A DNA stretch of 64,000 bases from Ideonella oryzae. Lineage in GTDB: Bacteria > Pseudomonadota > Gammaproteobacteria > Burkholderiales > Burkholderiaceae_C. A program made the position numbers and the translations under genes. Below the pieces are notes generated by a model, which was not told the origin of the DNA, made no database searches, and saw only the letters and a list, made by a program, of their open reading frames with translations. Below, in pieces: positions 1 through 64,000 of the stretch; position 1 is the first letter of the stretch, and each line of letters starts with the position of its first letter. The DNA lies in NCBI RefSeq assembly GCF_024055665.1, contig NZ_JAMXMC010000010.1, positions 62,001-126,000 on the forward strand, read 5' to 3'.

Positions 1-1
1 C

Positions 2-229
2 GAAGCCGACTACGTGGCCCTGGGCACCGCCCTGGCCAACGACCCCGCGCTGCTGGGCTTCCTCAAGCAGCAGCTGGAAGAACACCGCCTGACGCTGCCA
101 CTGTTCGACACCGACCGCTACGCCCGCGACTACGAGGCCCTGCTGCTGCGCATGTTCGAGCGCCAGCAGGCCGGCCTGCCGCCGCAGGCCCTGGCGGCCG
201 CCCCCAGCCTCGAAGGAGACGCGGCATGA
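2..229 (+). CDS. O-GlcNAc transferase-like protein (SPINDLY/GT41 family), C-terminal fragment
   Basis: The frame is open from the left edge (codons from base 2) to the TGA at 227-229, so only about 75 C-terminal residues are present. The tail resembles the end of GT41/SPINDLY domains, which close with a helix, a P-L-F-D-T motif and an aromatic/acidic helix; here L-P-L-F-D-T is followed by RYARDYEALLLRMFER. Bacterial members usually carry TPR repeats plus the GT41 domain and transfer a sugar to protein Ser/Thr. Next to flhDC, flagellin is a plausible acceptor (inference). The stop overlaps the next start (ATGA), so it is probably the first visible gene of a glycan operon. The catalytic part lies outside the window. 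Confidence 0.7.
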   Translation, partial: EADYVALGTALANDPALLGFLKQQLEEHRLTLPLFDTDRYARDYEALLLRMFERQQAGLPPQALAAAPSLEGDAA

Positions 230-990
230 AGGTCGCCATCATCACGCCCTATTACAGGGAGCCGCGGGAGATGATCGAGCGCTGCATCCGCTCGGTGGCC
301 GCGCAGGACGTGCCCGTCACCCACCTGCTGGTGGCCGACGGCCATCCGCAGGACTGGATCGACCAGGCCCCGGTGCGGCACCTGCGCCTGGACTGCTCGC
401 ACCGCGACTACGGCAACACCCCGCGCTCGGTCGGCGGCATCCTGGCGGCCAGCGAAGGCTTCGACGCCATCGGCTTCGTGGACGCGGACAACTGGCTGGA
501 CGCCGGCCATGTGCGCGCCTGCCTGCAGGCCGCGGCCGAGGCCGGTGACCGGGTGGACTATGTCGTCGCCCGGCGCCGCCTGACCCGCAACGACGGCTCG
601 GTCATGCCCATCTTGACCCAGGACGACCACGACGGCAGCCACGTCGACACCAACTGCTTCTTCATGCTGCCCGGCAGCTTCCACACCCTGGGCCAGTGGG
701 GCGTGATGCCCAAGCCCCTGTCGGTGATCGGCGACCGCATCTTCGTCGGCAGCCTGCGCCACCAGGGCCTGAAGGCCGCCCGCACCCGCGAGGTGACCGT
801 GAACTACCTGTGCACCTGGGCCTCGCTGTTCCTGGCCATCGGCGAGACGCCGCCCGACTACGCCAAGTCGCAGATCGACGGCAACCGTGTGCGCGACTGG
901 TGGCTGGGGCTGGACGAGCGCGACCGCCAGATCGTGGACCGGCTGGCCGCCGCCCCGGTGCGCTTTGCCGCTGCCCAGGAGGCTGCATGA
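226..990 (+). CDS. GT2-like glycosyltransferase (paralogue of the gene at 6035-6808)
   Basis: A 254-residue protein with a GT-A-like start (MKVAIITPYY) and an FVDADNW motif with the DAD at residues 86-88, where family 2 enzymes bind the metal-nucleotide sugar. A second block, DTNCFF around residue 143, is shared with its paralogue. It is cytosolic, with no signal peptide or membrane segment. The start overlaps the upstream stop (ATGA) and its own stop overlaps the next start (ATGA at 987), so translation is probably coupled along the operon. It aligns almost end to end with the minus-strand gene at 6035-6808, including the motif VADGHPQDWID, so the two are duplicates. Donor and acceptor cannot be read from sequence. 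Confidence 0.85.
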   Translation: MKVAIITPYYREPREMIERCIRSVAAQDVPVTHLLVADGHPQDWIDQAPVRHLRLDCSHRDYGNTPRSVGGILAASEGFDAIGFVDADNWLDAGHVRACLQAAAEAGDRVDYVVARRRLTRNDGSVMPILTQDDHDGSHVDTNCFFMLPGSFHTLGQWGVMPKPLSVIGDRIFVGSLRHQGLKAARTREVTVNYLCTWASLFLAIGETPPDYAKSQIDGNRVRDWWLGLDERDRQIVDRLAAAPVRFAAAQEAA

Positions 991-1886
991 ACCCAATGAC
1001 CCCCGAACGCTCCGACGTGGTGCTGACCGGCCCCACCGGCATTGAGCCGACCGGCCGCGACACCCTGCCCGAACAAGGCGTGCCCTGGGCCTGGGGCCGT
1101 CTGCCCCTGCCGGCCGCCGCCGGCCCGGCCCGCTGGACCGCGCTGGTCGGCCTGCTGGCCCAGCACCCCGCGCTGTGGCAGGACGCCGAATACGTGCTGC
1201 TGCTGGACGACGACGTGCAGATCAGCGCCGCCGACGTCAGCACCCTGTTCCGGCTGATGCGCGAAGGCGGCCTGTCGCTGGCCCAGCCCAGCCTGTCCTG
1301 GCGCAGCCATTTCACGGACCCGACCACCCTGCACAACCCCAGCTTCGTGCTGCGCCACACCAACCGCCTGGACGCGGCGGCCCTGGCCTTCAGCCGCGAG
1401 GCCCTGCAACGCGCCCTGCCCCTGATCCAGGCCCTGCCCCACCCCGAACAGATCGCCCGCGTGCTGCCGGCCGCCCAGGCCATTCCCTGGCAGACCGCCG
1501 CGGTGGTGGACGCGGTGCAGGTGGAGCGCACAGCCGAGCCCTGCGCCGAGCCGGCCATCTGGCCGGACGAACTGGCCGAAGGCCCGCATGCCGAGCCCGG
1601 CACCACCTGGGGTGGCCTGTCCATCCACGGTGACCTGGTGAGCCTGTTCCAGACCACGCGCGAACACTGCCTGGGCCTGGTGGCCGCGGGCTTTGCCGCC
1701 GCCGTGCAGGAGCCCCAGCCCATCGGCGAGGTCTTTCTGCAGCACCACCTGCGCAGTCTGGCGCCGCCCCCCGAGCCGCTGCGCCTGGGCCTGCCGCCCG
1801 CCAGCGTCCCGGCTCCCGACCATCCCCCGCTGCCCGCGCTGCGCCGCTCGCCCATCGTCGAGCCCGCCGCCGGTGGCGCCGCCTGA
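987..1886 (+). CDS. Divergent DUF707-like protein
   Basis: The ATG at 987 overlaps the previous stop, giving 299 residues; the frame is open further upstream, but that part shadows the GT2 gene. Residues about 60-150 align with the DUF707 protein at 5149-6042: LLLDDDV versus WLPDDDL, then LAQPSLSW versus LCQPSLSH, then LHNPSFVLRHTN versus VHNPRFVLRRTN. The block GWGLDYLWP of the other copy is not recognisable here, and the C-terminus is Ala/Pro-rich and unrelated. DUF707 proteins sit in glycan clusters and look like GT-A folds, but their activity is unknown to me. The gene may be a specialised or decaying copy of the GT2-DUF707 module. Confidence 0.65.
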   Translation: MNPMTPERSDVVLTGPTGIEPTGRDTLPEQGVPWAWGRLPLPAAAGPARWTALVGLLAQHPALWQDAEYVLLLDDDVQISAADVSTLFRLMREGGLSLAQPSLSWRSHFTDPTTLHNPSFVLRHTNRLDAAALAFSREALQRALPLIQALPHPEQIARVLPAAQAIPWQTAAVVDAVQVERTAEPCAEPAIWPDELAEGPHAEPGTTWGGLSIHGDLVSLFQTTREHCLGLVAAGFAAAVQEPQPIGEVFLQHHLRSLAPPPEPLRLGLPPASVPAPDHPPLPALRRSPIVEPAAGGAA

Positions 1887-1910
1887 ATGCCTGTCCGCAA
1901 GGAAAACCCC

Positions 1911-4421
1911 ATGAACGCCCTGGCCCTGGCCCTCGTCCGCAACGAAGCCGACCTGATCGAAGCCTTCGTGCGCCACCACGCCCCGCTTGTGGACCTGCTG
2001 GTGCTGGCCGACCAGGGCTCGCGCGACGGCACCCGAGAGATCCTGCTGGCCCTGCAGGCCGAAGGCCTGCCGCTGCTGCTGGTGGATGTGCCCGAGCTGG
2101 CCCTGGAGCCGGCCACGGTGCTGACCGCCGTGTACCGCCGCGTGGCCCCGATCTACCAGCCCGAGCTGGTCTATCTCCTGGGGGCTGACACCTTCCTGCG
2201 CCACCCTGGCCGCGCCGCGCTGGAGGCCGAGCTGGCCGCCCTGCCGCCGGGCGCCACGGCCGCGCTGTCGCGCTGGACCTACCGCCCCGACGCCCTGGCC
2301 CTGGCCACCCCCTGGCCGGGCGTGGAGCCCCTGACCGCCCTGCGCGAGCGCGGCCCCCAGGCCACGCCCTGCCACGCCGTGCTGCGCCGCGACCCGGCCG
2401 ACGACACCCGCCTGGTGCTGCGCCCCGATGGCGAGCCCGTGCTGCGCCAGCACGGCGATGCGCTGGACACCCTGCCCGGCTACAGCACCGCCAGCGCCAG
2501 CCTGGCCCACTGGCCGGTGCGCGGCGTCGAGCAGTTCACCGCCAAGGTGGTGTACGGCTGGGAAACCCACAAGGCCCAGCACGCCGACCAGCCCGAGCTG
2601 CGCGCGAGCTATGTCTGGCGCCCCTGGCTGGACCAGGTGCTGGCCGGCCACGGCCTGGCGCCGGAGACCCTGGCCGACGCCGCGCGCCTGGCCGATGCCG
2701 CCGCGCAAGCCGTCGCCCAAACGGCCGGCCTGCAAGCGGTCCAGGCCACGGTGCTGGACCCGGTGACCCTGCACGGCGGCCCGCGCCGCCTGGCGGCCCT
2801 GGCCCGCCTGGAGCCGGTGGTGCCGCTGATGACCGGCCTGCGCTGGCCCGCCCTGCCCGGCCTGTCCATGTGCCTGCCCACCGGCGAAGCGGTGGACCTG
2901 GCCCCGGTGCGCGCCCTGGTGGACCGCCTGGGCGCCCGCCGCGCCATCGTCATGGGCACCCCCAACTGGTCGGCCGACCTGGCCGAGGTCTGCCCGCAGC
3001 TGATGCAGCATGTGCCGCGCGAAGGCCAGCCCGACGTGCCGGTGGACCTGGTGCTGGTGCCGGCCATGCCCGCCGACCTGGTGCCCATCCTGGCCGAAGC
3101 CGCCCGCCCGGAGCTGGTGGGCCACATCGCGTTCTGGCCCGCCCAGCCCTGGGCTGCGGGCGCCCTGGAGGCCGAGCTGCGGCTCTGGCAGGTCCAGGGC
3201 TGGGCCCCCGATCTGGGGCAGACCCTGGCCCTGCGGGCCCTGGGCAGCTACGCCGACACCCGCCAGCGCGCCCTGGTGCTGGCCCCGCTGGACACCACCC
3301 GGCCGGAGCGCACCGACGCCATCCGCAGCGTGCTGGTGGCCCTGGATGCCGCCCCCGCCGCGCCCTGGAAGGAGCTGGCCCCGACCCGCATCGACCACCC
3401 GCTGCAGGCCCTGCTGGTGCAGGACCTGGCCCGCGAGGCAGCGGCCCCTTCCGCGCCTCCCCCCGTCATGCCCACGGGGGCCGCGGCGACGGCCCCGGCC
3501 ACCCCTGTCAGCATGCCGGCGATGAGCCCTTCGGCCCAGCCGGTGGCTGCCGCCCCGCGCCAGGCCCCGGTGCGCTCGGTGCTGATCGCCGGCGCCGGCC
3601 GCAGCGGCACCAGTTGCCTGGCGGGGATGTTCTCGCCGGAAACCCACCACCACGCGCACGACCTCTACGCCCCGCAGCTCTCCAACCCCAAGGGCTTTTT
3701 CGAGGCCGCGCACATCAACGACCTCAACGAATCGATCCTGGTCAACTCGGCGATGGCCCACTACGGCACCGAAGCCACCCGGGACATGCTCAAGGGCTTC
3801 GAGCCCCACCAGCTGTGGCTGGCGTGCTTTGCGGACGACATGCCTGCGGTCTGGAACGACATGCACCGGCGCCAGATCGCCGATGCCGTGCGGGACCGGC
3901 CGCTGTGCCTGAAGGATCCGCGCATGGCGATCACCCTGCCGGCCTGGCTGGAGCAGGTGCCTGACGCGATGGTGCTCTCGATCCACCGCCCGCCGGCCGT
4001 CAGCGCGGCCAGCATCCTGCGGGAGTGCCAGGTGGCCACCTACCTGCTGGACTTCCGCATCAGCATGCGCGATGCCTTTGCGGTCTGGCGCCAGTCCTAC
4101 CGGCGCCTGGTGCTGGCCTACCGTGCCGGTGCCGATGTGCGGTTCCTGCGCTACAACGACCTGTTCGATGCGCAGCGCCTGTCGCAGCTGGAAGCCCAGG
4201 TGGGCGCCCCGCTGCGCCGCGACTTCGCCGAGCAGAAGCTCAACCGCACCACACCCGACCTGAAGGTGGATCCGGCCTCCGAGGCCCTGGCCCGACTGCT
4301 GGACATGCTCAGTGAGCGCACCTTCCTGAACGACCGGGCGGGCGATCACCGCCTGATCGATGCTTACCTCGCGGACTGGCCGGTGCGCTCCAGTGCCCCG
4401 GCACCGGCCCATGCTGGCTGA
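1911..4421 (+). CDS. Glycosyltransferase-sulfotransferase fusion protein
   Basis: I place the start at ATG 1911 rather than ATG 1887 because AAGGAA lies 6 bases upstream, giving 836 residues. The N-terminal 220 residues look like a GT2 domain of the Glyco_tranf_2_4 type (LVRNEADLIEAFVRHH, then DQGSRDGT). A middle region of about 330 residues has no family I recognise and ends in a Pro/Ala-rich linker. From about residue 554 a sulfotransferase-like domain begins with the PAPS-binding P-loop GAGRSGTS; LKDPRM and a later SIHRP segment fit its 3'-phosphate region. It may extend a glycan and modify it with sulfate, though related P-loop domains can serve other roles. It overlaps the next gene by 11 bases. 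Confidence 0.7.
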   Translation: MNALALALVRNEADLIEAFVRHHAPLVDLLVLADQGSRDGTREILLALQAEGLPLLLVDVPELALEPATVLTAVYRRVAPIYQPELVYLLGADTFLRHPGRAALEAELAALPPGATAALSRWTYRPDALALATPWPGVEPLTALRERGPQATPCHAVLRRDPADDTRLVLRPDGEPVLRQHGDALDTLPGYSTASASLAHWPVRGVEQFTAKVVYGWETHKAQHADQPELRASYVWRPWLDQVLAGHGLAPETLADAARLADAAAQAVAQTAGLQAVQATVLDPVTLHGGPRRLAALARLEPVVPLMTGLRWPALPGLSMCLPTGEAVDLAPVRALVDRLGARRAIVMGTPNWSADLAEVCPQLMQHVPREGQPDVPVDLVLVPAMPADLVPILAEAARPELVGHIAFWPAQPWAAGALEAELRLWQVQGWAPDLGQTLALRALGSYADTRQRALVLAPLDTTRPERTDAIRSVLVALDAAPAAPWKELAPTRIDHPLQALLVQDLAREAAAPSAPPPVMPTGAAATAPATPVSMPAMSPSAQPVAAAPRQAPVRSVLIAGAGRSGTSCLAGMFSPETHHHAHDLYAPQLSNPKGFFEAAHINDLNESILVNSAMAHYGTEATRDMLKGFEPHQLWLACFADDMPAVWNDMHRRQIADAVRDRPLCLKDPRMAITLPAWLEQVPDAMVLSIHRPPAVSAASILRECQVATYLLDFRISMRDAFAVWRQSYRRLVLAYRAGADVRFLRYNDLFDAQRLSQLEAQVGAPLRRDFAEQKLNRTTPDLKVDPASEALARLLDMLSERTFLNDRAGDHRLIDAYLADWPVRSSAPAPAHAG

Positions 4422-5109
4422 AGCGGGGATCCGCGGCGTCTCCGGCGCCGATGCGCCGCAGCGCCTGGCCCTGGTGCTGGGCGACTCGCATGCCGCGGTC
4501 TTCGAGGGGCTGCGCCTGCCCGTGCAGGGCGTGGCCGGCGCGCAGGGCTTTGACGTCTGCTCGGTCGGCGGGGCAACCGCCTCCGGGCTGGAGAACCCGA
4601 ATTCGGCCACCCACGCCCGCGAGCGCTTCGTCCAGGCCCTGGCGGCCCAGCCCTGCCAGGACGTGGTGGTGCTGCTGGGCGAGGTGGACACGGGCTTCGT
4701 GATCTGGCACCGCGCGCAGACACGGGGGATTCCGGTGCTCGACAGCCTGGACCAGACCCTGTGCACCTACACCGGATTTCTCGATGAGTTGGCCCGGTCA
4801 CGCCGGGTGTGCGTCATCAGCGCCCCGCTGCCCACCATCCAGGATGGCCAGCACTGGGGCGAGGTGGCCAACCTGCGCCGCGAGGTGCGGGCCAGCCTGT
4901 TCAAGCGCACCCAGCTGACCCTGATGTTCAACGGTGCAGTGGCCGAGCATGCGCGCCGCAGCGCCATGGGCCATGTGAACCTGGACCCGCACTCGATCGG
5001 GGGCGACCGCCTGGTGCACGATGCGCTGCGCTCGCGTGATCCGCTGGATCACCATTACGACCGGGCGGCCTTCCAGGCCCTGATCCGGGCCCACGGCCCC
5101 TGGCGCTGA
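4411..5109 (+). CDS. SGNH/GDSL-like hydrolase or acyl-transfer protein
   Basis: From ATG 4411, inside the end of the previous gene, it encodes 232 residues. GDSH at 24-27 fits SGNH block I with Ser26 as nucleophile; LLGEVD at 89-93 sits where block III is expected; the C-terminus has a D-H-H-Y (213-216) typical of the closing catalytic Asp/His. No signal peptide is seen, so it probably acts in the cytoplasm on a sugar, acyl group or glycan intermediate. In glycan clusters such proteins often add or remove acetyl groups, but neither direction can be shown here. It is the last plus-strand gene of the island; the next gene converges 39 bases away. Confidence 0.6.
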   Translation: MLAEAGIRGVSGADAPQRLALVLGDSHAAVFEGLRLPVQGVAGAQGFDVCSVGGATASGLENPNSATHARERFVQALAAQPCQDVVVLLGEVDTGFVIWHRAQTRGIPVLDSLDQTLCTYTGFLDELARSRRVCVISAPLPTIQDGQHWGEVANLRREVRASLFKRTQLTLMFNGAVAEHARRSAMGHVNLDPHSIGGDRLVHDALRSRDPLDHHYDRAAFQALIRAHGPWR

Positions 5110-5148
5110 GACTGCTGCCGGAGCCTCCTGGTCCCGGCGGTCCGTTGA

Positions 5149-6042
5149 TCAGGCGGCCGAACGCGCCTGCAGGGCCCCCACCGCCGCGCGCAGCGTCGGG
5201 CAGTGGCGCACATGACCGGCGATGACGCCGCCCTCTTCCTGCAACTCGGGCTTGAGCCAGCGGCGCTGGCCGTCCAGCACGGCGCTGAGCAGCGGCAGGG
5301 CCTGGTCGGGGTCGTCCATGCTCATCTCGGTGCCGTCCACCGTGACGGCGGACCAGCACAGGTGGGCGATGTCGTCGAGCTCGTACTTGCGGCGCAGGGC
5401 CGCCAGCTCCTGGTGGGGCGATTTGCCCATGGCCTTGAGCTTTTCGTAGTTGGGGCCGCCCACCGGGCGGGTGTGGCGGATCTGGATGGCGTCGAGCACG
5501 CCGATGTCGCGCCGCGGCCGGTCCACGAACATGGGCCACAGGTAGTCCAGACCCCAGCCACTGTCGTTCTCGGTCAGCGTGGGCAGCACGCGCTCCAGCA
5601 ACTCGCGGGTGAGCACGGGTGCCATGACCTCGACGAAGTTGGTGCGGCGCAGCACGAAGCGCGGGTTGTGCACGGTGCCGGCGTGGCTGATGTAGCTGTC
5701 GTGGCTGAGCGAGGGCTGGCACAGCGCCAGCTCGTGGTATTCGGCCAGCATGAACAGGCGGTCGATGGCCTCGGGCGTGCAGGCCAGGTCGTCATCGGGC
5801 AGCCAGATGCGCTCATAACGCTGCCAGTCGATCTGACCCGAGGTCAGCAGGGCGTGCAGGCCCAGCCACTTGGGGCCCTTGCCGTCGATGCGCAGCACGT
5901 CCGGGCGCTGGTGCATGGCCGGGTCGTCGCCGAAGTAGCTGACCACCATGTCCCAGCTGCGCTCGCGACCCACGGGGCCCAGCCAGTCGGCGTGCAGCGA
6001 CTTGTCGCCACCGCGCAGGATCACCAGGTTTCGCTTAAGCAT
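5149..6042 (-). CDS. DUF707 family protein, probable glycosyltransferase
   Basis: A 297-residue protein matching DUF707 hallmarks: an N-terminal LVILRGGD, an aspartate cluster WLPDDDL near residue 102 resembling a GT-A metal site, LCQPSLSHDS, and GWGLDYLWP near residue 185. No signal peptide or membrane helix is seen. Its start overlaps the end of the upstream GT2 gene by 8 bases, so it is co-translated with 6035-6808, in the same order as the plus-strand module at 226-1886. The family is common in polysaccharide and flagellar glycan clusters. I infer sugar transfer or glycan processing; no activity is established from the sequence. Confidence 0.75.
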   Translation of the reverse strand: MLKRNLVILRGGDKSLHADWLGPVGRERSWDMVVSYFGDDPAMHQRPDVLRIDGKGPKWLGLHALLTSGQIDWQRYERIWLPDDDLACTPEAIDRLFMLAEYHELALCQPSLSHDSYISHAGTVHNPRFVLRRTNFVEVMAPVLTRELLERVLPTLTENDSGWGLDYLWPMFVDRPRRDIGVLDAIQIRHTRPVGGPNYEKLKAMGKSPHQELAALRRKYELDDIAHLCWSAVTVDGTEMSMDDPDQALPLLSAVLDGQRRWLKPELQEEGGVIAGHVRHCPTLRAAVGALQARSAA

Positions 6043-6808
6043 GGACAGTCTCCGGGGCAGTGGCGGCGCGGGGCACGGGCGGGCTCATGCCCGACAGGCG
6101 CTGGGTGAGTTGCTTCTCGCGGGGCGAGAGGCCCGCGTACCAGCGGGGCAGCTCGGCCAGCGGCTTGGGTTCCTTGGCGTAGGCCGGCGGGGTTTCGCCC
6201 ACGGCCCGGAACAGGTGGGCCCAGGTGCACAGGTAGTGCACGCTGCGCTCTTCGGTGCAGACGGTGCGCAGGCCTTCCTCGCGCAGCGAGGCCAGGTACA
6301 CCCGGTCGCCATAGATGTGCATCGGCTGGGGCATCAGGGTCCAGCGCGCCAGGGTGTGGAAGGCGCCGCGCAGCAGGAAGTAGCAGTTGGTGTCCACGTG
6401 CGAGCCATTGCAGTCCTCGCGGATGCGCAGCGGCAGGATGCTGCCGTCGTCGCGCACCATGTGGCGCTTGGTGGTCACGTAGTCCACCTCGTGCTGCTGG
6501 GCCAGGCGCAGGCAGGACAGCACATGGTGGCGGCCATACCAGTTGTCGGCGTCCAGGAAGCAGATGGCGTCGAAGCCCTCATTGGCGGCCATCAACCCGC
6601 CCAGGGCACGGGGGGTGTCGCCGTAGTCGGCATGGGGCCGGTCCAGGCGCAGGTGGCGCACCGGGCGCTCGTCGATCCAGTCCTGCGGGTGGCCGTCGGC
6701 CACCACGATGTGGGTGCAAGGATGGGACTGGGCTGCCACGCTGTCGAGGCAGCGCTCCAGCCAGGCCCTGGATTCCTTGTAGTACGGGGTGATCACGGCG
6801 ACCTTCAT
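6035..6808 (-). CDS. GT2-like glycosyltransferase (paralogue of the gene at 226-990)
   Basis: The start is the ATG at 6806-6808, overlapping the end of glf, which gives 257 residues. The frame is open far upstream, but that part is antisense-type shadow of glf. MKVAVITPYY begins the Rossmann-like fold, VADGHPQDWID is shared with the other copy, and FLDADNW places the DAD at 86-88. It sits between glf and the DUF707 gene in a tightly overlapping three-gene unit (glf, GT2, DUF707). The linkage to UDP-galactopyranose mutase makes galactofuranose a possible donor sugar, but this is inferred from context only. Confidence 0.85.
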   Translation of the reverse strand: MKVAVITPYYKESRAWLERCLDSVAAQSHPCTHIVVADGHPQDWIDERPVRHLRLDRPHADYGDTPRALGGLMAANEGFDAICFLDADNWYGRHHVLSCLRLAQQHEVDYVTTKRHMVRDDGSILPLRIREDCNGSHVDTNCYFLLRGAFHTLARWTLMPQPMHIYGDRVYLASLREEGLRTVCTEERSVHYLCTWAHLFRAVGETPPAYAKEPKPLAELPRWYAGLSPREKQLTQRLSGMSPPVPRAATAPETVHA

Positions 6809-7950
6809 GGCGCGCTCCAATCTTGATCGTCGGAGGTGGAAGGGGCACTGGGCGCGGGATAGAGGCCCGCCAGCCGCTCCGCCAGCGACAGCGCGGCAGC
6901 CACGACCTGGTCCATGTTGTAGTAGCGGTACTGGGCCAGGCGGCCGATGAAGTGCACGTCGGGTTCGACCTCGGCCAGGGCCTCGTAGCGCTTGAAGAGC
7001 GCCTCGTTGTCCGGCCGGGGGATCGGGTAGTAGGGGTCGCCGTCGGCGCAGGGGTACTCGCGCACGACCGAGGTGCCGGGGTGCGCCTGCCCGGTCAGGT
7101 GCTTGAACTCGGTGATGCGGGTGTAGGCATGCTGGTTCGGGAAGTTCACCGTGCCCACGGTTTGCACCTGGGCGGTGGCCGGCAGATGCTCGTGCTCGAA
7201 ACGCAGCGAACGGTAGGGCAGCGGGCCGAAGCGGTGGCCGAAGTAGGCATCGATCGGCCCGGTGTAGACGGTGAAGCGGCGTGGCGCCGTGTCGCGCAGG
7301 GCCTCGAAATCGATCCCGAGCTCGACCCGGATCCGCGGGTGGTCGAGCATGCGCTCGAACATCCGGGTGTAGCCGTCCTGCGGCATGGCCTGGAAGCGGT
7401 CGGTGAAGTAGCGGTCGTCGTCGTTGCTGCGGGTGGGGATGCGCGCAGCCACACCGGCCGAGAGTTCCGACAGATCCAGCCCCCACTGCTTGCGGGTGTA
7501 GCCGCGGAAGAACTTGTCGCACAGGTCCCGACCGACCGAGTTCAACACCACGTCCTCGGAGGTCTTGAGCGGCTCGCGGGGCTCCCGCACCTTCTCGAGG
7601 AAGGCGGTCACACCGGCCTCGTCCAGGTCCAGGCCGTAGAGCCGGTTGATCGTGGTGCGGTTGATGGGGATGGGCAGCAGTTGTCCGTCCACCTGGGCCA
7701 GCACCCGGTGCTCGTAGTCGCGCCAGGCGGTGAAGCGCGAAAGCCAGGTGAAGACCTTCTCGCTGTTGGTGTGGAAGATGTGCGGCCCGTACTGGTGGAT
7801 CAGCACCCCGGCGGCGTCGGGCAGATCAAAGGCGTTGCCTGCCAGGTGGGGACGGCGGTCGATCACCCGCACGGGATGGCCGGCATCGGCCAGGCAGCGT
7901 GCGGTGGTGGCCCCGGCAAAACCGGCGCCCACGATCAGGACTTCCTCCAT
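6805..7950 (-). CDS. glf: UDP-galactopyranose mutase
   Basis: A 381-residue flavoenzyme converting UDP-galactopyranose to UDP-galactofuranose in the cytoplasm. The N-terminus has the FAD Rossmann motif (VLIVGAGFAGA), followed by family blocks HQYGPHIFHTN and LLPIPINRTTIN, and a C-terminal FIGRLAQYRYYNMDQ. Its length is normal for bacterial Glf (about 370-400). It is the first gene of a minus-strand unit with GT2 and DUF707 genes and is divergent from flhDC across a 315-base gap. It implies a galactofuranose-containing surface glycan. No second Glf or Leloir gene is in the window. Confidence 0.95.
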   Translation of the reverse strand: MEEVLIVGAGFAGATTARCLADAGHPVRVIDRRPHLAGNAFDLPDAAGVLIHQYGPHIFHTNSEKVFTWLSRFTAWRDYEHRVLAQVDGQLLPIPINRTTINRLYGLDLDEAGVTAFLEKVREPREPLKTSEDVVLNSVGRDLCDKFFRGYTRKQWGLDLSELSAGVAARIPTRSNDDDRYFTDRFQAMPQDGYTRMFERMLDHPRIRVELGIDFEALRDTAPRRFTVYTGPIDAYFGHRFGPLPYRSLRFEHEHLPATAQVQTVGTVNFPNQHAYTRITEFKHLTGQAHPGTSVVREYPCADGDPYYPIPRPDNEALFKRYEALAEVEPDVHFIGRLAQYRYYNMDQVVAAALSLAERLAGLYPAPSAPSTSDDQDWSAP

Positions 7951-8265
7951 CGACCACTCTCCTTTGCAGATGTCAGGGTCGCGGGTCAGTCGGTGACAGC
8001 CCGCCCGGACAGTCTAGGAAGGGTGGCCGTGACAAATCCCGCAAAAAGCATGGTGAACAGGGGGCAGACCCCGTCAGACAACCCCGGGACCACCCGCCTT
8101 TGCGTGCAGGAAATGATAGGCCGTGTAGGAATTTGTCTGACAAGGGGGACGGAAAAACCGGGACTCCAGTTCTGGAAGTGACCCGATGTTGCCGTCCAGT
8201 TCGTGTCCTTACAGTTCATTCCAACGCGAAACAAACGCGCAACACAACCCACCAGGAGCCGCAAC
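7951..8265. promoter_or_regulatory. Divergent intergenic region between glf and flhD
   Basis: This 315-base gap must hold the promoters for glf (leftward) and flhDC (rightward). I cannot point to a convincing -35/-10 pair. It is unusually rich in GTCA/TGAC half-sites: GTCA-N5-TGAC at about 7985-7997, GTGACAA near 8028, and the pair described separately at 8073-8141. The flhD Shine-Dalgarno AGGAG lies just before ATG 8266. No small gene is convincing inside it. Confidence 0.5.
8073..8141. promoter_or_regulatory. Inverted repeat, candidate operator upstream of flhDC
   Basis: GTCAGACAA at 8073-8081 is repeated as its exact reverse complement TTGTCTGAC at 8133-8141. The right copy lies in the palindrome TTGTCTGACAA (8133-8143). 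The two elements are about 60 bp centre to centre, close to six helical turns, as expected for a regulator binding two sites. They lie 125-195 bases before the flhD start. No regulator is assigned. Confidence 0.45.
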
Positions 8266-8589
8266 ATGGAAACGACCCAGATCCTCGCCGAAATTCGCGA
8301 AGCCAACCTGTCCTACATGATGCTGGCGCAAAGCCTGATCCGCGCCGACCGCGAACAAGCCCTGTTCCGCCTGGGCATCTCCGAAGAGACCGCCAACCTG
8401 ATCAACGCCCTGACCCCGGCCCAGATGATGAAGATCGCCACCAGCAACACGCTGCTGTGCCGCTTCCGCATGGACGACGACCTGGTCTGGGGCCTGCTGA
8501 CCAACCACGGCAAGTCTTCGGCCAACGACAGCGTCAGCCGCCTGCACGCCTCCATCCTGATGGCCGGCCGCCACCAGGAAGCCGCCTGA
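8266..8589 (+). CDS. flhD: Flagellar transcriptional activator FlhD
   Basis: The 107-residue protein starts at ATG 8266 (METTQILAEIRE), chosen because CAGGAG sits 7 bases upstream and the start matches the family; an in-frame start at 8203 would add an unrelated extension. FlhD pairs with FlhC as FlhD4C2, the master activator of class II flagellar promoters. The family blocks LSYMMLAQSLIRAD and the NTLLCRFR segment are present. It forms an operon with flhC 48 bases downstream. Its region carries the inverted repeats described at 8073-8141. Confidence 0.95.
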   Translation: METTQILAEIREANLSYMMLAQSLIRADREQALFRLGISEETANLINALTPAQMMKIATSNTLLCRFRMDDDLVWGLLTNHGKSSANDSVSRLHASILMAGRHQEAA

Positions 8590-8637
8590 TCCCAGGCCGC
8601 ACCCCATACCGATAAAGACCAGGACGGAGAACACACC

Positions 8638-9216
8638 ATGGCCCGCACCAAGAGCATCCTCACCGAAGCCAGGCAGATCGAACGTGCCGTCACCCTGATC
8701 CACCTGGGCGCCCGCCTGCAGGTGCTGGAGTCGGAGACCGATCTGTCGTACGAGCGCCTGCTGCGCCTGTACAAGGAAGTGTCGGGCAAGAGCCCGTCCA
8801 AGGGCCAGCTGCCGTTCTCCACCGACTGGTTCATGACCTGGCAGCCCAACATCCACGCCAGCCTGTTCCTGAACATCCACGAATACCTGAACAAGACCTC
8901 CGAAATGGAGGACATCGACGCGGTGATCAAGGCCTACCAGCTGTACCTGGAGCAGACCGCTGCCCAGGGCCTGGAGCCCCTGCTGTCGGTGACCCGCGCC
9001 TGGCGCCTGGTCAAGTTCGTGGACAACGGCATGCTGACCATGACCAAGTGCACCCACTGTGGTGGTCACTATGTCACCCACCCGCACGAGATCGCACGCC
9101 ATTACGTGTGCGGCCTGTGCAACCCGCCGGCCCGCGCCGGCAAGGGCCGCCAGGCCGGCGCCCTGCAGATGCCCAGCGCTGCCGAGCGCGACGCCTGCAC
9201 GGTCGACGCCCACTGA
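8638..9216 (+). CDS. flhC: Flagellar transcriptional activator FlhC
   Basis: A 192-residue partner of FlhD that provides most of the DNA contacts of the FlhD4C2 complex. The structural zinc site is intact: Cys138 and Cys141 (KCTHCGG), then Cys158 and Cys161 (YVCGLC). The sequence SLFLNIHEYL and the DWFMTWQPNIHAS region are typical of the family. The start has GGACGGAG upstream. The length is the same as E. coli FlhC (192), with an Ala/Arg-rich tail. The flhDC unit is followed by the candidate small RNA rather than running directly into motA. Confidence 0.95.
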   Translation: MARTKSILTEARQIERAVTLIHLGARLQVLESETDLSYERLLRLYKEVSGKSPSKGQLPFSTDWFMTWQPNIHASLFLNIHEYLNKTSEMEDIDAVIKAYQLYLEQTAAQGLEPLLSVTRAWRLVKFVDNGMLTMTKCTHCGGHYVTHPHEIARHYVCGLCNPPARAGKGRQAGALQMPSAAERDACTVDAH

Positions 9217-9243
9217 TTCCCCACGGATCCCTCCGCGTCTGGC

Positions 9244-9270
9244 TCAAGTTCGCCCGGCTTCGGGCGATAA
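9244..9270 (+). promoter_or_regulatory. Sigma-28 (FliA) promoter for a short transcript
   Basis: TCAA at 9244-9247, a 15-base spacer and GGCGATAA at 9263-9270. The FliA consensus is TAAA-N15-GCCGATAA, so the -10 has one mismatch. Start of transcription is expected near 9276-9278. It lies only about 60 bases before a strong terminator stem, so it cannot normally serve motA. Confidence 0.65.
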
Positions 9271-9276
9271 CAAGTC

Positions 9277-9357
9277 AGAAGCAGTTTTCATGCAGCTTCC
9301 TCCTCCTGGCACAGCAGTCGTGTGCCTTGCGGCGGGCCCCTAGGGGCCCGCTTTTTT
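9277..9357 (+). ncRNA. Candidate sigma-28-dependent small RNA between flhC and motA
   Basis: About 80 bases between a FliA-type promoter and an intrinsic terminator with no good coding frame. It can fold into GAAGC/GCTTC (9278-9282 with 9295-9299), a GGCACA/TGTGCC hairpin (9308-9313 with 9321-9326) and the terminator stem. Between the first two lies CTTCCTCCTCCT (9296-9307), a pyrimidine-rich stretch complementary to Shine-Dalgarno sequences, a common seed type in base-pairing sRNAs. E. coli has sigma-28-dependent sRNAs in its flagellar regulon, so such a gene would fit the biology. Exact ends are estimates. Confidence 0.55.
9332..9357 (+). terminator. Strong intrinsic terminator after flhC / the candidate sRNA
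   Basis: GCGGGCCCC at 9332-9340 pairs perfectly with GGGGCCCGC at 9343-9351, followed by six T at 9352-9357. It is the cleanest rho-independent terminator in the window and separates flhDC from motAB. Confidence 0.85.
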
Positions 9358-9399
9358 CTTGGTCGCGCAGCACCCCGCTTTTCCGGCTTTCCAAAAACC

Positions 9400-9426
9400 T
9401 CAAGGCGGCGATGCTCTCTCCGATAT
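9400..9426 (+). promoter_or_regulatory. Sigma-28 (FliA) promoter of motAB-cheYZ
   Basis: TCAA at 9400-9403, a 15-base spacer and TCCGATAT at 9419-9426, matching CCGATA of the FliA -10. It lies after the terminator at 9332-9357 and about 50 bases before motA, so it should drive the motA-motB-cheY-cheZ unit as a class III operon. Confidence 0.65.
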
Positions 9427-9478
9427 GAGGTGAAAGGCGCGCACAAGCGCCGCTCACACCAACCCGGACCGCCACACC

Positions 9479-10336
9479 ATGTTCGTCATCGTCGGCTGGC
9501 TTTTAGCACTTGCATGCGTCTTCGGCGTGTTCATCGCGCACGGCGGGAACATCGAGGTGATCCTGCACGCCCTGCCCTTCGAGATGATCACCATCTTCGG
9601 GGCGGCCCTGGGCGCCTTCCTGGCCACCAACCAGATGAAGGTGATCAAGTCCACCCTGAAGGGTCTGGGCGCCTGCTTCAAGGGCAGCAAGTACTCCAAG
9701 GCCCGCGCCATGGAGCTTCTGGCCCTGCTCTACGAGATCCTGCAGAAGGCCCGCAAGGAGGGCCTGATGTCCATTGAAAAGGACGTCGAGGATCCGCACA
9801 GCTCGCCGCTGTTCCAGAAATTCCCCATCGTGGGCGGCGACCACCACGTGACCGAGTTCATCACCGACTACCTGCGGATGATGGTCTCGGGCAACCTGAA
9901 CGCCCACGAGATCGAGTCCCTGATGGACACCGAACTCGAGACCCACCATCACGAGGCCTATGCCCCGGTGGCCGCCCTGGCCCGACTGGCCGGCGCCCTG
10001 CCCGCCTTCGGTATCGTGGCCGCGGTGCTGGGCGTGGTGAACACCATGGGCTCGGTGGGCCAGCCCCCGGCGGTGCTGGGCGGCATGATCGGTTCGGCCC
10101 TGGTCGGCACCTTCCTGGGCATCTTCCTGGCTTACGGCTTTGCCGAGCCGCTGGCCGGCCTGCTGGAACAGAAGATCGACGAGGACGGCAAGGAGCTGCA
10201 GTGCATCAAGACCACACTGCTGGCCTCCATGCAGGGCTACGCCCCGCAGACCGCCATCGAATTCGGTCGCAAGGTGCTGTACTCGACCGAGCGCCCCACC
10301 TTCGGTGAGCTGGAAAGCCACGTGAAGAAGAAGTAA
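9479..10336 (+). CDS. motA: Flagellar motor stator protein MotA
   Basis: A 285-residue inner-membrane protein forming, with MotB, the proton-conducting stator. Four hydrophobic segments are visible (about 1-20, 33-52, 167-190, 200-220). Arg92 and Glu100 in the cytoplasmic loop (ARKEGLMSIE) match the residues that contact FliG, and Pro175 in ALPAFGIV matches the conserved proline of transmembrane segment 3. The length is normal. It starts the motA-motB-cheY-cheZ unit, 14 bases before motB, behind its own FliA-type promoter. Confidence 0.95.
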   Translation: MFVIVGWLLALACVFGVFIAHGGNIEVILHALPFEMITIFGAALGAFLATNQMKVIKSTLKGLGACFKGSKYSKARAMELLALLYEILQKARKEGLMSIEKDVEDPHSSPLFQKFPIVGGDHHVTEFITDYLRMMVSGNLNAHEIESLMDTELETHHHEAYAPVAALARLAGALPAFGIVAAVLGVVNTMGSVGQPPAVLGGMIGSALVGTFLGIFLAYGFAEPLAGLLEQKIDEDGKELQCIKTTLLASMQGYAPQTAIEFGRKVLYSTERPTFGELESHVKKK

Positions 10337-10350
10337 GCCAAGGACAGGCC

Positions 10351-11298
10351 ATGGCCGGCGACGCGAAAAAGCTCCAGCCCATCATCGTCAAGCGGATCAA
10401 GAAGGGCGGCCACGGTGCCCACGGTGGCGCCTGGAAGATCGCGTACGCCGACTTCGTGACGGCGATGATGGCCTTCTTCCTGCTGATGTGGCTGCTGGGC
10501 TCCACCACCGAGGGGGACCGCAAGGGCCTGCAGGACTACTTCAACTCCCCGTTGAAGGTGGCCATGGGCGGCGGCTCCGGCTCGGGCGACTCCTCCTCCA
10601 TCATCAAGGGCGGGGGCGAAGACCTCACCCGCACGGCCGGCCAGGTCAAGCGCGGCGCGGTGGAAGCTCCCAAGCGCACCTTCAATCTGCAGGCCCTCAA
10701 GGCCGAGCAGGCCCGGGCCGAAGCGGCCAAGCTGATGGAACTGCAGAACAACCTGCAGGAGCGCATTGCCGCCAGCGAGAAGTTCAAGGCCCTGAGCTCC
10801 CAGCTCAAGCTGGACATGACCCGTGACGGATTGCGCATCCAGATCGTCGACGCCCAGAACCGGCCCATGTTCGACTCCGGCAGCGCGGTGGTCAAACCGT
10901 ACATGCGCGATCTGCTCCGGTCCATTGGCGAGGTGCTGGCCGGCGTGCCCAACCTGCTGACGCTGGAGGGACACACCGACGCCACCCCCTTCTCCGGCAA
11001 TGGGCTGGGGTACAGCAACTGGGAGCTCTCCGCGGACCGGGCCAATGCCTCCCGGCGCGAGCTGATCGCCGGTGGCCTGGGCGAAAACCGCATCCTGCGG
11101 GTGCAGGGGCTGGCCTCCAGCCAGCTGTTCAACCCCAAGGACCCACATGACCCGTCCAACCGCCGCATCTCGATCATCGTGATGAACCGCGAGGCCGAGG
11201 ACCGCGTCTTCAAGACCGCCCCCGAGCCGGACAACGCTGCTTCCGATTCCGCCACCGAGGACACAAAGGCCTCAACTCCGTCGCCAATCGACCGATAA
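10351..11298 (+). CDS. motB: Flagellar motor stator protein MotB
   Basis: A 315-residue protein that anchors the stator to peptidoglycan. One N-terminal membrane helix ([18 protein letters not shown]) carries the proton-binding Asp34. It is followed by a plug/linker with a Gly/Ser-rich stretch ([11 protein letters not shown]) and a C-terminal OmpA-like domain ([33 protein letters not shown]). The SD AAGGAC precedes ATG 10351. The acidic Ser/Thr tail is variable. The motB stop is 26 bases before cheY. Confidence 0.95.
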
Positions 11299-11324
11299 GC
11301 TCTCAAGACCGCAAGAGGACTGAC

Positions 11325-11723
11325 ATGAGCAACCCCACCGATCTCAAATTCCTTGTCGTTGACGACTTCTCCACGATGCGACGCATCGTGCGAGGCCTGC
11401 TCAAGGAAATGGGCTGCAACAACGTCGAAGAGGCCGAGGATGGCCAGGTCGCCCTGAGCATGCTCAAGGGCACCAAGTTCGACTTCGTGGTCAGCGACAT
11501 CAACATGCCGAACATGAACGGCTTCGACCTGCTCAAGGCCATCAAGGCCGACGACAGCCTCAAGCACCTGCCGGTGCTGATGGTCACGGCCGAGGCCCGC
11601 AAGGAAGACATCGTGCTGGCAGCCCAGAGCGGCGCGGCCGGCTACATCGTCAAGCCCTTCACCAAGGCCACGCTGGAAGAAAAAGTCCAGAAGATCATGC
11701 AGAAGCTGGCGGCCACCGCCTGA
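11325..11723 (+). CDS. cheY: Chemotaxis response regulator CheY (copy 1)
   Basis: A 132-residue single receiver domain. Asp13/Asp14 bind Mg2+, Asp58 in [12 protein letters not shown] is the phosphorylation site, the Thr of MVTAEA and the Lys of YIVKPF complete the switch. This copy resembles E. coli CheY closely ([15 protein letters not shown]). Phospho-CheY binds FliM and reverses rotation. It directly precedes cheZ, its expected phosphatase, and follows motB in the same unit. A second CheY is encoded at 16273. Confidence 0.95.
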
Positions 11724-11756
11724 TCCCCTGCTCCACAGCCTACGAGGGAGACTGTC

Positions 11757-12389
11757 ATGAAAATGGAAGATCTGGCGAGCCTGACACCCACCGAGCCGTT
11801 GACGGTGTCGCCTGAAGTGTTTCAGCAACTGGGCAGCATCACCCGCCTGCTGCACGACACCATGCAACAACTGGGTGTGATGCCCAAGCTGCAGCACGCC
11901 GCCGATGGCCTGCCCGATGCGCGCAGCCGCCTGCACTACATCGCCACCAAGACGGCCGACGCCGCCAACAAGGTGCTGAATTCGGTGGACCAGGCCAAGG
12001 CTGAGCACGCCCACATCATCGAATCCACCCGCGCCCTGGCCCAGACCCTGGTGACCGATCCGGTGCGCGCGGTCGCCTCCGGCGCGGTGCTGAACTTCGT
12101 CAAGGAGGTCGAAGACTCGACCTCCCGCATCGATGACCACCTCACCGACATCATGATGGCCCAGGACTTCCACGACCTGACCGGCCAGGTGGTGGCCAAG
12201 GTGGTGACGCTGGCCAACGACCTGGAAGACAGCCTGATCAAGCTGCTGGTGCAGGTGGTGCCGCCCGAACAGCGCGACAAGGTCGAAGGCAACGTGCTGC
12301 ATGGCCCGGTGGTCAACCCCGAAGGCCGCACCGATGTGGTGACCAACCAGGGCGAGGTGGACGACCTCCTCGCCAGCCTGGGCTTCTGA
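11757..12389 (+). CDS. cheZ: CheY-P phosphatase CheZ
   Basis: A 210-residue, mostly helical protein that dephosphorylates CheY-P. The catalytic D-x-x-x-Q is present as Asp140-Gln144 within AQDFHDLTGQV, and the C-terminal CheY-binding peptide ends VDDLLASLGF, much like E. coli CheZ. SD AGGGAGA lies before ATG 11757. It is the last clear chemotaxis gene of the motA-led unit; a weak hairpin follows at 12396-12417. Confidence 0.95.
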   Translation: MKMEDLASLTPTEPLTVSPEVFQQLGSITRLLHDTMQQLGVMPKLQHAADGLPDARSRLHYIATKTADAANKVLNSVDQAKAEHAHIIESTRALAQTLVTDPVRAVASGAVLNFVKEVEDSTSRIDDHLTDIMMAQDFHDLTGQVVAKVVTLANDLEDSLIKLLVQVVPPEQRDKVEGNVLHGPVVNPEGRTDVVTNQGEVDDLLASLGF

Positions 12390-12395
12390 CCGGCA

Positions 12396-12417
12396 ACACG
12401 GGCCCCAGGGTCCGTGT
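12396..12417 (+). terminator. Weak hairpin after cheZ
   Basis: ACACGGGCCC (12396-12405) can pair with GGGTCCGTGT (12408-12417) with one G-U pair. There is no T-run, so termination may be partial and the next gene could still be read through from cheZ. Confidence 0.35.
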
Positions 12418-12450
12418 GCTTCGACATTCCGATCACCGCCGAGGTGCCCG

Positions 12451-12825
12451 ATGACGGAGTCTCTTTCGATTCAAGCCCCCCCCGAGGCGCTGCCCCCCGA
12501 ACTCTGCTGGCTCGCCCCGGACCGGCCGCCCCGGCCCGCCGAAGCCCTGGAGCGCATCCGGCAGCTGTGCGAACTGGCCGGTGCCGATCTGCACCGCGCC
12601 ATGCTGCTGGTGCTGGCCACGCACCAGGCAGTGCCCCGCGAGATCCTGGCCTCGGCCCTCAAGCAGTTCCGCCGCGATCTGGACGCCCTGACCCGCGAGG
12701 ATGTCACCGGCCTGCTCAATGCGCTGTGGAACGGCGGCCATCAGGGCTTCCAGTCGGTGCTGCGCACCCGCAAGGGCGGCGAGCGCAAGCCGGCCAACCT
12801 CGGCTGGCTCAAGACCGACGACTGA
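12451..12825 (+). CDS. Small protein of unknown function downstream of cheZ
   Basis: A 124-residue soluble protein that I do not recognise. It starts at ATG 12451 after GAGGTGCC, 61 bases past cheZ. It is Pro-rich at the start, mostly helical in the middle (about residues 35-90), and ends with a basic stretch (RTRKGGERKPANLGWLKTDD). It has no signal peptide and no membrane helix. Codon use matches its neighbours, and the position suggests co-expression with the motility genes. A link to chemotaxis is inference only. Confidence 0.6.
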   Translation: MTESLSIQAPPEALPPELCWLAPDRPPRPAEALERIRQLCELAGADLHRAMLLVLATHQAVPREILASALKQFRRDLDALTREDVTGLLNALWNGGHQGFQSVLRTRKGGERKPANLGWLKTDD

Positions 12826-12904
12826 GCCCGACACCGTTCGGGCCTGGGAATGCGGGGCGAACACCCCGCTGCTCCGCTGCTGCGCCGCCGGGCCCCGGGT
12901 CACA

Positions 12905-13633
12905 ATGGCCCGCATGGTCTGGCCCCTTCCCGCCCTTCTGACCTGGTTGACCGCCTGGGCGCTGCTGCTGGCACTGCGCGCTGTCGGCCTGCCGCCCGCC
13001 ATCGCCTTCGTGCTGGTGACGCTGGCCACCGCCTGGCCGGCCTGGCGCCTGAGCCACCGCTGGCGCCGCCTGATCGTGCTGGCCGGCTTTCCCCTGTCCT
13101 TTCTCGCCCTGGTGCAAGGCGGCCTGCCGGCCTGGGCCTGGCTGGCCCCGCTGGCCTTGCTGCTGCTGCTCTACCCGCTGCGCAGCTGGCGCGATGCACC
13201 GCTGTTTCCCACCCCGGCCCGGGCGCTGGACGGCCTGGCCACCGCCGCCCCGCTGCCCGCGGGCGCGCGGGTGCTGGAGGCGGGCTGCGGCCTGGGCCAC
13301 GGCCTGCGCGCCCTGCACCGGGCCTATCCCGAGGTTCAACTGACCGGCCTGGAATGGAGTGCGCCACTGGCCGGACTGTGCCGGCTGCGCTGCCGCTTTG
13401 CCCAGGTGCGCCGCGGCGACATCTGGACCGAGGACTGGTCCGGCTACCAGATGGTCTACCTGTTCCAGCGGCCGGAGAGCATGCCCCGCGCGGTGGCCAA
13501 GGCCCGGCGTGAGCTGAAGCCCGGGGCCTGGCTGGTCAGCCTGGAGTTCGAGGCCACCGAACTCAGCCCCGTGGCGCGACTGGAGACGGTGGCCGGCAAG
13601 CCGGTGTGGCTTTACCGCGCGCCATGGGCCTGA
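12905..13633 (+). CDS. Membrane-anchored class I SAM-dependent methyltransferase
   Basis: From ATG 12905 (an alternative is 12914) it encodes 242 residues. The first about 90 residues hold three hydrophobic segments (from about 4-25, 29-40, and 58-88), followed by a Rossmann methyltransferase domain with motif I VLEAGCGLGHG, a GLEWSA acidic loop and a GDIWTEDWSGYQMVYLF motif IV. It therefore probably methylates a membrane-associated or lipid-linked substrate. It has no overlap with the flagellar genes and its substrate is unknown. It converges on the minus-strand response regulator. Confidence 0.65.
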   Translation: MARMVWPLPALLTWLTAWALLLALRAVGLPPAIAFVLVTLATAWPAWRLSHRWRRLIVLAGFPLSFLALVQGGLPAWAWLAPLALLLLLYPLRSWRDAPLFPTPARALDGLATAAPLPAGARVLEAGCGLGHGLRALHRAYPEVQLTGLEWSAPLAGLCRLRCRFAQVRRGDIWTEDWSGYQMVYLFQRPESMPRAVAKARRELKPGAWLVSLEFEATELSPVARLETVAGKPVWLYRAPWA

Positions 13634-13655
13634 GCCCCAGCCATCCTTCGGCGCA

Positions 13656-13706
13656 GAGAGGGCGTGGCCGGCGCCGGGCCGCTCCCAAGCGGCCACGCAC
13701 CCTCTC
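13656..13706. terminator. Long imperfect inverted repeat between convergent genes
   Basis: GAGAGGGCGTGGCCG (13656-13670) is complementary to CGGCCACGC-AC-CCTCTC (13690-13706) except for a 2-base bulge. It lies between two convergent genes and could terminate both strands, though neither side has a T-run. Confidence 0.5.
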
Positions 13707-13744
13707 GGAGGGTGGCACGGGTCTCCCCGTGCCGGGTGCCCACA

Positions 13745-14383
13745 TCACTCACCGACGAGACCGTTGCGGATGGCGTAGACGGTGAGTTCGGAGTTGTTGG
13801 CCAGGGCCAGCTTCTCGAGCACCCGGGCGCGGTAGACACTGACCGTCTTGGGCGAGAGCGTGAGCTCGGTGGCGATGTCCGACAGGCGCTTGCCGCTGGC
13901 GATCATCACCAGGGTCTGCAGTTCGCGGTCGGAGAGCTTCTCGTGCGGCGCCTCGGTCTCCTGGTCCTTGCCGATGTTCTCGGCCAGCAGCTGGGCGATT
14001 TCGGGGGTGATGTACTTGCGCCCCTGCGAGACGGTGCGCACCGCCTGCACCAGCACCGCCGGGTCGCCGCCCTTGTTCACATAGCCATGGGCGCCGGCCT
14101 TCAGGGCCCGCAGGGCGTACTGGTCCTCGGGGTACATGCTGACCACCAGCACCTTGACCGGGTTGCCCTCGTCCTTGAGCACATGCAGCACGTCCAGGCC
14201 GCTGCGGCCGGGCATGTTGATGTCCAGCACCAGCACGTCGCAGCTGTGCTGGCGCATCAGCGTGCGCAACTCGCCATAGTCGCCGGCCTCGCCGACGACC
14301 TCGATGTCGGTGGCGTCGGCCAGCGTGTCACGGATGCCGCGCCGGATCAGGGCGTGGTCGTCGCAGATGATCACACGGGTCAT
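13745..14383 (-). CDS. NarL/FixJ-type response regulator with LuxR HTH
   Basis: A 212-residue regulator: a receiver domain (Asp8/Asp9 acidic pair, Asp54 in LVLDINMPG as the phosphorylation site, Lys in YVNKGG) followed by a LuxR-type HTH from about residue 148 (LSDRELQTLVMIASGKRLSDIA). It overlaps the histidine kinase by 4 bases, so the two are a cognate pair. It sits inside the motility region but nothing shows which genes it controls. A BvgA/UvrY/NarL-like global role is possible. Confidence 0.9.
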   Translation of the reverse strand: MTRVIICDDHALIRRGIRDTLADATDIEVVGEAGDYGELRTLMRQHSCDVLVLDINMPGRSGLDVLHVLKDEGNPVKVLVVSMYPEDQYALRALKAGAHGYVNKGGDPAVLVQAVRTVSQGRKYITPEIAQLLAENIGKDQETEAPHEKLSDRELQTLVMIASGKRLSDIATELTLSPKTVSVYRARVLEKLALANNSELTVYAIRNGLVGE

Positions 14384-15546
14384 GGTTCTCCCCAGGTGGA
14401 CGGGTCATGTGCAGCATCACCCAGCGGATCCGAGTCGGATCCGTCCTCCTCCTGCACCGCAGCACCCTCGTCCAGAGGAATCGAGAGTATCAGCGTCGTC
14501 CCGGCCCGGCTACTGGACAGGTCCACCCAGCCCCCCACCGTGGAGGCCCGCTCATGCAGGCCCCGGATGCCGAAGCTGCGGGCCTTGGCCAGGTCCTCGT
14601 CGGTCAGGCCCTTGCCGTTGTCGCTCACCTCCAGCGACAGCACCCCCGCCGCCAGCGACAGGTCGATGCTGACCCGGGTGGCCTGGGCGTGCTTGTTGAT
14701 GTTGGTCAAGGCCTCCTGCGCAGCCCGGTAGGCCACCAGGGGCACGCCGGCCGGCAGCGTCACCTGGTTGTCCAGGTTGGTGCGGAACACGCAGGCCACC
14801 CCGGTGCGCCGCTCGAAGCGGTTGGCCACCCACTGCAGCGCCGCCACCAGCCCCTGCTCCAGGATGGCCGGACGCAGGTTGTGCATGATGCGCTGGCTGG
14901 CCTCCAGGGCGTGGGTCACGGTTTCCATCGCGCTGTCGATGCGCTGGCGCAACTCCGGGCTGACGCCGGGTTGGCGGGCCATCCAGGCCAGGTCGAACTT
15001 CACCGCGCTCAGGGAGCCGCCCACATCGTCGTGGATCTCGCGGGCGATCGCCGCGCGCTCCATCTCGACACTGGTCTGCAGATGCTGGGCCAGCTCGGAC
15101 ACCCGCTGGCGGGATTCGGCCAGTTCCCGGTCGGCGCGCTGCCGGGCCTTGAGGGCCTCGTAGGCATCGATGGCATGCTCGGCCGCGGGGGCCAGCCGGG
15201 CCATGTTGCCCTTCAGAAGATAGTCGCTGGCGCCGTCACGCATGGCCTGCACGGCCACGTCCTCACCGATCTCGCCGGAGACCAGGATGAAGGGCACCGG
15301 CACGCCCAGCTCGCGCACGATCTCCAGGGCCTTCAGGCCGGAGAAGCCCGGCACGTTGAAGTCCGACAGGATCAGGTCCCAGGACTGGGTCAGGGCCTCG
15401 CGGAACTCGCGCTCGGTGTCGACCCGCACGGCCTGCACGCGCAACCCTCCGCGCCCCAGATAGGCCAGCGCCAGCTCATGGTCGAGCTCGGAATCCTCCA
15501 GATGGAGCACCCGCAAAACGCGGCGAGGGGGTTCTTCGGCAGCCAT
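14380..15546 (-). CDS. Soluble hybrid histidine kinase (receiver + HisKA_3 + HATPase)
   Basis: A 388-residue protein with an N-terminal receiver domain (Asp62 in LILSDFNVPGFSG), a coiled linker at 130-165, a HisKA_3 dimerisation domain with the phospho-acceptor His172 (EIHDDVGGSLSAV), and an HATPase domain (N box EALTNINKHA, then DNGKGL). No membrane segments or periplasmic sensor are present, so it reads an internal signal or is itself controlled through the receiver domain. It is the partner of the adjacent NarL-type regulator. This receiver-first order is less usual than the classical sensor kinase. Confidence 0.85.
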   Translation of the reverse strand: MAAEEPPRRVLRVLHLEDSELDHELALAYLGRGGLRVQAVRVDTEREFREALTQSWDLILSDFNVPGFSGLKALEIVRELGVPVPFILVSGEIGEDVAVQAMRDGASDYLLKGNMARLAPAAEHAIDAYEALKARQRADRELAESRQRVSELAQHLQTSVEMERAAIAREIHDDVGGSLSAVKFDLAWMARQPGVSPELRQRIDSAMETVTHALEASQRIMHNLRPAILEQGLVAALQWVANRFERRTGVACVFRTNLDNQVTLPAGVPLVAYRAAQEALTNINKHAQATRVSIDLSLAAGVLSLEVSDNGKGLTDEDLAKARSFGIRGLHERASTVGGWVDLSSSRAGTTLILSIPLDEGAAVQEEDGSDSDPLGDAAHDPSTWGEP

Positions 15547-15627
15547 GAAGCGAAGTATCTCCCAGGGCGCAAGACCCCGAAGCAGCCCTAGGACCAGAAA
15601 TACGCCCGGAAACAGGGCGTGATTCGT

Positions 15628-15655
15628 TCAATAAATGGTGGGTTCGTGCCGAAAA
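15628..15655 (+). promoter_or_regulatory. Candidate sigma-28 (FliA) promoter of the cheZ-like/cheY2/cheA unit
   Basis: TCAA at 15628-15631 and GCCGAAAA at 15648-15655 with a 16-base spacer, one longer than consensus. It lies in the divergent gap 15547-15750. The expected 5' untranslated region of about 90 bases can form two small hairpins (GGCTGGC/GCCAGTC and GACAC/GTGTC) ahead of the SD TTGGAG. Confidence 0.5.
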
Positions 15656-15750
15656 ATCATCTGCAACTCCCCGGCAGGTTCGCGGAGGTGGCTGGCTTGC
15701 CAGTCGCCCCCTGCCGTTGGGACACACAACACGAGTGTCTTGGAGCCACG

Positions 15751-16218
15751 ATGCCAATGACGGATTCCCAAGCTGCTGCCTCTGGCGGCATGCCTCTGCC
15801 CCTGCTGGCGGCGGCCGATCTGCAGGACCACCTGATGGTGGCCAGCAACGATCTGGAACGGCTCCAGCGCCTGCTGGACGACGCCAGTGAGACGCTGTCC
15901 TCGCATTTCTATGCCGCCAGCTCGCAGCTCAACGAGACCTTGCGGCTGTTGTCCACACTGCCGGACATCGATCACGGCCTGCTGCATACCGCGATGCAGG
16001 ATCTGGCCGGTGCGATCACGTCCCTGCAGTTCCACGACATGGCCACCCAGCTGATCGCGCACACCCAGAAGCGCCTGCGCAGCTGTGCCGACCGAATTGC
16101 CCGTGATGCCATGGGCGATGACGACGAGGACGGTTCGACCATCGTCGAGGACGGCCCCGGCCGCCCCAACCCCGTGACGCAGGACGAGATGGATGCAGGT
16201 TCCATCGAACTCTTCTGA
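15751..16218 (+). CDS. CheZ-like helical protein with a DxxxQ motif
   Basis: A 155-residue acidic, helical protein from ATG 15751 (SD TTGGAG). I do not recognise it as a standard Che protein. It contains LQFHDMATQLIAH, in which Asp96-x-x-x-Gln100 matches the catalytic D-x-x-x-Q of CheZ (compare QDFHDLTGQV in the CheZ at 11757). After an acidic linker it ends DAGSIELF, comparable to the C-terminal CheY-binding tail of CheZ. It is immediately upstream of cheY2 and cheA, 54 bases before cheY2. I infer a second CheY phosphatase or CheY-binding adaptor. Similarity outside the motif is weak, so it could also be a structural Che accessory protein. Confidence 0.55.
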   Translation: MPMTDSQAAASGGMPLPLLAAADLQDHLMVASNDLERLQRLLDDASETLSSHFYAASSQLNETLRLLSTLPDIDHGLLHTAMQDLAGAITSLQFHDMATQLIAHTQKRLRSCADRIARDAMGDDDEDGSTIVEDGPGRPNPVTQDEMDAGSIELF

Positions 16219-16272
16219 CATCCACCTCGCACCCAGACCTCCCCATTCAGAACAGCCCCCCGGAGAACTGCC

Positions 16273-16635
16273 ATGCACTCGATCCTCGCCGTTGACGATT
16301 CCCCCTCCATGCGCCAAATGGTGGCCTTCACCCTGAAAAACGCCGGCTTCAACGTGGTTGAAGCCGTGGACGGCCAGGACGCCTGGGAGAAAGCCAACCA
16401 GCGCGACTTCAATCTGGTGCTGACCGACCAGAACATGCCCCGCATGGACGGCATCAGCCTGACCAAGAAGCTGCGTGAGAACCCGAAATTCAAGGCCACG
16501 CCGATCCTGATCCTGACGACCGAGTCCAGCGACCAGATGAAGCAGGCGGGCCGCGCCGCCGGTGCCACCGGCTGGCTGGTCAAGCCCTTCGATCCGGCCA
16601 AGCTGATCGAAGTGATTGGCAAAGTGATCCGCTGA
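16273..16635 (+). CDS. cheY2: Chemotaxis response regulator CheY (copy 2)
   Basis: A 120-residue single-domain receiver: Asp8/Asp9, Asp52 (VLTDQNMPRMDG), ILTTES and WLVKPF. It differs from copy 1 in most surface residues (starts MHSILAVDDSPSMRQ) and resembles the CheY commonly encoded beside CheA in Burkholderiales. It may be a phosphate sink or a second motor regulator. It is 57 bases before cheA and follows the CheZ-like gene, so it is likely phosphorylated by this CheA and perhaps dephosphorylated by that neighbour. Confidence 0.9.
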   Translation: MHSILAVDDSPSMRQMVAFTLKNAGFNVVEAVDGQDAWEKANQRDFNLVLTDQNMPRMDGISLTKKLRENPKFKATPILILTTESSDQMKQAGRAAGATGWLVKPFDPAKLIEVIGKVIR

Positions 16636-16692
16636 CCAGCCGGTCCGCCCCCCTGCGCCAAGAAGTACGACACGAACGAGGAACTTGCACCC

Positions 16693-18819
16693 ATGGCCGA
16701 CACCACCCATGACCACGGCACCAGCGATGGCATTGACCTGACCCAGTTCTACCAGGTCTTCTTCGAAGAGGCTGGAGAGAACCTGGAAGCCATGGAGCAA
16801 AAACTCCTGGAGCTGGACCTGAGCGCTGCCGACGACGAAGAGCTCAACGCCATCTTCCGTTGCGCCCACTCGGTCAAGGGCGGGGCAGCCACCTTCGGCT
16901 TCTCCGACGTGGCCGAACTGACCCACCAGATGGAGACGCTGCTGGACAAGCTGCGCCGCCACGAGCTGCAACCCACCTCGCAGATGGTGGACGTGCTGCT
17001 GGAAGCCGGTGACGCCCTCAAGGCCTTGCTGGCCCGCCACCAGGGTTCCGGCGCCGATGCGCCCGACACCTCCGCACTGGTGGCCCACATCCGTGCCATG
17101 GCCGAAGGCGGCTCCGCTCCGGCCCCTGCGGCAGCCCCGACGCCGGTGGCCCCCGCCCCCGCGCCAGTGGCGGCGGCTGCCGCCGTGCCTGGCGGTGCGC
17201 GCGCCATCGAGCTGCGCGTCGGTCCGCTGGAGCACCCGGAACAGGCCGACAGCCTGGCCGAGTTGTTCAAGGAAATCACCAACCTGGGCACGATCGAACC
17301 GCTGGACGCCGGCCATGCCGCCGATGGCATCCGCCGCTTCCGCATCGTGACCACGACCAGCGACAACGATCTGCTGGACCTGTTCACCTTCCACGTGGCC
17401 CGCGAAGTCATGCAGCTGCTGCCGATGGGTCCGGGCTACGGCTTCCATGAGGGGGCCCCGGGGGCACCCGAACGGTCGGCCCAGCCCGAGGAGCAGGGCT
17501 ACGGCTTCTTCGACGACGCGCCGGGGGCACCGGGTGCCCCTGCCGCCGACGGCGCCGCCGCGCCTGCCGCCCCGGTCGCCGCCGCACCGGTCGCGCCCGT
17601 GCCGGCTGCCGCCGCGCCCAAGGCCGCCCCCAAGGCGGAGGCCAAGGGCGGCATGGACTCCACCACGCTGCGCGTCTCGGTCGAAAAGGTCGACCAGCTG
17701 ATCAACCTGGTGGGCGAGCTCGTCATCACCCAGGCCATGCTGGCCCAGAACAGCCACAACGTGGACGCTGCGCTGAACCAGCAGTTGCTGTCCGGCCTGG
17801 CCGACCTGGAACGCAACACCCGCGACCTGCAGGAAGCGGTGATGTCGATCCGGATGATTCCGATGTCCATGGTCTTCAACCGCTTCCCCCGCATGCTGCG
17901 CGATCTGGCCGGCAAGCTGGGCAAGAAGGTCGAGCTGGTCACCCAGGGCGAAGCCACCGAACTGGACAAGGGCCTGGTCGAGAAGATCACCGATCCGCTC
18001 ACCCACCTGGTGCGCAACAGTTGCGACCACGGCATCGAACTGCCGGCCGACCGGGTGGCCAAGGGCAAGCCCGAGCACGGCACGGTCACGCTGGTGGCCT
18101 CCCACCAGGGCGGCTCCATCGTGATCGAGGTGCGCGACGATGGCCGCGGCATGAACCGCCAGAAGCTGCTGAGCAAGGCCCGCGAGCGCGGCATCGACGC
18201 GCCCGACACCATGACCGACCAGGAGGTCTACGGCCTGATCTTCGCGCCGGGCTTCTCCACCGCCGAGCAGGTGACCGACGTGTCCGGCCGCGGCGTGGGC
18301 ATGGACGTGGTCAAGAAGAACATCACCGCCCTGGGTGGCACGGTGGAGATCGACTCCGCCGAGGGCTACGGGATGAGCGTCAAGGTGCGCCTGCCGCTGA
18401 CCCTGGCCATCATGGACGGCATGAGCATCGGGGTGGGCGACGAGTGCTACATCCTGCCGCTGTCCTCGGTGGTCGAGTCCTTCCAGATCGCCCCGAACAT
18501 GATCAAGACCATCGGCAACTCCGGCCGCGTGGTCGAGGTGCGCGACGAGTTCATGCCGGTCATCGACCTGGAGCGTGTCTTCGAGGTGCCCCGCTTCGAC
18601 TTCGAAAAGTCTTCCAACATCATGGTGGTCGTGGAAGCCGAAGGCGGCCGCGTGGCCCTGCTGGTGGACGAGCTGCTGGGCCAGCAACAGGTCGTCGTGA
18701 AGAACCTGGAAGCCAACTACCGCAAGGTGCCGGATGTGTCTGGCGCCACCATCATGGGCGATGGTCGCGTGGCCCTGATCCTGGACATCGGCTCCCTGGT
18801 GCGCCGCTCGCGTCACTGA
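16693..18819 (+). CDS. cheA: Chemotaxis histidine kinase CheA
   Basis: A 708-residue kinase. Domain order: P1 with His59 in HSVKGGAATFGF; an Ala/Pro linker; a P2-like region (about 165-245); an unusual second linker with two G-Y-G-F repeats (248-251 and 269-273) and A/P-rich spacers; P3 dimerisation (RVSVEKVDQLINLVGEL); P4 ATPase (N box VRNSCDHGIE, DDGRGMN, GRGVGMDVV); and a CheW-like P5. It is the core kinase for the three receptors encoded next. The gene is intact and in the same unit as cheY2 and the chemoreceptors. Confidence 0.97.
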   Translation: MADTTHDHGTSDGIDLTQFYQVFFEEAGENLEAMEQKLLELDLSAADDEELNAIFRCAHSVKGGAATFGFSDVAELTHQMETLLDKLRRHELQPTSQMVDVLLEAGDALKALLARHQGSGADAPDTSALVAHIRAMAEGGSAPAPAAAPTPVAPAPAPVAAAAAVPGGARAIELRVGPLEHPEQADSLAELFKEITNLGTIEPLDAGHAADGIRRFRIVTTTSDNDLLDLFTFHVAREVMQLLPMGPGYGFHEGAPGAPERSAQPEEQGYGFFDDAPGAPGAPAADGAAAPAAPVAAAPVAPVPAAAAPKAAPKAEAKGGMDSTTLRVSVEKVDQLINLVGELVITQAMLAQNSHNVDAALNQQLLSGLADLERNTRDLQEAVMSIRMIPMSMVFNRFPRMLRDLAGKLGKKVELVTQGEATELDKGLVEKITDPLTHLVRNSCDHGIELPADRVAKGKPEHGTVTLVASHQGGSIVIEVRDDGRGMNRQKLLSKARERGIDAPDTMTDQEVYGLIFAPGFSTAEQVTDVSGRGVGMDVVKKNITALGGTVEIDSAEGYGMSVKVRLPLTLAIMDGMSIGVGDECYILPLSSVVESFQIAPNMIKTIGNSGRVVEVRDEFMPVIDLERVFEVPRFDFEKSSNIMVVVEAEGGRVALLVDELLGQQQVVVKNLEANYRKVPDVSGATIMGDGRVALILDIGSLVRRSRH

Positions 18820-18852
18820 GCTCGGATTGCACAAAATTCAAAGGAGACCGCC

Positions 18853-20424
18853 ATGTCAACTCGCCGCATGACGCTGGGCGTCCGGCTGGGCCTGGGCTTC
18901 ACCGCCACACTGGCCCTGCTGGTCGGGATCACCGTGCTGGGCCTGGTGCAGATGCGCCAGCAGCAGCAGTTGCAGGCTGCGGTCGAGTCAACCAATGACC
19001 AGCTGAACCTGGCCCAGCAGTGGCGGGGCCAGACGCAGGTCAACCTGGCCCGCGCACTCTCGCTGGCCAAGGCGGACAACAACCCTCAGCTGGACGCCTA
19101 CCTGGCGCCCCAGATGAAGGCCACCAGCGCCGAGATCAGCGTGCTGCAGAAGAAGCTCAGCGACAGCACGCTCACCGATGGTGGCCGCCAGGCCCTGGAA
19201 ACCATTGGCAGCGCCCGCGAGAAGTACCTCGGCGCGCGCAAGCAGGTGCTCGCGCTGCTCAAGGCCGGTGATGCCAAGGGCGCGGCCGAGGTGGACCACA
19301 GCCTGCTGCCGGCCGCCGACGCCTACCTGGCCAGCATGACCCATCTGGAGGAGGTGCTCAACCAGGAAGCCACCCTGGCCCGCCACGATGGCGAGACCTC
19401 CGCGGCGAACGCTCGCCAGCTGATGATCGGCATGGCGGTGCTGGCCCTGGGCATGGGCGCCTGGATCGCCTGGGCCCTGACCCGTTCGATCACCCAGCCG
19501 ATGCTCAGTGCCATCGGCACCGCCGAGGCCATCGCCGAGGGCGACCTCACGGTCGACCTGAGCGTCGACCGCCAGGACGAGATCGGCCGCCTGCAGCACG
19601 CCATGCAGCGCATGCGGGGCAGCCTGCACGAGATGGTGGCCGGCATCCGCCAGTCCACCGACGGCATCTCCACCGCCAGCAGCGAGGTGGCCACGGGCAG
19701 CATGGACCTGAGCCAACGCACCGAACAGGCCGCCTCCAACCTGCAGCGCACCGCCTCCTCGATGGAGCAGCTCAGCGGCACCGTGCGTCAGACGGCCGAC
19801 GCCGCGCGCACCGCCAACCAGCTCGCCCACACGGCCTCCGACACCGCTCAGCGCGGCGGTCAGGTGGTGCAGGAGGTGGTCCAGAGCATGCAGAAGATCT
19901 CCGAGGCCAGTCAGCGCATCGGCGACATCATCGGCGTGATCGATGGCATCGCCTTCCAGACCAACATCCTGGCCCTGAACGCCGCGGTGGAAGCCGCCCG
20001 CGCCGGGGAACAGGGTCGCGGCTTTGCCGTCGTGGCGGGCGAGGTGCGCAGCCTGGCCGGTCGCAGCGCCGAGGCCGCGCGCGAGATCAAGCAACTGATC
20101 GGCACCAGCGTCGAGCGGGTCGAATCCGGCAGTGTGCTGGTGGACAGCGCCGGTCGCTCGATGGCCGAGATCGTGCAGAGCGTTCAGCGGGTCACCGACA
20201 TCATTGCCGAGATCACCGCCGCCACCGGCGAACAGAGCTCGGGCATCGCCGAGGTCGGCCAGGCCGTCAACCAGCTCGACGAGATGACGCAGCAGAACGC
20301 GGCGCTGGTCGAGCAGTCCAACGCCGCCGCCGAGAGCCTCAAGGACCAGGCCCACCACCTGGGCGAGATCGTCAGCCGCTTCCGCCTGGATCGGCACAGC
20401 AACACCGGCCACGCCGTTCATTGA
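18853..20424 (+). CDS. Methyl-accepting chemotaxis protein 1
   Basis: A 523-residue chemoreceptor with a strong SD (AAAGGAGA). Membrane helix 1 covers about 8-33 and helix 2 about 190-208; the periplasmic part between them (about 155 residues) looks like a four-helix bundle (4HB_MCP). A HAMP domain follows, then the cytoplasmic coiled coil with the conserved tip ([29 protein letters not shown] region). It ends in [10 protein letters not shown], with no CheR-docking pentapeptide, so adaptation would depend on neighbouring receptors. The ligand is unknown. Confidence 0.92.
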
Positions 20425-20446
20425 ATCACCCAAGGACGCTTTCACC

Positions 20447-22204
20447 ATGATGCAATGGATGCGAGGATTCACGATTCGCCTGCGAATGCAGGGCGCGATC
20501 GCCGCCGTGCTGGGCCTGTTCGCCCTGCTCGGCCTCACCACCTTCCTGGGCTGCAACGAGCTGACCCGGGTGAATGAGGCGCTGATGCGCCATTCGGTCA
20601 AGGAGCTGCACGACGTCAGCGGCATCCGGACCGCGCTCGGCCAGGTGCGCCAGTTCGAGAAGAACATGGTGATCGACCACGAGGCCGCCGACGCGATGGC
20701 GCAGGACCAGCAGCAGTGGACCGGCGCCATCGACCAACTCAAGAAGGGGCTGAGCGCCCTGCAAGAGGGTGAGGAAGACGCCAACAATGCCGTGGCGCGC
20801 GAGACCGCGCAGAAGGTCGAGGCCTACAGCGCGGCGGCCACCGCCGTGTTCGCCCAGGGCGGCGCCGAAAGCGCCCCGGCCTTGAACAAGACGCTGTCCG
20901 GCGCACGCGAACAGATCCGCGCCGCTGACGACGGCGTCAACCGCATCCAGGCCCTGGTCGACCAGGACATTGCCGAGGTCCAGGTCCACTACCAGACCCA
21001 GATGAACCGCCTGCTGTGGTCCTTCGGCGGCGTGATGCTGCTGGTGCTGATCATCGTGATGCCGCTGACCCTGCTGAATTCGGCCTCGATCACCCGGCCG
21101 GTGCACCATGCCCGCGACATCGCGCTGGCCATCGCCGAGGGCGACCTGACCCGCTCCATCCATGTCCACGGCAAGGACGAGACCGCCGACCTGCTACGGG
21201 CCCTGGACCACATGCAGCGGGCCCTGCGCACGCTGGTGGGCGAGGTGCGTGACAGCTCGCAGCGCATCCACATGGCTTCGCGCGAGGTGGCGGCCGGCAA
21301 CGCGGACCTGAGCGGCCGCACCGAGCAGACCGCCAGCAACCTGGAGGAAACGGCCAGCGCCATGGAAGAGTTGACCGCCACGGTGCGCGACAGCGCGGCG
21401 TCCGCCGGTCATGCCAGCGATCTGGCCAGCTCGGCCGCCCAGGTGGCCCAGCGCGGCGGTGATGCGGTGGCCCAGGTGGTCACAACGATGGACGAAATCA
21501 ACCACGCCAGCCACAAGATCGCCGACATCATCGGCGTGATCGACGGCATCGCCTTCCAGACCAACATCCTGGCGCTGAACGCGGCGGTGGAAGCTGCCCG
21601 CGCCGGCGAACAGGGCCGCGGCTTTGCCGTGGTCGCCAGCGAGGTGCGCAGCCTGGCCGGCCGCTCGGCCGAAGCCGCGCGCGAGATCAAGCAGCTGATC
21701 AACGCCTCGGTCGAGAAGGTCGAAAACGGCAGCCGCCAGGTGCAGGACGCCGGCGCCACCATGGGCGAGATCGTTTCCTCGGTGCAGCGCGTCAACGACA
21801 TCATCCAGGAGATCAGCACCGCCGCCACCGAGCAGAGCAAGGGCATCAACCAGGTCAACAGCGCCGTCGTGCAGCTCGACCAGATGACCCAGCAGAACGC
21901 CGCGCTGGTGGAGCAGTCCACCGCCTCGGCGGAAAGCCTGAAGGACCAGGCCGGCCGGCTCAACGACGTGGTGGCGCGCTTCCGCCTCGACAGCAGCATG
22001 GCCGCGGCACCCGCGGCCGTGACGCGGGCAGAGCCCCAGGCCGGACCTGCGACACCCCGCTCTCAGGCGCCCGCCAAGCAACCCGCGCCCGCGCTGACCT
22101 CCGCGCCCCCGACCGCACGACCGATTGATCCACCGCCCCAGCGGCCCACCCCCGCCAAGGCCGAAGCCACGGCCCCCGCCGACGACGAGTGGGAAACCTT
22201 CTGA
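20447..22204 (+). CDS. Methyl-accepting chemotaxis protein 2, with a C-terminal xWETF pentapeptide
   Basis: A 585-residue receptor with membrane helices at about 12-32 and 185-210, an intervening ligand domain, HAMP and the conserved signalling tip. Beyond the signalling domain it has a Pro/Ala-rich tail of about 60 residues ending D-E-W-E-T-F. The last five residues match the N-W-E-T-F CheR/CheB tether of E. coli Tar and Tsr with one change. Of the three receptors here only this one has it. The start may be ATG 20447 or the second ATG at 20450. A good terminator follows. Confidence 0.92.
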   Translation: MMQWMRGFTIRLRMQGAIAAVLGLFALLGLTTFLGCNELTRVNEALMRHSVKELHDVSGIRTALGQVRQFEKNMVIDHEAADAMAQDQQQWTGAIDQLKKGLSALQEGEEDANNAVARETAQKVEAYSAAATAVFAQGGAESAPALNKTLSGAREQIRAADDGVNRIQALVDQDIAEVQVHYQTQMNRLLWSFGGVMLLVLIIVMPLTLLNSASITRPVHHARDIALAIAEGDLTRSIHVHGKDETADLLRALDHMQRALRTLVGEVRDSSQRIHMASREVAAGNADLSGRTEQTASNLEETASAMEELTATVRDSAASAGHASDLASSAAQVAQRGGDAVAQVVTTMDEINHASHKIADIIGVIDGIAFQTNILALNAAVEAARAGEQGRGFAVVASEVRSLAGRSAEAAREIKQLINASVEKVENGSRQVQDAGATMGEIVSSVQRVNDIIQEISTAATEQSKGINQVNSAVVQLDQMTQQNAALVEQSTASAESLKDQAGRLNDVVARFRLDSSMAAAPAAVTRAEPQAGPATPRSQAPAKQPAPALTSAPPTARPIDPPPQRPTPAKAEATAPADDEWETF

Positions 22205-22213
22205 GGTGCACAG

Positions 22214-22256
22214 CGCCCTGATGACCCCACCCCCGGGGGCTCAGGGCGTTTCTCTT
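22214..22256 (+). terminator. Intrinsic terminator after chemoreceptor 2
   Basis: CGCCCTGA at 22214-22221 pairs with TCAGGGCG at 22241-22248, with a C/G-rich inner loop that can also pair partly, followed by the T-rich TTTCTCTT. It closes the cheA-led unit before the FliA promoter at 22279. Confidence 0.65.
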
Positions 22257-22278
22257 GGGGCCGAAGCCTTGATCAGGC

Positions 22279-22305
22279 TCAAGTCCCGTGGGATGTCGCC
22301 GATGA
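22279..22305 (+). promoter_or_regulatory. Sigma-28 (FliA) promoter of chemoreceptor 3
   Basis: TCAA at 22279-22282, exactly 15 bases, then GCCGATGA at 22298-22305, close to the ideal GCCGATAA. It lies directly after the terminator of the preceding unit and about 40 bases before the receptor start. Confidence 0.75.
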
Positions 22306-22346
22306 TCCGGTGAAACCCCTATTCATTGCCTGTCGTGGGAACTGAC

Positions 22347-23906
22347 GTGAACCAACTTCTTCGCCAATTCAGCATCCGTCTGCGGCTGACCGCCGGTCTG
22401 GCCGCCCTGGGGCTTCTGATGCTCGTCGTCGTGCTGTGGTCGGTCTGGACCGTCCGCAGCGTGCGCGAACAAGGTGACCAGTTGATGGCCCTGCAGTTGC
22501 AGAGCCTGGACACCGCCAACGGCGTGCTGTTCTCGATGGAGCGCATGCAACGCCTGGAACAGGCCACCATGCTCAATGGCAGCAACGCGGTCTCGGCCGA
22601 TGAGTTCTTCCAGCAGTGGAAGAAGACCGTGGCCTCGCTGCGCAAGGACCTCCAGCCCATGGCCAGCGAAGCCTCTCTGGCCGAGGGCATCAAGGGCTTC
22701 GAAACCCATGTGACCGCCCTGCAGGACGTGCTGCAGCAGGTGGTGGATGCCAAGATCGATGCCAGTGCTGCCTATGCCTATGCCGGGCAGGCCCAGGGCG
22801 ATCTGGACACCGCCCAGAAGGCCTTTGATGGTTGGGTGCAACAGTCCCGCGCTGCGGCCGAGGCCGCCCGCGACGAGGCCCGCACCCGCACCCAGGTGCA
22901 GATGGGCGCCAGCCTCGCCTTGCTGGTGGTGGTGCTGGGTGTGGTGGGTGTGATGATGGTGCTGACCCTGCGCTCCATCATCGGCCCGCTGGCCCAGGCC
23001 AGCGAGGCGGCCCGGCGCATTGCCGCCGGTGATCTCGGTGGCGAGCTGCCCCGTGAGGGCCGCGACGAGGTCTCCGCTTTCATCGCCGCACTGGCCGACA
23101 TGCAGACCTCCCTGCGCCGGCTGGTGGGCCAGGTGCGCCACAGCGCCGACAGCATCCTGACGGCCAGCAGCGAGGTGGCCAACGGCAACCTGGACCTGAG
23201 CCAGCGCACCGAACACACCGCCAGCAACCTGCAGGAGACGGCGGCCTCGATGGAACACCTGACCGGCACGGTGCACCAGAGTGCCGAGTCGGCCCAGCAG
23301 GCCAGCCAGCTGGCCCAGAACGCCACCCAGGTGGCGGAACGGGGCGGCAGCCTGGTGCACCAGGTGGTGGCCACGATGGAGGACATCAACCAGTCCTCCA
23401 CCAAGATTGCCGACATCACCGGTGTGATCGACGGCATTGCCTTCCAGACCAACATCCTGGCCTTGAACGCGGCGGTCGAGGCTGCCCGCGCCGGGGAACA
23501 GGGGCGTGGCTTTGCCGTGGTGGCTGGCGAGGTGCGCAGCCTGGCCCAGCGCAGCGCCGAGGCCGCCCGCGAGATCAAGACCCTGATCGGCGCCTCGGTG
23601 GACCGCATCGAGAACGGCACCCGCCAGGCCCGGGATGCCGGCCACACGATGACCGAGATCGTGAGCTCGGTGCAGCACGTCAGCCGCATCATCGACGAGA
23701 TCAGCGATTCCACCCGGCTGCAGAGCCGCGGCATCGGCGAACTGGGTTCGGCCGTCAACGAGCTCGATCAGATGACCCAGCAGAACGCCGCCCTGGTGGA
23801 GCAGTCCGCCGCGGCAGCCGACAGCCTCAAGCAGCAGGCCCACCAGCTCTCGGGCGTGGTGGCCACCTTCCGGCTGGATCCCCACCACGAACAGGGTATC
23901 GCCTGA
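22347..23906 (+). CDS. Methyl-accepting chemotaxis protein 3
   Basis: About 519 residues from GTG 22347, which has GTGGGA 6 bases upstream; TTG 22326 and GTG 22335 are in-frame alternatives. It carries two membrane helices (about 17-36 and 190-212), a helical ligand domain between them, HAMP, and the conserved tip ([19 protein letters not shown] region). It ends EQGIA with no WETF tether. It has its own FliA promoter, separating it from the cheA unit. The three receptors here are homologous in the cytoplasmic half but differ strongly in the ligand domain, so they probably sense different ligands. Confidence 0.92.
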   Translation: MNQLLRQFSIRLRLTAGLAALGLLMLVVVLWSVWTVRSVREQGDQLMALQLQSLDTANGVLFSMERMQRLEQATMLNGSNAVSADEFFQQWKKTVASLRKDLQPMASEASLAEGIKGFETHVTALQDVLQQVVDAKIDASAAYAYAGQAQGDLDTAQKAFDGWVQQSRAAAEAARDEARTRTQVQMGASLALLVVVLGVVGVMMVLTLRSIIGPLAQASEAARRIAAGDLGGELPREGRDEVSAFIAALADMQTSLRRLVGQVRHSADSILTASSEVANGNLDLSQRTEHTASNLQETAASMEHLTGTVHQSAESAQQASQLAQNATQVAERGGSLVHQVVATMEDINQSSTKIADITGVIDGIAFQTNILALNAAVEAARAGEQGRGFAVVAGEVRSLAQRSAEAAREIKTLIGASVDRIENGTRQARDAGHTMTEIVSSVQHVSRIIDEISDSTRLQSRGIGELGSAVNELDQMTQQNAALVEQSAAAADSLKQQAHQLSGVVATFRLDPHHEQGIA

Positions 23907-23917
23907 GGGCCCTGCCC

Positions 23918-23944
23918 TTCAGGATCGCCTGACCCTGCCGATAA
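23918..23944 (+). promoter_or_regulatory. Sigma-28 (FliA) promoter of cheW
   Basis: TTCA at 23918-23921, a 15-base spacer and a perfect GCCGATAA at 23937-23944. The expected start lies about 45 bases before cheW. Confidence 0.7.
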
Positions 23945-23995
23945 ACCCAAGGAACCGCCTTTGTTTCGGCGGGCACCCACCCAAGGACAGTCACC

Positions 23996-24556
23996 ATGGA
24001 CATGATCACCGACGCCGCCCAGGTCGCCCGCCACGAAGCGGCCCGCACCCTCGAGAACGCCCAGGCCCGCGCCAGCAAAGCCGCGGCCGCCCCGGGCGCC
24101 GCGCATGGCGAATATCTGACCTTCCGCCTGGGTGGCGAGGAATACGGCATCGACATCCTGCGCGTTCAGGAGATCCGCTCCTACGAGCACCCCACCCGCA
24201 TCGCCAACTCGCCCGAGTTCCTCAAGGGCGTGGTGAACCTGCGCGGCGTGATCGTCCCGATCATCGACCTGCGGGTCAAGCTGGGCTGCGAGACCGCCGA
24301 GTTCAATGCCTTCACCGTGGTGATCGTGCTGAACATCCGGGGCCGCGTGGTCGGCGCCGTGGTCGATTCCGTGTCCGACGTGCTGGAACTCGGTGGCGAC
24401 ACCATCAAGCCGGCGCCGGGCATGAACGCCCAGGTCGACATGTCCTTCATCACCGGCATCGCCAACGTCGGCGAGCGCATGCTGATCCTGATGGACATCC
24501 AGGCCCTGATGAGCTCGGCCGACATGGGCCTGATCGAAGACAGCGCCGCCGCCTGA
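23996..24556 (+). CDS. cheW: Chemotaxis coupling protein CheW
   Basis: A 186-residue CheW domain (YLTFRLGGEEYGIDILRVQEI, KGVVNLRGVIVPIIDLR, VVDSVSDVLEL) that bridges receptors and CheA. An N-terminal extension of about 35 Ala-rich residues precedes the domain, which is longer than E. coli CheW (167). SD AAGGAC lies 9 bases before ATG 23996. It has its own FliA promoter and is followed by a hairpin at 24604-24620 and a convergent gene. Confidence 0.95.
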   Translation: MDMITDAAQVARHEAARTLENAQARASKAAAAPGAAHGEYLTFRLGGEEYGIDILRVQEIRSYEHPTRIANSPEFLKGVVNLRGVIVPIIDLRVKLGCETAEFNAFTVVIVLNIRGRVVGAVVDSVSDVLELGGDTIKPAPGMNAQVDMSFITGIANVGERMLILMDIQALMSSADMGLIEDSAAA

Positions 24557-24603
24557 CCGGCGTGGTGACCCCCTTCCGGCGGCCATCGGCCTGAGCGCAG
24601 ATG

Positions 24604-24620
24604 CCGGGGCACCGCCCCGG
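24604..24620. terminator. Hairpin between convergent cheW and the permease gene
   Basis: CCGGGGC (24604-24610), loop ACC, GCCCCGG (24614-24620). It is perfectly paired but has no strong T-run on either side; it probably ends both converging transcripts. Confidence 0.5.
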
Positions 24621-24625
24621 TCGAC

Positions 24626-27211
24626 TCACTCGGCCGCTCGGCGCAGCGTCTCCATCACCGGCCGGCGCAACACCTCGCGCAGGCCCCACCAGCCGGCGGC
24701 CAGCGCCAGCAGCGCCCCGGCCACCATGCCCAGCAGCGGCACCCAGGGCGCGGCCGTCCAGCTGAACTCGAAGACGAAGCGCGCCAGCGCCCAGCCCACG
24801 GCCACCGCGCCGAGCGTGGCCAGCCCCCCGGCCAGCGCGCCCACGCCCAGCAGCTCGGCCCGCTGCACCCGGGCCAGCAGCCGGCTGCTGGCGCCACAGG
24901 CCCGCATCACCGCGTACTCGTGGGCCCGGGCCTCGCGGGTGGCACCCAGCGCGGCGAACAGCACCACCAGGCCCGCCGCCACGCTGAACACGAACAGGTA
25001 CTGCACCGCGCGGATCACCTCGTCGATCACCGCCTGCACCTGGGCCAGGGTGGCCGTCACGTCGATGGCGGTGATGTTGGGAAAGCGCTGGGTCAGGACG
25101 TTGTCAAAGCCCTTGCGCGCCGGGGCCTTGAAGGCCGCGATGTAGGTGGCCGGCAGATCCGGCATCTCGGCCTGCGGAAACATCACGAAGAAGTTGACCC
25201 GCATCGAGCCCCAATCCACCTTGCGCAGACTGGTCACCCGCCCTTCCACCGTCTGGCCGGTGATGTCGAAGCGCAGCCGGTCGCCCAGCTTCAGCCCCAG
25301 CTTCTCAGCCAGGCCGGCCTCCACGCTCAGGCCGTCCTTTTCACCTGCTTGCCAGCGGCCGGCCGCCAGCAGGTTGTGCGGCGGCACCTGGGCCGCATGG
25401 CTGAGGTTGAACTCGCGCTCCACCAGGCGACGCGCCTCGTCGTTGGCGGCGTAGCGCGGGCCGACCTCGGTGCCGTTGATGGTGAGCAGCCGACCGCGGA
25501 TCATCGGGTACCAGTCGTAGCCCCGCACCCCGGCGCCATCGAGCATGGCCCGGAAGTCGGCCGCCTGGTCGGGCTGGATGTTGATGACGAAGCGGTTGGG
25601 CGCATCCGGCGGCGTGGCCTGGCGCCAGCTGTTGATCAGGTCGGTGCGCAGCAGCACCAGCAGGGCCAGGGCCATCAGCCCGACCGACAGGGCCGAGACC
25701 TGCAGCATGGTGAAGCCCGGGCGCGCGGCCACCTGCCGCGTGGCGATGACCAGCCAGTCCGGCGCGCCGGCCCCGGGCACCAGCCGGCCCAGCAGCTTGA
25801 CCGCCACCCAGGACAGGGCCGCGAACAGCGCCAGCGCGGCCGCAAAGCCACCCACGGCGATGCCGCCCAGGGTCAGGTCGCGCGCCACCACGACCAGCAG
25901 GGCGCCAAAGGCCAGCGCCGCCGCCCCCAACACCCCGGCCGAGGCAGGACGGATGCTGCCCATCTCCCGCCTCAACACCCGCAGCGGCGGCACCTGGGCC
26001 AGCTGCAGCACCGGCGGCACGCCAAAGCCCATCAGCAGCGTCAGCCCCACGCCCAGGCCCAGCAGGGCTGGCCAGACGGTGGGCGGCGGCAGGCTGGCCG
26101 GGATCAGGTCGGCCAGCAGGGTGACGAACAGCAGGTGCAGGCCCGCGCCCAGCAGCACCCCGGCCAGGCTGCCGCCCAGGCCCAGGGCCGCGAACTCGCC
26201 CAGATAGACCGCCGCGATGCGCCGCTGCGACAAGCCCAGCACGCGCAGCATGGCGCAGTCGTCCAGGTGGCGCTGGGCAAAGTCGCGTGCGGCAATGGCC
26301 ACCGCCACCGCCGACAGCAGCGCGGCCAGCAGGGCCACCAGGTTCAGGAACTTGCTGGCCCGGTCCAGCGTCTGGCGCATCTCGGGCCGACCGCTCTCCA
26401 GCGTGTCCAGGCGCACGCCGCGCGCGCCCTCGGCTTTCAGGATGCCGCGCACCCACTGGGTGTAGCGGGCCAGGGCCCGGGCCTGGGCAGGCTCGGCCGC
26501 CACCAGCACCCGGTAGGCCACCCGGCTGGCCGGCTGGATCAGGCCGGTCGCAGGCAGATCTTCCTCGCGCAGCATCACCCGCGGCGCGAAAGATTGGAAG
26601 CCGGTGCCCCGGTCCGGCTCGGTGGCGATCAGCCCGCCGATGCGCAAACGGGCGTCGCCCAGCAGCAGGTCCTGCCCCACCTTCAGCCCCAGGGCCTCGG
26701 TGACGGCCGCATCCACCCAGACCTGGCCCTGGGGAGGCGCTCCCGCGCTGCGCGGCGGGGCCTCGGGCCCGTCCATCAGGCCCAGGCGACCGCGCAGCGG
26801 GTAGTTGGCACTCACCGCCTTGACCGAAACGAGGCGGGTGGCCCCACCCTGGGCTTCGTCCGCCCGCGCCATGCTGGGAAACACCGCGTTGCTGCCCACG
26901 GCCAGGCCGGCCTTGCGGGCCTGCGCGGCCAGCTCGGCCGGCAACGGCTGGTCGCCCCGCACCACCAGGTCGCCGCCCAGCAGCTGGGCCGCATCGCGCT
27001 GCAGCCCGCCCTGCAGCCGGTCGGCGAAGAAGCCCACTGCGGTCAGCGCGGCCACCGCCAGCACCACCGCGGCCAGCACCAGGCGCAGCTCGCCAGCACG
27101 AAAGTCCAGCCACAGCTGGCGTGCAGCCAGGCGCCACAGGCCGGGAGGCGTGGCAGCGGCGGAGGGCGGGACGGTGTCCGGAACAGCGGGAGACGGCTCG
27201 GCGGCATGCAT
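24626..27211 (-). CDS. FtsX-family ABC permease (YbbP-like)
   Basis: From the ATG at 27209-27211 it encodes 861 residues; the frame remains open beyond, but the extension is unlikely. Membrane segments cluster at the N-terminus (about 40-62), in the middle (LVALLAALLSAVAVAIAARD and others) and at the C-terminus, separated by large periplasmic MacB-PCD-like regions, as in E. coli YbbP (about 800 residues). YbbP-type permeases pair with the ATPase YbbA; no such gene adjoins here, so the partner would be encoded elsewhere. The substrate is unknown. It is convergent with cheW and divergent from the dpp operon. Confidence 0.75.
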   Translation of the reverse strand: MHAAEPSPAVPDTVPPSAAATPPGLWRLAARQLWLDFRAGELRLVLAAVVLAVAALTAVGFFADRLQGGLQRDAAQLLGGDLVVRGDQPLPAELAAQARKAGLAVGSNAVFPSMARADEAQGGATRLVSVKAVSANYPLRGRLGLMDGPEAPPRSAGAPPQGQVWVDAAVTEALGLKVGQDLLLGDARLRIGGLIATEPDRGTGFQSFAPRVMLREEDLPATGLIQPASRVAYRVLVAAEPAQARALARYTQWVRGILKAEGARGVRLDTLESGRPEMRQTLDRASKFLNLVALLAALLSAVAVAIAARDFAQRHLDDCAMLRVLGLSQRRIAAVYLGEFAALGLGGSLAGVLLGAGLHLLFVTLLADLIPASLPPPTVWPALLGLGVGLTLLMGFGVPPVLQLAQVPPLRVLRREMGSIRPASAGVLGAAALAFGALLVVVARDLTLGGIAVGGFAAALALFAALSWVAVKLLGRLVPGAGAPDWLVIATRQVAARPGFTMLQVSALSVGLMALALLVLLRTDLINSWRQATPPDAPNRFVINIQPDQAADFRAMLDGAGVRGYDWYPMIRGRLLTINGTEVGPRYAANDEARRLVEREFNLSHAAQVPPHNLLAAGRWQAGEKDGLSVEAGLAEKLGLKLGDRLRFDITGQTVEGRVTSLRKVDWGSMRVNFFVMFPQAEMPDLPATYIAAFKAPARKGFDNVLTQRFPNITAIDVTATLAQVQAVIDEVIRAVQYLFVFSVAAGLVVLFAALGATREARAHEYAVMRACGASSRLLARVQRAELLGVGALAGGLATLGAVAVGWALARFVFEFSWTAAPWVPLLGMVAGALLALAAGWWGLREVLRRPVMETLRRAAE

Positions 27212-27431
27212 GGACGCGACGGTACACGATCGCCTGTGACCCTCTTGTTCCTCCCGACAAACCCGAGGACGACCGTGGCAGGGGCCCAGAACTTGCATAT
27301 GCTTGCGACCTTGTTTGCGTTGACCCCGGGGCGGGCTGCTTCCGAACCGGAGCAGAATGCCCCCGCAACGCCGGGCCGCTCCGATGGGAGCCGCCCGCAT
27401 CCGACGGCACAACTGTCCTGGAGAAACCTGC

Positions 27432-29033
27432 ATGAGCGTGAACCGTCCGACCCTGCGGTCGGCCCTGGCCTTGGCGGCCCTGCTGGCCTGCGGCGCCGCC
27501 GCCAGCGCCAAGACCCTCGTCTACTGCGCCGAGGGCTCGCCCGAGAACTTCACCCCGGCCCTCAACACCACGGGCACCAGCTTCGACGCGGCCAAGCCCG
27601 TCTATGACCACCTGACCCAGTTCGCCCGCGGCACCACCCAGGTGGAGCCCGGCCTGGCCGAAAGCTGGACGGTCTCACCCGACAGCAAGGTCTTCACCTT
27701 CAAGCTGCGCAAGGGCGTGAAGTTCCACAGCGGCGTCAATGGCTTCACCCCCACCCGCGACTTCAACGCCGACGACGTGGTCTGGAGCTTCGAGCGCCAG
27801 TGGAAGCCCGAGCATCCCTATGCCAAGGTGTCCGGCGGCAAGTACGACTACTTCGCTGACATGGGCCTGAAGGACGACCTGGTCTCGATAGAGAAGCTCG
27901 ACCCCTACACCGTGCGCCTCACGTTGAAGAAGCCCAACGTGACCATGCTGGCCAACCTGGCCATGGACTTCGCCGCCATCCATTCGGCCGAGTACGCCGA
28001 CTTCCTGGCCAAGGGCAACCGCAAGGAGCAGTTCGACCAGGTCCCGGTGGGCACCGGCCCCTTCCAGTTCGTGGCCTACCAGAAGGACGCGGTCATCCGC
28101 TACAAGGCCAATCCGGCCTACTGGGGCGAGAAGGCCAAGGTCGATGCCCTGGTCTTCGCCATCACCACCGACCCGACGGCCCGCTATTCCAAGCTCAAGG
28201 CCGGCGAGTGCCATGTGAGCGCCTACCCGCGCCCGGCCGATCTGCCCGAGATGCAGAAGGACCCACTGCTGAAGGTCATCAGCATGCCGGGCCTGAACAT
28301 CGGCTACTGGGCCTTCAACGTCCAGAAGCCGCCACTGGACAAGAAGGAAGTGCGCCAGGCCCTGACGATGGCCATCGACAAGGCCGCCCTCCTGAAGGAC
28401 GTCTACATGGGCGCCGGCACCGCCGCGGTCAACTTCATCCCGCCGACCATGGCCGCCTTCAACAGCACGGTCAAGGACTACCCCTACGACCCCGCCAAGG
28501 CCAAGGCCCTGCTGGCCAAGGCCGGCGTGAAGACGCCGCTGGACCTCGACCTCTGGTACATGCCGGTGCAGCGCCCCTACAACCCCAATGCCAAGCGCAT
28601 GGCCGAGATGATGCAGGCCGACCTGGCCAAGATCGGCGTCAACGCCAAGCTGGTGACCTACGAATGGGGCGAGTACCGCAAGCGCCTGCAGCAGGGCGAG
28701 CCGATGACGGCCCTGTTCGGCTGGAACGGCGACAACGGCGACCCGGACAACTTCTTCTTCCTGCACGGCTGCGACGCGGCCCGCCCGGGGGGCAACAACA
28801 TCTCCAAGTGGTGCGACAAGGCCTATGACGCCAAGCTCACCCAGGCCCGCACCCTGACCGACGCCAAGGCCCGCACCAAGCTCTACCAGGAGATGCAGGT
28901 CATGGAACACGACGCCCAGCCCGACGACAAGATCGCCCACTCGGTGGTCTTCGAGGTCCTGCGCAAGGAGGTCGTCGGCTACAAGCAGAGCCCCTTCAAC
29001 ACCCACCAGTTCAATGGTGTGGAACTGAAGTGA
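27432..29033 (+). CDS. dppA: Dipeptide/oligopeptide ABC transporter substrate-binding protein
   Basis: 533 residues from ATG 27432, chosen because the next residues form a signal peptide (SALALAALLACGAAASA, cleavage about 25). It belongs to solute-binding family 5, with TLVYCAEGSPENF at the mature start, the DYPYDPAKAKALLAKAG block and the FFFLHGCD region. The resemblance to DppA is good, but such proteins can also take haem, nickel-peptides or other solutes. SD CTGGAGAAA precedes the start. It heads the dppA-livK-like-dppBCDF operon; a hairpin follows its stop. Confidence 0.85.
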   Translation: MSVNRPTLRSALALAALLACGAAASAKTLVYCAEGSPENFTPALNTTGTSFDAAKPVYDHLTQFARGTTQVEPGLAESWTVSPDSKVFTFKLRKGVKFHSGVNGFTPTRDFNADDVVWSFERQWKPEHPYAKVSGGKYDYFADMGLKDDLVSIEKLDPYTVRLTLKKPNVTMLANLAMDFAAIHSAEYADFLAKGNRKEQFDQVPVGTGPFQFVAYQKDAVIRYKANPAYWGEKAKVDALVFAITTDPTARYSKLKAGECHVSAYPRPADLPEMQKDPLLKVISMPGLNIGYWAFNVQKPPLDKKEVRQALTMAIDKAALLKDVYMGAGTAAVNFIPPTMAAFNSTVKDYPYDPAKAKALLAKAGVKTPLDLDLWYMPVQRPYNPNAKRMAEMMQADLAKIGVNAKLVTYEWGEYRKRLQQGEPMTALFGWNGDNGDPDNFFFLHGCDAARPGGNNISKWCDKAYDAKLTQARTLTDAKARTKLYQEMQVMEHDAQPDDKIAHSVVFEVLRKEVVGYKQSPFNTHQFNGVELK

Positions 29034-29068
29034 GCGCCCAGTCCTGACCCCGTCTCTCGGCTGATTCA

Positions 29069-29106
29069 CGGCACGCCGGCCTCCCCCGGCGTGCCGCTGC
29101 CGTTTT
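29069..29106 (+). terminator. Hairpin after dppA, terminator or attenuator
   Basis: CGGCACGCCGG (29069-29079) pairs perfectly with CCGGCGTGCCG (29086-29096); a short T-run (29103-29106) follows after six bases. Such hairpins after binding-protein genes often lower expression of the downstream permease genes while leaving the binding protein abundant. Confidence 0.6.
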
Positions 29107-29134
29107 CCGCATCACCCACCCTTCCCGCACCACC

Positions 29135-30295
29135 ATGAATTTCCGTCTTCGCCGCCTGCTGACTGGCAGCGCCCTGCTCGGCCTGGCCACCGGCCTGGGC
29201 ACCCTGCTCAGTGCCTGCCAGCCCGTGCCTGACACCCTCAAGATCGGCGTGGCCCAGCCGCTCACCGGCCCGCTGGGTACCCTGGGCCAGGACATGGTGG
29301 ACGGCGCCCGCATGGCCGTCGAGGACCTCAACAAGGAGGGCTTCAAGGTCGACGGCAAGGTGGTGAAGTTCGAGATCGTCACCGGGGACGACAAGTCCGA
29401 CCCCGAGACGGGCAAGAAGGTCGCCCAGCAGATGATCGACCAGGGCGTGGTGGCTGTCATCGGCCACCTCAATTCCGGCGTCAGCATGGCCGCCGCGCCG
29501 GTCTATGCCGCGAAGATGATCCCGCAGCTGGCCATCTCGACCAAGCCCGAATACACCCAGATGGGCCTGCCCACCACCTTCCGCCTGGTGGCCAGCGATG
29601 CACTGCAGTCCAAGGCCATGGGCGCCTTCGCCGCCCAGCTGCCGGGCGGCCCGCACCACTTTGCGGTGGTGGACGACGCCACGCCCTATGGCAAGGGCCT
29701 GGCCCAGTCCGCCAAGGCGCAGCTGACCGCCCGCCAGCGCGAGGTGGTGCTGGAGATGTCGCTCGACGCCAAGACCACCGACTTCGCCAAGCTCATCGAG
29801 GCCCTCAAGGCGAAGAAGGCCGACGTGCTGGTCACCACCCTGGCCGACTTCCAGGTGCTGGCCCTGGCCGACCAGCTGGCCGCGGCCGGCGTGAAGCTGT
29901 CCATCGTCGGCGGCGACACCATCAAGACCCCGGCCATGGCCAAGGCCAACCCGGCGGCCGGCAAGATCTACGCGACCTCGCCCATCATCGGCGTGGACGA
30001 GTTCCTGGGTGGCAAGGCCTTCCTGACCCGCTACCGCGCCAAGTTCAACCACGACCCGGTCTACGGCGGCCATTACGCCTACGATGCGGTGTATGTGCTG
30101 GCCGCGGCCATCCGCCAGGCCAAGAGCGTGGACGGCGAAAAGTTGGTGGCCGCCCTGAAGACGGTGGACCCGCTGGCCCCGGTGACCAGCAGCATGCGCT
30201 TTGCCGACTCGGGCGAGCAGCGCTACGGCGTGGTCAGCGTCTACGAGATCAACAACGGCGACTGGTTCCTGCTGACCCGCAGCGACAACTGGTGA
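29135..30295 (+). CDS. LivK-type (Peripla_BP_6) substrate-binding lipoprotein within the dpp operon
   Basis: 386 residues with an N-terminal lipoprotein signal (LSAC at the cysteine near residue 28), then a type I periplasmic fold of the branched-chain amino acid class (IGVAQPLTGPLGTLGQDMVDGARMAVED; later SIVGGDTIKTPA and YAYDAVYVLAAAI). Its family normally serves LivHMGF transporters. Here it lies between dppA and dppB, so it may feed the Dpp permease, act as a sensor, or be an independent receptor. No Liv permease gene is in the window. Confidence 0.85.
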   Translation: MNFRLRRLLTGSALLGLATGLGTLLSACQPVPDTLKIGVAQPLTGPLGTLGQDMVDGARMAVEDLNKEGFKVDGKVVKFEIVTGDDKSDPETGKKVAQQMIDQGVVAVIGHLNSGVSMAAAPVYAAKMIPQLAISTKPEYTQMGLPTTFRLVASDALQSKAMGAFAAQLPGGPHHFAVVDDATPYGKGLAQSAKAQLTARQREVVLEMSLDAKTTDFAKLIEALKAKKADVLVTTLADFQVLALADQLAAAGVKLSIVGGDTIKTPAMAKANPAAGKIYATSPIIGVDEFLGGKAFLTRYRAKFNHDPVYGGHYAYDAVYVLAAAIRQAKSVDGEKLVAALKTVDPLAPVTSSMRFADSGEQRYGVVSVYEINNGDWFLLTRSDNW

Positions 30296-30299
30296 GCTG

Positions 30300-31310
30300 A
30301 TGTTCCGCTTCCTCTGGCGCCGGCTGGCGCTCACCATCCCGACCTTCTTCGCGCTGATGTTCGTCACCTTCGTGGCGATCCGGCTGGTGCCGGGCGACCC
30401 GGTGGAGGTGCGGGTGGGCGAGCGGGGCATCAGCCCCGAGCGCCTGGCCTACTTCCGCCATGAGCTGGGCCTGGACCAGCCCGTCTGGAAGCAGTTCCTG
30501 GACTATGTGTGGCAGCTGCTGCACGGCGACTTCGGCACCTCGCTGGCCACCAACCAGAAGGTGCTCACCGAGTTCGCCACCCTGTTTCCGGCCACGCTGG
30601 AACTGAGCCTGTTCGCCATGCTCTTTGCCGCGCTGATCGGCCTGCCGGCCGGCGCCATCGCCGCGGCCAAGCGCGGCAGCCTGTACGACCAGACCCTGAT
30701 GGGCCTGTCGGTGACCGGCTATTCCATGCCCATCTTCTGGTGGGGCCTGCTGCTCATCATGTACGTGGGCGAGCGCTGGGGCCTGACCCCGGTGTCCGGC
30801 CGCATCGACCTGATCAACTTCTATTTCGAGCCGGTGACCGGCTTCATGGTGATCGACGCCTGGCTCTCAGGCCAGCCCGGCGCGGTGTGGGATGCGATCC
30901 ACCACCTGATCCTGCCCGGCGTGGTGCTGGGCACCATCCCGCTGGCGGTCATCGCCCGCATGACCCGCTCGGCCATGCTGGAGGTGCTGTCCGAGGACTA
31001 TGTGCGCACCGCCCGCGCCAAGGGCCTGCCGGCCTGGCGGGTGGTGGGCCTGCATGCGCTGCGCAACGCGCTGATCCCGGTGGTCACCGTCATCGGCCTG
31101 CAGGTGGGCGCGCTGATGGCCGGCGCGGTGCTGACCGAAACCATCTTCTCCTGGCCCGGCATCGGCAAGTGGCTGATCGAGTCGATCTCCCGGCGCGACT
31201 ACCCGGCCCTGCAGGGCGGCGTGATGCTGGTCTCCGGCGTGGTCATCCTCGTCAACCTGGTGGTCGACCTGACCTACGGCCTCATCAACCCCCGCATCCG
31301 CCATGCGTGA
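30300..31310 (+). CDS. dppB: Dipeptide ABC transporter permease DppB
   Basis: A 336-residue inner-membrane permease with six predicted helices and a long second loop, the N-terminal TFFALMFVTFVAIRLVPGDPV typical of DppB/OppB, and the EAA loop RTARAKGLP. It starts 4 bases after the preceding stop and overlaps dppC by 8 bases, indicating a coupled operon. It pairs with DppC to form the pore; DppD and DppF supply ATPase activity. Confidence 0.93.
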   Translation: MFRFLWRRLALTIPTFFALMFVTFVAIRLVPGDPVEVRVGERGISPERLAYFRHELGLDQPVWKQFLDYVWQLLHGDFGTSLATNQKVLTEFATLFPATLELSLFAMLFAALIGLPAGAIAAAKRGSLYDQTLMGLSVTGYSMPIFWWGLLLIMYVGERWGLTPVSGRIDLINFYFEPVTGFMVIDAWLSGQPGAVWDAIHHLILPGVVLGTIPLAVIARMTRSAMLEVLSEDYVRTARAKGLPAWRVVGLHALRNALIPVVTVIGLQVGALMAGAVLTETIFSWPGIGKWLIESISRRDYPALQGGVMLVSGVVILVNLVVDLTYGLINPRIRHA

Positions 31311-32172
31311 CACCCATCCCCTGGCGGACTTCTGGTTCGCCTTCCGCGAAAACCGCGGTGCCGTGGCCGGCCTGGCCGTGGTGCTGACCGTGGTGTTGCT
31401 GGCGATCTTCGCGCCGCTCATCGCCCCCTACGACCCCGACGCCCAGTTCCGCGACGCCATCCGCGCCGCGCCGGTCTGGGAGCCCAGCGGCAGCACCCGC
31501 TTCCTGCTGGGCACCGACAGCCTGGGCCGCGACCTGCTCACCCGCCTGATCTACGGCGCGCGGGTTTCGCTGTTCATCGGCCTGTCGGTGATGGGCGTGT
31601 CCTTTGTCATCGGCGTGCTGCTGGGCCTGGCCTGCGTCAGCTTCGGCCCGGTGATGGACACCGTGATCACCCGCCTGATGGACCTGATCATGGCGGTGCC
31701 CAGCCTGGTGCTGGCCATCCTGGTCGTCGCCGTGCTGGGCCCCAGCCTGACCAACACCATCGTCGCCGTCACCATCGTCTACCTGCCGCGCTATGTGCGC
31801 CTCTTGCGTGCCTCGGCCCAGGCCGAGCTGGGCAAGGACTACGTGACCGCGGCCCGCGTGGGCGGGGTGGGCAAGGCCCGGCTGATGTTCCACACCGTGC
31901 TGCCCAATTGCCTGGCCCCGCTGATCGTGCAGGCCGCGCTGGGCGTGTCCGACGCCATCTTGGAGGCCGCCGCCCTGGGCTTTCTGGGCCTGGGCGCGCA
32001 GCCGCCCACCGCCGAGTGGGGCACCATGCTGGCCGATGCCCGCGAGTTCATTCGCTCCGAGCCCTGGCTGGTCACCCTGCCCGGCCTGGCCATCCTGATC
32101 ACCGTGGTCTCCATCAACCTGGCCGGCGACGGCCTGCGCGATGCGCTGGACCCCAAGATGAGAAAGACATGA
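31303..32172 (+). CDS. dppC: Dipeptide ABC transporter permease DppC
   Basis: A 289-residue permease with the OppC_N start (HPLADFWFAFRENRGAVAGLAVV), the block LLGTDSLGRDLLTRLIYGAR, and the EAA loop TAARVGGVGKARLMFHTVLPN. The start lies inside dppB. Its stop overlaps the dppD start (ATGA), so the operon is tightly coupled. It forms the translocation pore with DppB. Confidence 0.93.
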   Translation: MRDTHPLADFWFAFRENRGAVAGLAVVLTVVLLAIFAPLIAPYDPDAQFRDAIRAAPVWEPSGSTRFLLGTDSLGRDLLTRLIYGARVSLFIGLSVMGVSFVIGVLLGLACVSFGPVMDTVITRLMDLIMAVPSLVLAILVVAVLGPSLTNTIVAVTIVYLPRYVRLLRASAQAELGKDYVTAARVGGVGKARLMFHTVLPNCLAPLIVQAALGVSDAILEAAALGFLGLGAQPPTAEWGTMLADAREFIRSEPWLVTLPGLAILITVVSINLAGDGLRDALDPKMRKT

Positions 32173-33173
32173 GCGCGCCCCTGCTGGACATCTGCGGGCT
32201 GTCGGTCCGCTTCGCCACCCGCCGTGGCGCCTTCCAGGCCGTGGACGGCGTGGACCTGAGCGTCGCCCCCAACGAACTGCTGGCCATCGTCGGCGAATCC
32301 GGCTCGGGCAAGTCGGTGGCCATGCTGGCCATCATGGGCCTGCTGCCCTGGACGGCCACCGTCACGGCCGAGCACATGCGCTTTGACGGCCAGGATCTGC
32401 TCACCCTGACGCCCCGCCAGCGCCGCGCCCTGATCGGCAAGGACGTGGCCATGGTATTCCAGGAGCCGATGAGCTCGCTGAACCCCTGCTTTACCGTGGG
32501 CTGGCAGATCGGCGAGGCCCTGGCCCAGCACACCCCGCTGGGCCGGCGCGAACGCCAGGCCCGCGTCATCGCGCTGCTGGAACAGGTCGGCATCCCCGAC
32601 CCGGTGCGCCGCGCCCGCGCCTTTCCGCACCAGCTCTCGGGTGGCATGTGCCAGCGGGTGATGATCGCGATGGCGCTGGCCTGCAAGCCGCGCCTGCTGA
32701 TCGCCGACGAGCCCACCACCGCGCTGGACGTCACCATCCAGGCCCAGATCATGGACCTGCTGCAGACCCTGCGCCTCGACACCGGCATGGCCCTGGTGCT
32801 GATCACCCACGACCTGGGCGTGGTGGCCGAGGCCGCCGACCGGGTGGTGGTGCAGTACGCCGGCCGCGTGGTGGAGACGCAGCCCGCCGCCACGCTCTTC
32901 ACCCACCCGCACCACCCCTACACCCACGCCCTGCTGGCCGCCCTGCCCGAGCGCGCCACCGGCGCACGGCTGGAGGCCATCGACGGCGTGGTGCCCGGCC
33001 AGAGCGACCGGCCCGCCGGCTGCCTGTTCGCCCCGCGCTGCCGCTGGGCCAACGCGCATTGCCATGCTGTCAAGCCCCTGCCGGCCGATGCCGCCCTGGG
33101 CCGCGCGCTGTGCCACACCCCGCTGGACGACGCGGGCCAGCCCATTGCGCTGAACCTGGAGAACGCTGCATGA
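32169..33173 (+). CDS. dppD: Dipeptide ABC transporter ATP-binding protein DppD
   Basis: 334 residues from ATG 32169 (an open frame further upstream is a shadow of dppC). Walker A GESGSGKS, signature LSGGMCQRV, Walker B LLIADEPT and the D-loop are intact; the C-terminus has the oligopeptide-transporter extension (CLFAPRCRWANAHC, cysteine-rich as in DppD/OppD). It is cytosolic, bound to DppBC. It overlaps dppF (ATGA at 33170). Confidence 0.93.
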   Translation: MSAPLLDICGLSVRFATRRGAFQAVDGVDLSVAPNELLAIVGESGSGKSVAMLAIMGLLPWTATVTAEHMRFDGQDLLTLTPRQRRALIGKDVAMVFQEPMSSLNPCFTVGWQIGEALAQHTPLGRRERQARVIALLEQVGIPDPVRRARAFPHQLSGGMCQRVMIAMALACKPRLLIADEPTTALDVTIQAQIMDLLQTLRLDTGMALVLITHDLGVVAEAADRVVVQYAGRVVETQPAATLFTHPHHPYTHALLAALPERATGARLEAIDGVVPGQSDRPAGCLFAPRCRWANAHCHAVKPLPADAALGRALCHTPLDDAGQPIALNLENAA

Positions 33174-34156
33174 GCGCCGCTGCTGAAACCGCCGCGCCGG
33201 TCCTGGAGGCCCGCGAACTCCAGCGCCTCTACCCCGTGGCCCGCGGCCTGTTCAAGCCGCCCGCCACCGTGCATGCGCTCGACGGCGTCAGCTTCTCCTT
33301 GCAGGCCAGCCGCACCCTGGCCGTCGTGGGCGAGTCGGGCTGCGGCAAGTCCACGCTGGCCAAGCTGCTGACCATGATCGAGACGCCCACCGCCGGTCAG
33401 CTGCTGATCGACGGGCTGGACGTGGCCCAGGCCAATGCCGAGCGGCGCCGGGCCTTGCGCCGCCAGGTGCAGATCGTCTTCCAGAACCCCTACGGCTCGC
33501 TCAACCCGCGCCAGACCATCGGCCGCACGCTGATGGAGCCGCTGGAGGCCAATCAGGTCGGCACCTCGACCGAGCGCGAGGCCGCGGCCCGCGCCATGCT
33601 GGCCCGGGTGGGCCTGCGCGAAGAGGCTTTCGACCGCTACCCGCACATGTTCTCCGGCGGCCAGCGCCAGCGCGTGGCCATCGCCCGCGCACTGATGCTG
33701 CAGCCGCGCGTGCTGGTGCTGGACGAACCCGTGTCGGCGCTGGACGTGTCCATCCGCGCCCAGGTGCTCAACCTGCTGGCCGACCTGCAGCGCGAACTGG
33801 GCGTGGCCTACCTCTTCATCTCGCACGACCTGGGCGTGGTGCGCCACGTGGCCGACGAGGTGATGGTGATGTACCTGGGCCGCTGCGTGGAACGCGGCCC
33901 GCGCGACGCCGTGTTCGAGCACCCGCGCCACCCCTACACCCAGGCCCTGCTCTCGGCCACCCCCACGGTGGACCCGGCCCAGCGCCGCACCCGCGTCATC
34001 CTGCAGGGCGAACTGCCCTCGCCTATCGCCCGACCCAGCGGCTGCGGCTTCCGCACCCGCTGCCCGCTGGCCTTCGAACGCTGCACGGCGGAGGTGCCGG
34101 TGCTGGAAGACGGTAGGAACGGGCGGACCCAAGCAGCGTGCTGGGCGGCCGGCTGA
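33170..34156 (+). CDS. dppF: Dipeptide ABC transporter ATP-binding protein DppF
   Basis: 328 residues from ATG 33170. It begins with LQRLYPVARGLFK, typical of DppF/OppF, then Walker A GESGCGKS, signature FSGGQRQRVAI, Walker B VLVLDEPVSALD and a C-terminal cysteine motif (GCGFRTRCPLAFERC). It heterodimerises with DppD. Its gene is the last of the operon; a 202-base gap follows in which I see only the 5' region of the next gene. Confidence 0.93.
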   Translation: MSAAAETAAPVLEARELQRLYPVARGLFKPPATVHALDGVSFSLQASRTLAVVGESGCGKSTLAKLLTMIETPTAGQLLIDGLDVAQANAERRRALRRQVQIVFQNPYGSLNPRQTIGRTLMEPLEANQVGTSTEREAAARAMLARVGLREEAFDRYPHMFSGGQRQRVAIARALMLQPRVLVLDEPVSALDVSIRAQVLNLLADLQRELGVAYLFISHDLGVVRHVADEVMVMYLGRCVERGPRDAVFEHPRHPYTQALLSATPTVDPAQRRTRVILQGELPSPIARPSGCGFRTRCPLAFERCTAEVPVLEDGRNGRTQAACWAAG

Positions 34157-34358
34157 GAAAGCGCCGTCTGCGGGGTGCATGCGGGCGTGCCTTCTGCGGG
34201 CATCCCCTTCATTGATGAGGCGACGCAGCACCGCGGACACCCCGTCCACAGAACCCTTCACCGGGGGTGGTAGCGTGCGACGGGGCGTCACATTTTTTCA
34301 CCAACAGCAACGTCCTAGAAACATGGACGTGTCGATGGCGCCCGCCTTTGGAGTATTC

Positions 34359-34817
34359 ATGCGCTACGCAACCCACATTTCCGCACTCTCTCTTCTCATG
34401 CTGGTCGGCTGCGCTTCCGTGCCGATGGAAGGCCAGGAGGTCTCGAAGGCCGCCAAACAGTTCAACCCGCCGGCGGCGGGCAAGTCCGGCGTCTATGTCT
34501 ACCGCTCCGGCAGCTTTGGCGCCGCGCTGAAGAAGGACATCTGGATCGACGACAAGTGCCTGGGAGAGTCGGCCTCCAACGTCTTCTTCTACGAAGAAGT
34601 GGCCGGCGATGCCGAGCACAAGATCGCCACCGAATCGGAGTTCTCGCCCAACGTCCTGCCGCTCACCACGGCTGCCGGAAAGAACTACTTCGTGCGGCAG
34701 TACATCAAGCTCGGCGTGGTGGTCGGGGGCGCGAACCTCGAGCTGGTGAGCGACGAGCAAGGCAAGAAGGAAGTCTCCGGCCTGGAGATGGCTCAGAAGG
34801 GCCACTGCAGCAAGTGA
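34359..34817 (+). CDS. DUF2846 lipoprotein
   Basis: 152 residues from ATG 34359, supported by SD GGAG 5 bases upstream. The lipobox LVGC near residue 18 predicts an acylated cysteine. The rest matches DUF2846 (GVYVYRSGSFGAALKKDIWID, DAEHKIATESEFS), a family of small secreted or outer-membrane lipoproteins of unknown function. It is monocistronic: the gap before holds no obvious operon link, and a hairpin follows at 34825-34846. Confidence 0.8.
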   Translation: MRYATHISALSLLMLVGCASVPMEGQEVSKAAKQFNPPAAGKSGVYVYRSGSFGAALKKDIWIDDKCLGESASNVFFYEEVAGDAEHKIATESEFSPNVLPLTTAAGKNYFVRQYIKLGVVVGGANLELVSDEQGKKEVSGLEMAQKGHCSK

Positions 34818-34824
34818 TGCTTGG

Positions 34825-34846
34825 CGAGCCCCGGCCCCGGGGCTCG
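34825..34846 (+). terminator. Terminator-like hairpin after the DUF2846 gene
   Basis: CGAGCCCCG (34825-34833), loop GCCC, CGGGGCTCG (34838-34846): a perfect 9-bp stem 8 bases past the stop. No T-run follows. Confidence 0.5.
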
Positions 34847-34949
34847 TCCCGAGCTGTCCCCCTAGCTTCGTGAAGCCCCTTCACAGAGCAGCAAAACCCC
34901 AGACCTGAGGCGCTGCGACAGTCGCGAGAACACTTCTCGTTCTCGTCAC

Positions 34950-36173
34950 ATGAAGCTCTCTTCCCCGCGCGCCCGGCGCCTGGTCCTGGGTGCCATCGTG
35001 CTGGTGCTGGCGGCACTGGCGGTGCAGCACTTCTTCCTGCGTCCGCCCGCCCCGCCGGCACTGATCACTGCCCCGGTGCAGCGGGCCGACATCGAAGACA
35101 CCGTGCTGGCCAACGGCACGCTACAGGCCTTCAAGCAGGTCAGCGTGGGTGCCCAGGTGTCAGGCCAGGTCAAGTCGCTCAAGGTGGCCCTGGGCGACAT
35201 GGTCAAGAAGGGCCAGTTGGTGGCCGAGATCGACTCGATGACGCAGCAGAACACGCTGCGCACCGCACAGACCACCCAGGCCAATGTGCAGGCCCAGCTG
35301 AAGTCAGCCCAGGCCACGCTGGCGCAGAACCAACGCACCCTGACCCGTCAGCAGCAGATGCGCCGCTCGGACGCCAGCGCCCAGGCGGATCTGGACAGTG
35401 CCCAGGAAGGCGTCGAGACCGCCCGCGCCAATGTGGAGGCGCTGAAGGCCCAGGTCGAGGCGGCCCGCATCGCCGTGGACACCGCCCAGGTCAACCTGGG
35501 CTACACGCGCATCACCTCGCCCATCGATGGCCAGGTGGTGGCGGTGGTGACGGAGGAAGGCACGACGGTGAACGCCAACCAGTCCACGCCCACCATCCTG
35601 ATCGTGGCCCAGGTGGACACCATGACGGTCAAGGCCTACATCTCTGAAGCCGACATCACCAGCGTCAAGCCCGGCCAGAAGGTGTACTTCAACATCCTGG
35701 GCGAGCCCGACCGCCGCTGGGACACCACACTGCGCAGCATCGAGCCGGCCACCGACAGCATCAGCTCAAGCTCCAGCAGCAGCACCTCCAGCTCCAGCAG
35801 TTCCAGCACCAGCACGACCAGCGCCACCGCCATCTACTACAACGGCAAGTTCGACGTCCCCAACCCCGACCATCTGCTGCGCATCTCGATGACGGCCACC
35901 GTGCACATCGTGCGCAACGCCGCCCAGAAGGCCCTGACCATTCCGGCGGGCGCGCTGGGCCCACGGGGCAAGGACGGCCAGACCCAGGTGCAGGTGGTGG
36001 GGCCGGACGGGCGGCCGCAGCCGCGGATGGTGAAGATCGGCATCAACAACAGCGTGACGGCCCAGGTGTTGGACGGCCTGCGTGAAGGCGAACAGGTGGT
36101 GCTGGGCAACGCGGCCAGCGCGGCCTCGACCACGGGCAGCGGTCAGCGGCGCATGGGCCCGCCCATGTTCTGA
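34950..36173 (+). CDS. macA: MacA-type periplasmic adaptor of an ABC efflux pump
   Basis: A 407-residue membrane-fusion protein with one N-terminal helix (about 10-28), a split lipoyl domain, a helical hairpin (about 100-165) and a beta-barrel. IDGQVVAVVTEEGTTVNA and AYISEADITSVKPGQ match MacA. It bridges MacB to the outer-membrane factor encoded two genes later. Between the barrel and membrane-proximal parts, residues 270-293 form a nearly pure Ser/Thr tract, absent from typical MacA. It lies 12 bases before macB. Confidence 0.9.
   Translation: MKLSSPRARRLVLGAIVLVLAALAVQHFFLRPPAPPALITAPVQRADIEDTVLANGTLQAFKQVSVGAQVSGQVKSLKVALGDMVKKGQLVAEIDSMTQQNTLRTAQTTQANVQAQLKSAQATLAQNQRTLTRQQQMRRSDASAQADLDSAQEGVETARANVEALKAQVEAARIAVDTAQVNLGYTRITSPIDGQVVAVVTEEGTTVNANQSTPTILIVAQVDTMTVKAYISEADITSVKPGQKVYFNILGEPDRRWDTTLRSIEPATDSISSSSSSSTSSSSSSSTSTTSATAIYYNGKFDVPNPDHLLRISMTATVHIVRNAAQKALTIPAGALGPRGKDGQTQVQVVGPDGRPQPRMVKIGINNSVTAQVLDGLREGEQVVLGNAASAASTTGSGQRRMGPPMF
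35757..35822 (+). repeat. Ser/Thr-rich tract in macA
   Basis: About 22 codons, almost all serine with scattered threonine. Codons alternate among AGC, TCC, TCA, AGT and ACC, so it is not a simple DNA microsatellite, although AGC runs occur. It is in frame and lies in the barrel region of MacA. Confidence 0.8.
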
Positions 36174-36185
36174 CGCCGGCATCCC

Positions 36186-38177
36186 ATGAGCGAACACACC
36201 CCCACGGCACCGCTGCTGGACCTGCGCGGCGTCGGCCGAGACTTCCCTGCGGGCGAAGGCACCCTGACGGTGCTGCAGGACATCGACCTGCAGATCCATG
36301 CGGGCGAGATGCTGGCCATCGTGGGCCAGTCGGGCTCCGGCAAGTCCACGCTGATGAACCTGATCGGCTGCCTGGACCAGGCCAGCCGCGGCCGCTACGC
36401 CATCGCCGGACGCGAGGTGGCCCGGCTCAGCCCGGACGAGCTGGCCGAGTTGCGGCGCGAACACTTCGGCTTCATTTTCCAGCGCTACCACCTGCTGTCG
36501 GACCTGACAGCGCAGGGCAATGTGGAGGTGCCGGCCATTTACGCCGGCCTGCCCGCCTCCGCCCGCCACAGCCGCGCGCAGGCCCTGCTGCAGCGCCTGG
36601 GGCTGGGCGAGCGCACCCAGCACGTTCCGGGCAAGCTCTCCGGCGGCCAGCAGCAGCGGGTGTCCATCGCCCGTGCGCTGATGAACGGTGGCAGCGTCAT
36701 CCTGGCCGACGAACCCACCGGTGCGCTGGACAGCGGCTCGGGCGAAGAGGTGATGCGCATCCTGGGCGAACTGCACGCCCAGGGCCAGACCATCATCATC
36801 GTCACCCACGACATGGGCGTGGCCCGCCACGCCGAGCGCATCGTGGAGCTGAAGGACGGACGCATCGTCTCGGATGCGCCCAACACGCCGATGCACGCCG
36901 CACCCGACGGCACCACCGCCCCCCGCACACCTCCGGCTCCGGCCAGGACGCCCACCCTGGCCAGCCGTTGGCGAGCCACGGCCGACAGCCTGGGCGAGGC
37001 CTTCCACATGGCCCTGTTGGCCATGAACGCACACCGCCTGCGCACCCTGCTCACCATGCTCGGCATCATCATCGGCATCGCCTCGGTGGTGTCGGTGGTG
37101 GCCCTGGGCCGCGGCTCCCAGCAGAAGGTGCTGGCCAACATCAGCAGCATCGGCACCAACACCATCGAGGTGTTCTCGGGACAGGGCTTCGGCGACCCGC
37201 GCTCCGCGCGCATCCAAACCCTGCGGCCGGACGACGCCGACGCGCTGGCCGAGCAGTCCTACGTGGACAGCGTCACACCCAATGTGCAGACCTCCGTGAC
37301 TGCGCGGGTGGGCAACATCGACGCCTCGGTCAACGTCACCGGCGTGGGTGACCAGTACTTCCGCGTCAAGGGGCTGGACATGGCCCTGGGCACCGCCTTC
37401 GATGCCGGCGGCATCCGCCGCTACGCCCAGGTGGCGGTGATCGATGACAACGCCAAGAAGAAGCTGTTCCCCACCGGCGACCCGATCGGTCAAGTGCTGT
37501 TCCTGGGCAGCATGCCGGTCTATGTGATCGGCGTCACCGCCAAGAAGGACAGCGCTTTCGGCCCCAACAGCGAGAGCCTGAACATCTTCGTACCCTATAC
37601 CACCGCCATGCGGCGGCTGATCGGCCAGGGCTATCTGCGCAGCATCACCGTGCGGGTGGACGATGCGGCGCCGATGGCCGCCGCTGAACAGGGCATCAAC
37701 CAGCTGCTGGAGCGCCGCCATGGCCGGGTGGATTTCTACGTGCTCAACACCGACAGCATCCGCCAGACCATCGAGAGCACCACGCAGACCATGACCCTGC
37801 TGATCGCCTCCATCGCGGTCATCTCCCTGGTGGTGGGCGGCATCGGGGTGATGAACATCATGCTGGTGAGTGTGACCGAGCGCACCGCCGAGATCGGCGT
37901 GCGCATGGCTGTGGGCGCCCACCAGCGCGACATCCAGCAGCAGTTCCTGATCGAAGCCGTGCTGGTCTGCCTGCTGGGCGGTGTGCTGGGCATCGCGGGG
38001 GCCCTGGGCTTCGGCGCGGTGTTCTCGCACTTCAGCCGGGACTTTGCCCTGTCCTTCTCGTCCACGGCCATGGGGGCCGCCTTCCTCTGCGCCACGCTGA
38101 TCGGCGTCGTGTTCGGCTACCTGCCGGCCCGCAGCGCCGCCCGGCTCAACCCTGTCGAGGCCCTGTCCCGTGATTGA
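36186..38177 (+). CDS. macB: MacB-type fused ATPase-permease efflux protein
   Basis: 663 residues: an N-terminal ABC domain (Walker A GQSGSGKS, signature LSGGQQQRV, Walker B VILADEPT), a linker, one membrane helix at about 280-305 ([17 protein letters not shown]), a large periplasmic MacB domain, and three C-terminal FtsX helices ([20 protein letters not shown] before the last two). The length is normal for MacB (about 650). It exports macrolides, peptides or lipids with MacA and an outer-membrane factor. It follows macA directly and overlaps the next gene's alternative start. Confidence 0.92.
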
Positions 38178-38181
38178 TCCC

Positions 38182-39588
38182 ATGGCCGCACGTTCACGCT
38201 TCTTACCGCTCCAGGCGCTGACCCTGGCCGCCCTCGCGCTGGCGGCCAGCGGCTGCGCCCTCACCCGCACGCCCTACAGCGCGCCCCAACCGGCCGTGCC
38301 GACCCAGTGGGACACCCCGGCGCCGCCCGGAGCTCCGGCGACCGCTGCCACCGACCACTGGTGGACCCGCTTCGAGGACCCCACCCTGAGCGCCCTGGTG
38401 GACGAAGCCCTGCGACGCAATGCCGACATGGCGGTGGCCGCCCTGTCGGTGAAGCAGGCACAGCTGGCCGCCGAGCTGGCCGACAACGACCGCTGGCCGG
38501 TGCCCAGCGCCAGCCTCAGCAGTCAGTCTCAGCGGGCGATCAACCACACCGGCACCCGCAGCCAGACCCACGGCGCCAGCCTGGGCGCGAGCTGGGAAGT
38601 GGACCTGTGGCAGCGCCTGGCCGCACTGAGCGACGCGGCCCAATGGGAAGCCCAGGCCACCGCGCAGGACCGCCAGGCCACGGCGTTGAGCATCGCCGGC
38701 ACGGTGGCGCTGGACTACTGGCAACTGGCCTACCTGAACCAGCGCGTGGCCAGCGCCCAGGCCAGCCTGGACCACGCGCAACGCACCCGGGACCTGGTGC
38801 AAGCCCAGTACGAAGCCGGCGCCGTTTCAGGCCTGGAGCGGCAGCAGGCCGAACAGACCGTGCTGAGCCAGCAGGCCAGCCTGTCCGCCTTGGCCGAGCA
38901 GCGTTCGCAGGCCCGGCATGCCCTGGTGCTGCTGTTCGACCATGCACCCAGCGCCGACGCGCTGGCCGCGCTGTTGCCGCAGGAGCCGCAGGCCCTGCCC
39001 GAGCGACCCCTGCCGCCGGTGGCCGCCGGCGTGCCAGCCGAGGTGCTGGGGCGGCGGCCCGACCTGCGCGCGGCCGAGCTGCGCCTGCGCGAGACCCTGG
39101 CCAGCAACGACGCCGCCGCGGCAGCCTACTACCCCACGCTGAGCCTGACAGGCACCCTGGGCAGCAGCAGCAACGCGCTGAGCCAGCTGCTGTCCAACCC
39201 GGTGGGCACGCTGGGCGCGGGCCTGACCCTGCCTTTCCTGCGGGTGCGCGAGATGCACCTGAGCAAGGCCAAGAACCAGGCGGCCTATGAAAGCGCGGTC
39301 ATCGGCTACCGCCAGACCCTCTACAACGCCCTGGCCGATGTGCAGAACGCCCTGAGCAACCGCGAGGCCCTGGCCCACCAGGGTGAATGGCTGGCCGGCT
39401 CCCTGGCGGCCGCCCGACAGGTCGAGGCCATGACCGAGGTGCGCTACCGCCACGGCGCGGTGGCGCTCAAGGACTGGCTGGACGCACAGGAGAGCCGCCG
39501 CACGGCCGAGGTGGCGCTGGCCGAGAACCAGCTCGCACGGCTGCAGAACCAGGTCACGCTGTACCAGGCTCTGGGCGGCGGGGTGTGA
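38182..39588 (+). CDS. NodT-family outer-membrane efflux lipoprotein
   Basis: The ATG at 38182 is preferred over the in-frame GTG at 38170, giving 468 residues. The signal peptide ends in a lipobox (AASGCAL, Cys about 25), followed by the two repeated TolC-like domains (DEALRRNADMAVAALSVKQA, then RRPDLRAAELRLRETLASN), as in OprM-type lipoproteins. It is the outer-membrane channel of the MacAB system encoded just upstream. The C-terminus ends in ALGGGV, typical of the family. Confidence 0.9.
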   Translation: MAARSRFLPLQALTLAALALAASGCALTRTPYSAPQPAVPTQWDTPAPPGAPATAATDHWWTRFEDPTLSALVDEALRRNADMAVAALSVKQAQLAAELADNDRWPVPSASLSSQSQRAINHTGTRSQTHGASLGASWEVDLWQRLAALSDAAQWEAQATAQDRQATALSIAGTVALDYWQLAYLNQRVASAQASLDHAQRTRDLVQAQYEAGAVSGLERQQAEQTVLSQQASLSALAEQRSQARHALVLLFDHAPSADALAALLPQEPQALPERPLPPVAAGVPAEVLGRRPDLRAAELRLRETLASNDAAAAAYYPTLSLTGTLGSSSNALSQLLSNPVGTLGAGLTLPFLRVREMHLSKAKNQAAYESAVIGYRQTLYNALADVQNALSNREALAHQGEWLAGSLAAARQVEAMTEVRYRHGAVALKDWLDAQESRRTAEVALAENQLARLQNQVTLYQALGGGV

Positions 39589-39597
39589 GCCGGTTGC

Positions 39598-41073
39598 TCA
39601 GTCCGTCGCCAACCGGGACGGCTCGGCGGAGCCCTGGGCGGCCGGGGCCTGCGCCAGCCCACAGGCCAGCGCCCCCACCCGCTTCAGGCCGGCGCGCTGC
39701 GCGTCGTCCCAGCGGCCCCCCACACCCAGGCGGATGAAGCGGCGGTAGCGGTCGGTGGCGCTGAACATGGTGCCCGGGGCGATGCAGATGCGCTCGGCCA
39801 GGCAGGCCCGGTACAGGGCCATCGAGTCGACGCCCTCGGGCAGTTCCACCCACAGGATGTAGCCGCCGGGCGGGTCGGTCACCTTGCTGCCCTTGGGAAA
39901 GTGGCGGGCGATCAGATCGCGCGCCTCGTCCACCCGGGCGGCGATGGTGCTGCGCAATGCCCGGTAGCCGGCCTCGATGCCCGGCTGGGTCAGCAGATCG
40001 GCCAGGGCCCGCTCCAGGATGACCGCCTGGCCGCCGGAGGTGGTGGCCTTCATGCGCGAGAGCTTGTCCAGCCAGCGCCCCGGCGCCACCCAGCCCAGGC
40101 GCAGCCCCGGCGCGACGGTCTTGCTGAAGGAGCCGCACAGCATCACGTGGCCGCTGGGGTCGAAGGAGGCCACGGCGCGGCGTTTGTCCTCCTGCTCGAC
40201 CAGGTCGTTGTAGAGCACATCCTCGATCAGCGGGATGCCGCGCTCGGCCACCATCTGGGCCAGGCGCTTGCGCTCGGCCAGCGGCATGCAGGCGCCCAGC
40301 GGGTTGCTCAGCGTGGGCACGATGAGCACCGCCTTGACCGGCTGGGTGTCGAAGGCCAGTTGCAGCGCATCGACCGACATGCCGGTGCGCGGATGCGTGG
40401 GAATCTCCAGCGCGCGCAGGTGCAGGTTCTCGACGATCTCCAACAGGCCGAAGTAGGTGGGCGACTCCAGCGCCACCACGTCGCCCGGCTTGGTCACCGC
40501 GCGCAGGCACAGGCTGATCGACTCCAGACAGCTGTTGGTGATGACGATGTCCTTGGCCTCGTGGCCGCAGCCCATGCGCAGGGTGTGGCGGGCCACCGCG
40601 CGGCGCAGCGATTCGTCGCCCGGCCCCAGCGGGTACTGGCACAGGGTGCTGCGGTGGCGCTGGGTGGCGCGGCTGACGGCCCGTCGCACCCGCTCCTCGT
40701 CGAACAGGTCGGCGGTGGGGCAGGCGGCGCCGAAGGAGATGTGATCTTCCGTGGTGGCCAGGCGCATGACCTCGCTGGCCATGGCGCTGACGTCCACGTC
40801 CAGCGAGGCCACCGGCGGCACCGAAGGCTCGGGCTCCGGCAGACGGCGGGGCCGGGCGGCCACGAAGTAGCCGGAACGGGCCCGGGCCTCGATCAGCCGG
40901 GCGTCTTCCAGCGTGCGGTAGGCCTGCACCACGGTGGCCTGCGACACCCCGCGCTCGCGCGCCAGCTCGCGCACCGAGGGAATGCGCTCGCCGCGGGCCA
41001 GCGTGCCGGCCCGGATCGGCCCGGCCAGGGATTCGGCAATCTGCAGGTACAGGGTGTCGGCAGCGCTGTTCAT
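39598..41073 (-). CDS. MocR-family regulator (GntR HTH fused to aminotransferase fold)
   Basis: 491 residues. The N-terminal 75 residues form a GntR winged helix (LARGERIPSVRELARERGVSQATVVQAYRTLEDARLIE), then a linker and a type I aminotransferase domain with the PLP lysine in SFSKTVAPGLRLGW. MocR regulators often respond to amino acids, GABA, or B6 vitamers; PdxR is one member, but the specific ligand cannot be told here. It is divergent from the DUF2917 gene, and inverted half-sites lie between them. Its 3' end nearly touches the convergent NodT gene. Confidence 0.88.
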   Translation of the reverse strand: MNSAADTLYLQIAESLAGPIRAGTLARGERIPSVRELARERGVSQATVVQAYRTLEDARLIEARARSGYFVAARPRRLPEPEPSVPPVASLDVDVSAMASEVMRLATTEDHISFGAACPTADLFDEERVRRAVSRATQRHRSTLCQYPLGPGDESLRRAVARHTLRMGCGHEAKDIVITNSCLESISLCLRAVTKPGDVVALESPTYFGLLEIVENLHLRALEIPTHPRTGMSVDALQLAFDTQPVKAVLIVPTLSNPLGACMPLAERKRLAQMVAERGIPLIEDVLYNDLVEQEDKRRAVASFDPSGHVMLCGSFSKTVAPGLRLGWVAPGRWLDKLSRMKATTSGGQAVILERALADLLTQPGIEAGYRALRSTIAARVDEARDLIARHFPKGSKVTDPPGGYILWVELPEGVDSMALYRACLAERICIAPGTMFSATDRYRRFIRLGVGGRWDDAQRAGLKRVGALACGLAQAPAAQGSAEPSRLATD

Positions 41074-41082
41074 GCGCCGATT

Positions 41083-41115
41083 CTGTATGGGTCACCCCCA
41101 CGCCAACCAATACAG
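41083..41115. promoter_or_regulatory. CTGTAT/ATACAG inverted repeat in the MocR-DUF2917 gap
   Basis: CTGTAT at 41083-41088 and ATACAG at 41110-41115 are exact reverse complements, flanked by GG and CCA. The repeat lies 10-42 bases upstream of the MocR start, in the region that should hold both divergent promoters. Such a site would fit autoregulation by the MocR protein (inference). Confidence 0.45.
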
Positions 41116-41225
41116 ATGTCCCCGAACCGGACCAGCACAGCCGCGCCGCGGGCCCGGTTGTGGCCCCTGCACTGGCCCCTGTCTGTGGCTGGGCCGCGGG
41201 CCGCTGGCGCCCTACCGTGGAGGCC

Positions 41226-41564
41226 ATGAACACGCTGCCCCTCTCCCCGCTTTCCGCCCTGCGGCGCGACCGCAGCCCCCAACCCGCCGGCGCGCACCCC
41301 GTGGCGGCGACCAGCACGCCCCGGCTGCCAGTCGAGCTGGGCCCGCCCACCCTGGCGCTGGCGCCCGGCGAAGTCCTCAGCCGCACCGGGGTGGCGGGCC
41401 TGCATCTGCGGCTGCGGGCCGGCCGCGCCTGGGTGACCGAAGCCCACGACGCCGAAGACCACTTCCTCGGGGCGGGTGACACCTACACCGTGCGGGGCGC
41501 CGGCCTGCTGGTGGTGGAGGCCCTGGGCCCGGAGGTGGCCGTGCTGGTCTGGCAGGCCGGCTGA
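41226..41564 (+). CDS. DUF2917 domain protein
   Basis: 112 residues from ATG 41226. After a Pro-rich N-terminus, a small beta-rich domain (LALAPGEVLSRTGVAGLHLR, RAWVTEAHDAEDHFLGAGDTY, VRGAGLLVVEALG) matches DUF2917. The function is unknown; the fold resembles a small cupin-like barrel. It is divergent from the MocR gene, a frequent arrangement in Burkholderiales (recollection), which suggests it is the main target of that regulator. Confidence 0.75.
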   Translation: MNTLPLSPLSALRRDRSPQPAGAHPVAATSTPRLPVELGPPTLALAPGEVLSRTGVAGLHLRLRAGRAWVTEAHDAEDHFLGAGDTYTVRGAGLLVVEALGPEVAVLVWQAG

Positions 41565-41654
41565 GGCGCGCTTGACCTGACACGCCCCGGGGGCTGGACG
41601 GAGGGCTAACATTCCATCTTTACGCTTGCAAACGTGTCACTCATGGAAGCTTGG

Positions 41655-42560
41655 ATGCCCCCGCTGCGCTACTGGGTCCTGGCCATCTTCATCGCCTCGG
41701 CGCTCTACGCCCACTTCCGGGGCAAGGTGCGCTTCGGCCTCGTGCGGGCGCTGACCGACTTCACCGTGCTGCTGGCACCCGTCAACGCCCTGCTGTACCT
41801 GGGCTCCAAGGTGCCGGCCAAGGCCTGGCTGAACGAGAAGGACTTCCCGGACCTGAAGCCGCTGCAGGACCACTGGCAGGAGATCCGCGAAGAGGCCCTG
41901 CGCCTGAACGACGAGGGCTTCATCAAGGCCGCCGAGGGCTACACCGACATCGGCTTCAACTCCTTCTTCCGCACCGGCTGGAAGCGCTTCTACCTGAAGT
42001 GGTACGGCGAGGACATGCCCTCGGCGATGAAGCTGTGCCCGCGCACCGTCGAGCTGGTCAACCAGATCCCGGGCATCAAGGCCGCCATGTTCACCTCGCT
42101 GCCACCGGGCGCACGCCTGGTGCGTCACCGCGACCCCTTCGCCGGCTCCATCCGCTACCACCTGGGTCTGGTCACGCCCAACTCGGACGACTGCTTCATC
42201 GAGGTCGATGGCGAACGGCGCTCCTGGCATGACGGCCAGCCGATGATGTTCGACGAGACCTTCATCCACTTCGCCGAGAACAAGACCGAGCACCAGCGGG
42301 TGATCCTGTTCTGCGACGTGGAGCGTCCGGTCTACACCGCGCCGCTGGCCTGGTTCAACCGCTTTTTCGGCCGCATCGTGCTGAATGCCGCACGCACCCA
42401 GAACGTCGAGGGCGAGTCGATCGGCCTGGTCAACAAAATCTTTGCCCACGGCTACAAGCTGCGCCTGGCCGGCAAGGCCCTGAAGGCCAAGTCCCGGCCC
42501 ACCTACTACGTGCTCAAGTGGGTGGCCATCCTGGGCGCGCTGTACCTGATCTTCCGCTGA
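41655..42560 (+). CDS. lpxO: Lipid A 2-hydroxylase LpxO (aspartyl/asparaginyl beta-hydroxylase family)
   Basis: Start placed at ATG 41655, with GGAAG 5 bases upstream and an N-terminus that lines up with known LpxO; ATG 41643 and GTG 41634 are alternatives. About 301 residues, with an N-terminal membrane helix, the LpxO-like KTGWKRFYLKWY-like block (here RTGWKRFYLKWYGED), the iron-binding HxD in RLVRHRDPFAGS, and a distal His in FIHFAENKT. LpxO hydroxylates a secondary acyl chain of lipid A with Fe2+ and 2-oxoglutarate at the inner membrane. The C-terminal helix (YYVLKWVAILGALYLIF) fits membrane association. Confidence 0.85.
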   Translation: MPPLRYWVLAIFIASALYAHFRGKVRFGLVRALTDFTVLLAPVNALLYLGSKVPAKAWLNEKDFPDLKPLQDHWQEIREEALRLNDEGFIKAAEGYTDIGFNSFFRTGWKRFYLKWYGEDMPSAMKLCPRTVELVNQIPGIKAAMFTSLPPGARLVRHRDPFAGSIRYHLGLVTPNSDDCFIEVDGERRSWHDGQPMMFDETFIHFAENKTEHQRVILFCDVERPVYTAPLAWFNRFFGRIVLNAARTQNVEGESIGLVNKIFAHGYKLRLAGKALKAKSRPTYYVLKWVAILGALYLIFR

Positions 42561-42573
42561 GCGACCGCCGGCC

Positions 42574-42960
42574 ATGATCACGCTGCTCTGGACCGTCACC
42601 GCCGTGGGCCTGGCGCTCTGGAGCGGTGCCGTCTGGGCCGTGTGGGCGCTGCTGACCCACGACCCAGCCTGGGTCGGCCACCTGCGCGAGTGGCTGGACG
42701 CCAGCCCCGCCGCAGGCTGGCTGGACCACTGGCTGCCCGGCTGGGACGCCCTGCTGGCCGCCATGGTCCAGCTGTTGCAGGCCGTGCTGCGCAGCGTCGC
42801 TGCCTGGATCCCCTGGCTGCTGGGCGCCGTCTGGGCCGGGGGCAGCCTGCTCACGCTGGCACTGGCCGGCCTGCTGCACTGGGCCATCCGCGTGGGCAGC
42901 CGCCCCGTCCAGGCACCGGCACCTGGCCCGTCGCCCACCCCACCCCCGGCCAGCGCCTGA
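42574..42960 (+). CDS. Small membrane protein of unknown function
   Basis: 128 residues that I do not recognise: a hydrophobic helix at about 3-27, a Trp-rich amphipathic middle (WLDHWLPGWDALLAAM), a second hydrophobic stretch at about 75-105, and a Pro-rich C-terminus (APAPGPSPTPPPASA). It lies 13 bases after lpxO and shares its orientation, so it is probably co-transcribed. No function is suggested by sequence alone. Confidence 0.6.
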   Translation: MITLLWTVTAVGLALWSGAVWAVWALLTHDPAWVGHLREWLDASPAAGWLDHWLPGWDALLAAMVQLLQAVLRSVAAWIPWLLGAVWAGGSLLTLALAGLLHWAIRVGSRPVQAPAPGPSPTPPPASA

Positions 42961-42997
42961 GCGCGGCCGGGCATCCCACTTGCTTGCCCGACGCGCC

Positions 42998-44068
42998 ATG
43001 AAACTTCTTCCCCGTCTTGGCCGGACCGCCCTGGCCGTCTGTGCCGCGGCCCTGCTGGGCCTGGCCGCGGCTCCGGCCGCCCTGGCCGCCGCCCGCTCCA
43101 CCGCCACCCGCTGCCTGAGCGACTGCACGCCCCGCATCGGGATCGTCTCGGCCTTCGGGGCCGAGGCGGACCTTCTGCTGGCTCGGCTGCAGCACCCGAA
43201 GGCCTGGACGATCACCGGCAAACGCTTCACCACTGGCGAGCTCGAAGGCCACCGCGTGGTGGTGGTGCTCAGCGGGGTCAGCATCGTCAACGCCACCCTC
43301 ACCACCCAGCAGCTGCTGGACCACTTCCGCATCGACCGTCTGGTGATGAGCGGCATCGCGGGCGGCGTGAACCCCGCCAACCATGTGGGCGACGTGACCG
43401 TGCCCGACCGCTGGGCCATGCCGCTGGAGACCTTCTGGAACGACAGCGACACCTTGCCCGCGCCCTGCGGCCCCACCGGTGACCTGAGCTGCCTGGGCCT
43501 GAACCTGGCCGCGCCGGACGGCCAAGCCCTGCCCCCCTTCCAGCACCAGTTTCCGCGCGGCACCTACCTGCTCAACGCCGCCAATGCGCCGCAGGGCGAG
43601 TACCGTTTCGACTATCCGGTGGATGCGGCCATGCTGGCCACCGTGCGCACGCTGCAGCCGCGCCTGCAACGCTGCGGCCCCAAGGCCCGGCAGGCCGATG
43701 GCTCGGTGGACGAGAAGCTCTGCGTGAAGGAACAGCCGCGCCTGCTGGTGGGCGGCCGTGGCGTCTCGGGCCCGGTGTTCCTGGCCAATGCCGCCTACCG
43801 CGAGTACCTGTTCAAGAACCTGCAGGCCCAGACCTTCGAAATGGAGACCGCCGCGCTGGCCCATGTGGCCGCAGCCAATCAGGTGCCCTACATCGCCTTC
43901 CGCTCGCTGAGCGACCTGGCCGGCGCCGAGGGCTTCAACGCCGACGTGGGCGCACTGTTCGCCAGCGGTCTGGCCGAGGCCAACGAGGCCGAGCTGACCC
44001 TGTCCTTCCTACGGGCCTGGACCTCACCGGTCACGGCGGTGCGTGCCCACCGAGGAGCCGCCCGATGA
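42998..44068 (+). CDS. Exported nucleosidase of the PNP_UDP/MTAN superfamily
   Basis: The ATG at 42998 is preferred, as it starts a signal peptide (LAVCAAALLGLAAAPAALA, cleavage about 30). 356 residues. Catalytic positions of E. coli MTA/SAH nucleosidase are conserved: Glu57 (AFGAEADLL, equal to Glu12), Glu281 and Glu283 in FEMETAALAHV (equal to Glu172/174), and Asp306 in RSLSDLAG (equal to Asp197). About 110 extra residues (about 148-255) with paired cysteines are inserted in the middle, as expected in a periplasmic enzyme with disulfides. It should cleave a nucleoside to base plus sugar. It overlaps the next gene (ATGA). Confidence 0.75.
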   Translation: MKLLPRLGRTALAVCAAALLGLAAAPAALAAARSTATRCLSDCTPRIGIVSAFGAEADLLLARLQHPKAWTITGKRFTTGELEGHRVVVVLSGVSIVNATLTTQQLLDHFRIDRLVMSGIAGGVNPANHVGDVTVPDRWAMPLETFWNDSDTLPAPCGPTGDLSCLGLNLAAPDGQALPPFQHQFPRGTYLLNAANAPQGEYRFDYPVDAAMLATVRTLQPRLQRCGPKARQADGSVDEKLCVKEQPRLLVGGRGVSGPVFLANAAYREYLFKNLQAQTFEMETAALAHVAAANQVPYIAFRSLSDLAGAEGFNADVGALFASGLAEANEAELTLSFLRAWTSPVTAVRAHRGAAR

Positions 44069-45129
44069 GCCGCCGCCTGTTTCGCCACGTGGTCCGCCCG
44101 GCAAGCGCACTGTGCGCCCTGCTGCTGGCCAGCGGCCTGGCCCAGGCCCAGACCGCAGCGACCGCCCCGCGCCCGGTCAAGGTCCTGGTCATCTCCATGT
44201 TCGGCCCCGAGGCCGAACCCTGGATCGACCCCTTCCAGCTGACCGAGTCGATCCCGGTGCCGGGCCTGTCGCCTGACTACCCGGCCTTGCGTTGCAACCG
44301 CGACGACGTCTGCCTCCTGACCACCGGCATGGGCCACGCCAACGCGGCCGCCTCGGTGCTGGCGGTCACACTGGACCCGCGTTTGGACCTGCGCAAGACC
44401 TGGTTCCTGATCGCCGGCATCGCCGGCATCGACCCCGCCCAGGGCACCTTGGGCAGCGCGGCCTGGGCCCGCTGGCTGGTCGACACCGGCATTGCCCACG
44501 AGATCGACGCCCGCGAGATGCCCAAGGACTGGAAGACCGGCTACTTCGGCGTGCTGACCGCCGGCCCCGGCATCAAGCCCAAGCTGGAGTACCGCACCGA
44601 AGTGGCGCGCCTGAACGACGCGCTGGTGACCAAGGCCCTGGCCCTGAGCCGCGAGGTGCCGCTGGCCGACAGCCCGCAGGCCCAGGCCTACCGGGCCCAC
44701 TACCCTCGCAACAGCCCCGCGGCCCGGGCGCCCGCGGTGATCCAGTGCGACACCGCGGGCGGCGACACCTGGTGGCACGGCCACCGCCTGGGCCAGCATG
44801 TGCGCGACTGGGTCAAGCTGATGACCGATGGCCAGGGCCGCTACTGCACCACCCAGCAGGAGGACAACGCCAGCTACAACGCGCTGGAGCGCGCCGCGGC
44901 GGCCGGCAAGGTGGACCTGACGCGCCTGGCCGTGCTGCGCACCGGCTCCAACTTCGACCGGCCCTACCCGGGTCAGACGGCGCAGGCCTCGCTGCAGGCG
45001 TCGACCACCGGCGCCACCGGGGGCTTCGTGCCCGCCACGCAGAACCTGGCCCGCGTCGGCGGCGCACTGGTGCGCGACATCGTGGCCCATTGGGACCAGT
45101 GGCAGAACGGGGTGCCTGCCGCCCCTTGA
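44065..45129 (+). CDS. Exported NUP-family purine nucleoside permease-like protein
   Basis: 354 residues with a signal peptide (LCALLLASGLAQA, cleavage about 29) and the NUP family pattern (VLVISMFGPEAEPWIDPF, LTTGMGHANAAAS, GIAGIDPAQGTLGSAAWARW). The family was named after a yeast purine nucleoside permease, but the protein has no membrane helices after the signal and the fold resembles nucleoside phosphorylases, so it may be a periplasmic nucleosidase or binder rather than a channel. It overlaps the nucleosidase gene and lies 67 bases before a TonB-dependent receptor. Confidence 0.75.
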   Translation: MSRRLFRHVVRPASALCALLLASGLAQAQTAATAPRPVKVLVISMFGPEAEPWIDPFQLTESIPVPGLSPDYPALRCNRDDVCLLTTGMGHANAAASVLAVTLDPRLDLRKTWFLIAGIAGIDPAQGTLGSAAWARWLVDTGIAHEIDAREMPKDWKTGYFGVLTAGPGIKPKLEYRTEVARLNDALVTKALALSREVPLADSPQAQAYRAHYPRNSPAARAPAVIQCDTAGGDTWWHGHRLGQHVRDWVKLMTDGQGRYCTTQQEDNASYNALERAAAAGKVDLTRLAVLRTGSNFDRPYPGQTAQASLQASTTGATGGFVPATQNLARVGGALVRDIVAHWDQWQNGVPAAP

Positions 45130-45196
45130 TGGGGCTCCCATCCGGGCACATGGGTTGCTTTACGCAGGGCATAACAACTTTGCAAACCCGCCCCCC

Positions 45197-47458
45197 ATGT
45201 CATCACGCCACACCGCCGCCGCCCGGCGTGCCGCTGCCCTGCGCCCCTCCCTGTTGAGCCTGGCCGCCCTGGCGGCCCTGCTGCCGAACGCCCCCGTGCA
45301 GGCCCAGGAAGCTGGCACGGCCGAAGCCGGCAAGCTCACCACCATCACCGTGACGGCCGAGCGGCGCGAGGAGAACGCGCTGGAGGTGCCGATGGCCATC
45401 ACCACGCTGCGCGGTGAGGCCCTGGACACGCTGAATTCCAGCGGTGAGGACCTGCGGATGCTCTCGGGCCGGGTGCCCAGCCTGAACATCGAGTCCTCCT
45501 TCGGCCGGGCTTTCCCGCGCTTCTACATCCGCGGCTACGGCAACACCGACTTCCGCCTGAACGCCTCGCAGCCGGTGTCGCTGATCCTGGACGACATCGT
45601 GCAGGAGAACCCCATCCTCAAGGGCTTCCCCATCTTCGACAGCGAAGGCGTGGAAGTGCTGGCCGGCCCGCAGGGCACGCTGTTCGGCCGCAACACCCCG
45701 GCCGGCGTGGTCAAGTTCGACTCGGTCAAGCCGCAGAAGACCTTCGGCGGCTACGCCAGCCTGGGCTACGGCAGCTACGGCACCACCAACCTGGAAGGTG
45801 CCGTCAACCTCCCGATCGATGCGCAATGGCAGTCGCGCATCTCGGTGCAGTCGCAGCACCGCGACAACTGGGTGACCAACGAGGCGCCCGTGCCCCAGCA
45901 GACCCACAAGCTCGAAGGCTACGACGACAACGCGGTGCGCGCCCAGCTGCTGTACGGCGCCGGCACCGACTTCTCGGCCCTGTTCAATGTGCATGCCCGC
46001 AACCTGGACGGCAGCGCCCGCCTGTTCCGCGCCAACATCATCCAGCCCGGCACGAACGACCTGGTGGATGACTTCGACATCAAGAAGGTCTACCTGGACG
46101 GCAAGAACGAGCAGAAGCTCAGCAGCACCGGCGCCAGCGCCCACCTGACCTGGGCCTTCGACGGCTACAAGCTGCACTCGATCACCGGCTTCGAGAAGGT
46201 GCACTCCTACAGCCGCGGCGACGTGGACGGTGGCTACGGCGCCTCCTACGCCCCGTCCATGGGCCCGGGCACCATCCCCTTCTCCAGCGAGACCGCCGAC
46301 GGCCTGCGCGCCCACCAGCAGTGGACGCAGGAACTGCGCGCCGAATCCACCGCCGCCGGCCCGCTGAGCTGGCAGGGCGGCCTGTACTTCTTCCACGAGA
46401 AGTACGACATGGATGCCTACAGCTACGACTCCGTCTTCGCCGGCGGCGCCCAGACCGGCCTGTCCACCACCACCCAGAGCAACAACTCCTGGGCGGCTTT
46501 CGGCTCGGTCAACTACGCCGTGGCCCCGGATGTGAAGCTGCGCGCCGGCCTGCGCTACACCCACGACTGGAAGAAGCTCAGCACCGATCCGGGCGACGTG
46601 GCCGTGGATGACAGCGCCGGCCTGAGCGACACCGTCTCGGGCCACAAGGTCACGGGCGATCTGGCCGCCACCTGGTCGGTCAGCAAGGACACCAACCTGT
46701 ACGCCCGCGTGGCCACCGGCTACCGCGGCGCCAGCATCCTGCCGGCCTCGGCCTTCAACCCCCTGTCGGACGCCGCGCCGGAGACCAACACCTCGTACGA
46801 GGCCGGCGTGAAGTCCGAGCTGTTCGACCGCCGCGCCCGCATCACGGCCGACGTCTTCCACTACGACGTCAAGAACCAGCAGCTGACCGCCGTGGGCGGG
46901 GCCACCAACTCCACCCTGCTGCTGAGCGCGAAGAAGTCCATGGGCCAGGGCTTCGAGATGACGCTGGACGCCTACCTGAGCGACAACCTGCTGCTGAACC
47001 TGAACGGCAGCGTGAACACCACCAAGATCAAGGACAAGAGCCTGGTGGTGGCCGGTTGCGCCATGTGCACGGTCACCGACCCGGCCGGCACCGTCAGCGG
47101 CACGTACCACATCGACGGCAACCCGCTGCCACAGGCACCCAAGTACGTGGCCAACGCCAACCTGCGTTACAGCATCCCGATGGCCGACGGCAGCGAGGTC
47201 TACCTCTACACCGACTGGACCTACCGCAGCAAGGTCAACTTCTTCCTGTACGAGGCCACCGAGTTCACCGGCAAGGCCCTCACCCAGGGCGGCCTGCGCC
47301 TGGGCTACATCTGGGGCGATGGCAAGTACGAGCTGGCCGCCTTCAGCCGCAACATCACCAACAAGGTGGTGGTCAACGGGGCGATCGACTTCAACAACCT
47401 GACCGGCTTCGTCAATGAACCGCGCACCTTCGGCGCGCAGTTCAAGGCGATCTTCTGA
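45197..47458 (+). CDS. TonB-dependent outer-membrane receptor
   Basis: 753 residues from ATG 45197. Signal peptide (cleavage about 37), TonB box-like TTITVTAERR, plug domain (PRFYIRGYGNTDFR, LAGPQGTLFGRNTPAGVVKF) and a beta-barrel ending in FGAQFKAIF, with the C-terminal Phe expected for BAM recognition. A surface loop carries CAMC (about residues 620-625). No signalling extension is present. The substrate is not evident; adjacency to two exported nucleoside-processing proteins suggests nucleosides, oligonucleotides or another purine compound. It converges on the adenine deaminase gene 6 bases later. Confidence 0.88.
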   Translation: MSSRHTAAARRAAALRPSLLSLAALAALLPNAPVQAQEAGTAEAGKLTTITVTAERREENALEVPMAITTLRGEALDTLNSSGEDLRMLSGRVPSLNIESSFGRAFPRFYIRGYGNTDFRLNASQPVSLILDDIVQENPILKGFPIFDSEGVEVLAGPQGTLFGRNTPAGVVKFDSVKPQKTFGGYASLGYGSYGTTNLEGAVNLPIDAQWQSRISVQSQHRDNWVTNEAPVPQQTHKLEGYDDNAVRAQLLYGAGTDFSALFNVHARNLDGSARLFRANIIQPGTNDLVDDFDIKKVYLDGKNEQKLSSTGASAHLTWAFDGYKLHSITGFEKVHSYSRGDVDGGYGASYAPSMGPGTIPFSSETADGLRAHQQWTQELRAESTAAGPLSWQGGLYFFHEKYDMDAYSYDSVFAGGAQTGLSTTTQSNNSWAAFGSVNYAVAPDVKLRAGLRYTHDWKKLSTDPGDVAVDDSAGLSDTVSGHKVTGDLAATWSVSKDTNLYARVATGYRGASILPASAFNPLSDAAPETNTSYEAGVKSELFDRRARITADVFHYDVKNQQLTAVGGATNSTLLLSAKKSMGQGFEMTLDAYLSDNLLLNLNGSVNTTKIKDKSLVVAGCAMCTVTDPAGTVSGTYHIDGNPLPQAPKYVANANLRYSIPMADGSEVYLYTDWTYRSKVNFFLYEATEFTGKALTQGGLRLGYIWGDGKYELAAFSRNITNKVVVNGAIDFNNLTGFVNEPRTFGAQFKAIF

Positions 47459-47464
47459 GCGGTC

Positions 47465-48532
47465 TCAAGCCGCGGCGGCGGCGCGGAAGGCGGTGTCCAG
47501 CTGGGCCTGCCACTGCGCCCGCTGCGCGGCGCTGACGAAGCTGGCCTCGAAGCTGTTGCGCGCCAGCATGTAGGCCTGCTTGGCCCCCAGCGCCGGCATG
47601 GCCTCGAAGCAGGCCAGGTAGTTGGCGTTCAGGTAGCCGCCGAAGTAGGCCGGGTCATCGGAGTTGAGCATGGCCACCAGACCGTGCGAGAGCAGCTGCG
47701 GCAGTTGGTGATCGGCCAGGTCCTTGACCCCGCAGAGTTTCAGGTTGGACAGCGGGCAGACCGTCAGCGGCATGCGCTCGGCGGCCAGCCGGTCCATCAG
47801 GGCCGGGTCTTCCACGCTGCGCACGCCGTGGTCGATGCGCTCGACCTTCAGCACGTCCAGGGCGCTCGTCACATAGGCGGGCGGGCCCTCCTCGCCGGCA
47901 TGGGCCACGCGGTGCAGGCCCAGCTCGCCGGCCCGGGCGAACACGCGGGCGAACTTCTCCGGCGGGTGGCCCCGCTCGGAGCTGTCCAGGCCCACGCCGA
48001 TGAAGTATTCGCGCCAGGGCAGCGCCGCCTCCAGCGTGGCCAGCGCGTCCTCCTCGCTCAGGTGGCGCAGGAAGCACAGGATCAGCTTGGCGCTGAGGCC
48101 CAGCTCCTGGTGCGCCCGCTGGCAGGCGTGGTGCAGGCCCAGGATGACCGTCTGCATCGGCACGCCGCGGGCGGTGTGGGTCTGCGGGTCGAAGAAGATC
48201 TCGGTGTGGACCACGTTCTCGGCCGCGGCCTTCTCCAGGTAGGCCCAGGCCATGTCGAAGAAGTCCTGCTCCTTGAGCAGCACGCTGGCCCCGGCGTAGT
48301 AGATGTCCAGGAAACTCTGCAGGTCGGTGAAGGCATAGGCCGCACGCAGAGCCTCCACGCTGGGGTAGCTCAGCGCCACGCCGTTGCGCTGGGCCAGCTT
48401 GAAGATCAGCTCGGGCTCCAGCGAGCCCTCGATGTGGATGTGCAGCTCGGCCTTGGGCATGGTGCGCAGCAGCGCGGGCAGGCGGTCTCGTCCGATGCGG
48501 TCAAAGGCGATGGCAGGCAGTGCGGCGGTCAT
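47465..48532 (-). CDS. Adenine deaminase (adenosine deaminase superfamily)
   Basis: The start is the ATG at 48530-48532, giving 355 residues; open frame upstream is rejected. Metal ligands His31 and His33 (KAELHIHIEGSLEP), the HAGEEG catalytic motif, and the C-terminal NSDDPAYFGG are intact. The pattern IEGSLEPELIF and DIYYAGASVLL matches the adenine-specific branch rather than classic Add, as I recall it from the Pseudomonas enzyme. It converts adenine to hypoxanthine in the cytoplasm. It is convergent with the receptor gene and divergent from the BMP transporter operon. Confidence 0.8.
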   Translation of the reverse strand: MTAALPAIAFDRIGRDRLPALLRTMPKAELHIHIEGSLEPELIFKLAQRNGVALSYPSVEALRAAYAFTDLQSFLDIYYAGASVLLKEQDFFDMAWAYLEKAAAENVVHTEIFFDPQTHTARGVPMQTVILGLHHACQRAHQELGLSAKLILCFLRHLSEEDALATLEAALPWREYFIGVGLDSSERGHPPEKFARVFARAGELGLHRVAHAGEEGPPAYVTSALDVLKVERIDHGVRSVEDPALMDRLAAERMPLTVCPLSNLKLCGVKDLADHQLPQLLSHGLVAMLNSDDPAYFGGYLNANYLACFEAMPALGAKQAYMLARNSFEASFVSAAQRAQWQAQLDTAFRAAAAA

Positions 48533-48735
48533 CGGCAAACTCCGGAAGAAGGCACCGGCCCGCGGGCCGGCAGACAGGTCGGGCGATGCAGGACCCGTAC
48601 CACATGGCCGGCATTCTGGCCCCAAGCCGGTCGAGCGCATCGGGTGGCACATGACTTGCACCAAAGTGGTCCGCATGGCACCGTGCACACTGCCTCGGTG
48701 CATCGCTGTTCGTTCAACCCGTTCACTGGAGATTG

Positions 48736-49734
48736 ATGAAGATGACCTCCCGCCGTTCGCTGCTGGCCTGGGCCGGCTCCCTGGCGCTCGCCACCCCGGG
48801 TCTGGCCCTGGCGGCCGACACCAAGATCAAGGTCGCCGCGGTCTACACCGTGCCCTTCGAGCAGCAATGGGTCAGCCGCATCCACAAGGCGCTGAAGGCG
48901 GCCGAGGCGCGTGGCGAGATCGAATACAAGGCCACCGAGAACGTGGCCAACGCCGACTACGAGCGCGTGATGCGCGAGTACGCCACCGGCGGCGCCCAGC
49001 TGATCCTGGGCGAGGCCTTCGCGGTGGAGGCCGCCGCCCGCAAGGTGGCCAAGGACTTCCCCAAGACCGCCTTCCTGCTGGGCAGCTCCGGCAAGCCGCA
49101 GGCGCCCAACTTCGCGGTCTTCGACAACTTCATCCAGGAGCCGGCCTACTTGAGCGGCATGATCGCCGGCGCCATGACCAAGACGAACAAGATCGGCATG
49201 GTCGGCGGCTTCCCCATCCCCGAGGTGAACCGCCTGATGAACGCCTTCATGGCCGGCGCCAGGGAAACCAACCCCAAGGTCAGCTTCACCGTCAGCTTCA
49301 TCAACAGCTGGTTCGACCCGCCCAAGGCCAAGGAGGCCACCTTCGCGATGATCGACAAGGGCGCCGATGTGCTCTACGCCGAGCGCTTCGGTGTGAGCGA
49401 CGCCGCCAAGGAAAAGGGCAAGCTGGCCATCGGCAATGTGATCAACACCCAGGACAAGTACCCCGACACCGTGGTGGCCTCGGCCCTTTGGAACATGGAG
49501 CCCTCGGTGGACCGCGCCATCCAGCTGGTCAAGGCCGGCAAGTTCGCCGCCGAGGACTACGGCATCTACTCGACCATGAAGTACAAGGGCTCCGAGCTGG
49601 CGCCGTTGGGCACCTTCGAGAAGAAGGTGCCGGCCGACGTGGTCGCCAAGGTCAAGGCCAAGGAAAAGGCCATCCTGGCCGGCAGCTTCACCGTCAAGGT
49701 GGACGACAAGCAACCCAAGTCCAGCGCCCAGTGA
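48736..49734 (+). CDS. BMP-family ABC transporter nucleoside-binding protein
   Basis: The start is the ATG at 48736 (SD CTGGAG; TTG 48733 is less likely), giving 332 residues. A Tat-like or Sec signal (RRSLLAWAGSLALATPGLALA) precedes a type I periplasmic fold of the BMP/PnrA class (VAAVYTVPFEQQWVSRIHKAL, DNFIQEPAYLSGMIAGAMTK, SFINSWFDPPKAKE). BMP proteins bind purine or pyrimidine nucleosides. Operon order: binding protein, ATPase, two permeases, CodA-like deaminase. Confidence 0.88.
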   Translation: MKMTSRRSLLAWAGSLALATPGLALAADTKIKVAAVYTVPFEQQWVSRIHKALKAAEARGEIEYKATENVANADYERVMREYATGGAQLILGEAFAVEAAARKVAKDFPKTAFLLGSSGKPQAPNFAVFDNFIQEPAYLSGMIAGAMTKTNKIGMVGGFPIPEVNRLMNAFMAGARETNPKVSFTVSFINSWFDPPKAKEATFAMIDKGADVLYAERFGVSDAAKEKGKLAIGNVINTQDKYPDTVVASALWNMEPSVDRAIQLVKAGKFAAEDYGIYSTMKYKGSELAPLGTFEKKVPADVVAKVKAKEKAILAGSFTVKVDDKQPKSSAQ

Positions 49735-49738
49735 GTTT

Positions 49739-51316
49739 GTGACTTCAGACGACACGACGACCGGCGCGGCCACCGCGCCGGTGCTGCGCCTGTCGGGCAT
49801 CACCAAGCGCTTCGGCGCGCTGACCGCCAACGACGGCATCTCGCTGGACCTGCAGGCCGGCGAGGTGCTGGCCCTGCTGGGCGAGAACGGCGCGGGCAAG
49901 AGCACGCTGATGTCCATCCTGTTCGGCCACTACACGGCCGACGCGGGCCACATCCTGGTGCACGGCCGGCCGCTGCCGCCCGGCCAGCCCCGGGCTGCGC
50001 TGGCCGCCGGCATCGGCATGGTGCACCAGCACTCCACGCTGGCCGACAACCTCACGGTGCTGGACAACGTGATGCTGGGCACCGAGCCGCTGTGGCAGCC
50101 CTTCACCCGCCGCCGCGCGGCGCGCGAGCGCCTGCTGGCGGTGGCGCAGCGCTTTGGCCTGACGGTGCAGCCCGAAGCGCGGGTGGGCACGCTCAGCGTG
50201 GGCGAGCGCCAGCGGGTGGAGATCCTCAAGGCGCTCTACCGCGACGCACGCATCCTGATCCTGGACGAACCCACCGCGGTGCTCACCCCGCAGGAGAGCG
50301 AGGCCCTGTTCGACACCCTGGGCCAGATGGTCGCCCAGGGCCTGGCCATCATCTTCATCAGCCACAAGCTGGGCGAGGTGCTGCGCGTCTCGCACCGGGT
50401 GGCGGTGCTGCGCGCCGGCCGGCTGGTGGCCCAGGCCCGCGCGGCCGACACCGATGCCGCCACCCTGGCCCAGTGGATGGTGGGCCAGACCGTGGCCCGC
50501 ACCGAGCGCCACCCGGCCGAGCACCCGGACGGCCCGGTGGTCTGCGCGCTGCGGGGCGTGGGCACCGAGGGCCACCCGCGCGAACAGCTGCACCACATCG
50601 ACCTGGACCTGCGGGCCGGCGAGATCGTGGCGGTGGCCGGCGTCTCCGGCAACGGCCAGGTGGCGCTGGCCGAATTGCTGTGCGGCACCCGCCGCGCCAG
50701 CCGCGGCACGTTGACGCTGCAGGGCCAGCCGCTGCGCGCCGCGCCGGCCTGGCTGGTGCAGCAGGGCGTGGCCCGCATTCCCGAAGACCGCCACGGCACC
50801 GGCGTGGTGGGCGACCTGCCGGTGTGGGAGAACGCGGTGGCCGAGCGCTTTGCCGAGCCCCGCTTCTCGCGCTGGGGCTGGGTGCGCCGGCCAGCGGCCC
50901 GGGCCCACGCCGCGCAACTGGTGCGCGAGTTCGACGTGCGCGGCGGTGGCCCTGAGGTGCCCGCCCGCGCGCTGTCGGGCGGCAACATGCAGAAGCTGAT
51001 CCTGGGCCGCGCGCTGCGCTCGCCCGATGGCTGCCCGCCCCGCCTCATCGTGGCCCACCAGCCCACCTGGGGCCTGGACGTGGGCGCGGTGGCCGCCATC
51101 CAGGCCCAGCTGCTGGCCGCCCGCGATGCCGGGGCCGCGGTGCTGCTGCTGTCGGACGACCTGGACGAGGTGATGACCCTGGGCGACCGCATCGCGGTGA
51201 TGCACGGCGGCCACCTCAGCCCCGCCCGGCCCACCCAGGCCTGGACCCGCGAGACCATCGGCCTGGCCATGGCCGGCCACGCCGAGACCCCGCAAGGAGA
51301 CCCTGTTGCGACTTGA
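49739..51316 (+). CDS. Nucleoside-type ABC transporter ATP-binding protein (two ATPase domains)
   Basis: 525 residues from GTG 49739, 4 bases past the previous stop. Domain 1: Walker A GENGAGKS, signature LSVGERQRVEI, Walker B ILILDEPT. Domain 2 has a degenerate Walker A (GVSGNGQVAL) and a signature LSGGNMQKL, as in RbsA/YufO-type double ATPases; this is normal for the family. It drives the two permeases following it. The permease gene overlaps its 3' end. Confidence 0.9.
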   Translation: MTSDDTTTGAATAPVLRLSGITKRFGALTANDGISLDLQAGEVLALLGENGAGKSTLMSILFGHYTADAGHILVHGRPLPPGQPRAALAAGIGMVHQHSTLADNLTVLDNVMLGTEPLWQPFTRRRAARERLLAVAQRFGLTVQPEARVGTLSVGERQRVEILKALYRDARILILDEPTAVLTPQESEALFDTLGQMVAQGLAIIFISHKLGEVLRVSHRVAVLRAGRLVAQARAADTDAATLAQWMVGQTVARTERHPAEHPDGPVVCALRGVGTEGHPREQLHHIDLDLRAGEIVAVAGVSGNGQVALAELLCGTRRASRGTLTLQGQPLRAAPAWLVQQGVARIPEDRHGTGVVGDLPVWENAVAERFAEPRFSRWGWVRRPAARAHAAQLVREFDVRGGGPEVPARALSGGNMQKLILGRALRSPDGCPPRLIVAHQPTWGLDVGAVAAIQAQLLAARDAGAAVLLLSDDLDEVMTLGDRIAVMHGGHLSPARPTQAWTRETIGLAMAGHAETPQGDPVAT

Positions 51317-52391
51317 ACCCCGTGCCACCCCCTCCCCGCGCGCGCTGCTGCTGGCGCCGCTGGCGGCCGTGGCCTTCACCCTGCTGATCGCCTCGGTCCT
51401 GGTGGCCTGGGCCGGTGCGCCGGTGGCCACCACCTGGGGCCTGCTGCTGCAAGGCGGCTTCGGCTCCGTCTTCGCCTGGAGCGAGACCCTCACCCGCGCC
51501 GTGCCGCTGATGTTGACCGGCCTGGCCGCGGCCGTGGCCTTCCAGGCCCGGCTGTTCAACATCGGCGCCGAAGGCCAGCTCTACCTGGGCGCGCTGGCCG
51601 CGGTGGCGGTGGGCGGCCTGCACGATGGCGGCGGCCTCGCGCTGCCCCCCTGGCTGCTGTTCCCGCTGATGATGGCCGCCGCCGCGCTGGCCGGCGGCCT
51701 GCTGCTGCTGGGCCCGGCCCTGATGAAGGCCCGACTGGGCGTGGACGAGGTGGTCACCACCCTGCTGCTGAACTTCATCGTCGCGCTGTTCATCGGCGCC
51801 ATGCTGGATGGCCCGATGAAGGACCCGCTGGCCATGGGCTGGCCGCAGAGCGTGGCCCTGCAGCCCGAGCTGGAGCTGGCCAAGCTGGTGCCGCAGACCC
51901 GCGTGCACACCGGCCTGCTGTGGGCGCTGGTGCTGGCCGGCGCGCTGTGGGCGCTGATGCGCCGCACGGTGCTGGGCTTCCAGATCCGCGCGGTGGGCGC
52001 CAATGCCCGCGCCGCCGCCTTTGCCGGCGTGCCGGTGCAGCGCACCGTGGTGCTGGTGGCCCTGCTCTCGGGCGCGCTGGCCGGGCTGGCCGGGGCCATC
52101 GAGGTGGCCGGCCGCACCAGCTACCTGACGCTGGACCTGTCGCCGGGCTACGGCTACAGCGGCATCGTCATCGCCATGCTGGCCGGCCTGCACCCGCTGG
52201 GCGTGGTGCTGGCCAGCGTCTTCGTGGCCGGCGTGCTGGTGGGCGCCGACAGCATGAGCCGCGCCGTCGGCGTGCCCACCTACCTGGCCGACGTGATCGT
52301 GGCCACCGCGCTGCTGTCGGTGCTGGTGGCTGCGCTGGCGGCCCGCTACCGCCTGGTGCGTTCGCCGGCCGCGGGACAGGGGGCGGCATGA
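51306..52391 (+). CDS. Nucleoside-type ABC transporter permease 1
   Basis: 361 residues from TTG 51306, supported by a strong SD (AAGGAGA, 51294-51300) 5 bases upstream. It overlaps the ATPase gene by 11 bases. About 10 hydrophobic segments of the BPD_transp_2 family, with the motif GAEGQLYLGALAAVAVG and a conserved GANARAAAFAG loop that contacts the ATPase. It overlaps permease 2 (ATGA at 52388). Confidence 0.88.
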   Translation: MRLEPRATPSPRALLLAPLAAVAFTLLIASVLVAWAGAPVATTWGLLLQGGFGSVFAWSETLTRAVPLMLTGLAAAVAFQARLFNIGAEGQLYLGALAAVAVGGLHDGGGLALPPWLLFPLMMAAAALAGGLLLLGPALMKARLGVDEVVTTLLLNFIVALFIGAMLDGPMKDPLAMGWPQSVALQPELELAKLVPQTRVHTGLLWALVLAGALWALMRRTVLGFQIRAVGANARAAAFAGVPVQRTVVLVALLSGALAGLAGAIEVAGRTSYLTLDLSPGYGYSGIVIAMLAGLHPLGVVLASVFVAGVLVGADSMSRAVGVPTYLADVIVATALLSVLVAALAARYRLVRSPAAGQGAA

Positions 52392-53311
52392 GCGAGTTGC
52401 TGTCGCTGCTGACGCAGCCCGAGTTCTGGGTGGCGGTGCTGCGCATCGCCACGCCGCTGATCCTGGGCACGCTGGGTGTGCTGCTGTGCGAGCGCGCCGG
52501 CGTGCTGAACCTGGGCGTGGAGGGCATCTGGGTGGCCGGCGCTTTCGCCGGCTGGCTGGCCGTCTACCAGGGGGCCCCGCTGTGGGGCGGGGTGCTGGCC
52601 GCCGCCGCCGTGGGCGCGCTGGCCGGCCTGCTGCTGGCCGCACTGACCGTGGGCCTGGCCCTGTCCCAGCATGTGGCCGGCCTGGGCCTCACGATGCTCG
52701 CCACCGCCCTGAGCTACTTCGGCTACCGGGTGGCCTTTCCCAAGGTCAGCACGCCACCCACCATCACGCCCTTCGGGCCGATGGACTGGCTGCCACTGCC
52801 GGTGCTCAACCAGGAAACACCGCTGACCCTGCTGGCTCTGGGACTGGTGCCGCTGATCGGCTGGGTGCTCTACCGCACGCCGCTGGGCCTGGCGGTGCGC
52901 ATGGTGGGCGAGAACCCGCAGGCCGCCGAAGGCCAGGGCATCCCGGTGCGGGCGGTGCGCACCGGGGCGGTGGTGGCCGGCTCGGCGCTGATGGGCGTGG
53001 CCGGTGCCTTCCTGACGCTGGCGGCCTTCAATGCCTTCTTCTTCAACATGGTCAACGGCCGCGGCTGGATCTGCGTGGCCCTGGTGGTCTTCGCCTCCTG
53101 GCGGCCGGGCAAGGCGCTGCTGGGCGCCCTGCTGTTCGCCTTCTTCGACGCGCTGCAGCTGCGTCTGCAGCAGAGCGGCGACAGCCCCCTGCCCTACCAG
53201 GTCTACCTGATGCTGCCCTATGCCCTGTCCATCCTGGCCCTGGTGCTGGTGGCCCGCCATGCGCGCTACCCTCAGGCCCTGATGAAACCCTACCGCAAGG
53301 GCGAGCGCTGA
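52388..53311 (+). CDS. Nucleoside-type ABC transporter permease 2
   Basis: 307 residues from ATG 52388, coupled to permease 1. It carries BPD_transp_2 features: CERAGVLNLGVEGIWVAGAFAG, GENPQAAEGQGIPV (ATPase contact loop), and multiple helices. It forms the heterodimeric channel with permease 1. The CodA-like deaminase follows 28 bases later, linking uptake to base deamination. Confidence 0.88.
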   Translation: MSELLSLLTQPEFWVAVLRIATPLILGTLGVLLCERAGVLNLGVEGIWVAGAFAGWLAVYQGAPLWGGVLAAAAVGALAGLLLAALTVGLALSQHVAGLGLTMLATALSYFGYRVAFPKVSTPPTITPFGPMDWLPLPVLNQETPLTLLALGLVPLIGWVLYRTPLGLAVRMVGENPQAAEGQGIPVRAVRTGAVVAGSALMGVAGAFLTLAAFNAFFFNMVNGRGWICVALVVFASWRPGKALLGALLFAFFDALQLRLQQSGDSPLPYQVYLMLPYALSILALVLVARHARYPQALMKPYRKGER

Positions 53312-53339
53312 GCGCCCTGCCCCACCTGCCGAGACCCCC

Positions 53340-54620
53340 ATGCTGGACCTGCTGATCCACAACGCCCGCCTGCCCGATGGCCGCACCCGCATGGGAGTGG
53401 CCGTGCAGGACGGCCACATCACCGCCATCGAGGAAGAGCTCAGCCCCGCCACCGCGCCCGCCGCCCAAGTGGTGGATGCGGGCGACCTGCTGCTGAGTCC
53501 GCCCTTCGTCGACGCCCACTTCCACATGGACGCGACGTTGAGCTACGGCCTGCCGCGGGTCAACCAGAGCGGCACGCTGCTGGAGGGCATCGCGTTGTGG
53601 GGCGAGCTCAAGCCCCTGCTGACGGCCGAGGCCCTGATCGAGCGCGCCCTGGCCTATTGCGACTGGGCGGTGGCCCAGGGCCTGCTGGCCATCCGCAGCC
53701 ACGTCGACGTGTGCGACCCGCGTCTGCTGGCGGTGGACGCGCTGCTGGAGGTCAAGCGGCGCGTGGCGCCGTACCTCGACCTGCAGCTGGTGGCCTTTCC
53801 GCAGGACGGTGTGCTGCGCAGCCCGGGCGCGCTGGAGCTGCTGAAGGAATCGCTGCGCCGCGGCGTGGACGTGGTGGGCGGCATTCCCCACTTCGAGCGC
53901 ACCATGGCCGAGGGCGCGGCCAGCGTGAAGCTGCTGTGCGAGCTGGCGGCCGAGCAGGGCAAGCGTGTCGACATGCACTGCGACGAAAGCGACGACCCGC
54001 TGTCGCGCCATGTCGAGACCCTGGCCTTCGAGACCCAGCGCCTGGGCCTGCACGGCCGCGTCACCGGCTCGCACCTGACCTCCATGCACAGCATGGACAA
54101 CTACTACGTCAGCAAGCTGCTGGCCCTGATGGCCGAGGCCCGGCTGAACGTGGTGGCCAACCCGCTGATCAACATCACGCTGCAGGGCCGGCACGACAGC
54201 TACCCCAAGCGGCGCGGCATGACCCGCGTGCCCGAGCAGCTGGCTGCCGGCCTGACCGTGGCCTTTGGCCACGACTGCGTGATGGACCCCTGGTACAGCC
54301 TGGGGCAGGCGGACATGCTGGAGGTGGCGTCCATGGGCCTGCATGTGGCCCAGATGACCGGCCAGGCGGCGATGCGCCAGTGCTTCGAGGCGGTGACCAC
54401 CGCGCCGGCCCGGATCCTGGGCCTGGACCACTTCGGCCTGGCCGTGGGCCGCGAAGCCAGCTTCGTGCTGCTGCAGGCCCGTGACCCGGTGGAAGCCCTG
54501 CGCCTGCGGGCCCAGCGCCTGGGCGTGTGGCGCCGCGGGGTGCAGCTGGCCGCCAGCGCGCCGCGCACGACCACCCTGATGCTGCCAGGGCGACCGCCGC
54601 AGACCGACTTCCTGCGCTGA
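53340..54620 (+). CDS. CodA-like cytosine deaminase / amidohydrolase
   Basis: 426 residues. Amidohydrolase metal ligands and catalytic residues are in E. coli CodA register: His60 and His62 (DAHFHMD), His213 and Glu216 (DMHCDESDD), His245 (SHLTSMH), Asp312 (GHDCVMD). The residue next to Asp312 is Cys313, whereas CodA has a second Asp (GHDDVFD) that shapes base specificity. The substrate may thus be another base or ring (isocytosine, isoguanine, hydroxylated pyrimidine). It lies at the end of the nucleoside transporter operon, consistent with deamination of an imported base. No signal peptide. Confidence 0.8.
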   Translation: MLDLLIHNARLPDGRTRMGVAVQDGHITAIEEELSPATAPAAQVVDAGDLLLSPPFVDAHFHMDATLSYGLPRVNQSGTLLEGIALWGELKPLLTAEALIERALAYCDWAVAQGLLAIRSHVDVCDPRLLAVDALLEVKRRVAPYLDLQLVAFPQDGVLRSPGALELLKESLRRGVDVVGGIPHFERTMAEGAASVKLLCELAAEQGKRVDMHCDESDDPLSRHVETLAFETQRLGLHGRVTGSHLTSMHSMDNYYVSKLLALMAEARLNVVANPLINITLQGRHDSYPKRRGMTRVPEQLAAGLTVAFGHDCVMDPWYSLGQADMLEVASMGLHVAQMTGQAAMRQCFEAVTTAPARILGLDHFGLAVGREASFVLLQARDPVEALRLRAQRLGVWRRGVQLAASAPRTTTLMLPGRPPQTDFLR

Positions 54621-54657
54621 GGGCCCCGGCTAGCATCCGCGGCTGGAGGTTCGTTCC

Positions 54658-55239
54658 ATGCCGCAGCCCCCGACGTTCGCCCGCCCCCTGTCCCGCCGCA
54701 CCCTGCTCGCCAGCCTGCTGGGAGCGGGTGGCGCCAGCCTGCTGCCCGCCAGCGCCCAGGCCGCCCTGACCGTGGGGGCCCTGGCGCCCGACTTCACGGT
54801 CGATGCCGCCCTGGGCGGCCAGCCCTTCAAGTTCACGCTCAGCCAGGCCCTGAAGCAGGGCCCGGTGGTGCTGTACTTCTACCCCAAGGCCTTCACCAGC
54901 GGCTGCACGGTGGAAGCCCACCTGTTCGCCGAGGCCACGCCGCAGTTCAAGGCCCTGGGCGCCACCGTCATCGGCCTGTCCAACGACACCCTGGAGACGG
55001 TGAAGAAGTTCAGCACCGAGGCCTGCCGCAGCGCCTTCGCGGTGGGCGCCGACGACGGCGCCAAGGTGATCAAAGCCTACGACGCCGGGCTGATGCTGAT
55101 CCCCGGCATGGCCGACCGGGTGTCCTTCGTCATCGCCCCGGACCGCAAGATCCTGCATGTCTACAGCAGCCTGAACCCCGAGGGCCACATCACCGAGACG
55201 ATGAAGGCCGTGCAGGCCTGGCGCGCCGCTCCGCGCTGA
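54658..55239 (+). CDS. Exported PrxQ/BCP-type peroxiredoxin
   Basis: 193 residues. The start of the protein has a twin-arginine-like signal (SRRTLLASLLGAGGASLLPASAQA), followed by the Prx domain: FYPKAFTSGCTVEAH with the peroxidatic Cys83. The PrxQ resolving cysteine at +5 is absent (His); a second cysteine, Cys123 in EACRSAF, lies in the later helix where another PrxQ subgroup keeps its resolving residue. It probably reduces peroxides in the periplasm using an unknown thiol donor. It appears to be a separate transcription unit from the deaminase gene before it. Confidence 0.82.
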   Translation: MPQPPTFARPLSRRTLLASLLGAGGASLLPASAQAALTVGALAPDFTVDAALGGQPFKFTLSQALKQGPVVLYFYPKAFTSGCTVEAHLFAEATPQFKALGATVIGLSNDTLETVKKFSTEACRSAFAVGADDGAKVIKAYDAGLMLIPGMADRVSFVIAPDRKILHVYSSLNPEGHITETMKAVQAWRAAPR

Positions 55240-55343
55240 ACACCCCCCAGCCGATCGTTCGCCCCACGCTGGCGCGCCCGCCGCGCCCGGGCGTGCGGCT
55301 TGGTGCGCCCGGCAGGTTTTGTGCACAGTCTTGATGCACCAAT

Positions 55344-55355
55344 CTTGCATACAAG
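55344..55355. promoter_or_regulatory. Palindromic operator-like site upstream of the GntR gene
   Basis: CTTGCATACAAG, with CTTG and CAAG arms around CATA; it resembles the TTG-N4-CAA palindromes bound by many FCD-type GntR proteins. It lies about 60 bases before the GntR start, so it is a candidate autoregulatory operator for the following operon. Confidence 0.55.
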
Positions 55356-55414
55356 GCCTGTAGACAGCGGGCACGGTTTTCGCAGGTGGTCTGGCCAAAC
55401 GCTTTGCCTGCACC

Positions 55415-56191
55415 ATGACCTCCAGCGACATCGCCGACCGCATCGTGGCCGCCATCCTGGCCCAGAAGCTGGCCCCCGGGGCCCGCCTGGGTGAACAGCC
55501 CCTGTCCCTGCTGTTCGACTGCAGCCGCACCCTGGTGCGCGAGGCCCTGATGCAGCTGGCCGCCCGCGGCATCGTCACCGTGAGTGCCCGCCGCGGCTGG
55601 TTCGTGGTGCAACCCTCCGAAGCCGAGGCCCGCGAGGCCTTCGAGGCTCGCCGGGTGATCGAGACCGGGCTGATCCGCAGCGCCAGCGCGATGAAGCCGG
55701 CCCAGCTCCGGCGCCTGCAGCAGCATCTGAAGGATGAGCAGGCCTCGCTCCAGGGCCTGGACGTGGGCCGGCGCAGCTACCTGCTGGGTGACTTCCATGT
55801 CTGCCTGGCCGAGTGCCTGGGCAACCAGCTGCTGGCCGACACGCTGCGCGACTTCACCGCCCGCACCACGCTGATCGCCATGCTCTACCAGTCCACCCAC
55901 GACGCCGAGCATTCCTGCGGCGAGCATGTGCAGATCGTCGAGGCCCTGGCCCGGGGCGACACCGCCGCGGCCGAGGCCCTGATGGCCGAGCACATCGGTC
56001 ATGTGCAGGAAGCCCTGCGCCTGCACGACACCGCCGCCGACGACCCGCTGGCCGAGCTGCGCCAGGCCCTGGCCCCGGTCGATGGCCGCGCCAGCACCGC
56101 CCCCGCCCGCAAGCCGCGCCGCCCGCGGCTGGCCCAGGACACCCCCGACACCGATTCCACCCCTGCCCCCTACCTAGGAGATCTGCTGTGA
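55415..56191 (+). CDS. GntR-family (FCD) transcriptional regulator
   Basis: 258 residues: a winged-helix domain (DIADRIVAAILAQKLAPGARLGEQPLSLLF, then SRTLVREALMQLAARGIV) and an all-helical FCD ligand domain with conserved His/Asp positions (YLLGDFHVCLAECLGN, EHVQIVEALARGD). The C-terminus is basic and Pro-rich. It heads the ABC operon, its stop overlapping the next start by 1 base (TGATG), so it probably regulates uptake of the transported solute in response to that solute or a derivative. Confidence 0.88.
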   Translation: MTSSDIADRIVAAILAQKLAPGARLGEQPLSLLFDCSRTLVREALMQLAARGIVTVSARRGWFVVQPSEAEAREAFEARRVIETGLIRSASAMKPAQLRRLQQHLKDEQASLQGLDVGRRSYLLGDFHVCLAECLGNQLLADTLRDFTARTTLIAMLYQSTHDAEHSCGEHVQIVEALARGDTAAAEALMAEHIGHVQEALRLHDTAADDPLAELRQALAPVDGRASTAPARKPRRPRLAQDTPDTDSTPAPYLGDLL

Positions 56192-56991
56192 TGAACACCC
56201 CGATGCGCAAGCGCGGCCTGCTGGCCGCCACCCTGGGCCTGGCCCTGAGCCTGGCCACCGGCGCCGCGCTGGCCCAGACGGCCCTGGCCGACATCCAGAA
56301 GAACAAGCTGGTGCGCATCGCCGTGCCCACCGACTTCCCGCCCTACGGCTTCGTCGGCGTGGACATGGCGCCCCAGGGTCTGGACGTGGACATGGCCCGG
56401 CTGATCGCCGACAAGCTGGGCGCCAAGCTGGAGCTGGTGCCGGTGAGCAGCCCCAACCGCATCCCCTACCTGCAGAGCAAGAAGGTGGACATGGTCATCT
56501 CCACCCTGGGCAAGAACCCCGAGCGCGAGAAGGTCATCAACTTCAGCGCCGCCTACTCGCCCTTCTTCCAGGGCATCTACGCGCCCAAGTCGCTCAAGGT
56601 GAGCAGCGTGGCCGACCTGGCCGGCAAGTCGGTGGCCGTCACCCGCGGCGCCATCGAGGACCAGGAGCTGACCCGCGTGGCGCCGGCCGGCACCGACATC
56701 AAGCGCTTCGAGGACAACAACGCCACCGTCTCGGCCTATGTCTCGCACCAGACCCAGGTGATCGCCACGGGCGTCTCGGTGGCCGAGGTGATGATGCAGC
56801 GCAACCCGGCCCTGGGCACCGAGTACAAGGTGCTGCTCAAGGAGAGCCCCAACCACATCGGCCTGGCCAAGGGCGAGGACGCGCTGCTGGCCAAGGTCAA
56901 CGAGATCATCGCCCAGGCCAAGGCCGCCGGCGAGCTGGACAAGCTCTCGCAGAAGTGGCTCAAGCGCCCGGCCGGCAACCTGCCGCAGTGA
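56191..56991 (+). CDS. Polar-amino-acid-type ABC transporter binding protein
   Basis: 266 residues from ATG 56191 (SD TAGGAG). Signal peptide (cleavage about 29), then the family 3 pattern VRIAVPTDFPPYGFVGVDM, GLDVDMARLIADKLG, and VDMVISTLGKNPEREKVINFS. The usual Arg for the amino acid carboxylate (VAVTRGA region) is at about residue 150. It could bind a polar amino acid or an amino-acid-like compound. It is followed by two permeases and an ATPase of the same class. Confidence 0.88.
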   Translation: MNTPMRKRGLLAATLGLALSLATGAALAQTALADIQKNKLVRIAVPTDFPPYGFVGVDMAPQGLDVDMARLIADKLGAKLELVPVSSPNRIPYLQSKKVDMVISTLGKNPEREKVINFSAAYSPFFQGIYAPKSLKVSSVADLAGKSVAVTRGAIEDQELTRVAPAGTDIKRFEDNNATVSAYVSHQTQVIATGVSVAEVMMQRNPALGTEYKVLLKESPNHIGLAKGEDALLAKVNEIIAQAKAAGELDKLSQKWLKRPAGNLPQ

Positions 56992-57014
56992 GCTGAAGCC
57001 ACCGGGTGACCGCC

Positions 57015-57683
57015 ATGTCCATCCAACTTGATTTCGGCGCGGTGCTGGCCCAATGGCCGCTGCTGCTCCAGGGCATCGCCTGGACGGCCGGCCTGACGGC
57101 CGTCTCGACCGTGGCCGGCCTGGGGCTGGGCATCGCGGCCGCCTGGGCCCGCAACGAAGGCCCGCTGCCGCTGCGCTGGACGGTGGGGCTGTATGTGGAG
57201 CTGATCCGCAACACGCCCTTCATCATCCAGCTCTTCTTCGTCTTCTTCGGCCTGCCCGCCCTGGGCCTGCAGCTCAGCCCGGCCTGGGCCAGCGTGCTGG
57301 CCATGGTGGTCAACCTCAGCGCCTATGCCACCGAGATCATCCGCGCCGGCATCCGCGCCACGCCACGCGGCCAGATCGAGGCCGCGCAAAGCCTGGCGAT
57401 GACACCGCCGCAGATCTTCCTGCACGTGGTGCTGCCGCCCGCGCTGCGCCGCGTGTGGCCGGCCCTGGTCAGCCAGGTCATCATCGTGATGCTGGGCTCC
57501 TCGGTCTGCGGCCAGATCTCCACCGAGGAGCTGAGCTACGCCGCCAACCTGATCCAGAGCCGCAACTTCCGCGCCTTCGAGGCCTTCATCCTCGCGGCGG
57601 CCATCTACCTGGCGCTGTCGGTGGGCCTGCGCCACCTGCTCAACCGCCTGGGCGCGCGCTGGCTGGGAGGTGCCCATGGTTGA
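57015..57683 (+). CDS. Amino-acid-type ABC transporter permease 1
   Basis: 222 residues from ATG 57015 (SD GGGTGA; GTG 57006 is an alternative). A HisM/GlnP-type inner-membrane permease with the conserved VELIRNTPFIIQLFFVFFGL and the EAA loop EAAQSLAMTPPQIFLHVVLPPALRR. It overlaps permease 2 by 8 bases. Confidence 0.88.
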   Translation: MSIQLDFGAVLAQWPLLLQGIAWTAGLTAVSTVAGLGLGIAAAWARNEGPLPLRWTVGLYVELIRNTPFIIQLFFVFFGLPALGLQLSPAWASVLAMVVNLSAYATEIIRAGIRATPRGQIEAAQSLAMTPPQIFLHVVLPPALRRVWPALVSQVIIVMLGSSVCGQISTEELSYAANLIQSRNFRAFEAFILAAAIYLALSVGLRHLLNRLGARWLGGAHG

Positions 57684-58326
57684 GTTCACCCTCTGGGACA
57701 TCGTGCGCAACCTGCTGCTGGCCGCGCGCTGGACGGTGGGGCTCTCGCTGGTGGCCTTCGTCGGTGGCGGCCTGCTGGGCGCGGCCCTGCTGCTGCTGCG
57801 CAGCGGCCACGGCGCCTGGACCCGCCGTGCCATCGCCGCCTATGTGCAGGTCTTCCAGGGCACGCCGCTGCTGATGCAGCTCTTCCTGGCCTATTTCGGC
57901 ATGGCCATGATCGGCGTCGAGACCTCCGCCTGGGTGGCCGCGGCCGTGGCCCTGTCGCTCTACACCGCGGCCTACCTGACCGAGATCTGGCACGGCTGCG
58001 TGCTGGCCATCCCGCGCGGCCAGTGGGAGGCCGGCCAGAGCCTGGCCCTGAACCACCTGGAGCTGATGCGCCACGTCATCCTGCCGCAGGCCGCCCGCAT
58101 CGGCGTGGGCCCCACGGTGGGCTTTCTGGTGCAGGTCATCAAGGGCACGGCCCTGGCCTCGGTGATCGGCTTCGTCGAGCTGACCAAGGCCGGCACCCTG
58201 ATCACCAACGCCACCTTCCAGCCCTTCCTCGTCTACAGCGTCGTGGCCCTGATGTACTTCGCGCTGTGCTTCCCCGTCAGCCAACTGGCCCGTCACCTGG
58301 AGAAGAAGCTTCATGCCAGCCACTGA
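57676..58326 (+). CDS. Amino-acid-type ABC transporter permease 2
   Basis: 216 residues from ATG 57676, chosen because GGGAGG lies 5 bases upstream. HisM-type pattern VQVFQGTPLLMQLFLAYFGM and EAA loop EAGQSLALNHLELMRHVILPQAARIG. It forms the heteromeric membrane pore with permease 1. It overlaps the ATPase gene by 14 bases, indicating coupled translation. Confidence 0.88.
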   Translation: MVEFTLWDIVRNLLLAARWTVGLSLVAFVGGGLLGAALLLLRSGHGAWTRRAIAAYVQVFQGTPLLMQLFLAYFGMAMIGVETSAWVAAAVALSLYTAAYLTEIWHGCVLAIPRGQWEAGQSLALNHLELMRHVILPQAARIGVGPTVGFLVQVIKGTALASVIGFVELTKAGTLITNATFQPFLVYSVVALMYFALCFPVSQLARHLEKKLHASH

Positions 58327-59059
58327 AACCGCCGCCGTGCGCCTGCAGGGCCTGCGCAAATCCTATGGCCCGCACGAGGTGCTCAAGGGCATCGACCTGG
58401 ATGTGCAGCCGGGCGAGGTCATCACCATCATCGGCAAGAGCGGCTCGGGCAAGAGCACGCTGCTGCGCTGTGTCAACGGCCTGGAGACCTTCGACCACGG
58501 CGGCCTGCTGGTGGAGGGCCAGCCGCTGCAGCATGGCAACGCCCCCGCGCTGCGCGCCCTGCGCCAGCGCGTGGGCATGATCTTCCAGTCCTTCAACCTG
58601 TTTCCCCACCTCAGCGCCGGCCGCAATGTGATGCTGGCCCCCGGCCTGGTGAAGAAGCCGCCCGCCGCCGAGCTGGAAGCCCGCGCCCGCCAGCTGCTGC
58701 AGCGCGTCGGCCTGGCCGACAAGTTCGACCACCTGCCCAGCCAGCTCTCGGGCGGCCAGCAGCAGCGGGTGGCCATCGCCCGCGCGCTGGCCATGGACCC
58801 GCACATCCTGCTGTGCGACGAGATCACCTCGGCGCTGGACCCGGAGCTGGTGGGCGAGGTGCTGCAGGTGGTGGAGGGCCTGGCCCGCGACGGCATGACC
58901 CTGATGATGGTCACCCACGAAATGGGCTTCGCCCGCAAGGTCAGCGACCGGGTGATCTTCATGCACCAGGGCCGCGTGCACGAGATGGGGCCGCCCGAGC
59001 AGCTCTTCGGCCAGCCCGCCACGCCCGAGCTGCAGCAGTTCCTGTCGGCGCTGCACTGA
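58313..59059 (+). CDS. Amino-acid-type ABC transporter ATP-binding protein
   Basis: 248 residues with Walker A GKSGSGKS, Q-loop FQSFNLFPHLSA, signature [11 protein letters not shown] and Walker B ILLCDEITSALD, as in GlnQ/HisP. It closes the operon GntR - binding protein - two permeases - ATPase. A perfect hairpin follows at 59072-59095. Confidence 0.9.
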   Translation: MPATETAAVRLQGLRKSYGPHEVLKGIDLDVQPGEVITIIGKSGSGKSTLLRCVNGLETFDHGGLLVEGQPLQHGNAPALRALRQRVGMIFQSFNLFPHLSAGRNVMLAPGLVKKPPAAELEARARQLLQRVGLADKFDHLPSQLSGGQQQRVAIARALAMDPHILLCDEITSALDPELVGEVLQVVEGLARDGMTLMMVTHEMGFARKVSDRVIFMHQGRVHEMGPPEQLFGQPATPELQQFLSALH

Positions 59060-59071
59060 ACCCGGGTTCGA

Positions 59072-59095
59072 CCGGGGTGGCGCGAACCACCCCGG
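59072..59095. terminator. Bidirectional terminator hairpin between convergent operons
   Basis: CCGGGGTGG (59072-59080), loop CGCGAA, CCACCCCGG (59087-59095): a perfect 9-bp stem 12 bases past the ABC ATPase stop and 15 bases before the stop of the minus-strand efflux gene. No T-run, but its position suits a shared terminator. Confidence 0.6.
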
Positions 59096-59110
59096 CATGC
59101 GAGCCCCCGC

Positions 59111-60592
59111 TCAGGAGGTCTCGCCCACCGCCGCCGGCTTGGCGGTGACGGCGGACGCGGGGGCCGTCTGGTCCGTCCAGCCGCCACCCAGGACCTTGTA
59201 GAGCGTGACCAGGTTGCCCGCCCGGGTCAGCTCGACATTGATCAAGCCCTGCTGGGCGCTGTAGAGGCTGCGCTGGGCATCGAGCACGTCAAGGTAGCTG
59301 TCCACGCCCATCCGGTAGCGGGCCTGCGAGAGCTCGAAGCTCCGCTGCGTGGCGTCGACCAGCCGGGCCTGGGCGGCCTGGCGCTCGCGCACCGTGGCCC
59401 GCACGGACAGGGCGTCGGAGACCTCCTGGAAGGCGGACTGGATGGCCTTCTCGTACTGGGCCACCGCGATGTCGCGGTCGGCCTTGGCGCTGTCCAGCGA
59501 GGCCTGGTTGGCCCCGGCGTCGAACAGGGGCAGCGACAGCTGCGGCGCGAAGGTCCAGCTGCCCTGCCCGCGCTTGAAGAGCTGGCTCAGTTCGCTGCTG
59601 CTGTAGCCGGCCGACGCGGTCAGGCTGATGCGCGGGAAGAAGGCCGCCCGGGCCGCGCCGATGCTGGCGTTGGCGCCCTGCAGGGTGTGCTCCGCCGCGC
59701 GGATGTCCGGCCGGCGGGTCAGCAGGTCCGAGGGCAGGCCCACGGGCAGCTCGCCACCGCCGCCGAAGGCCTGCGCCAGCACGTCGGCAGAGGCCGGCGG
59801 CAGCAGGCGGTCCGGCACCTCGGTGCCCACGACCAGGGCCAGGGCGTGGCGGTCCTGGGCGACCTGGGCGGTGTAGCTGGCCGCGTCCACCCGGGCCGAC
59901 TCCAGGCTGCTCTGCATCTGGCGCAGGGTCAGCTCGGACGAAGCGCCCAGCGCGTAGCTGCGCTGGGTCAGGTCCAGGGTGGTCTGGCGGGTCTCCAGGG
60001 TCTGGCGGGCCAGGGCCAGCAGGGCCTGGTCGGCCGCCAGGCTCAGGTAGCTGCTGGCCACCTGGGTCACCAGGCTGATGCGGGTGCTCTGTGCCGCCTC
60101 GGCCGTGCTGAGGTAGGCCTGCAAGGCCTGCGCGTTGAGGCTGCGCACGCGGCCGAAGAGGTCCAGCTCATAGGCCGAGAACCCGATGCCGGCGCTGTAG
60201 GCATGGGTGACCCGGGCCTGTCCGGTGCCGGTCTGGTCGGCCGGCGTGCGGGTGCCCGTGCCGCCGGCCGTGGCGTTGATGCCGGGGAACAGGTCCGCCT
60301 CCTGGATGCGGTAGGCCGCGCGGGACTTCTCGATGTTCAGCACCGCCACCCGCAGGTCGCGGTTGTGGTCCAGCGCCAGTGCGATGAGCTCGCGCAGGCG
60401 GCTGTCGGCGATGAAGTCGCGCCAACCCAGGTCGGCAGCGGCCACGCCCGAGGCCGCCGCAGGTGGCGCCTCGGGATAGTGGTCCGCCACCGGCAGAGGG
60501 GGCCGCGCGTAGTCCGGCATCAGGGTGCAACCACTCAGCAGGGCCAGCGCGGCCGCGGCGATCAGGGAAAGGGACGTCAGGGAGCGGGGCAT
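59111..60592 (-). CDS. OprM/NodT-type outer-membrane efflux lipoprotein
   Basis: 493 residues with a lipobox (LLSGCTL, Cys about 22) and the two TolC-like repeats ([22 protein letters not shown] near the start, [20 protein letters not shown] in the second half). It is the outer-membrane channel of the RND pump encoded just upstream on the same strand, one base after acrB ends. It is distinct from the NodT protein at 38182, the channel of the MacAB set. Confidence 0.92.
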
Positions 60593-60593
60593 C

Positions 60594-63500
60594 TCAATGC
60601 ACCTCCGTCACGGTGGCGGGCGTCTGCACGGCCGGCGGGTGACCCGCAGGAGACGCCCGGTTGAACAGCCGCATCACGACGACGAAGAACAGCGGCACGA
60701 AGAAGATGGCCAGGAAGGTGCCGGTGAGCATGCCGCCGATCACGGCATTGCCCAGCGCGTTCTGCGCTCCCGAGCCGGCGCCACTGTTGTGGGCCAGCGG
60801 CACGATGCCGAGCACGAAGGCCAGCGAAGTCATCACGATCGGGCGCAACCGCAGGCGGGCGGCCTCCACCGCGGCCTGCAGGTGGCTGCGGCCCTGGGCC
60901 ACCAGGTCCTTGGCGAACTCGATGATCAGGATGGCGTTCTTGCTGGCAAGGCCCACGGTGGTCAGCAGCCCCACCTGGAAGTACACGTCGTTGAGCTTCC
61001 AGGTCAGCATGGCCGCCACCAGTGTGCCCAGCACACCCAGCGGCACCACCAGGATCACGGCCACCGGGATGGACCAGCTCTCGTACAGCGCCGCCAGACA
61101 CAGGAAGACGATCAGCACCGACAGCACATAGAGCGCCATGGCCTGCGAGCCGGTCTGCTTTTCCTGCAGGGAGACACCCGTCCACTCATAGCCGATGCCC
61201 TTGGGCAGGCGCGCGGCCAGCTCCTCCATCTTGGCCATGGCCTCGCCGCTGGACATCATGCCGGGAATGGCCATGCCCAGGATCTCCACCGAGGGCTCGC
61301 CGTTGTAGCGCTCCAGCCGGGGTGAGCCGGTGGTCCAGCGCCCGGTGGCAAAGGCGTCGAAGCGCACCATCTGGCCCGCGCTGTTGCGCGCATACCAGCG
61401 GCCCAGGTCCTCGGGCACCATGCGGTAGGCCGCGTCGCCCTGCAGGTAGATCTTCTTGACCCGGCCCTTGTCGATGAAGTCGTCCACGTAGGCACTGCCC
61501 CAGGCGGCCGACAGCACGCTGTTGATGTCCGACACCGACAGGCCCAGGGCCGTGGCCTTGGCCTTGTCGATGCTCAGCTCGAACTGCGGCGTGTCGTCCA
61601 TGCCGTTGGGGCGCACGCCGGCCAGCCCCTTCTCCTGCGAGGCCATGCCCAGCAGTTGGTTGCGAGCCTGCATCAGCGCCGCATGACCCAGGTTGGCCCG
61701 GTCCTGCAACATCAGGTCAAAGCCGGTGGCATTGCCCAGCTCGGACACTGCCGGCGGAGTGATGGCGAACACCGAGGCGTCCCGGATCAGGGTGAAGGAC
61801 TGCATGGCGCGGGCCGCAACCGCGTCGGCCTTGAGATCGGCACCATGGCGCTCGTCCCAGGGCTTGAGCTTCACGAAGGCCAGGCCCATGTTCTGCCCGC
61901 GACCCGCGAAACTGAAGCCGCCGACCGTGAAGATGGACTCGACGGCGGCCTTCTCGTCCACGAGATAGTGCCGCTCCACTTCCTTGAGCACTTCGCGCGT
62001 GCGTTCGGCCGTGGCCGTCGGCGGCAGTTGCACCAGCGTGAAGAGGGTGCCCTGGTCCTCATCGGGCAGAAAGCCCTTGGGCAGCTTGATGTAGGCCCCG
62101 ACCACCAGCAGCGCCAGCACCGCGTAGATCACCAGGTAGCGCCGGCTGCGGTGCAGCATGTGCTGAACCGCGCCGCCATAGGCCTCGCTGCTGCGACGGA
62201 AGTTGCGATTGAACCAGCCGAAGAAGCCGGTGGCGACCTCACCATGCCCTCTCTCGACCGGCTTGAGCAGGGTGGCGCACAGGGCCGGCGTCAGCACCAT
62301 GGCGGTCAGCACCGACAGCGTCATCGCCGAGACGATGGTGATCGAGAACTGGCGGTAGATCACGCCGGTGGAGCCACCGAAGAAGGCCATCGGCACGAAC
62401 ACAGCCGCCAGCACCAGGGCCACACCCACCAGCGCGCCGGTGATCTGCCCCATGGACTTCTTGGTCGCCCCCTTGGGCGAGAGCCCCTCCTCGCTCATCA
62501 CCCGCTCGACGTTCTCCACCACCACGATGGCATCGTCCACCAGCAGACCGATGGCCAGGACCATCGCGAACATGGTCAGGGTGTTGATGGTGAACCCGGC
62601 GGCCATCAGCACGCCGAAGGTGCCCAACAGCACCACCGGCACCGCGATCGTCGGGATCAGCGTGGCGCGGAAGTTCTGCAGGAACAGGTACATCACCAGG
62701 AACACCAGCGCCACGGCCTCGACCAGGGTCTTGACCACTTCTTCGATCGCGATGCGCACGAACGGTGTGGTGTCGTACGGCTTGACCACCTTCATGCCGG
62801 TCGGGAAGTAAGGCTGCAGCTCGTCCATCTTGGCCTCGACGGCCTTGATGGTGTCCAGCGCGTTGGCGCCGGTGGCCAGCTTGATGGCCAGGCCCACGGC
62901 CGGCTTGCCGTTGAAGTAGGCCGAGATCGCGTAGTTCTCGCTGCCCAGCTCCACCCGGGCCACGTCCGACAGGAAGACCTGCGAGCCGTCCGACTGCGTG
63001 CGCAGCAGGAGTTGCTTGAACTGGTCCACCGTCTGCAGACGGGTCTGGGCGGTGATGGTGGCGTTGAGCTGCTGTCCCTTCACCGAAGGCGCTCCACCCA
63101 ACTCGCCCGCCGACACCTGGGCGTTCTGGGCCTGGATGGCGCTGCTCACGTCCGCCGGGGTGAGCTTGTACTGGTTGAGCTTGCTCGGATCCAGCCAGAT
63201 CCGCATCGCGTACTGGGCACCGAAGAGCTGGGTCTCGCCCACGCCGGGCACCCGGCTCATCGGATCCTGGACCGACGAGGCGACATAGTCGGACAGGTCC
63301 GCGTCGCTCATCTTGCCGTCCTCGGAGATGACGGCCAGCACCGCCAGGAAGTTGGTCGAGGACTTGGTGACCTTGACCCCCTGCGACTGCACGGCCTGTG
63401 GCAGCAACGGCGTGGCCAGCGAGAGCTTGTTCTGCACCTGCACCTGGGCGGTGTCGGGGTTGGTGCCGTTCTCGAAGGTCAGCGTGATCGACACATTGCC

Positions 63501-63755
63501 GGTCGAATCGCTGGTGGAGCCCATGTAGAGCAGGTGGTCCAGCCCCTGCATCTTCTGCTCGATCACCTGGGTGACGGTGTCCTCCAGGGTCTTGGCGGAA
63601 GCGCCCGGGTAGGTGGCCGAGATGGCGATGGCGGGGGGCGCGATGCTGGGGTACTGCGCGACAGGCAGTGCCGTGATCGACAGGACGCCGGCCAGCATCG
63701 TGATGATGGCCAGGACCCAGGCGAACACGGGCCGGTCAATGAAGAAGCGTGCCAT
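60594..63755 (-). CDS. acrB: RND multidrug efflux transporter (AcrB/MexB, HAE1 family)
   Basis: 1053 residues, matching AcrB (1049). N-terminus [20 protein letters not shown], porter-domain pattern [20 protein letters not shown], proton relay Asp pair in [18 protein letters not shown] (helix 4), and a C-terminal membrane half ending in [14 protein letters not shown]. It exports hydrophobic drugs, dyes or solvents with the AcrA-type adaptor (at 63780 onward) and the OprM-like channel. The substrate range cannot be inferred. Confidence 0.95.
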
Positions 63756-63779
63756 GGTGTGTGAATCTCCCGGGCCGGA

Positions 63780-64000
63780 TCAGGACTGGACGGCCGTGGA
63801 CGCCACCGACTTCGGGGGCGTGGGGCCGGCCCCGGCGGGCAGTACCTCAACGGTCTGGCCGGGCCGGATCTTCTGCAGGCCATCGAGCACCAGGCGGTCG
63901 CCGGCCCTCAGACCCGCAGTCACCAGCCAGCGCTCACCCAAGGTCTGGCCGAGCTGCAGCGTGCGCAGCTCGATCTTGTTGTCGGCCGTGACGACGTAGG
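63780..64000 (-). CDS. acrA: AcrA/MexA-type periplasmic adaptor, C-terminal fragment
   Basis: The minus-strand frame is open from the right edge to a TGA at 63780-63782, showing about 73 C-terminal residues: VVTADNKIELRTLQLGQTLG, RWLVTAGLRAGDRLVLDGLQ and KIRPGQTVEVLPAGAG. This matches the end of the membrane-proximal domain of HAE1 adaptors. The start and hairpin domain lie outside the window. It is the first gene of the acrA-acrB-oprM-like operon, with 24 bases between its stop and acrB. Confidence 0.85.
   Translation of the reverse strand, partial: YVVTADNKIELRTLQLGQTLGERWLVTAGLRAGDRLVLDGLQKIRPGQTVEVLPAGAGPTPPKSVASTAVQS

What the first reader, a model, noticed from the sequence alone, without database searches (positions are those of the whole stretch)
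9244..9357. A sigma-28-driven small RNA candidate between flhC and motA
A FliA-like promoter (TCAA-N15-GGCGATAA, 9244-9270) faces an intrinsic terminator with a 9-bp perfect stem and six T (9332-9357) only about 60 bases later, and a second FliA promoter for motA follows at 9400-9426. The roughly 80-base product has no convincing coding frame, can fold into two hairpins plus the terminator, and exposes CTTCCTCCTCCT, complementary to Shine-Dalgarno sites. A flagellar sRNA next to the master regulator would be a natural feedback element. I cannot tell whether this family is already catalogued.
Basis: partly seen in the sequence, partly recalled or inferred. Interest (0 to 1): 0.8.

Follow-up and report, generated by a model that had tools for sequence, protein, structure and literature searches.

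The report
Flagellar small RNA beside flhC
Between the flagellar master-regulator genes and a motor gene, these bacteria carry a short conserved RNA gene that looks switched on together with motility and built to block the start sites of other messages, which may tie swimming to metabolism.

Summary
The flhC-motA gap of this genome (genus of Ideonella sp. B508-1) has a FliA (sigma-28) box at 9243-9270, a CU-rich segment, a hairpin and a terminator ending at 9357. It is no one-genome curiosity. A covariance model of the RNA hits 70 of 299 family genomes; of 70 fetched hits, 63 lie by flhC and/or motA on the same strand (6 had trained the model). Of 80 named loci picked by FlhC similarity alone, 60 carry it (E<1e-4; 8 trained). 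Fourteen of 16 base pairs show changes on both sides. A FliA-like promoter of at least 8 bits precedes it in 72 of 108 loci. GUCUCCUCCU is in 101 of 114 RNAs. No Rfam cut-off is reached. It sits where E. coli has the sigma-28 sRNA MotR, without sequence similarity, and resembles betaproteobacterial double-hairpin sRNAs (RF02278, Bordetella S17) but misses the RF02278 cut-off. Best reading: an uncatalogued FliA-dependent sRNA family masking Shine-Dalgarno sites, more likely of transport and carbon-metabolism mRNAs than of flhDC. Transcription, mechanism and targets are inferred.

The parts
8263..8589 (+). flhD
   Evidence: Pfam FlhD, 140.5 bits
8638..9216 (+). flhC, the gene just upstream of the RNA
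   Evidence: Pfam FlhC, 285.8 bits
9243..9270 (+). FliA (sigma-28) type promoter of the RNA, CTCAAG-N15-GCGATAA
   Evidence: 11/12 consensus match; 18.0 bits with a matrix built from motA promoters, 0 of 40 shuffles reach it
9277..9357 (+). predicted small RNA, about 80 nt (start inferred from the promoter, end from the terminator)
   Evidence: R1 model 73.1 bits, E 3e-14 in own genome (this copy is in the training set); covariation in 61 homologues
9296..9307 (+). CU-rich anti-Shine-Dalgarno seed CTTCCTCCTCCT; commonest form in relatives TTGTCTCCTCCT
   Evidence: the ten columns GTCTCCTCCT are each at least 90% conserved over 114 RNAs; mean unpaired probability of the 10-nt seed 0.76 over 138 rows (duplicates included), 0.47 in the window copy
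9308..9326 (+). hairpin 1 (GGCACA/TGTGCC)
   Evidence: 4 of 6 pairs with changes on both sides among homologues
9331..9357 (+). intrinsic terminator (hairpin 2 plus six T)
   Evidence: 10 of 10 pairs with changes on both sides among homologues
9399..9426 (+). separate FliA-type promoter of motA
   Evidence: 12/12 consensus match
9479..10336 (+). motA
   Evidence: Pfam MotA_N and MotA_ExbB

Best explanation
The gap encodes an independent ~80-nt small RNA that is made by FliA-RNA polymerase when the flagellar cascade reaches its late stage and ends at its own terminator. It is built as a CU-rich 5' seed followed by a small hairpin and a terminator hairpin. It most likely acts in trans, probably with Hfq, by pairing the seed (UUGUCUCCUCCU in most species, AGCUUCCUCCUCCU here) with AGGAGG-type Shine-Dalgarno sites and so blocking translation of a set of mRNAs. 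Likely targets are transport and carbon-metabolism genes, as for the S17/bdhR1 sRNAs with a similar seed. Shown here: conserved sequence, structure, promoter and place. Inferred: transcription, FliA dependence, Hfq, mode of action, targets.
For: R1 hits 70 of 299 family genomes at E<=0.01; of 70 fetched hits 63 lie by flhC and/or motA on the same strand (6 of the 70 were training sequences). Of 80 loci chosen by FlhC alone, 60 have it at E<1e-4, 58 of these within 260 nt of the flhC match and 2 about 810 nt off; 8 of the 60 are training sequences, leaving 52 of 72. In the genus, 15 of 15 flhC-bearing genomes have it (14 of the 15 trained the model). Covariation: 14 of 16 pairs with changes on both sides, 95.7% paired, 0 of 500 shuffles on five measures, far above slid controls. 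Promoter: of 108 loci 72 score at least 8 bits, mean 10.2 against -5.7 in shuffles, and in 93 at most 2 of 40 shuffles reach the real score; where a 10/12 box or better exists it ends 4-26 nt before the RNA model start in 59 of 71 rows. Autonomy: of 124 unique RNAs 59 lie within 400 nt of both genes, 49 of flhC only (motA seen farther off in 34, not seen in 15) and 7 of motA only. Not coding. Seed mostly unpaired: 0.76 against 0.50 for the whole RNA. Targets: a 14-mer complementary to the common seed (<=1 mismatch) has 45 matches in 20 genomes against 7 for the reversed pattern; 14 matches are this RNA itself and 2 are RF02278 copies, leaving 29. Of the 15 non-self loci that I read, 11 end 0-3 nt before an ORF of at least 246 codons or one cut by the contig end: prpE-type genes in 3 genomes, sugar- and other solute-binding proteins, a purine-type permease, biotin carboxylase, aldehyde dehydrogenase, PfkB kinase and one without a family.
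Against: No expression data. Shine-Dalgarno-like matches before ORFs are expected by themselves, so the target list is weak. The window's own subclade (4 of 114 RNAs) has a changed seed; its complement at <=2 mismatches is only modestly enriched (97 against 59 in the own genome, self match included), and the 10-nt seed of the window copy is half paired by the 5' hairpin (0.47). In 36 of 108 loci the promoter scores below 8 bits, and in 15 it is not better than shuffles by the rule used; a few of the 93 that pass have negative scores. Seven of the 70 fetched hits are not by flhC or motA, one of them strong (L087, 51.9 bits).
Confidence: 0.75

Rival explanations
1. A cis element only: the terminator of flhDC, or a leader/attenuator of motA, with no RNA acting in trans.
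For: The hairpin is the only + strand terminator found between flhC and motA, and 59 of 124 unique RNAs lie within 400 nt of both genes.
Against: A terminator needs neither a FliA-type promoter just in front nor a highly conserved unpaired 10-mer; the RNA stays with flhC in 49 loci where motA is farther off or not seen and with motA in 7 where flhC is farther off or not seen; in the window motA has its own FliA box after the terminator.
Confidence: 0.13
2. A feedback sRNA on flhDC or other flagellar mRNAs, or an activator of flagellar genes like E. coli MotR.
For: Same locus and sigma factor as MotR; flhC start regions pair slightly better than shuffles (median z -1.08; flhD -0.68; cheY -0.89).
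Against: motA and motB start regions do not (z 0.38 and 0.21); no sequence similarity to MotR (4.5 bits, E 1.1); one genome without a flagellin match keeps an intact-looking RNA. Coding regions of flagellar genes, where MotR pairs, were not examined.
Confidence: 0.25
3. A small protein gene on either strand (GGAG followed by ATG on the minus strand, or the 17-codon + frame).
For: In some species the complement reads AGGAGGAGACAAGCATG; 42 of 114 have an ATG 3-14 nt after GGAG on the minus strand.
Against: 72 of 114 lack it on the minus strand and 76 of 114 have no + ATG frame; compensatory changes in the stems and the orientation of promoter and terminator point to a + strand RNA.
Confidence: 0.03

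Closest known systems
MotR (E. coli b4828, sigma-28-dependent sRNA)
   Same: Sigma-28 promoter, place between flhC and motA, 95 nt, own terminator.
   Different: No sequence similarity. MotR's promoter lies inside flhC and also serves motA, here motA has its own box; MotR pairs inside the fliC and rpsJ coding regions (passages of PMC10578931), while this seed fits Shine-Dalgarno sites.
RF02278, betaproteobacterial 'toxic' small RNA / double-hairpin RNAs ncS03, ncS05, ncS27, ncS62, bdhR1
   Same: CU-rich 5' segment, short hairpin, terminator hairpin; the RF02278 copy of this genome shares TTGTCTCCTCC with the common form of the flagellar RNA (passages of PMC5688073).
   Different: Listed in 5 of 10 genomes at E<=10, with 15.7-30.2 bits against a cut-off of 50; each of the 10 genomes has a separate RF02278 copy over the cut-off. 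By eye, hairpin 1 lacks the CTCCTCC loop of the RF02278 copy; flagellar locus and FliA-type promoter.
S17/S17S of Bordetella pertussis
   Same: Short form of ~70 nt, CU-rich 5' end, pairing near start sites, many transporter targets (passages of PMC11722255).
   Different: S17S is processed from a longer transcript made by the housekeeping-type polymerase and lies beside coq7. Its letters were not compared here.
Flagellar sRNA pair of Campylobacter jejuni (PMC11187230, search listing only)
   Same: sRNAs in the flagellar hierarchy.
   Different: Not compared; only title and start of the abstract seen.
RF00519 suhB/MmgR and RF02423 Bp1_781
   Same: Weak hits over the RNA in the window (17.8 and 17.1 bits).
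   Different: Far below gathering scores of 41 and 80.

Membership tests
RF02278 (betaproteobacterial toxic/double-hairpin sRNA) | covariance score at or above gathering cut-off (50 bits) | tested here: not met
   Not listed at E<=1 for the window copy nor among the 10 own-genome hits at E<=10; 15.7-30.2 bits in 5 of 10 genomes, not listed in the other 5
RF02278 (betaproteobacterial toxic/double-hairpin sRNA) | two hairpins, the second a terminator, with CU-rich unpaired 5' segment | tested here: met
   (in the window copy itself the segment is half paired)
RF02278 (betaproteobacterial toxic/double-hairpin sRNA) | growth inhibition on overexpression | not testable with these tools
   needs an experiment
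E. coli MotR | sigma-28 promoter and position between flhC and motA | tested here: met
   by sequence only:
E. coli MotR | sequence or structure homology | tested here: not met
   R1 scores the MotR region 4.5 bits, E 1.1 in 3.5 kb
E. coli MotR | Hfq-bound, pairs with fliC and rpsJ coding sequence | not testable with these tools
   needs RIL-seq or CLASH
Rfam release 15 (any family) | match at gathering score | tested here: not met
   (window stretch 8800-9900 and 8 relatives): no hit over the RNA reaches its cut-off

The most novel reading that the evidence does not exclude
A copy of the betaproteobacterial Shine-Dalgarno-masking double-hairpin RNA was placed under FliA control beside flhDC, so that a cell that commits to swimming also shuts down a battery of uptake and catabolic genes. 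In this Ideonella subclade the seed was rewritten, which would have moved the whole target set at once.
Probability: 0.35. Interest if true: 0.8.

Novelty: new variant of a known kind. Interest (0 to 1): 0.63.

Why it matters
A 2023 paper described four sigma-28-dependent sRNAs of E. coli (PMC10578931). This is a conserved, testable betaproteobacterial counterpart at the same locus as one of them, with an unrelated sequence and apparently another mode of action. It offers a handle on how motility and metabolism are coupled, and a natural series of seed changes to test target co-evolution. I saw no report of it in the listings of searches of the open-access library (only the top papers of each are listed; search 70, meant for Ideonella, was swamped by other papers and tells nothing). 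Most subscription papers are not held.

Tried and rejected
Rfam at relaxed thresholds gave only sub-threshold hits over the RNA. RF02423 hits it weakly in 5 of the 8 relatives searched and in the window; its Burkholderia member ncS02 is not called flagellar in the passages seen, so I did not pursue it. Order-wide, 13 of 399 genomes have a hit at E<=0.001; the 11 outside the family score 29.7-38.8 bits, none within about 1.5 kb of flhC or motA, and three look like RF02278 by eye. Pairing with flhD, flhC, motA, motB and cheY start regions gave no clear target. The seed pattern of the window subclade was too common to name targets. One NCBIfam query (third protein, L217) was cut at wrong coordinates and hit another gene; corrected. 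Rows dropped: the 114 RNAs leave out 9 unlinked rows (L032, L044, L079, L087, L103, L109, L110, L113, L115) and L157; L032 and L044 had been added by hand. One search's 124 include all of these. Seven of the 77 rows (E 0.002-0.008) were not fetched. Fifteen of the 45 matches were not read as loci.

Full report
What is there. The genes are confirmed by Pfam. Six sites in the 64 kb reach 10 of 12 consensus positions for FliA, all on the + strand.

Is it more than chance? I searched 60 related genomes for FlhC; 41 have a match. In the genus, 15 of 16 genomes have flhC and these 15 all have the RNA in the gap, whose length varies from 251 to 1356 bases. From 17 such RNAs (14 of the genus, 3 of other genera) I built a covariance model, R1. 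In the own genome the best hit is the finding, 73.1 bits; the next, 33.5 bits, is the RF02278 'toxic sRNA' copy on another contig. In 299 genomes of the family 70 have a hit at E<=0.01, in 77 rows. I fetched 70 of the 77 rows (6 of them training sequences): 63 are by flhC and/or motA on the same strand and 7 are not. A test that does not use the RNA: 80 named loci chosen by FlhC similarity. Sixty have the RNA on the same strand behind flhC at E<1e-4, 58 within 260 nt and 2 about 810 nt off; 8 of the 60 are training sequences. One more is doubtful (L157, 15.6 bits) and 19 have none. Eleven of these 19 are Roseateles, Mitsuaria, Paucibacter or Pelomonas, nine of them with motA seen 780-3360 nt behind flhC, so with DNA inserted; one miss is a locus cut at the end of flhC. 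Named carriers include Ideonella, Rubrivivax, Aquincola, Piscinibacter, Aquabacterium, Rhizobacter and Roseateles toxinivorans.

Structure. On the 61 matches in named loci (L157 included), 14 of 16 pairs change on both sides, 95.7% of cells pair, none of 500 shuffles reaches any of five measures, and slid versions fall to 28-56% paired. That alignment was fitted to the model, so it leans towards the structure; on the MAFFT alignment of the 17 training RNAs 8 of 16 pairs have double changes. GTCTCCTCCT occurs in 101 of 114 unique linked RNAs and this seed is mostly unpaired in the ensemble (0.76; 0.47 in the window copy, which has an extra 5' hairpin).

Promoter. A matrix from 77 of 100 motA upstream regions was scanned over the stretch from the last 40 nt of flhC to the RNA in 108 loci. 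The mean best score is 10.2 bits against -5.7 in dinucleotide-preserving shuffles; 72 of 108 score at least 8; in 93 of 108 at most 2 of 40 shuffles reach the real score, though a few of these have low scores. Fifteen loci have no such box by that rule, and in several of these flhC ends within about 30 nt of the RNA, so there it may come from the flhDC 3' end by processing (inference). Of the 7 loci where the RNA is near motA but not flhC, two have 11/12 boxes 4-5 nt before the RNA start, four 9/12 (10-14 of 200 shuffles as good) and one none.

What it works like. The layout and the seed UUGUCUCCUCC match the double-hairpin RNA of this genome. Its Burkholderia relatives (PMC5688073, passages) and S17S of Bordetella (PMC11722255, passages) are predicted or shown to act by pairing near start sites. 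The R1 and RF02278 models see each other weakly, but each of 10 genomes tested has its own RF02278 RNA over the cut-off, and the flagellar RNA stays at or below 30.2 bits. So it is a related or convergent, separate family. The place and sigma factor are those of E. coli MotR (PMC10578931, passages; annotated record), without sequence similarity.

Targets. Shine-Dalgarno sites that match the common seed are found before prpE-type genes (in the own genome, G001 and G008), solute-binding proteins, a permease, biotin carboxylase, an aldehyde dehydrogenase and a PfkB kinase. Transporters and catabolic genes are also the classes named for S17, but any Shine-Dalgarno-like pattern finds starts of genes, so this is a lead only. 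The window species has a different seed (AGCUUCCUCCUCCU), for which no target could be singled out. Pairing with the flagellar neighbours is weak.

A telling exception. Genome G032 has no flagellin match and only a remnant of flhC (44 residues matched, one stop inside), yet an intact-looking RNA (54.8 bits) 34 nt behind the remnant, with no promoter box better than shuffles (8/12, 53 of 200). One genome of 94% completeness proves little, but it hints at a use beyond the flagellum.

Verdict. A real, conserved, uncatalogued sRNA gene family, very probably FliA-driven; the mechanism is inferred from seed and relatives. The feedback idea is open but not favoured.

Noticed in passing
L079:2949-3034 (G032): Intact-looking RNA beside an flhC remnant in a genome without a flagellin match.
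   Followed up: partly
L087:2988-3067 (G116): Extra copy of the RNA (51.9 bits) with no flhC or motA within 2.9 kb and no FliA-like box.
   Followed up: no
L149:4600-4640 and L182:4620-4652: Azohydromonas: a FliA-like box behind flhC appears, by eye, to lead into an ORF; the RNA is not found.
   Followed up: partly
L022, just behind flhC: By eye, a FliA-like box runs straight into a terminator with almost no RNA body between, as if the RNA had been deleted.
   Followed up: no
L032:1482-1567 (own genome, contig C28:79650-79735): Canonical RF02278 'toxic sRNA' of this genome, 65.7 bits with the Rfam model.
   Followed up: partly
window 11271, 22278, 23917, 29237 (+): Further FliA-like boxes at 10-11 of 12 positions; the first starts 54 nt before a response-regulator gene (cheY-like) at 11325.
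   Followed up: no
G197:C1:1560805-1560890 and G197:C1:2739137-2739225: Two copies of the RNA in one genome, each behind its own flhC copy.
   Followed up: no
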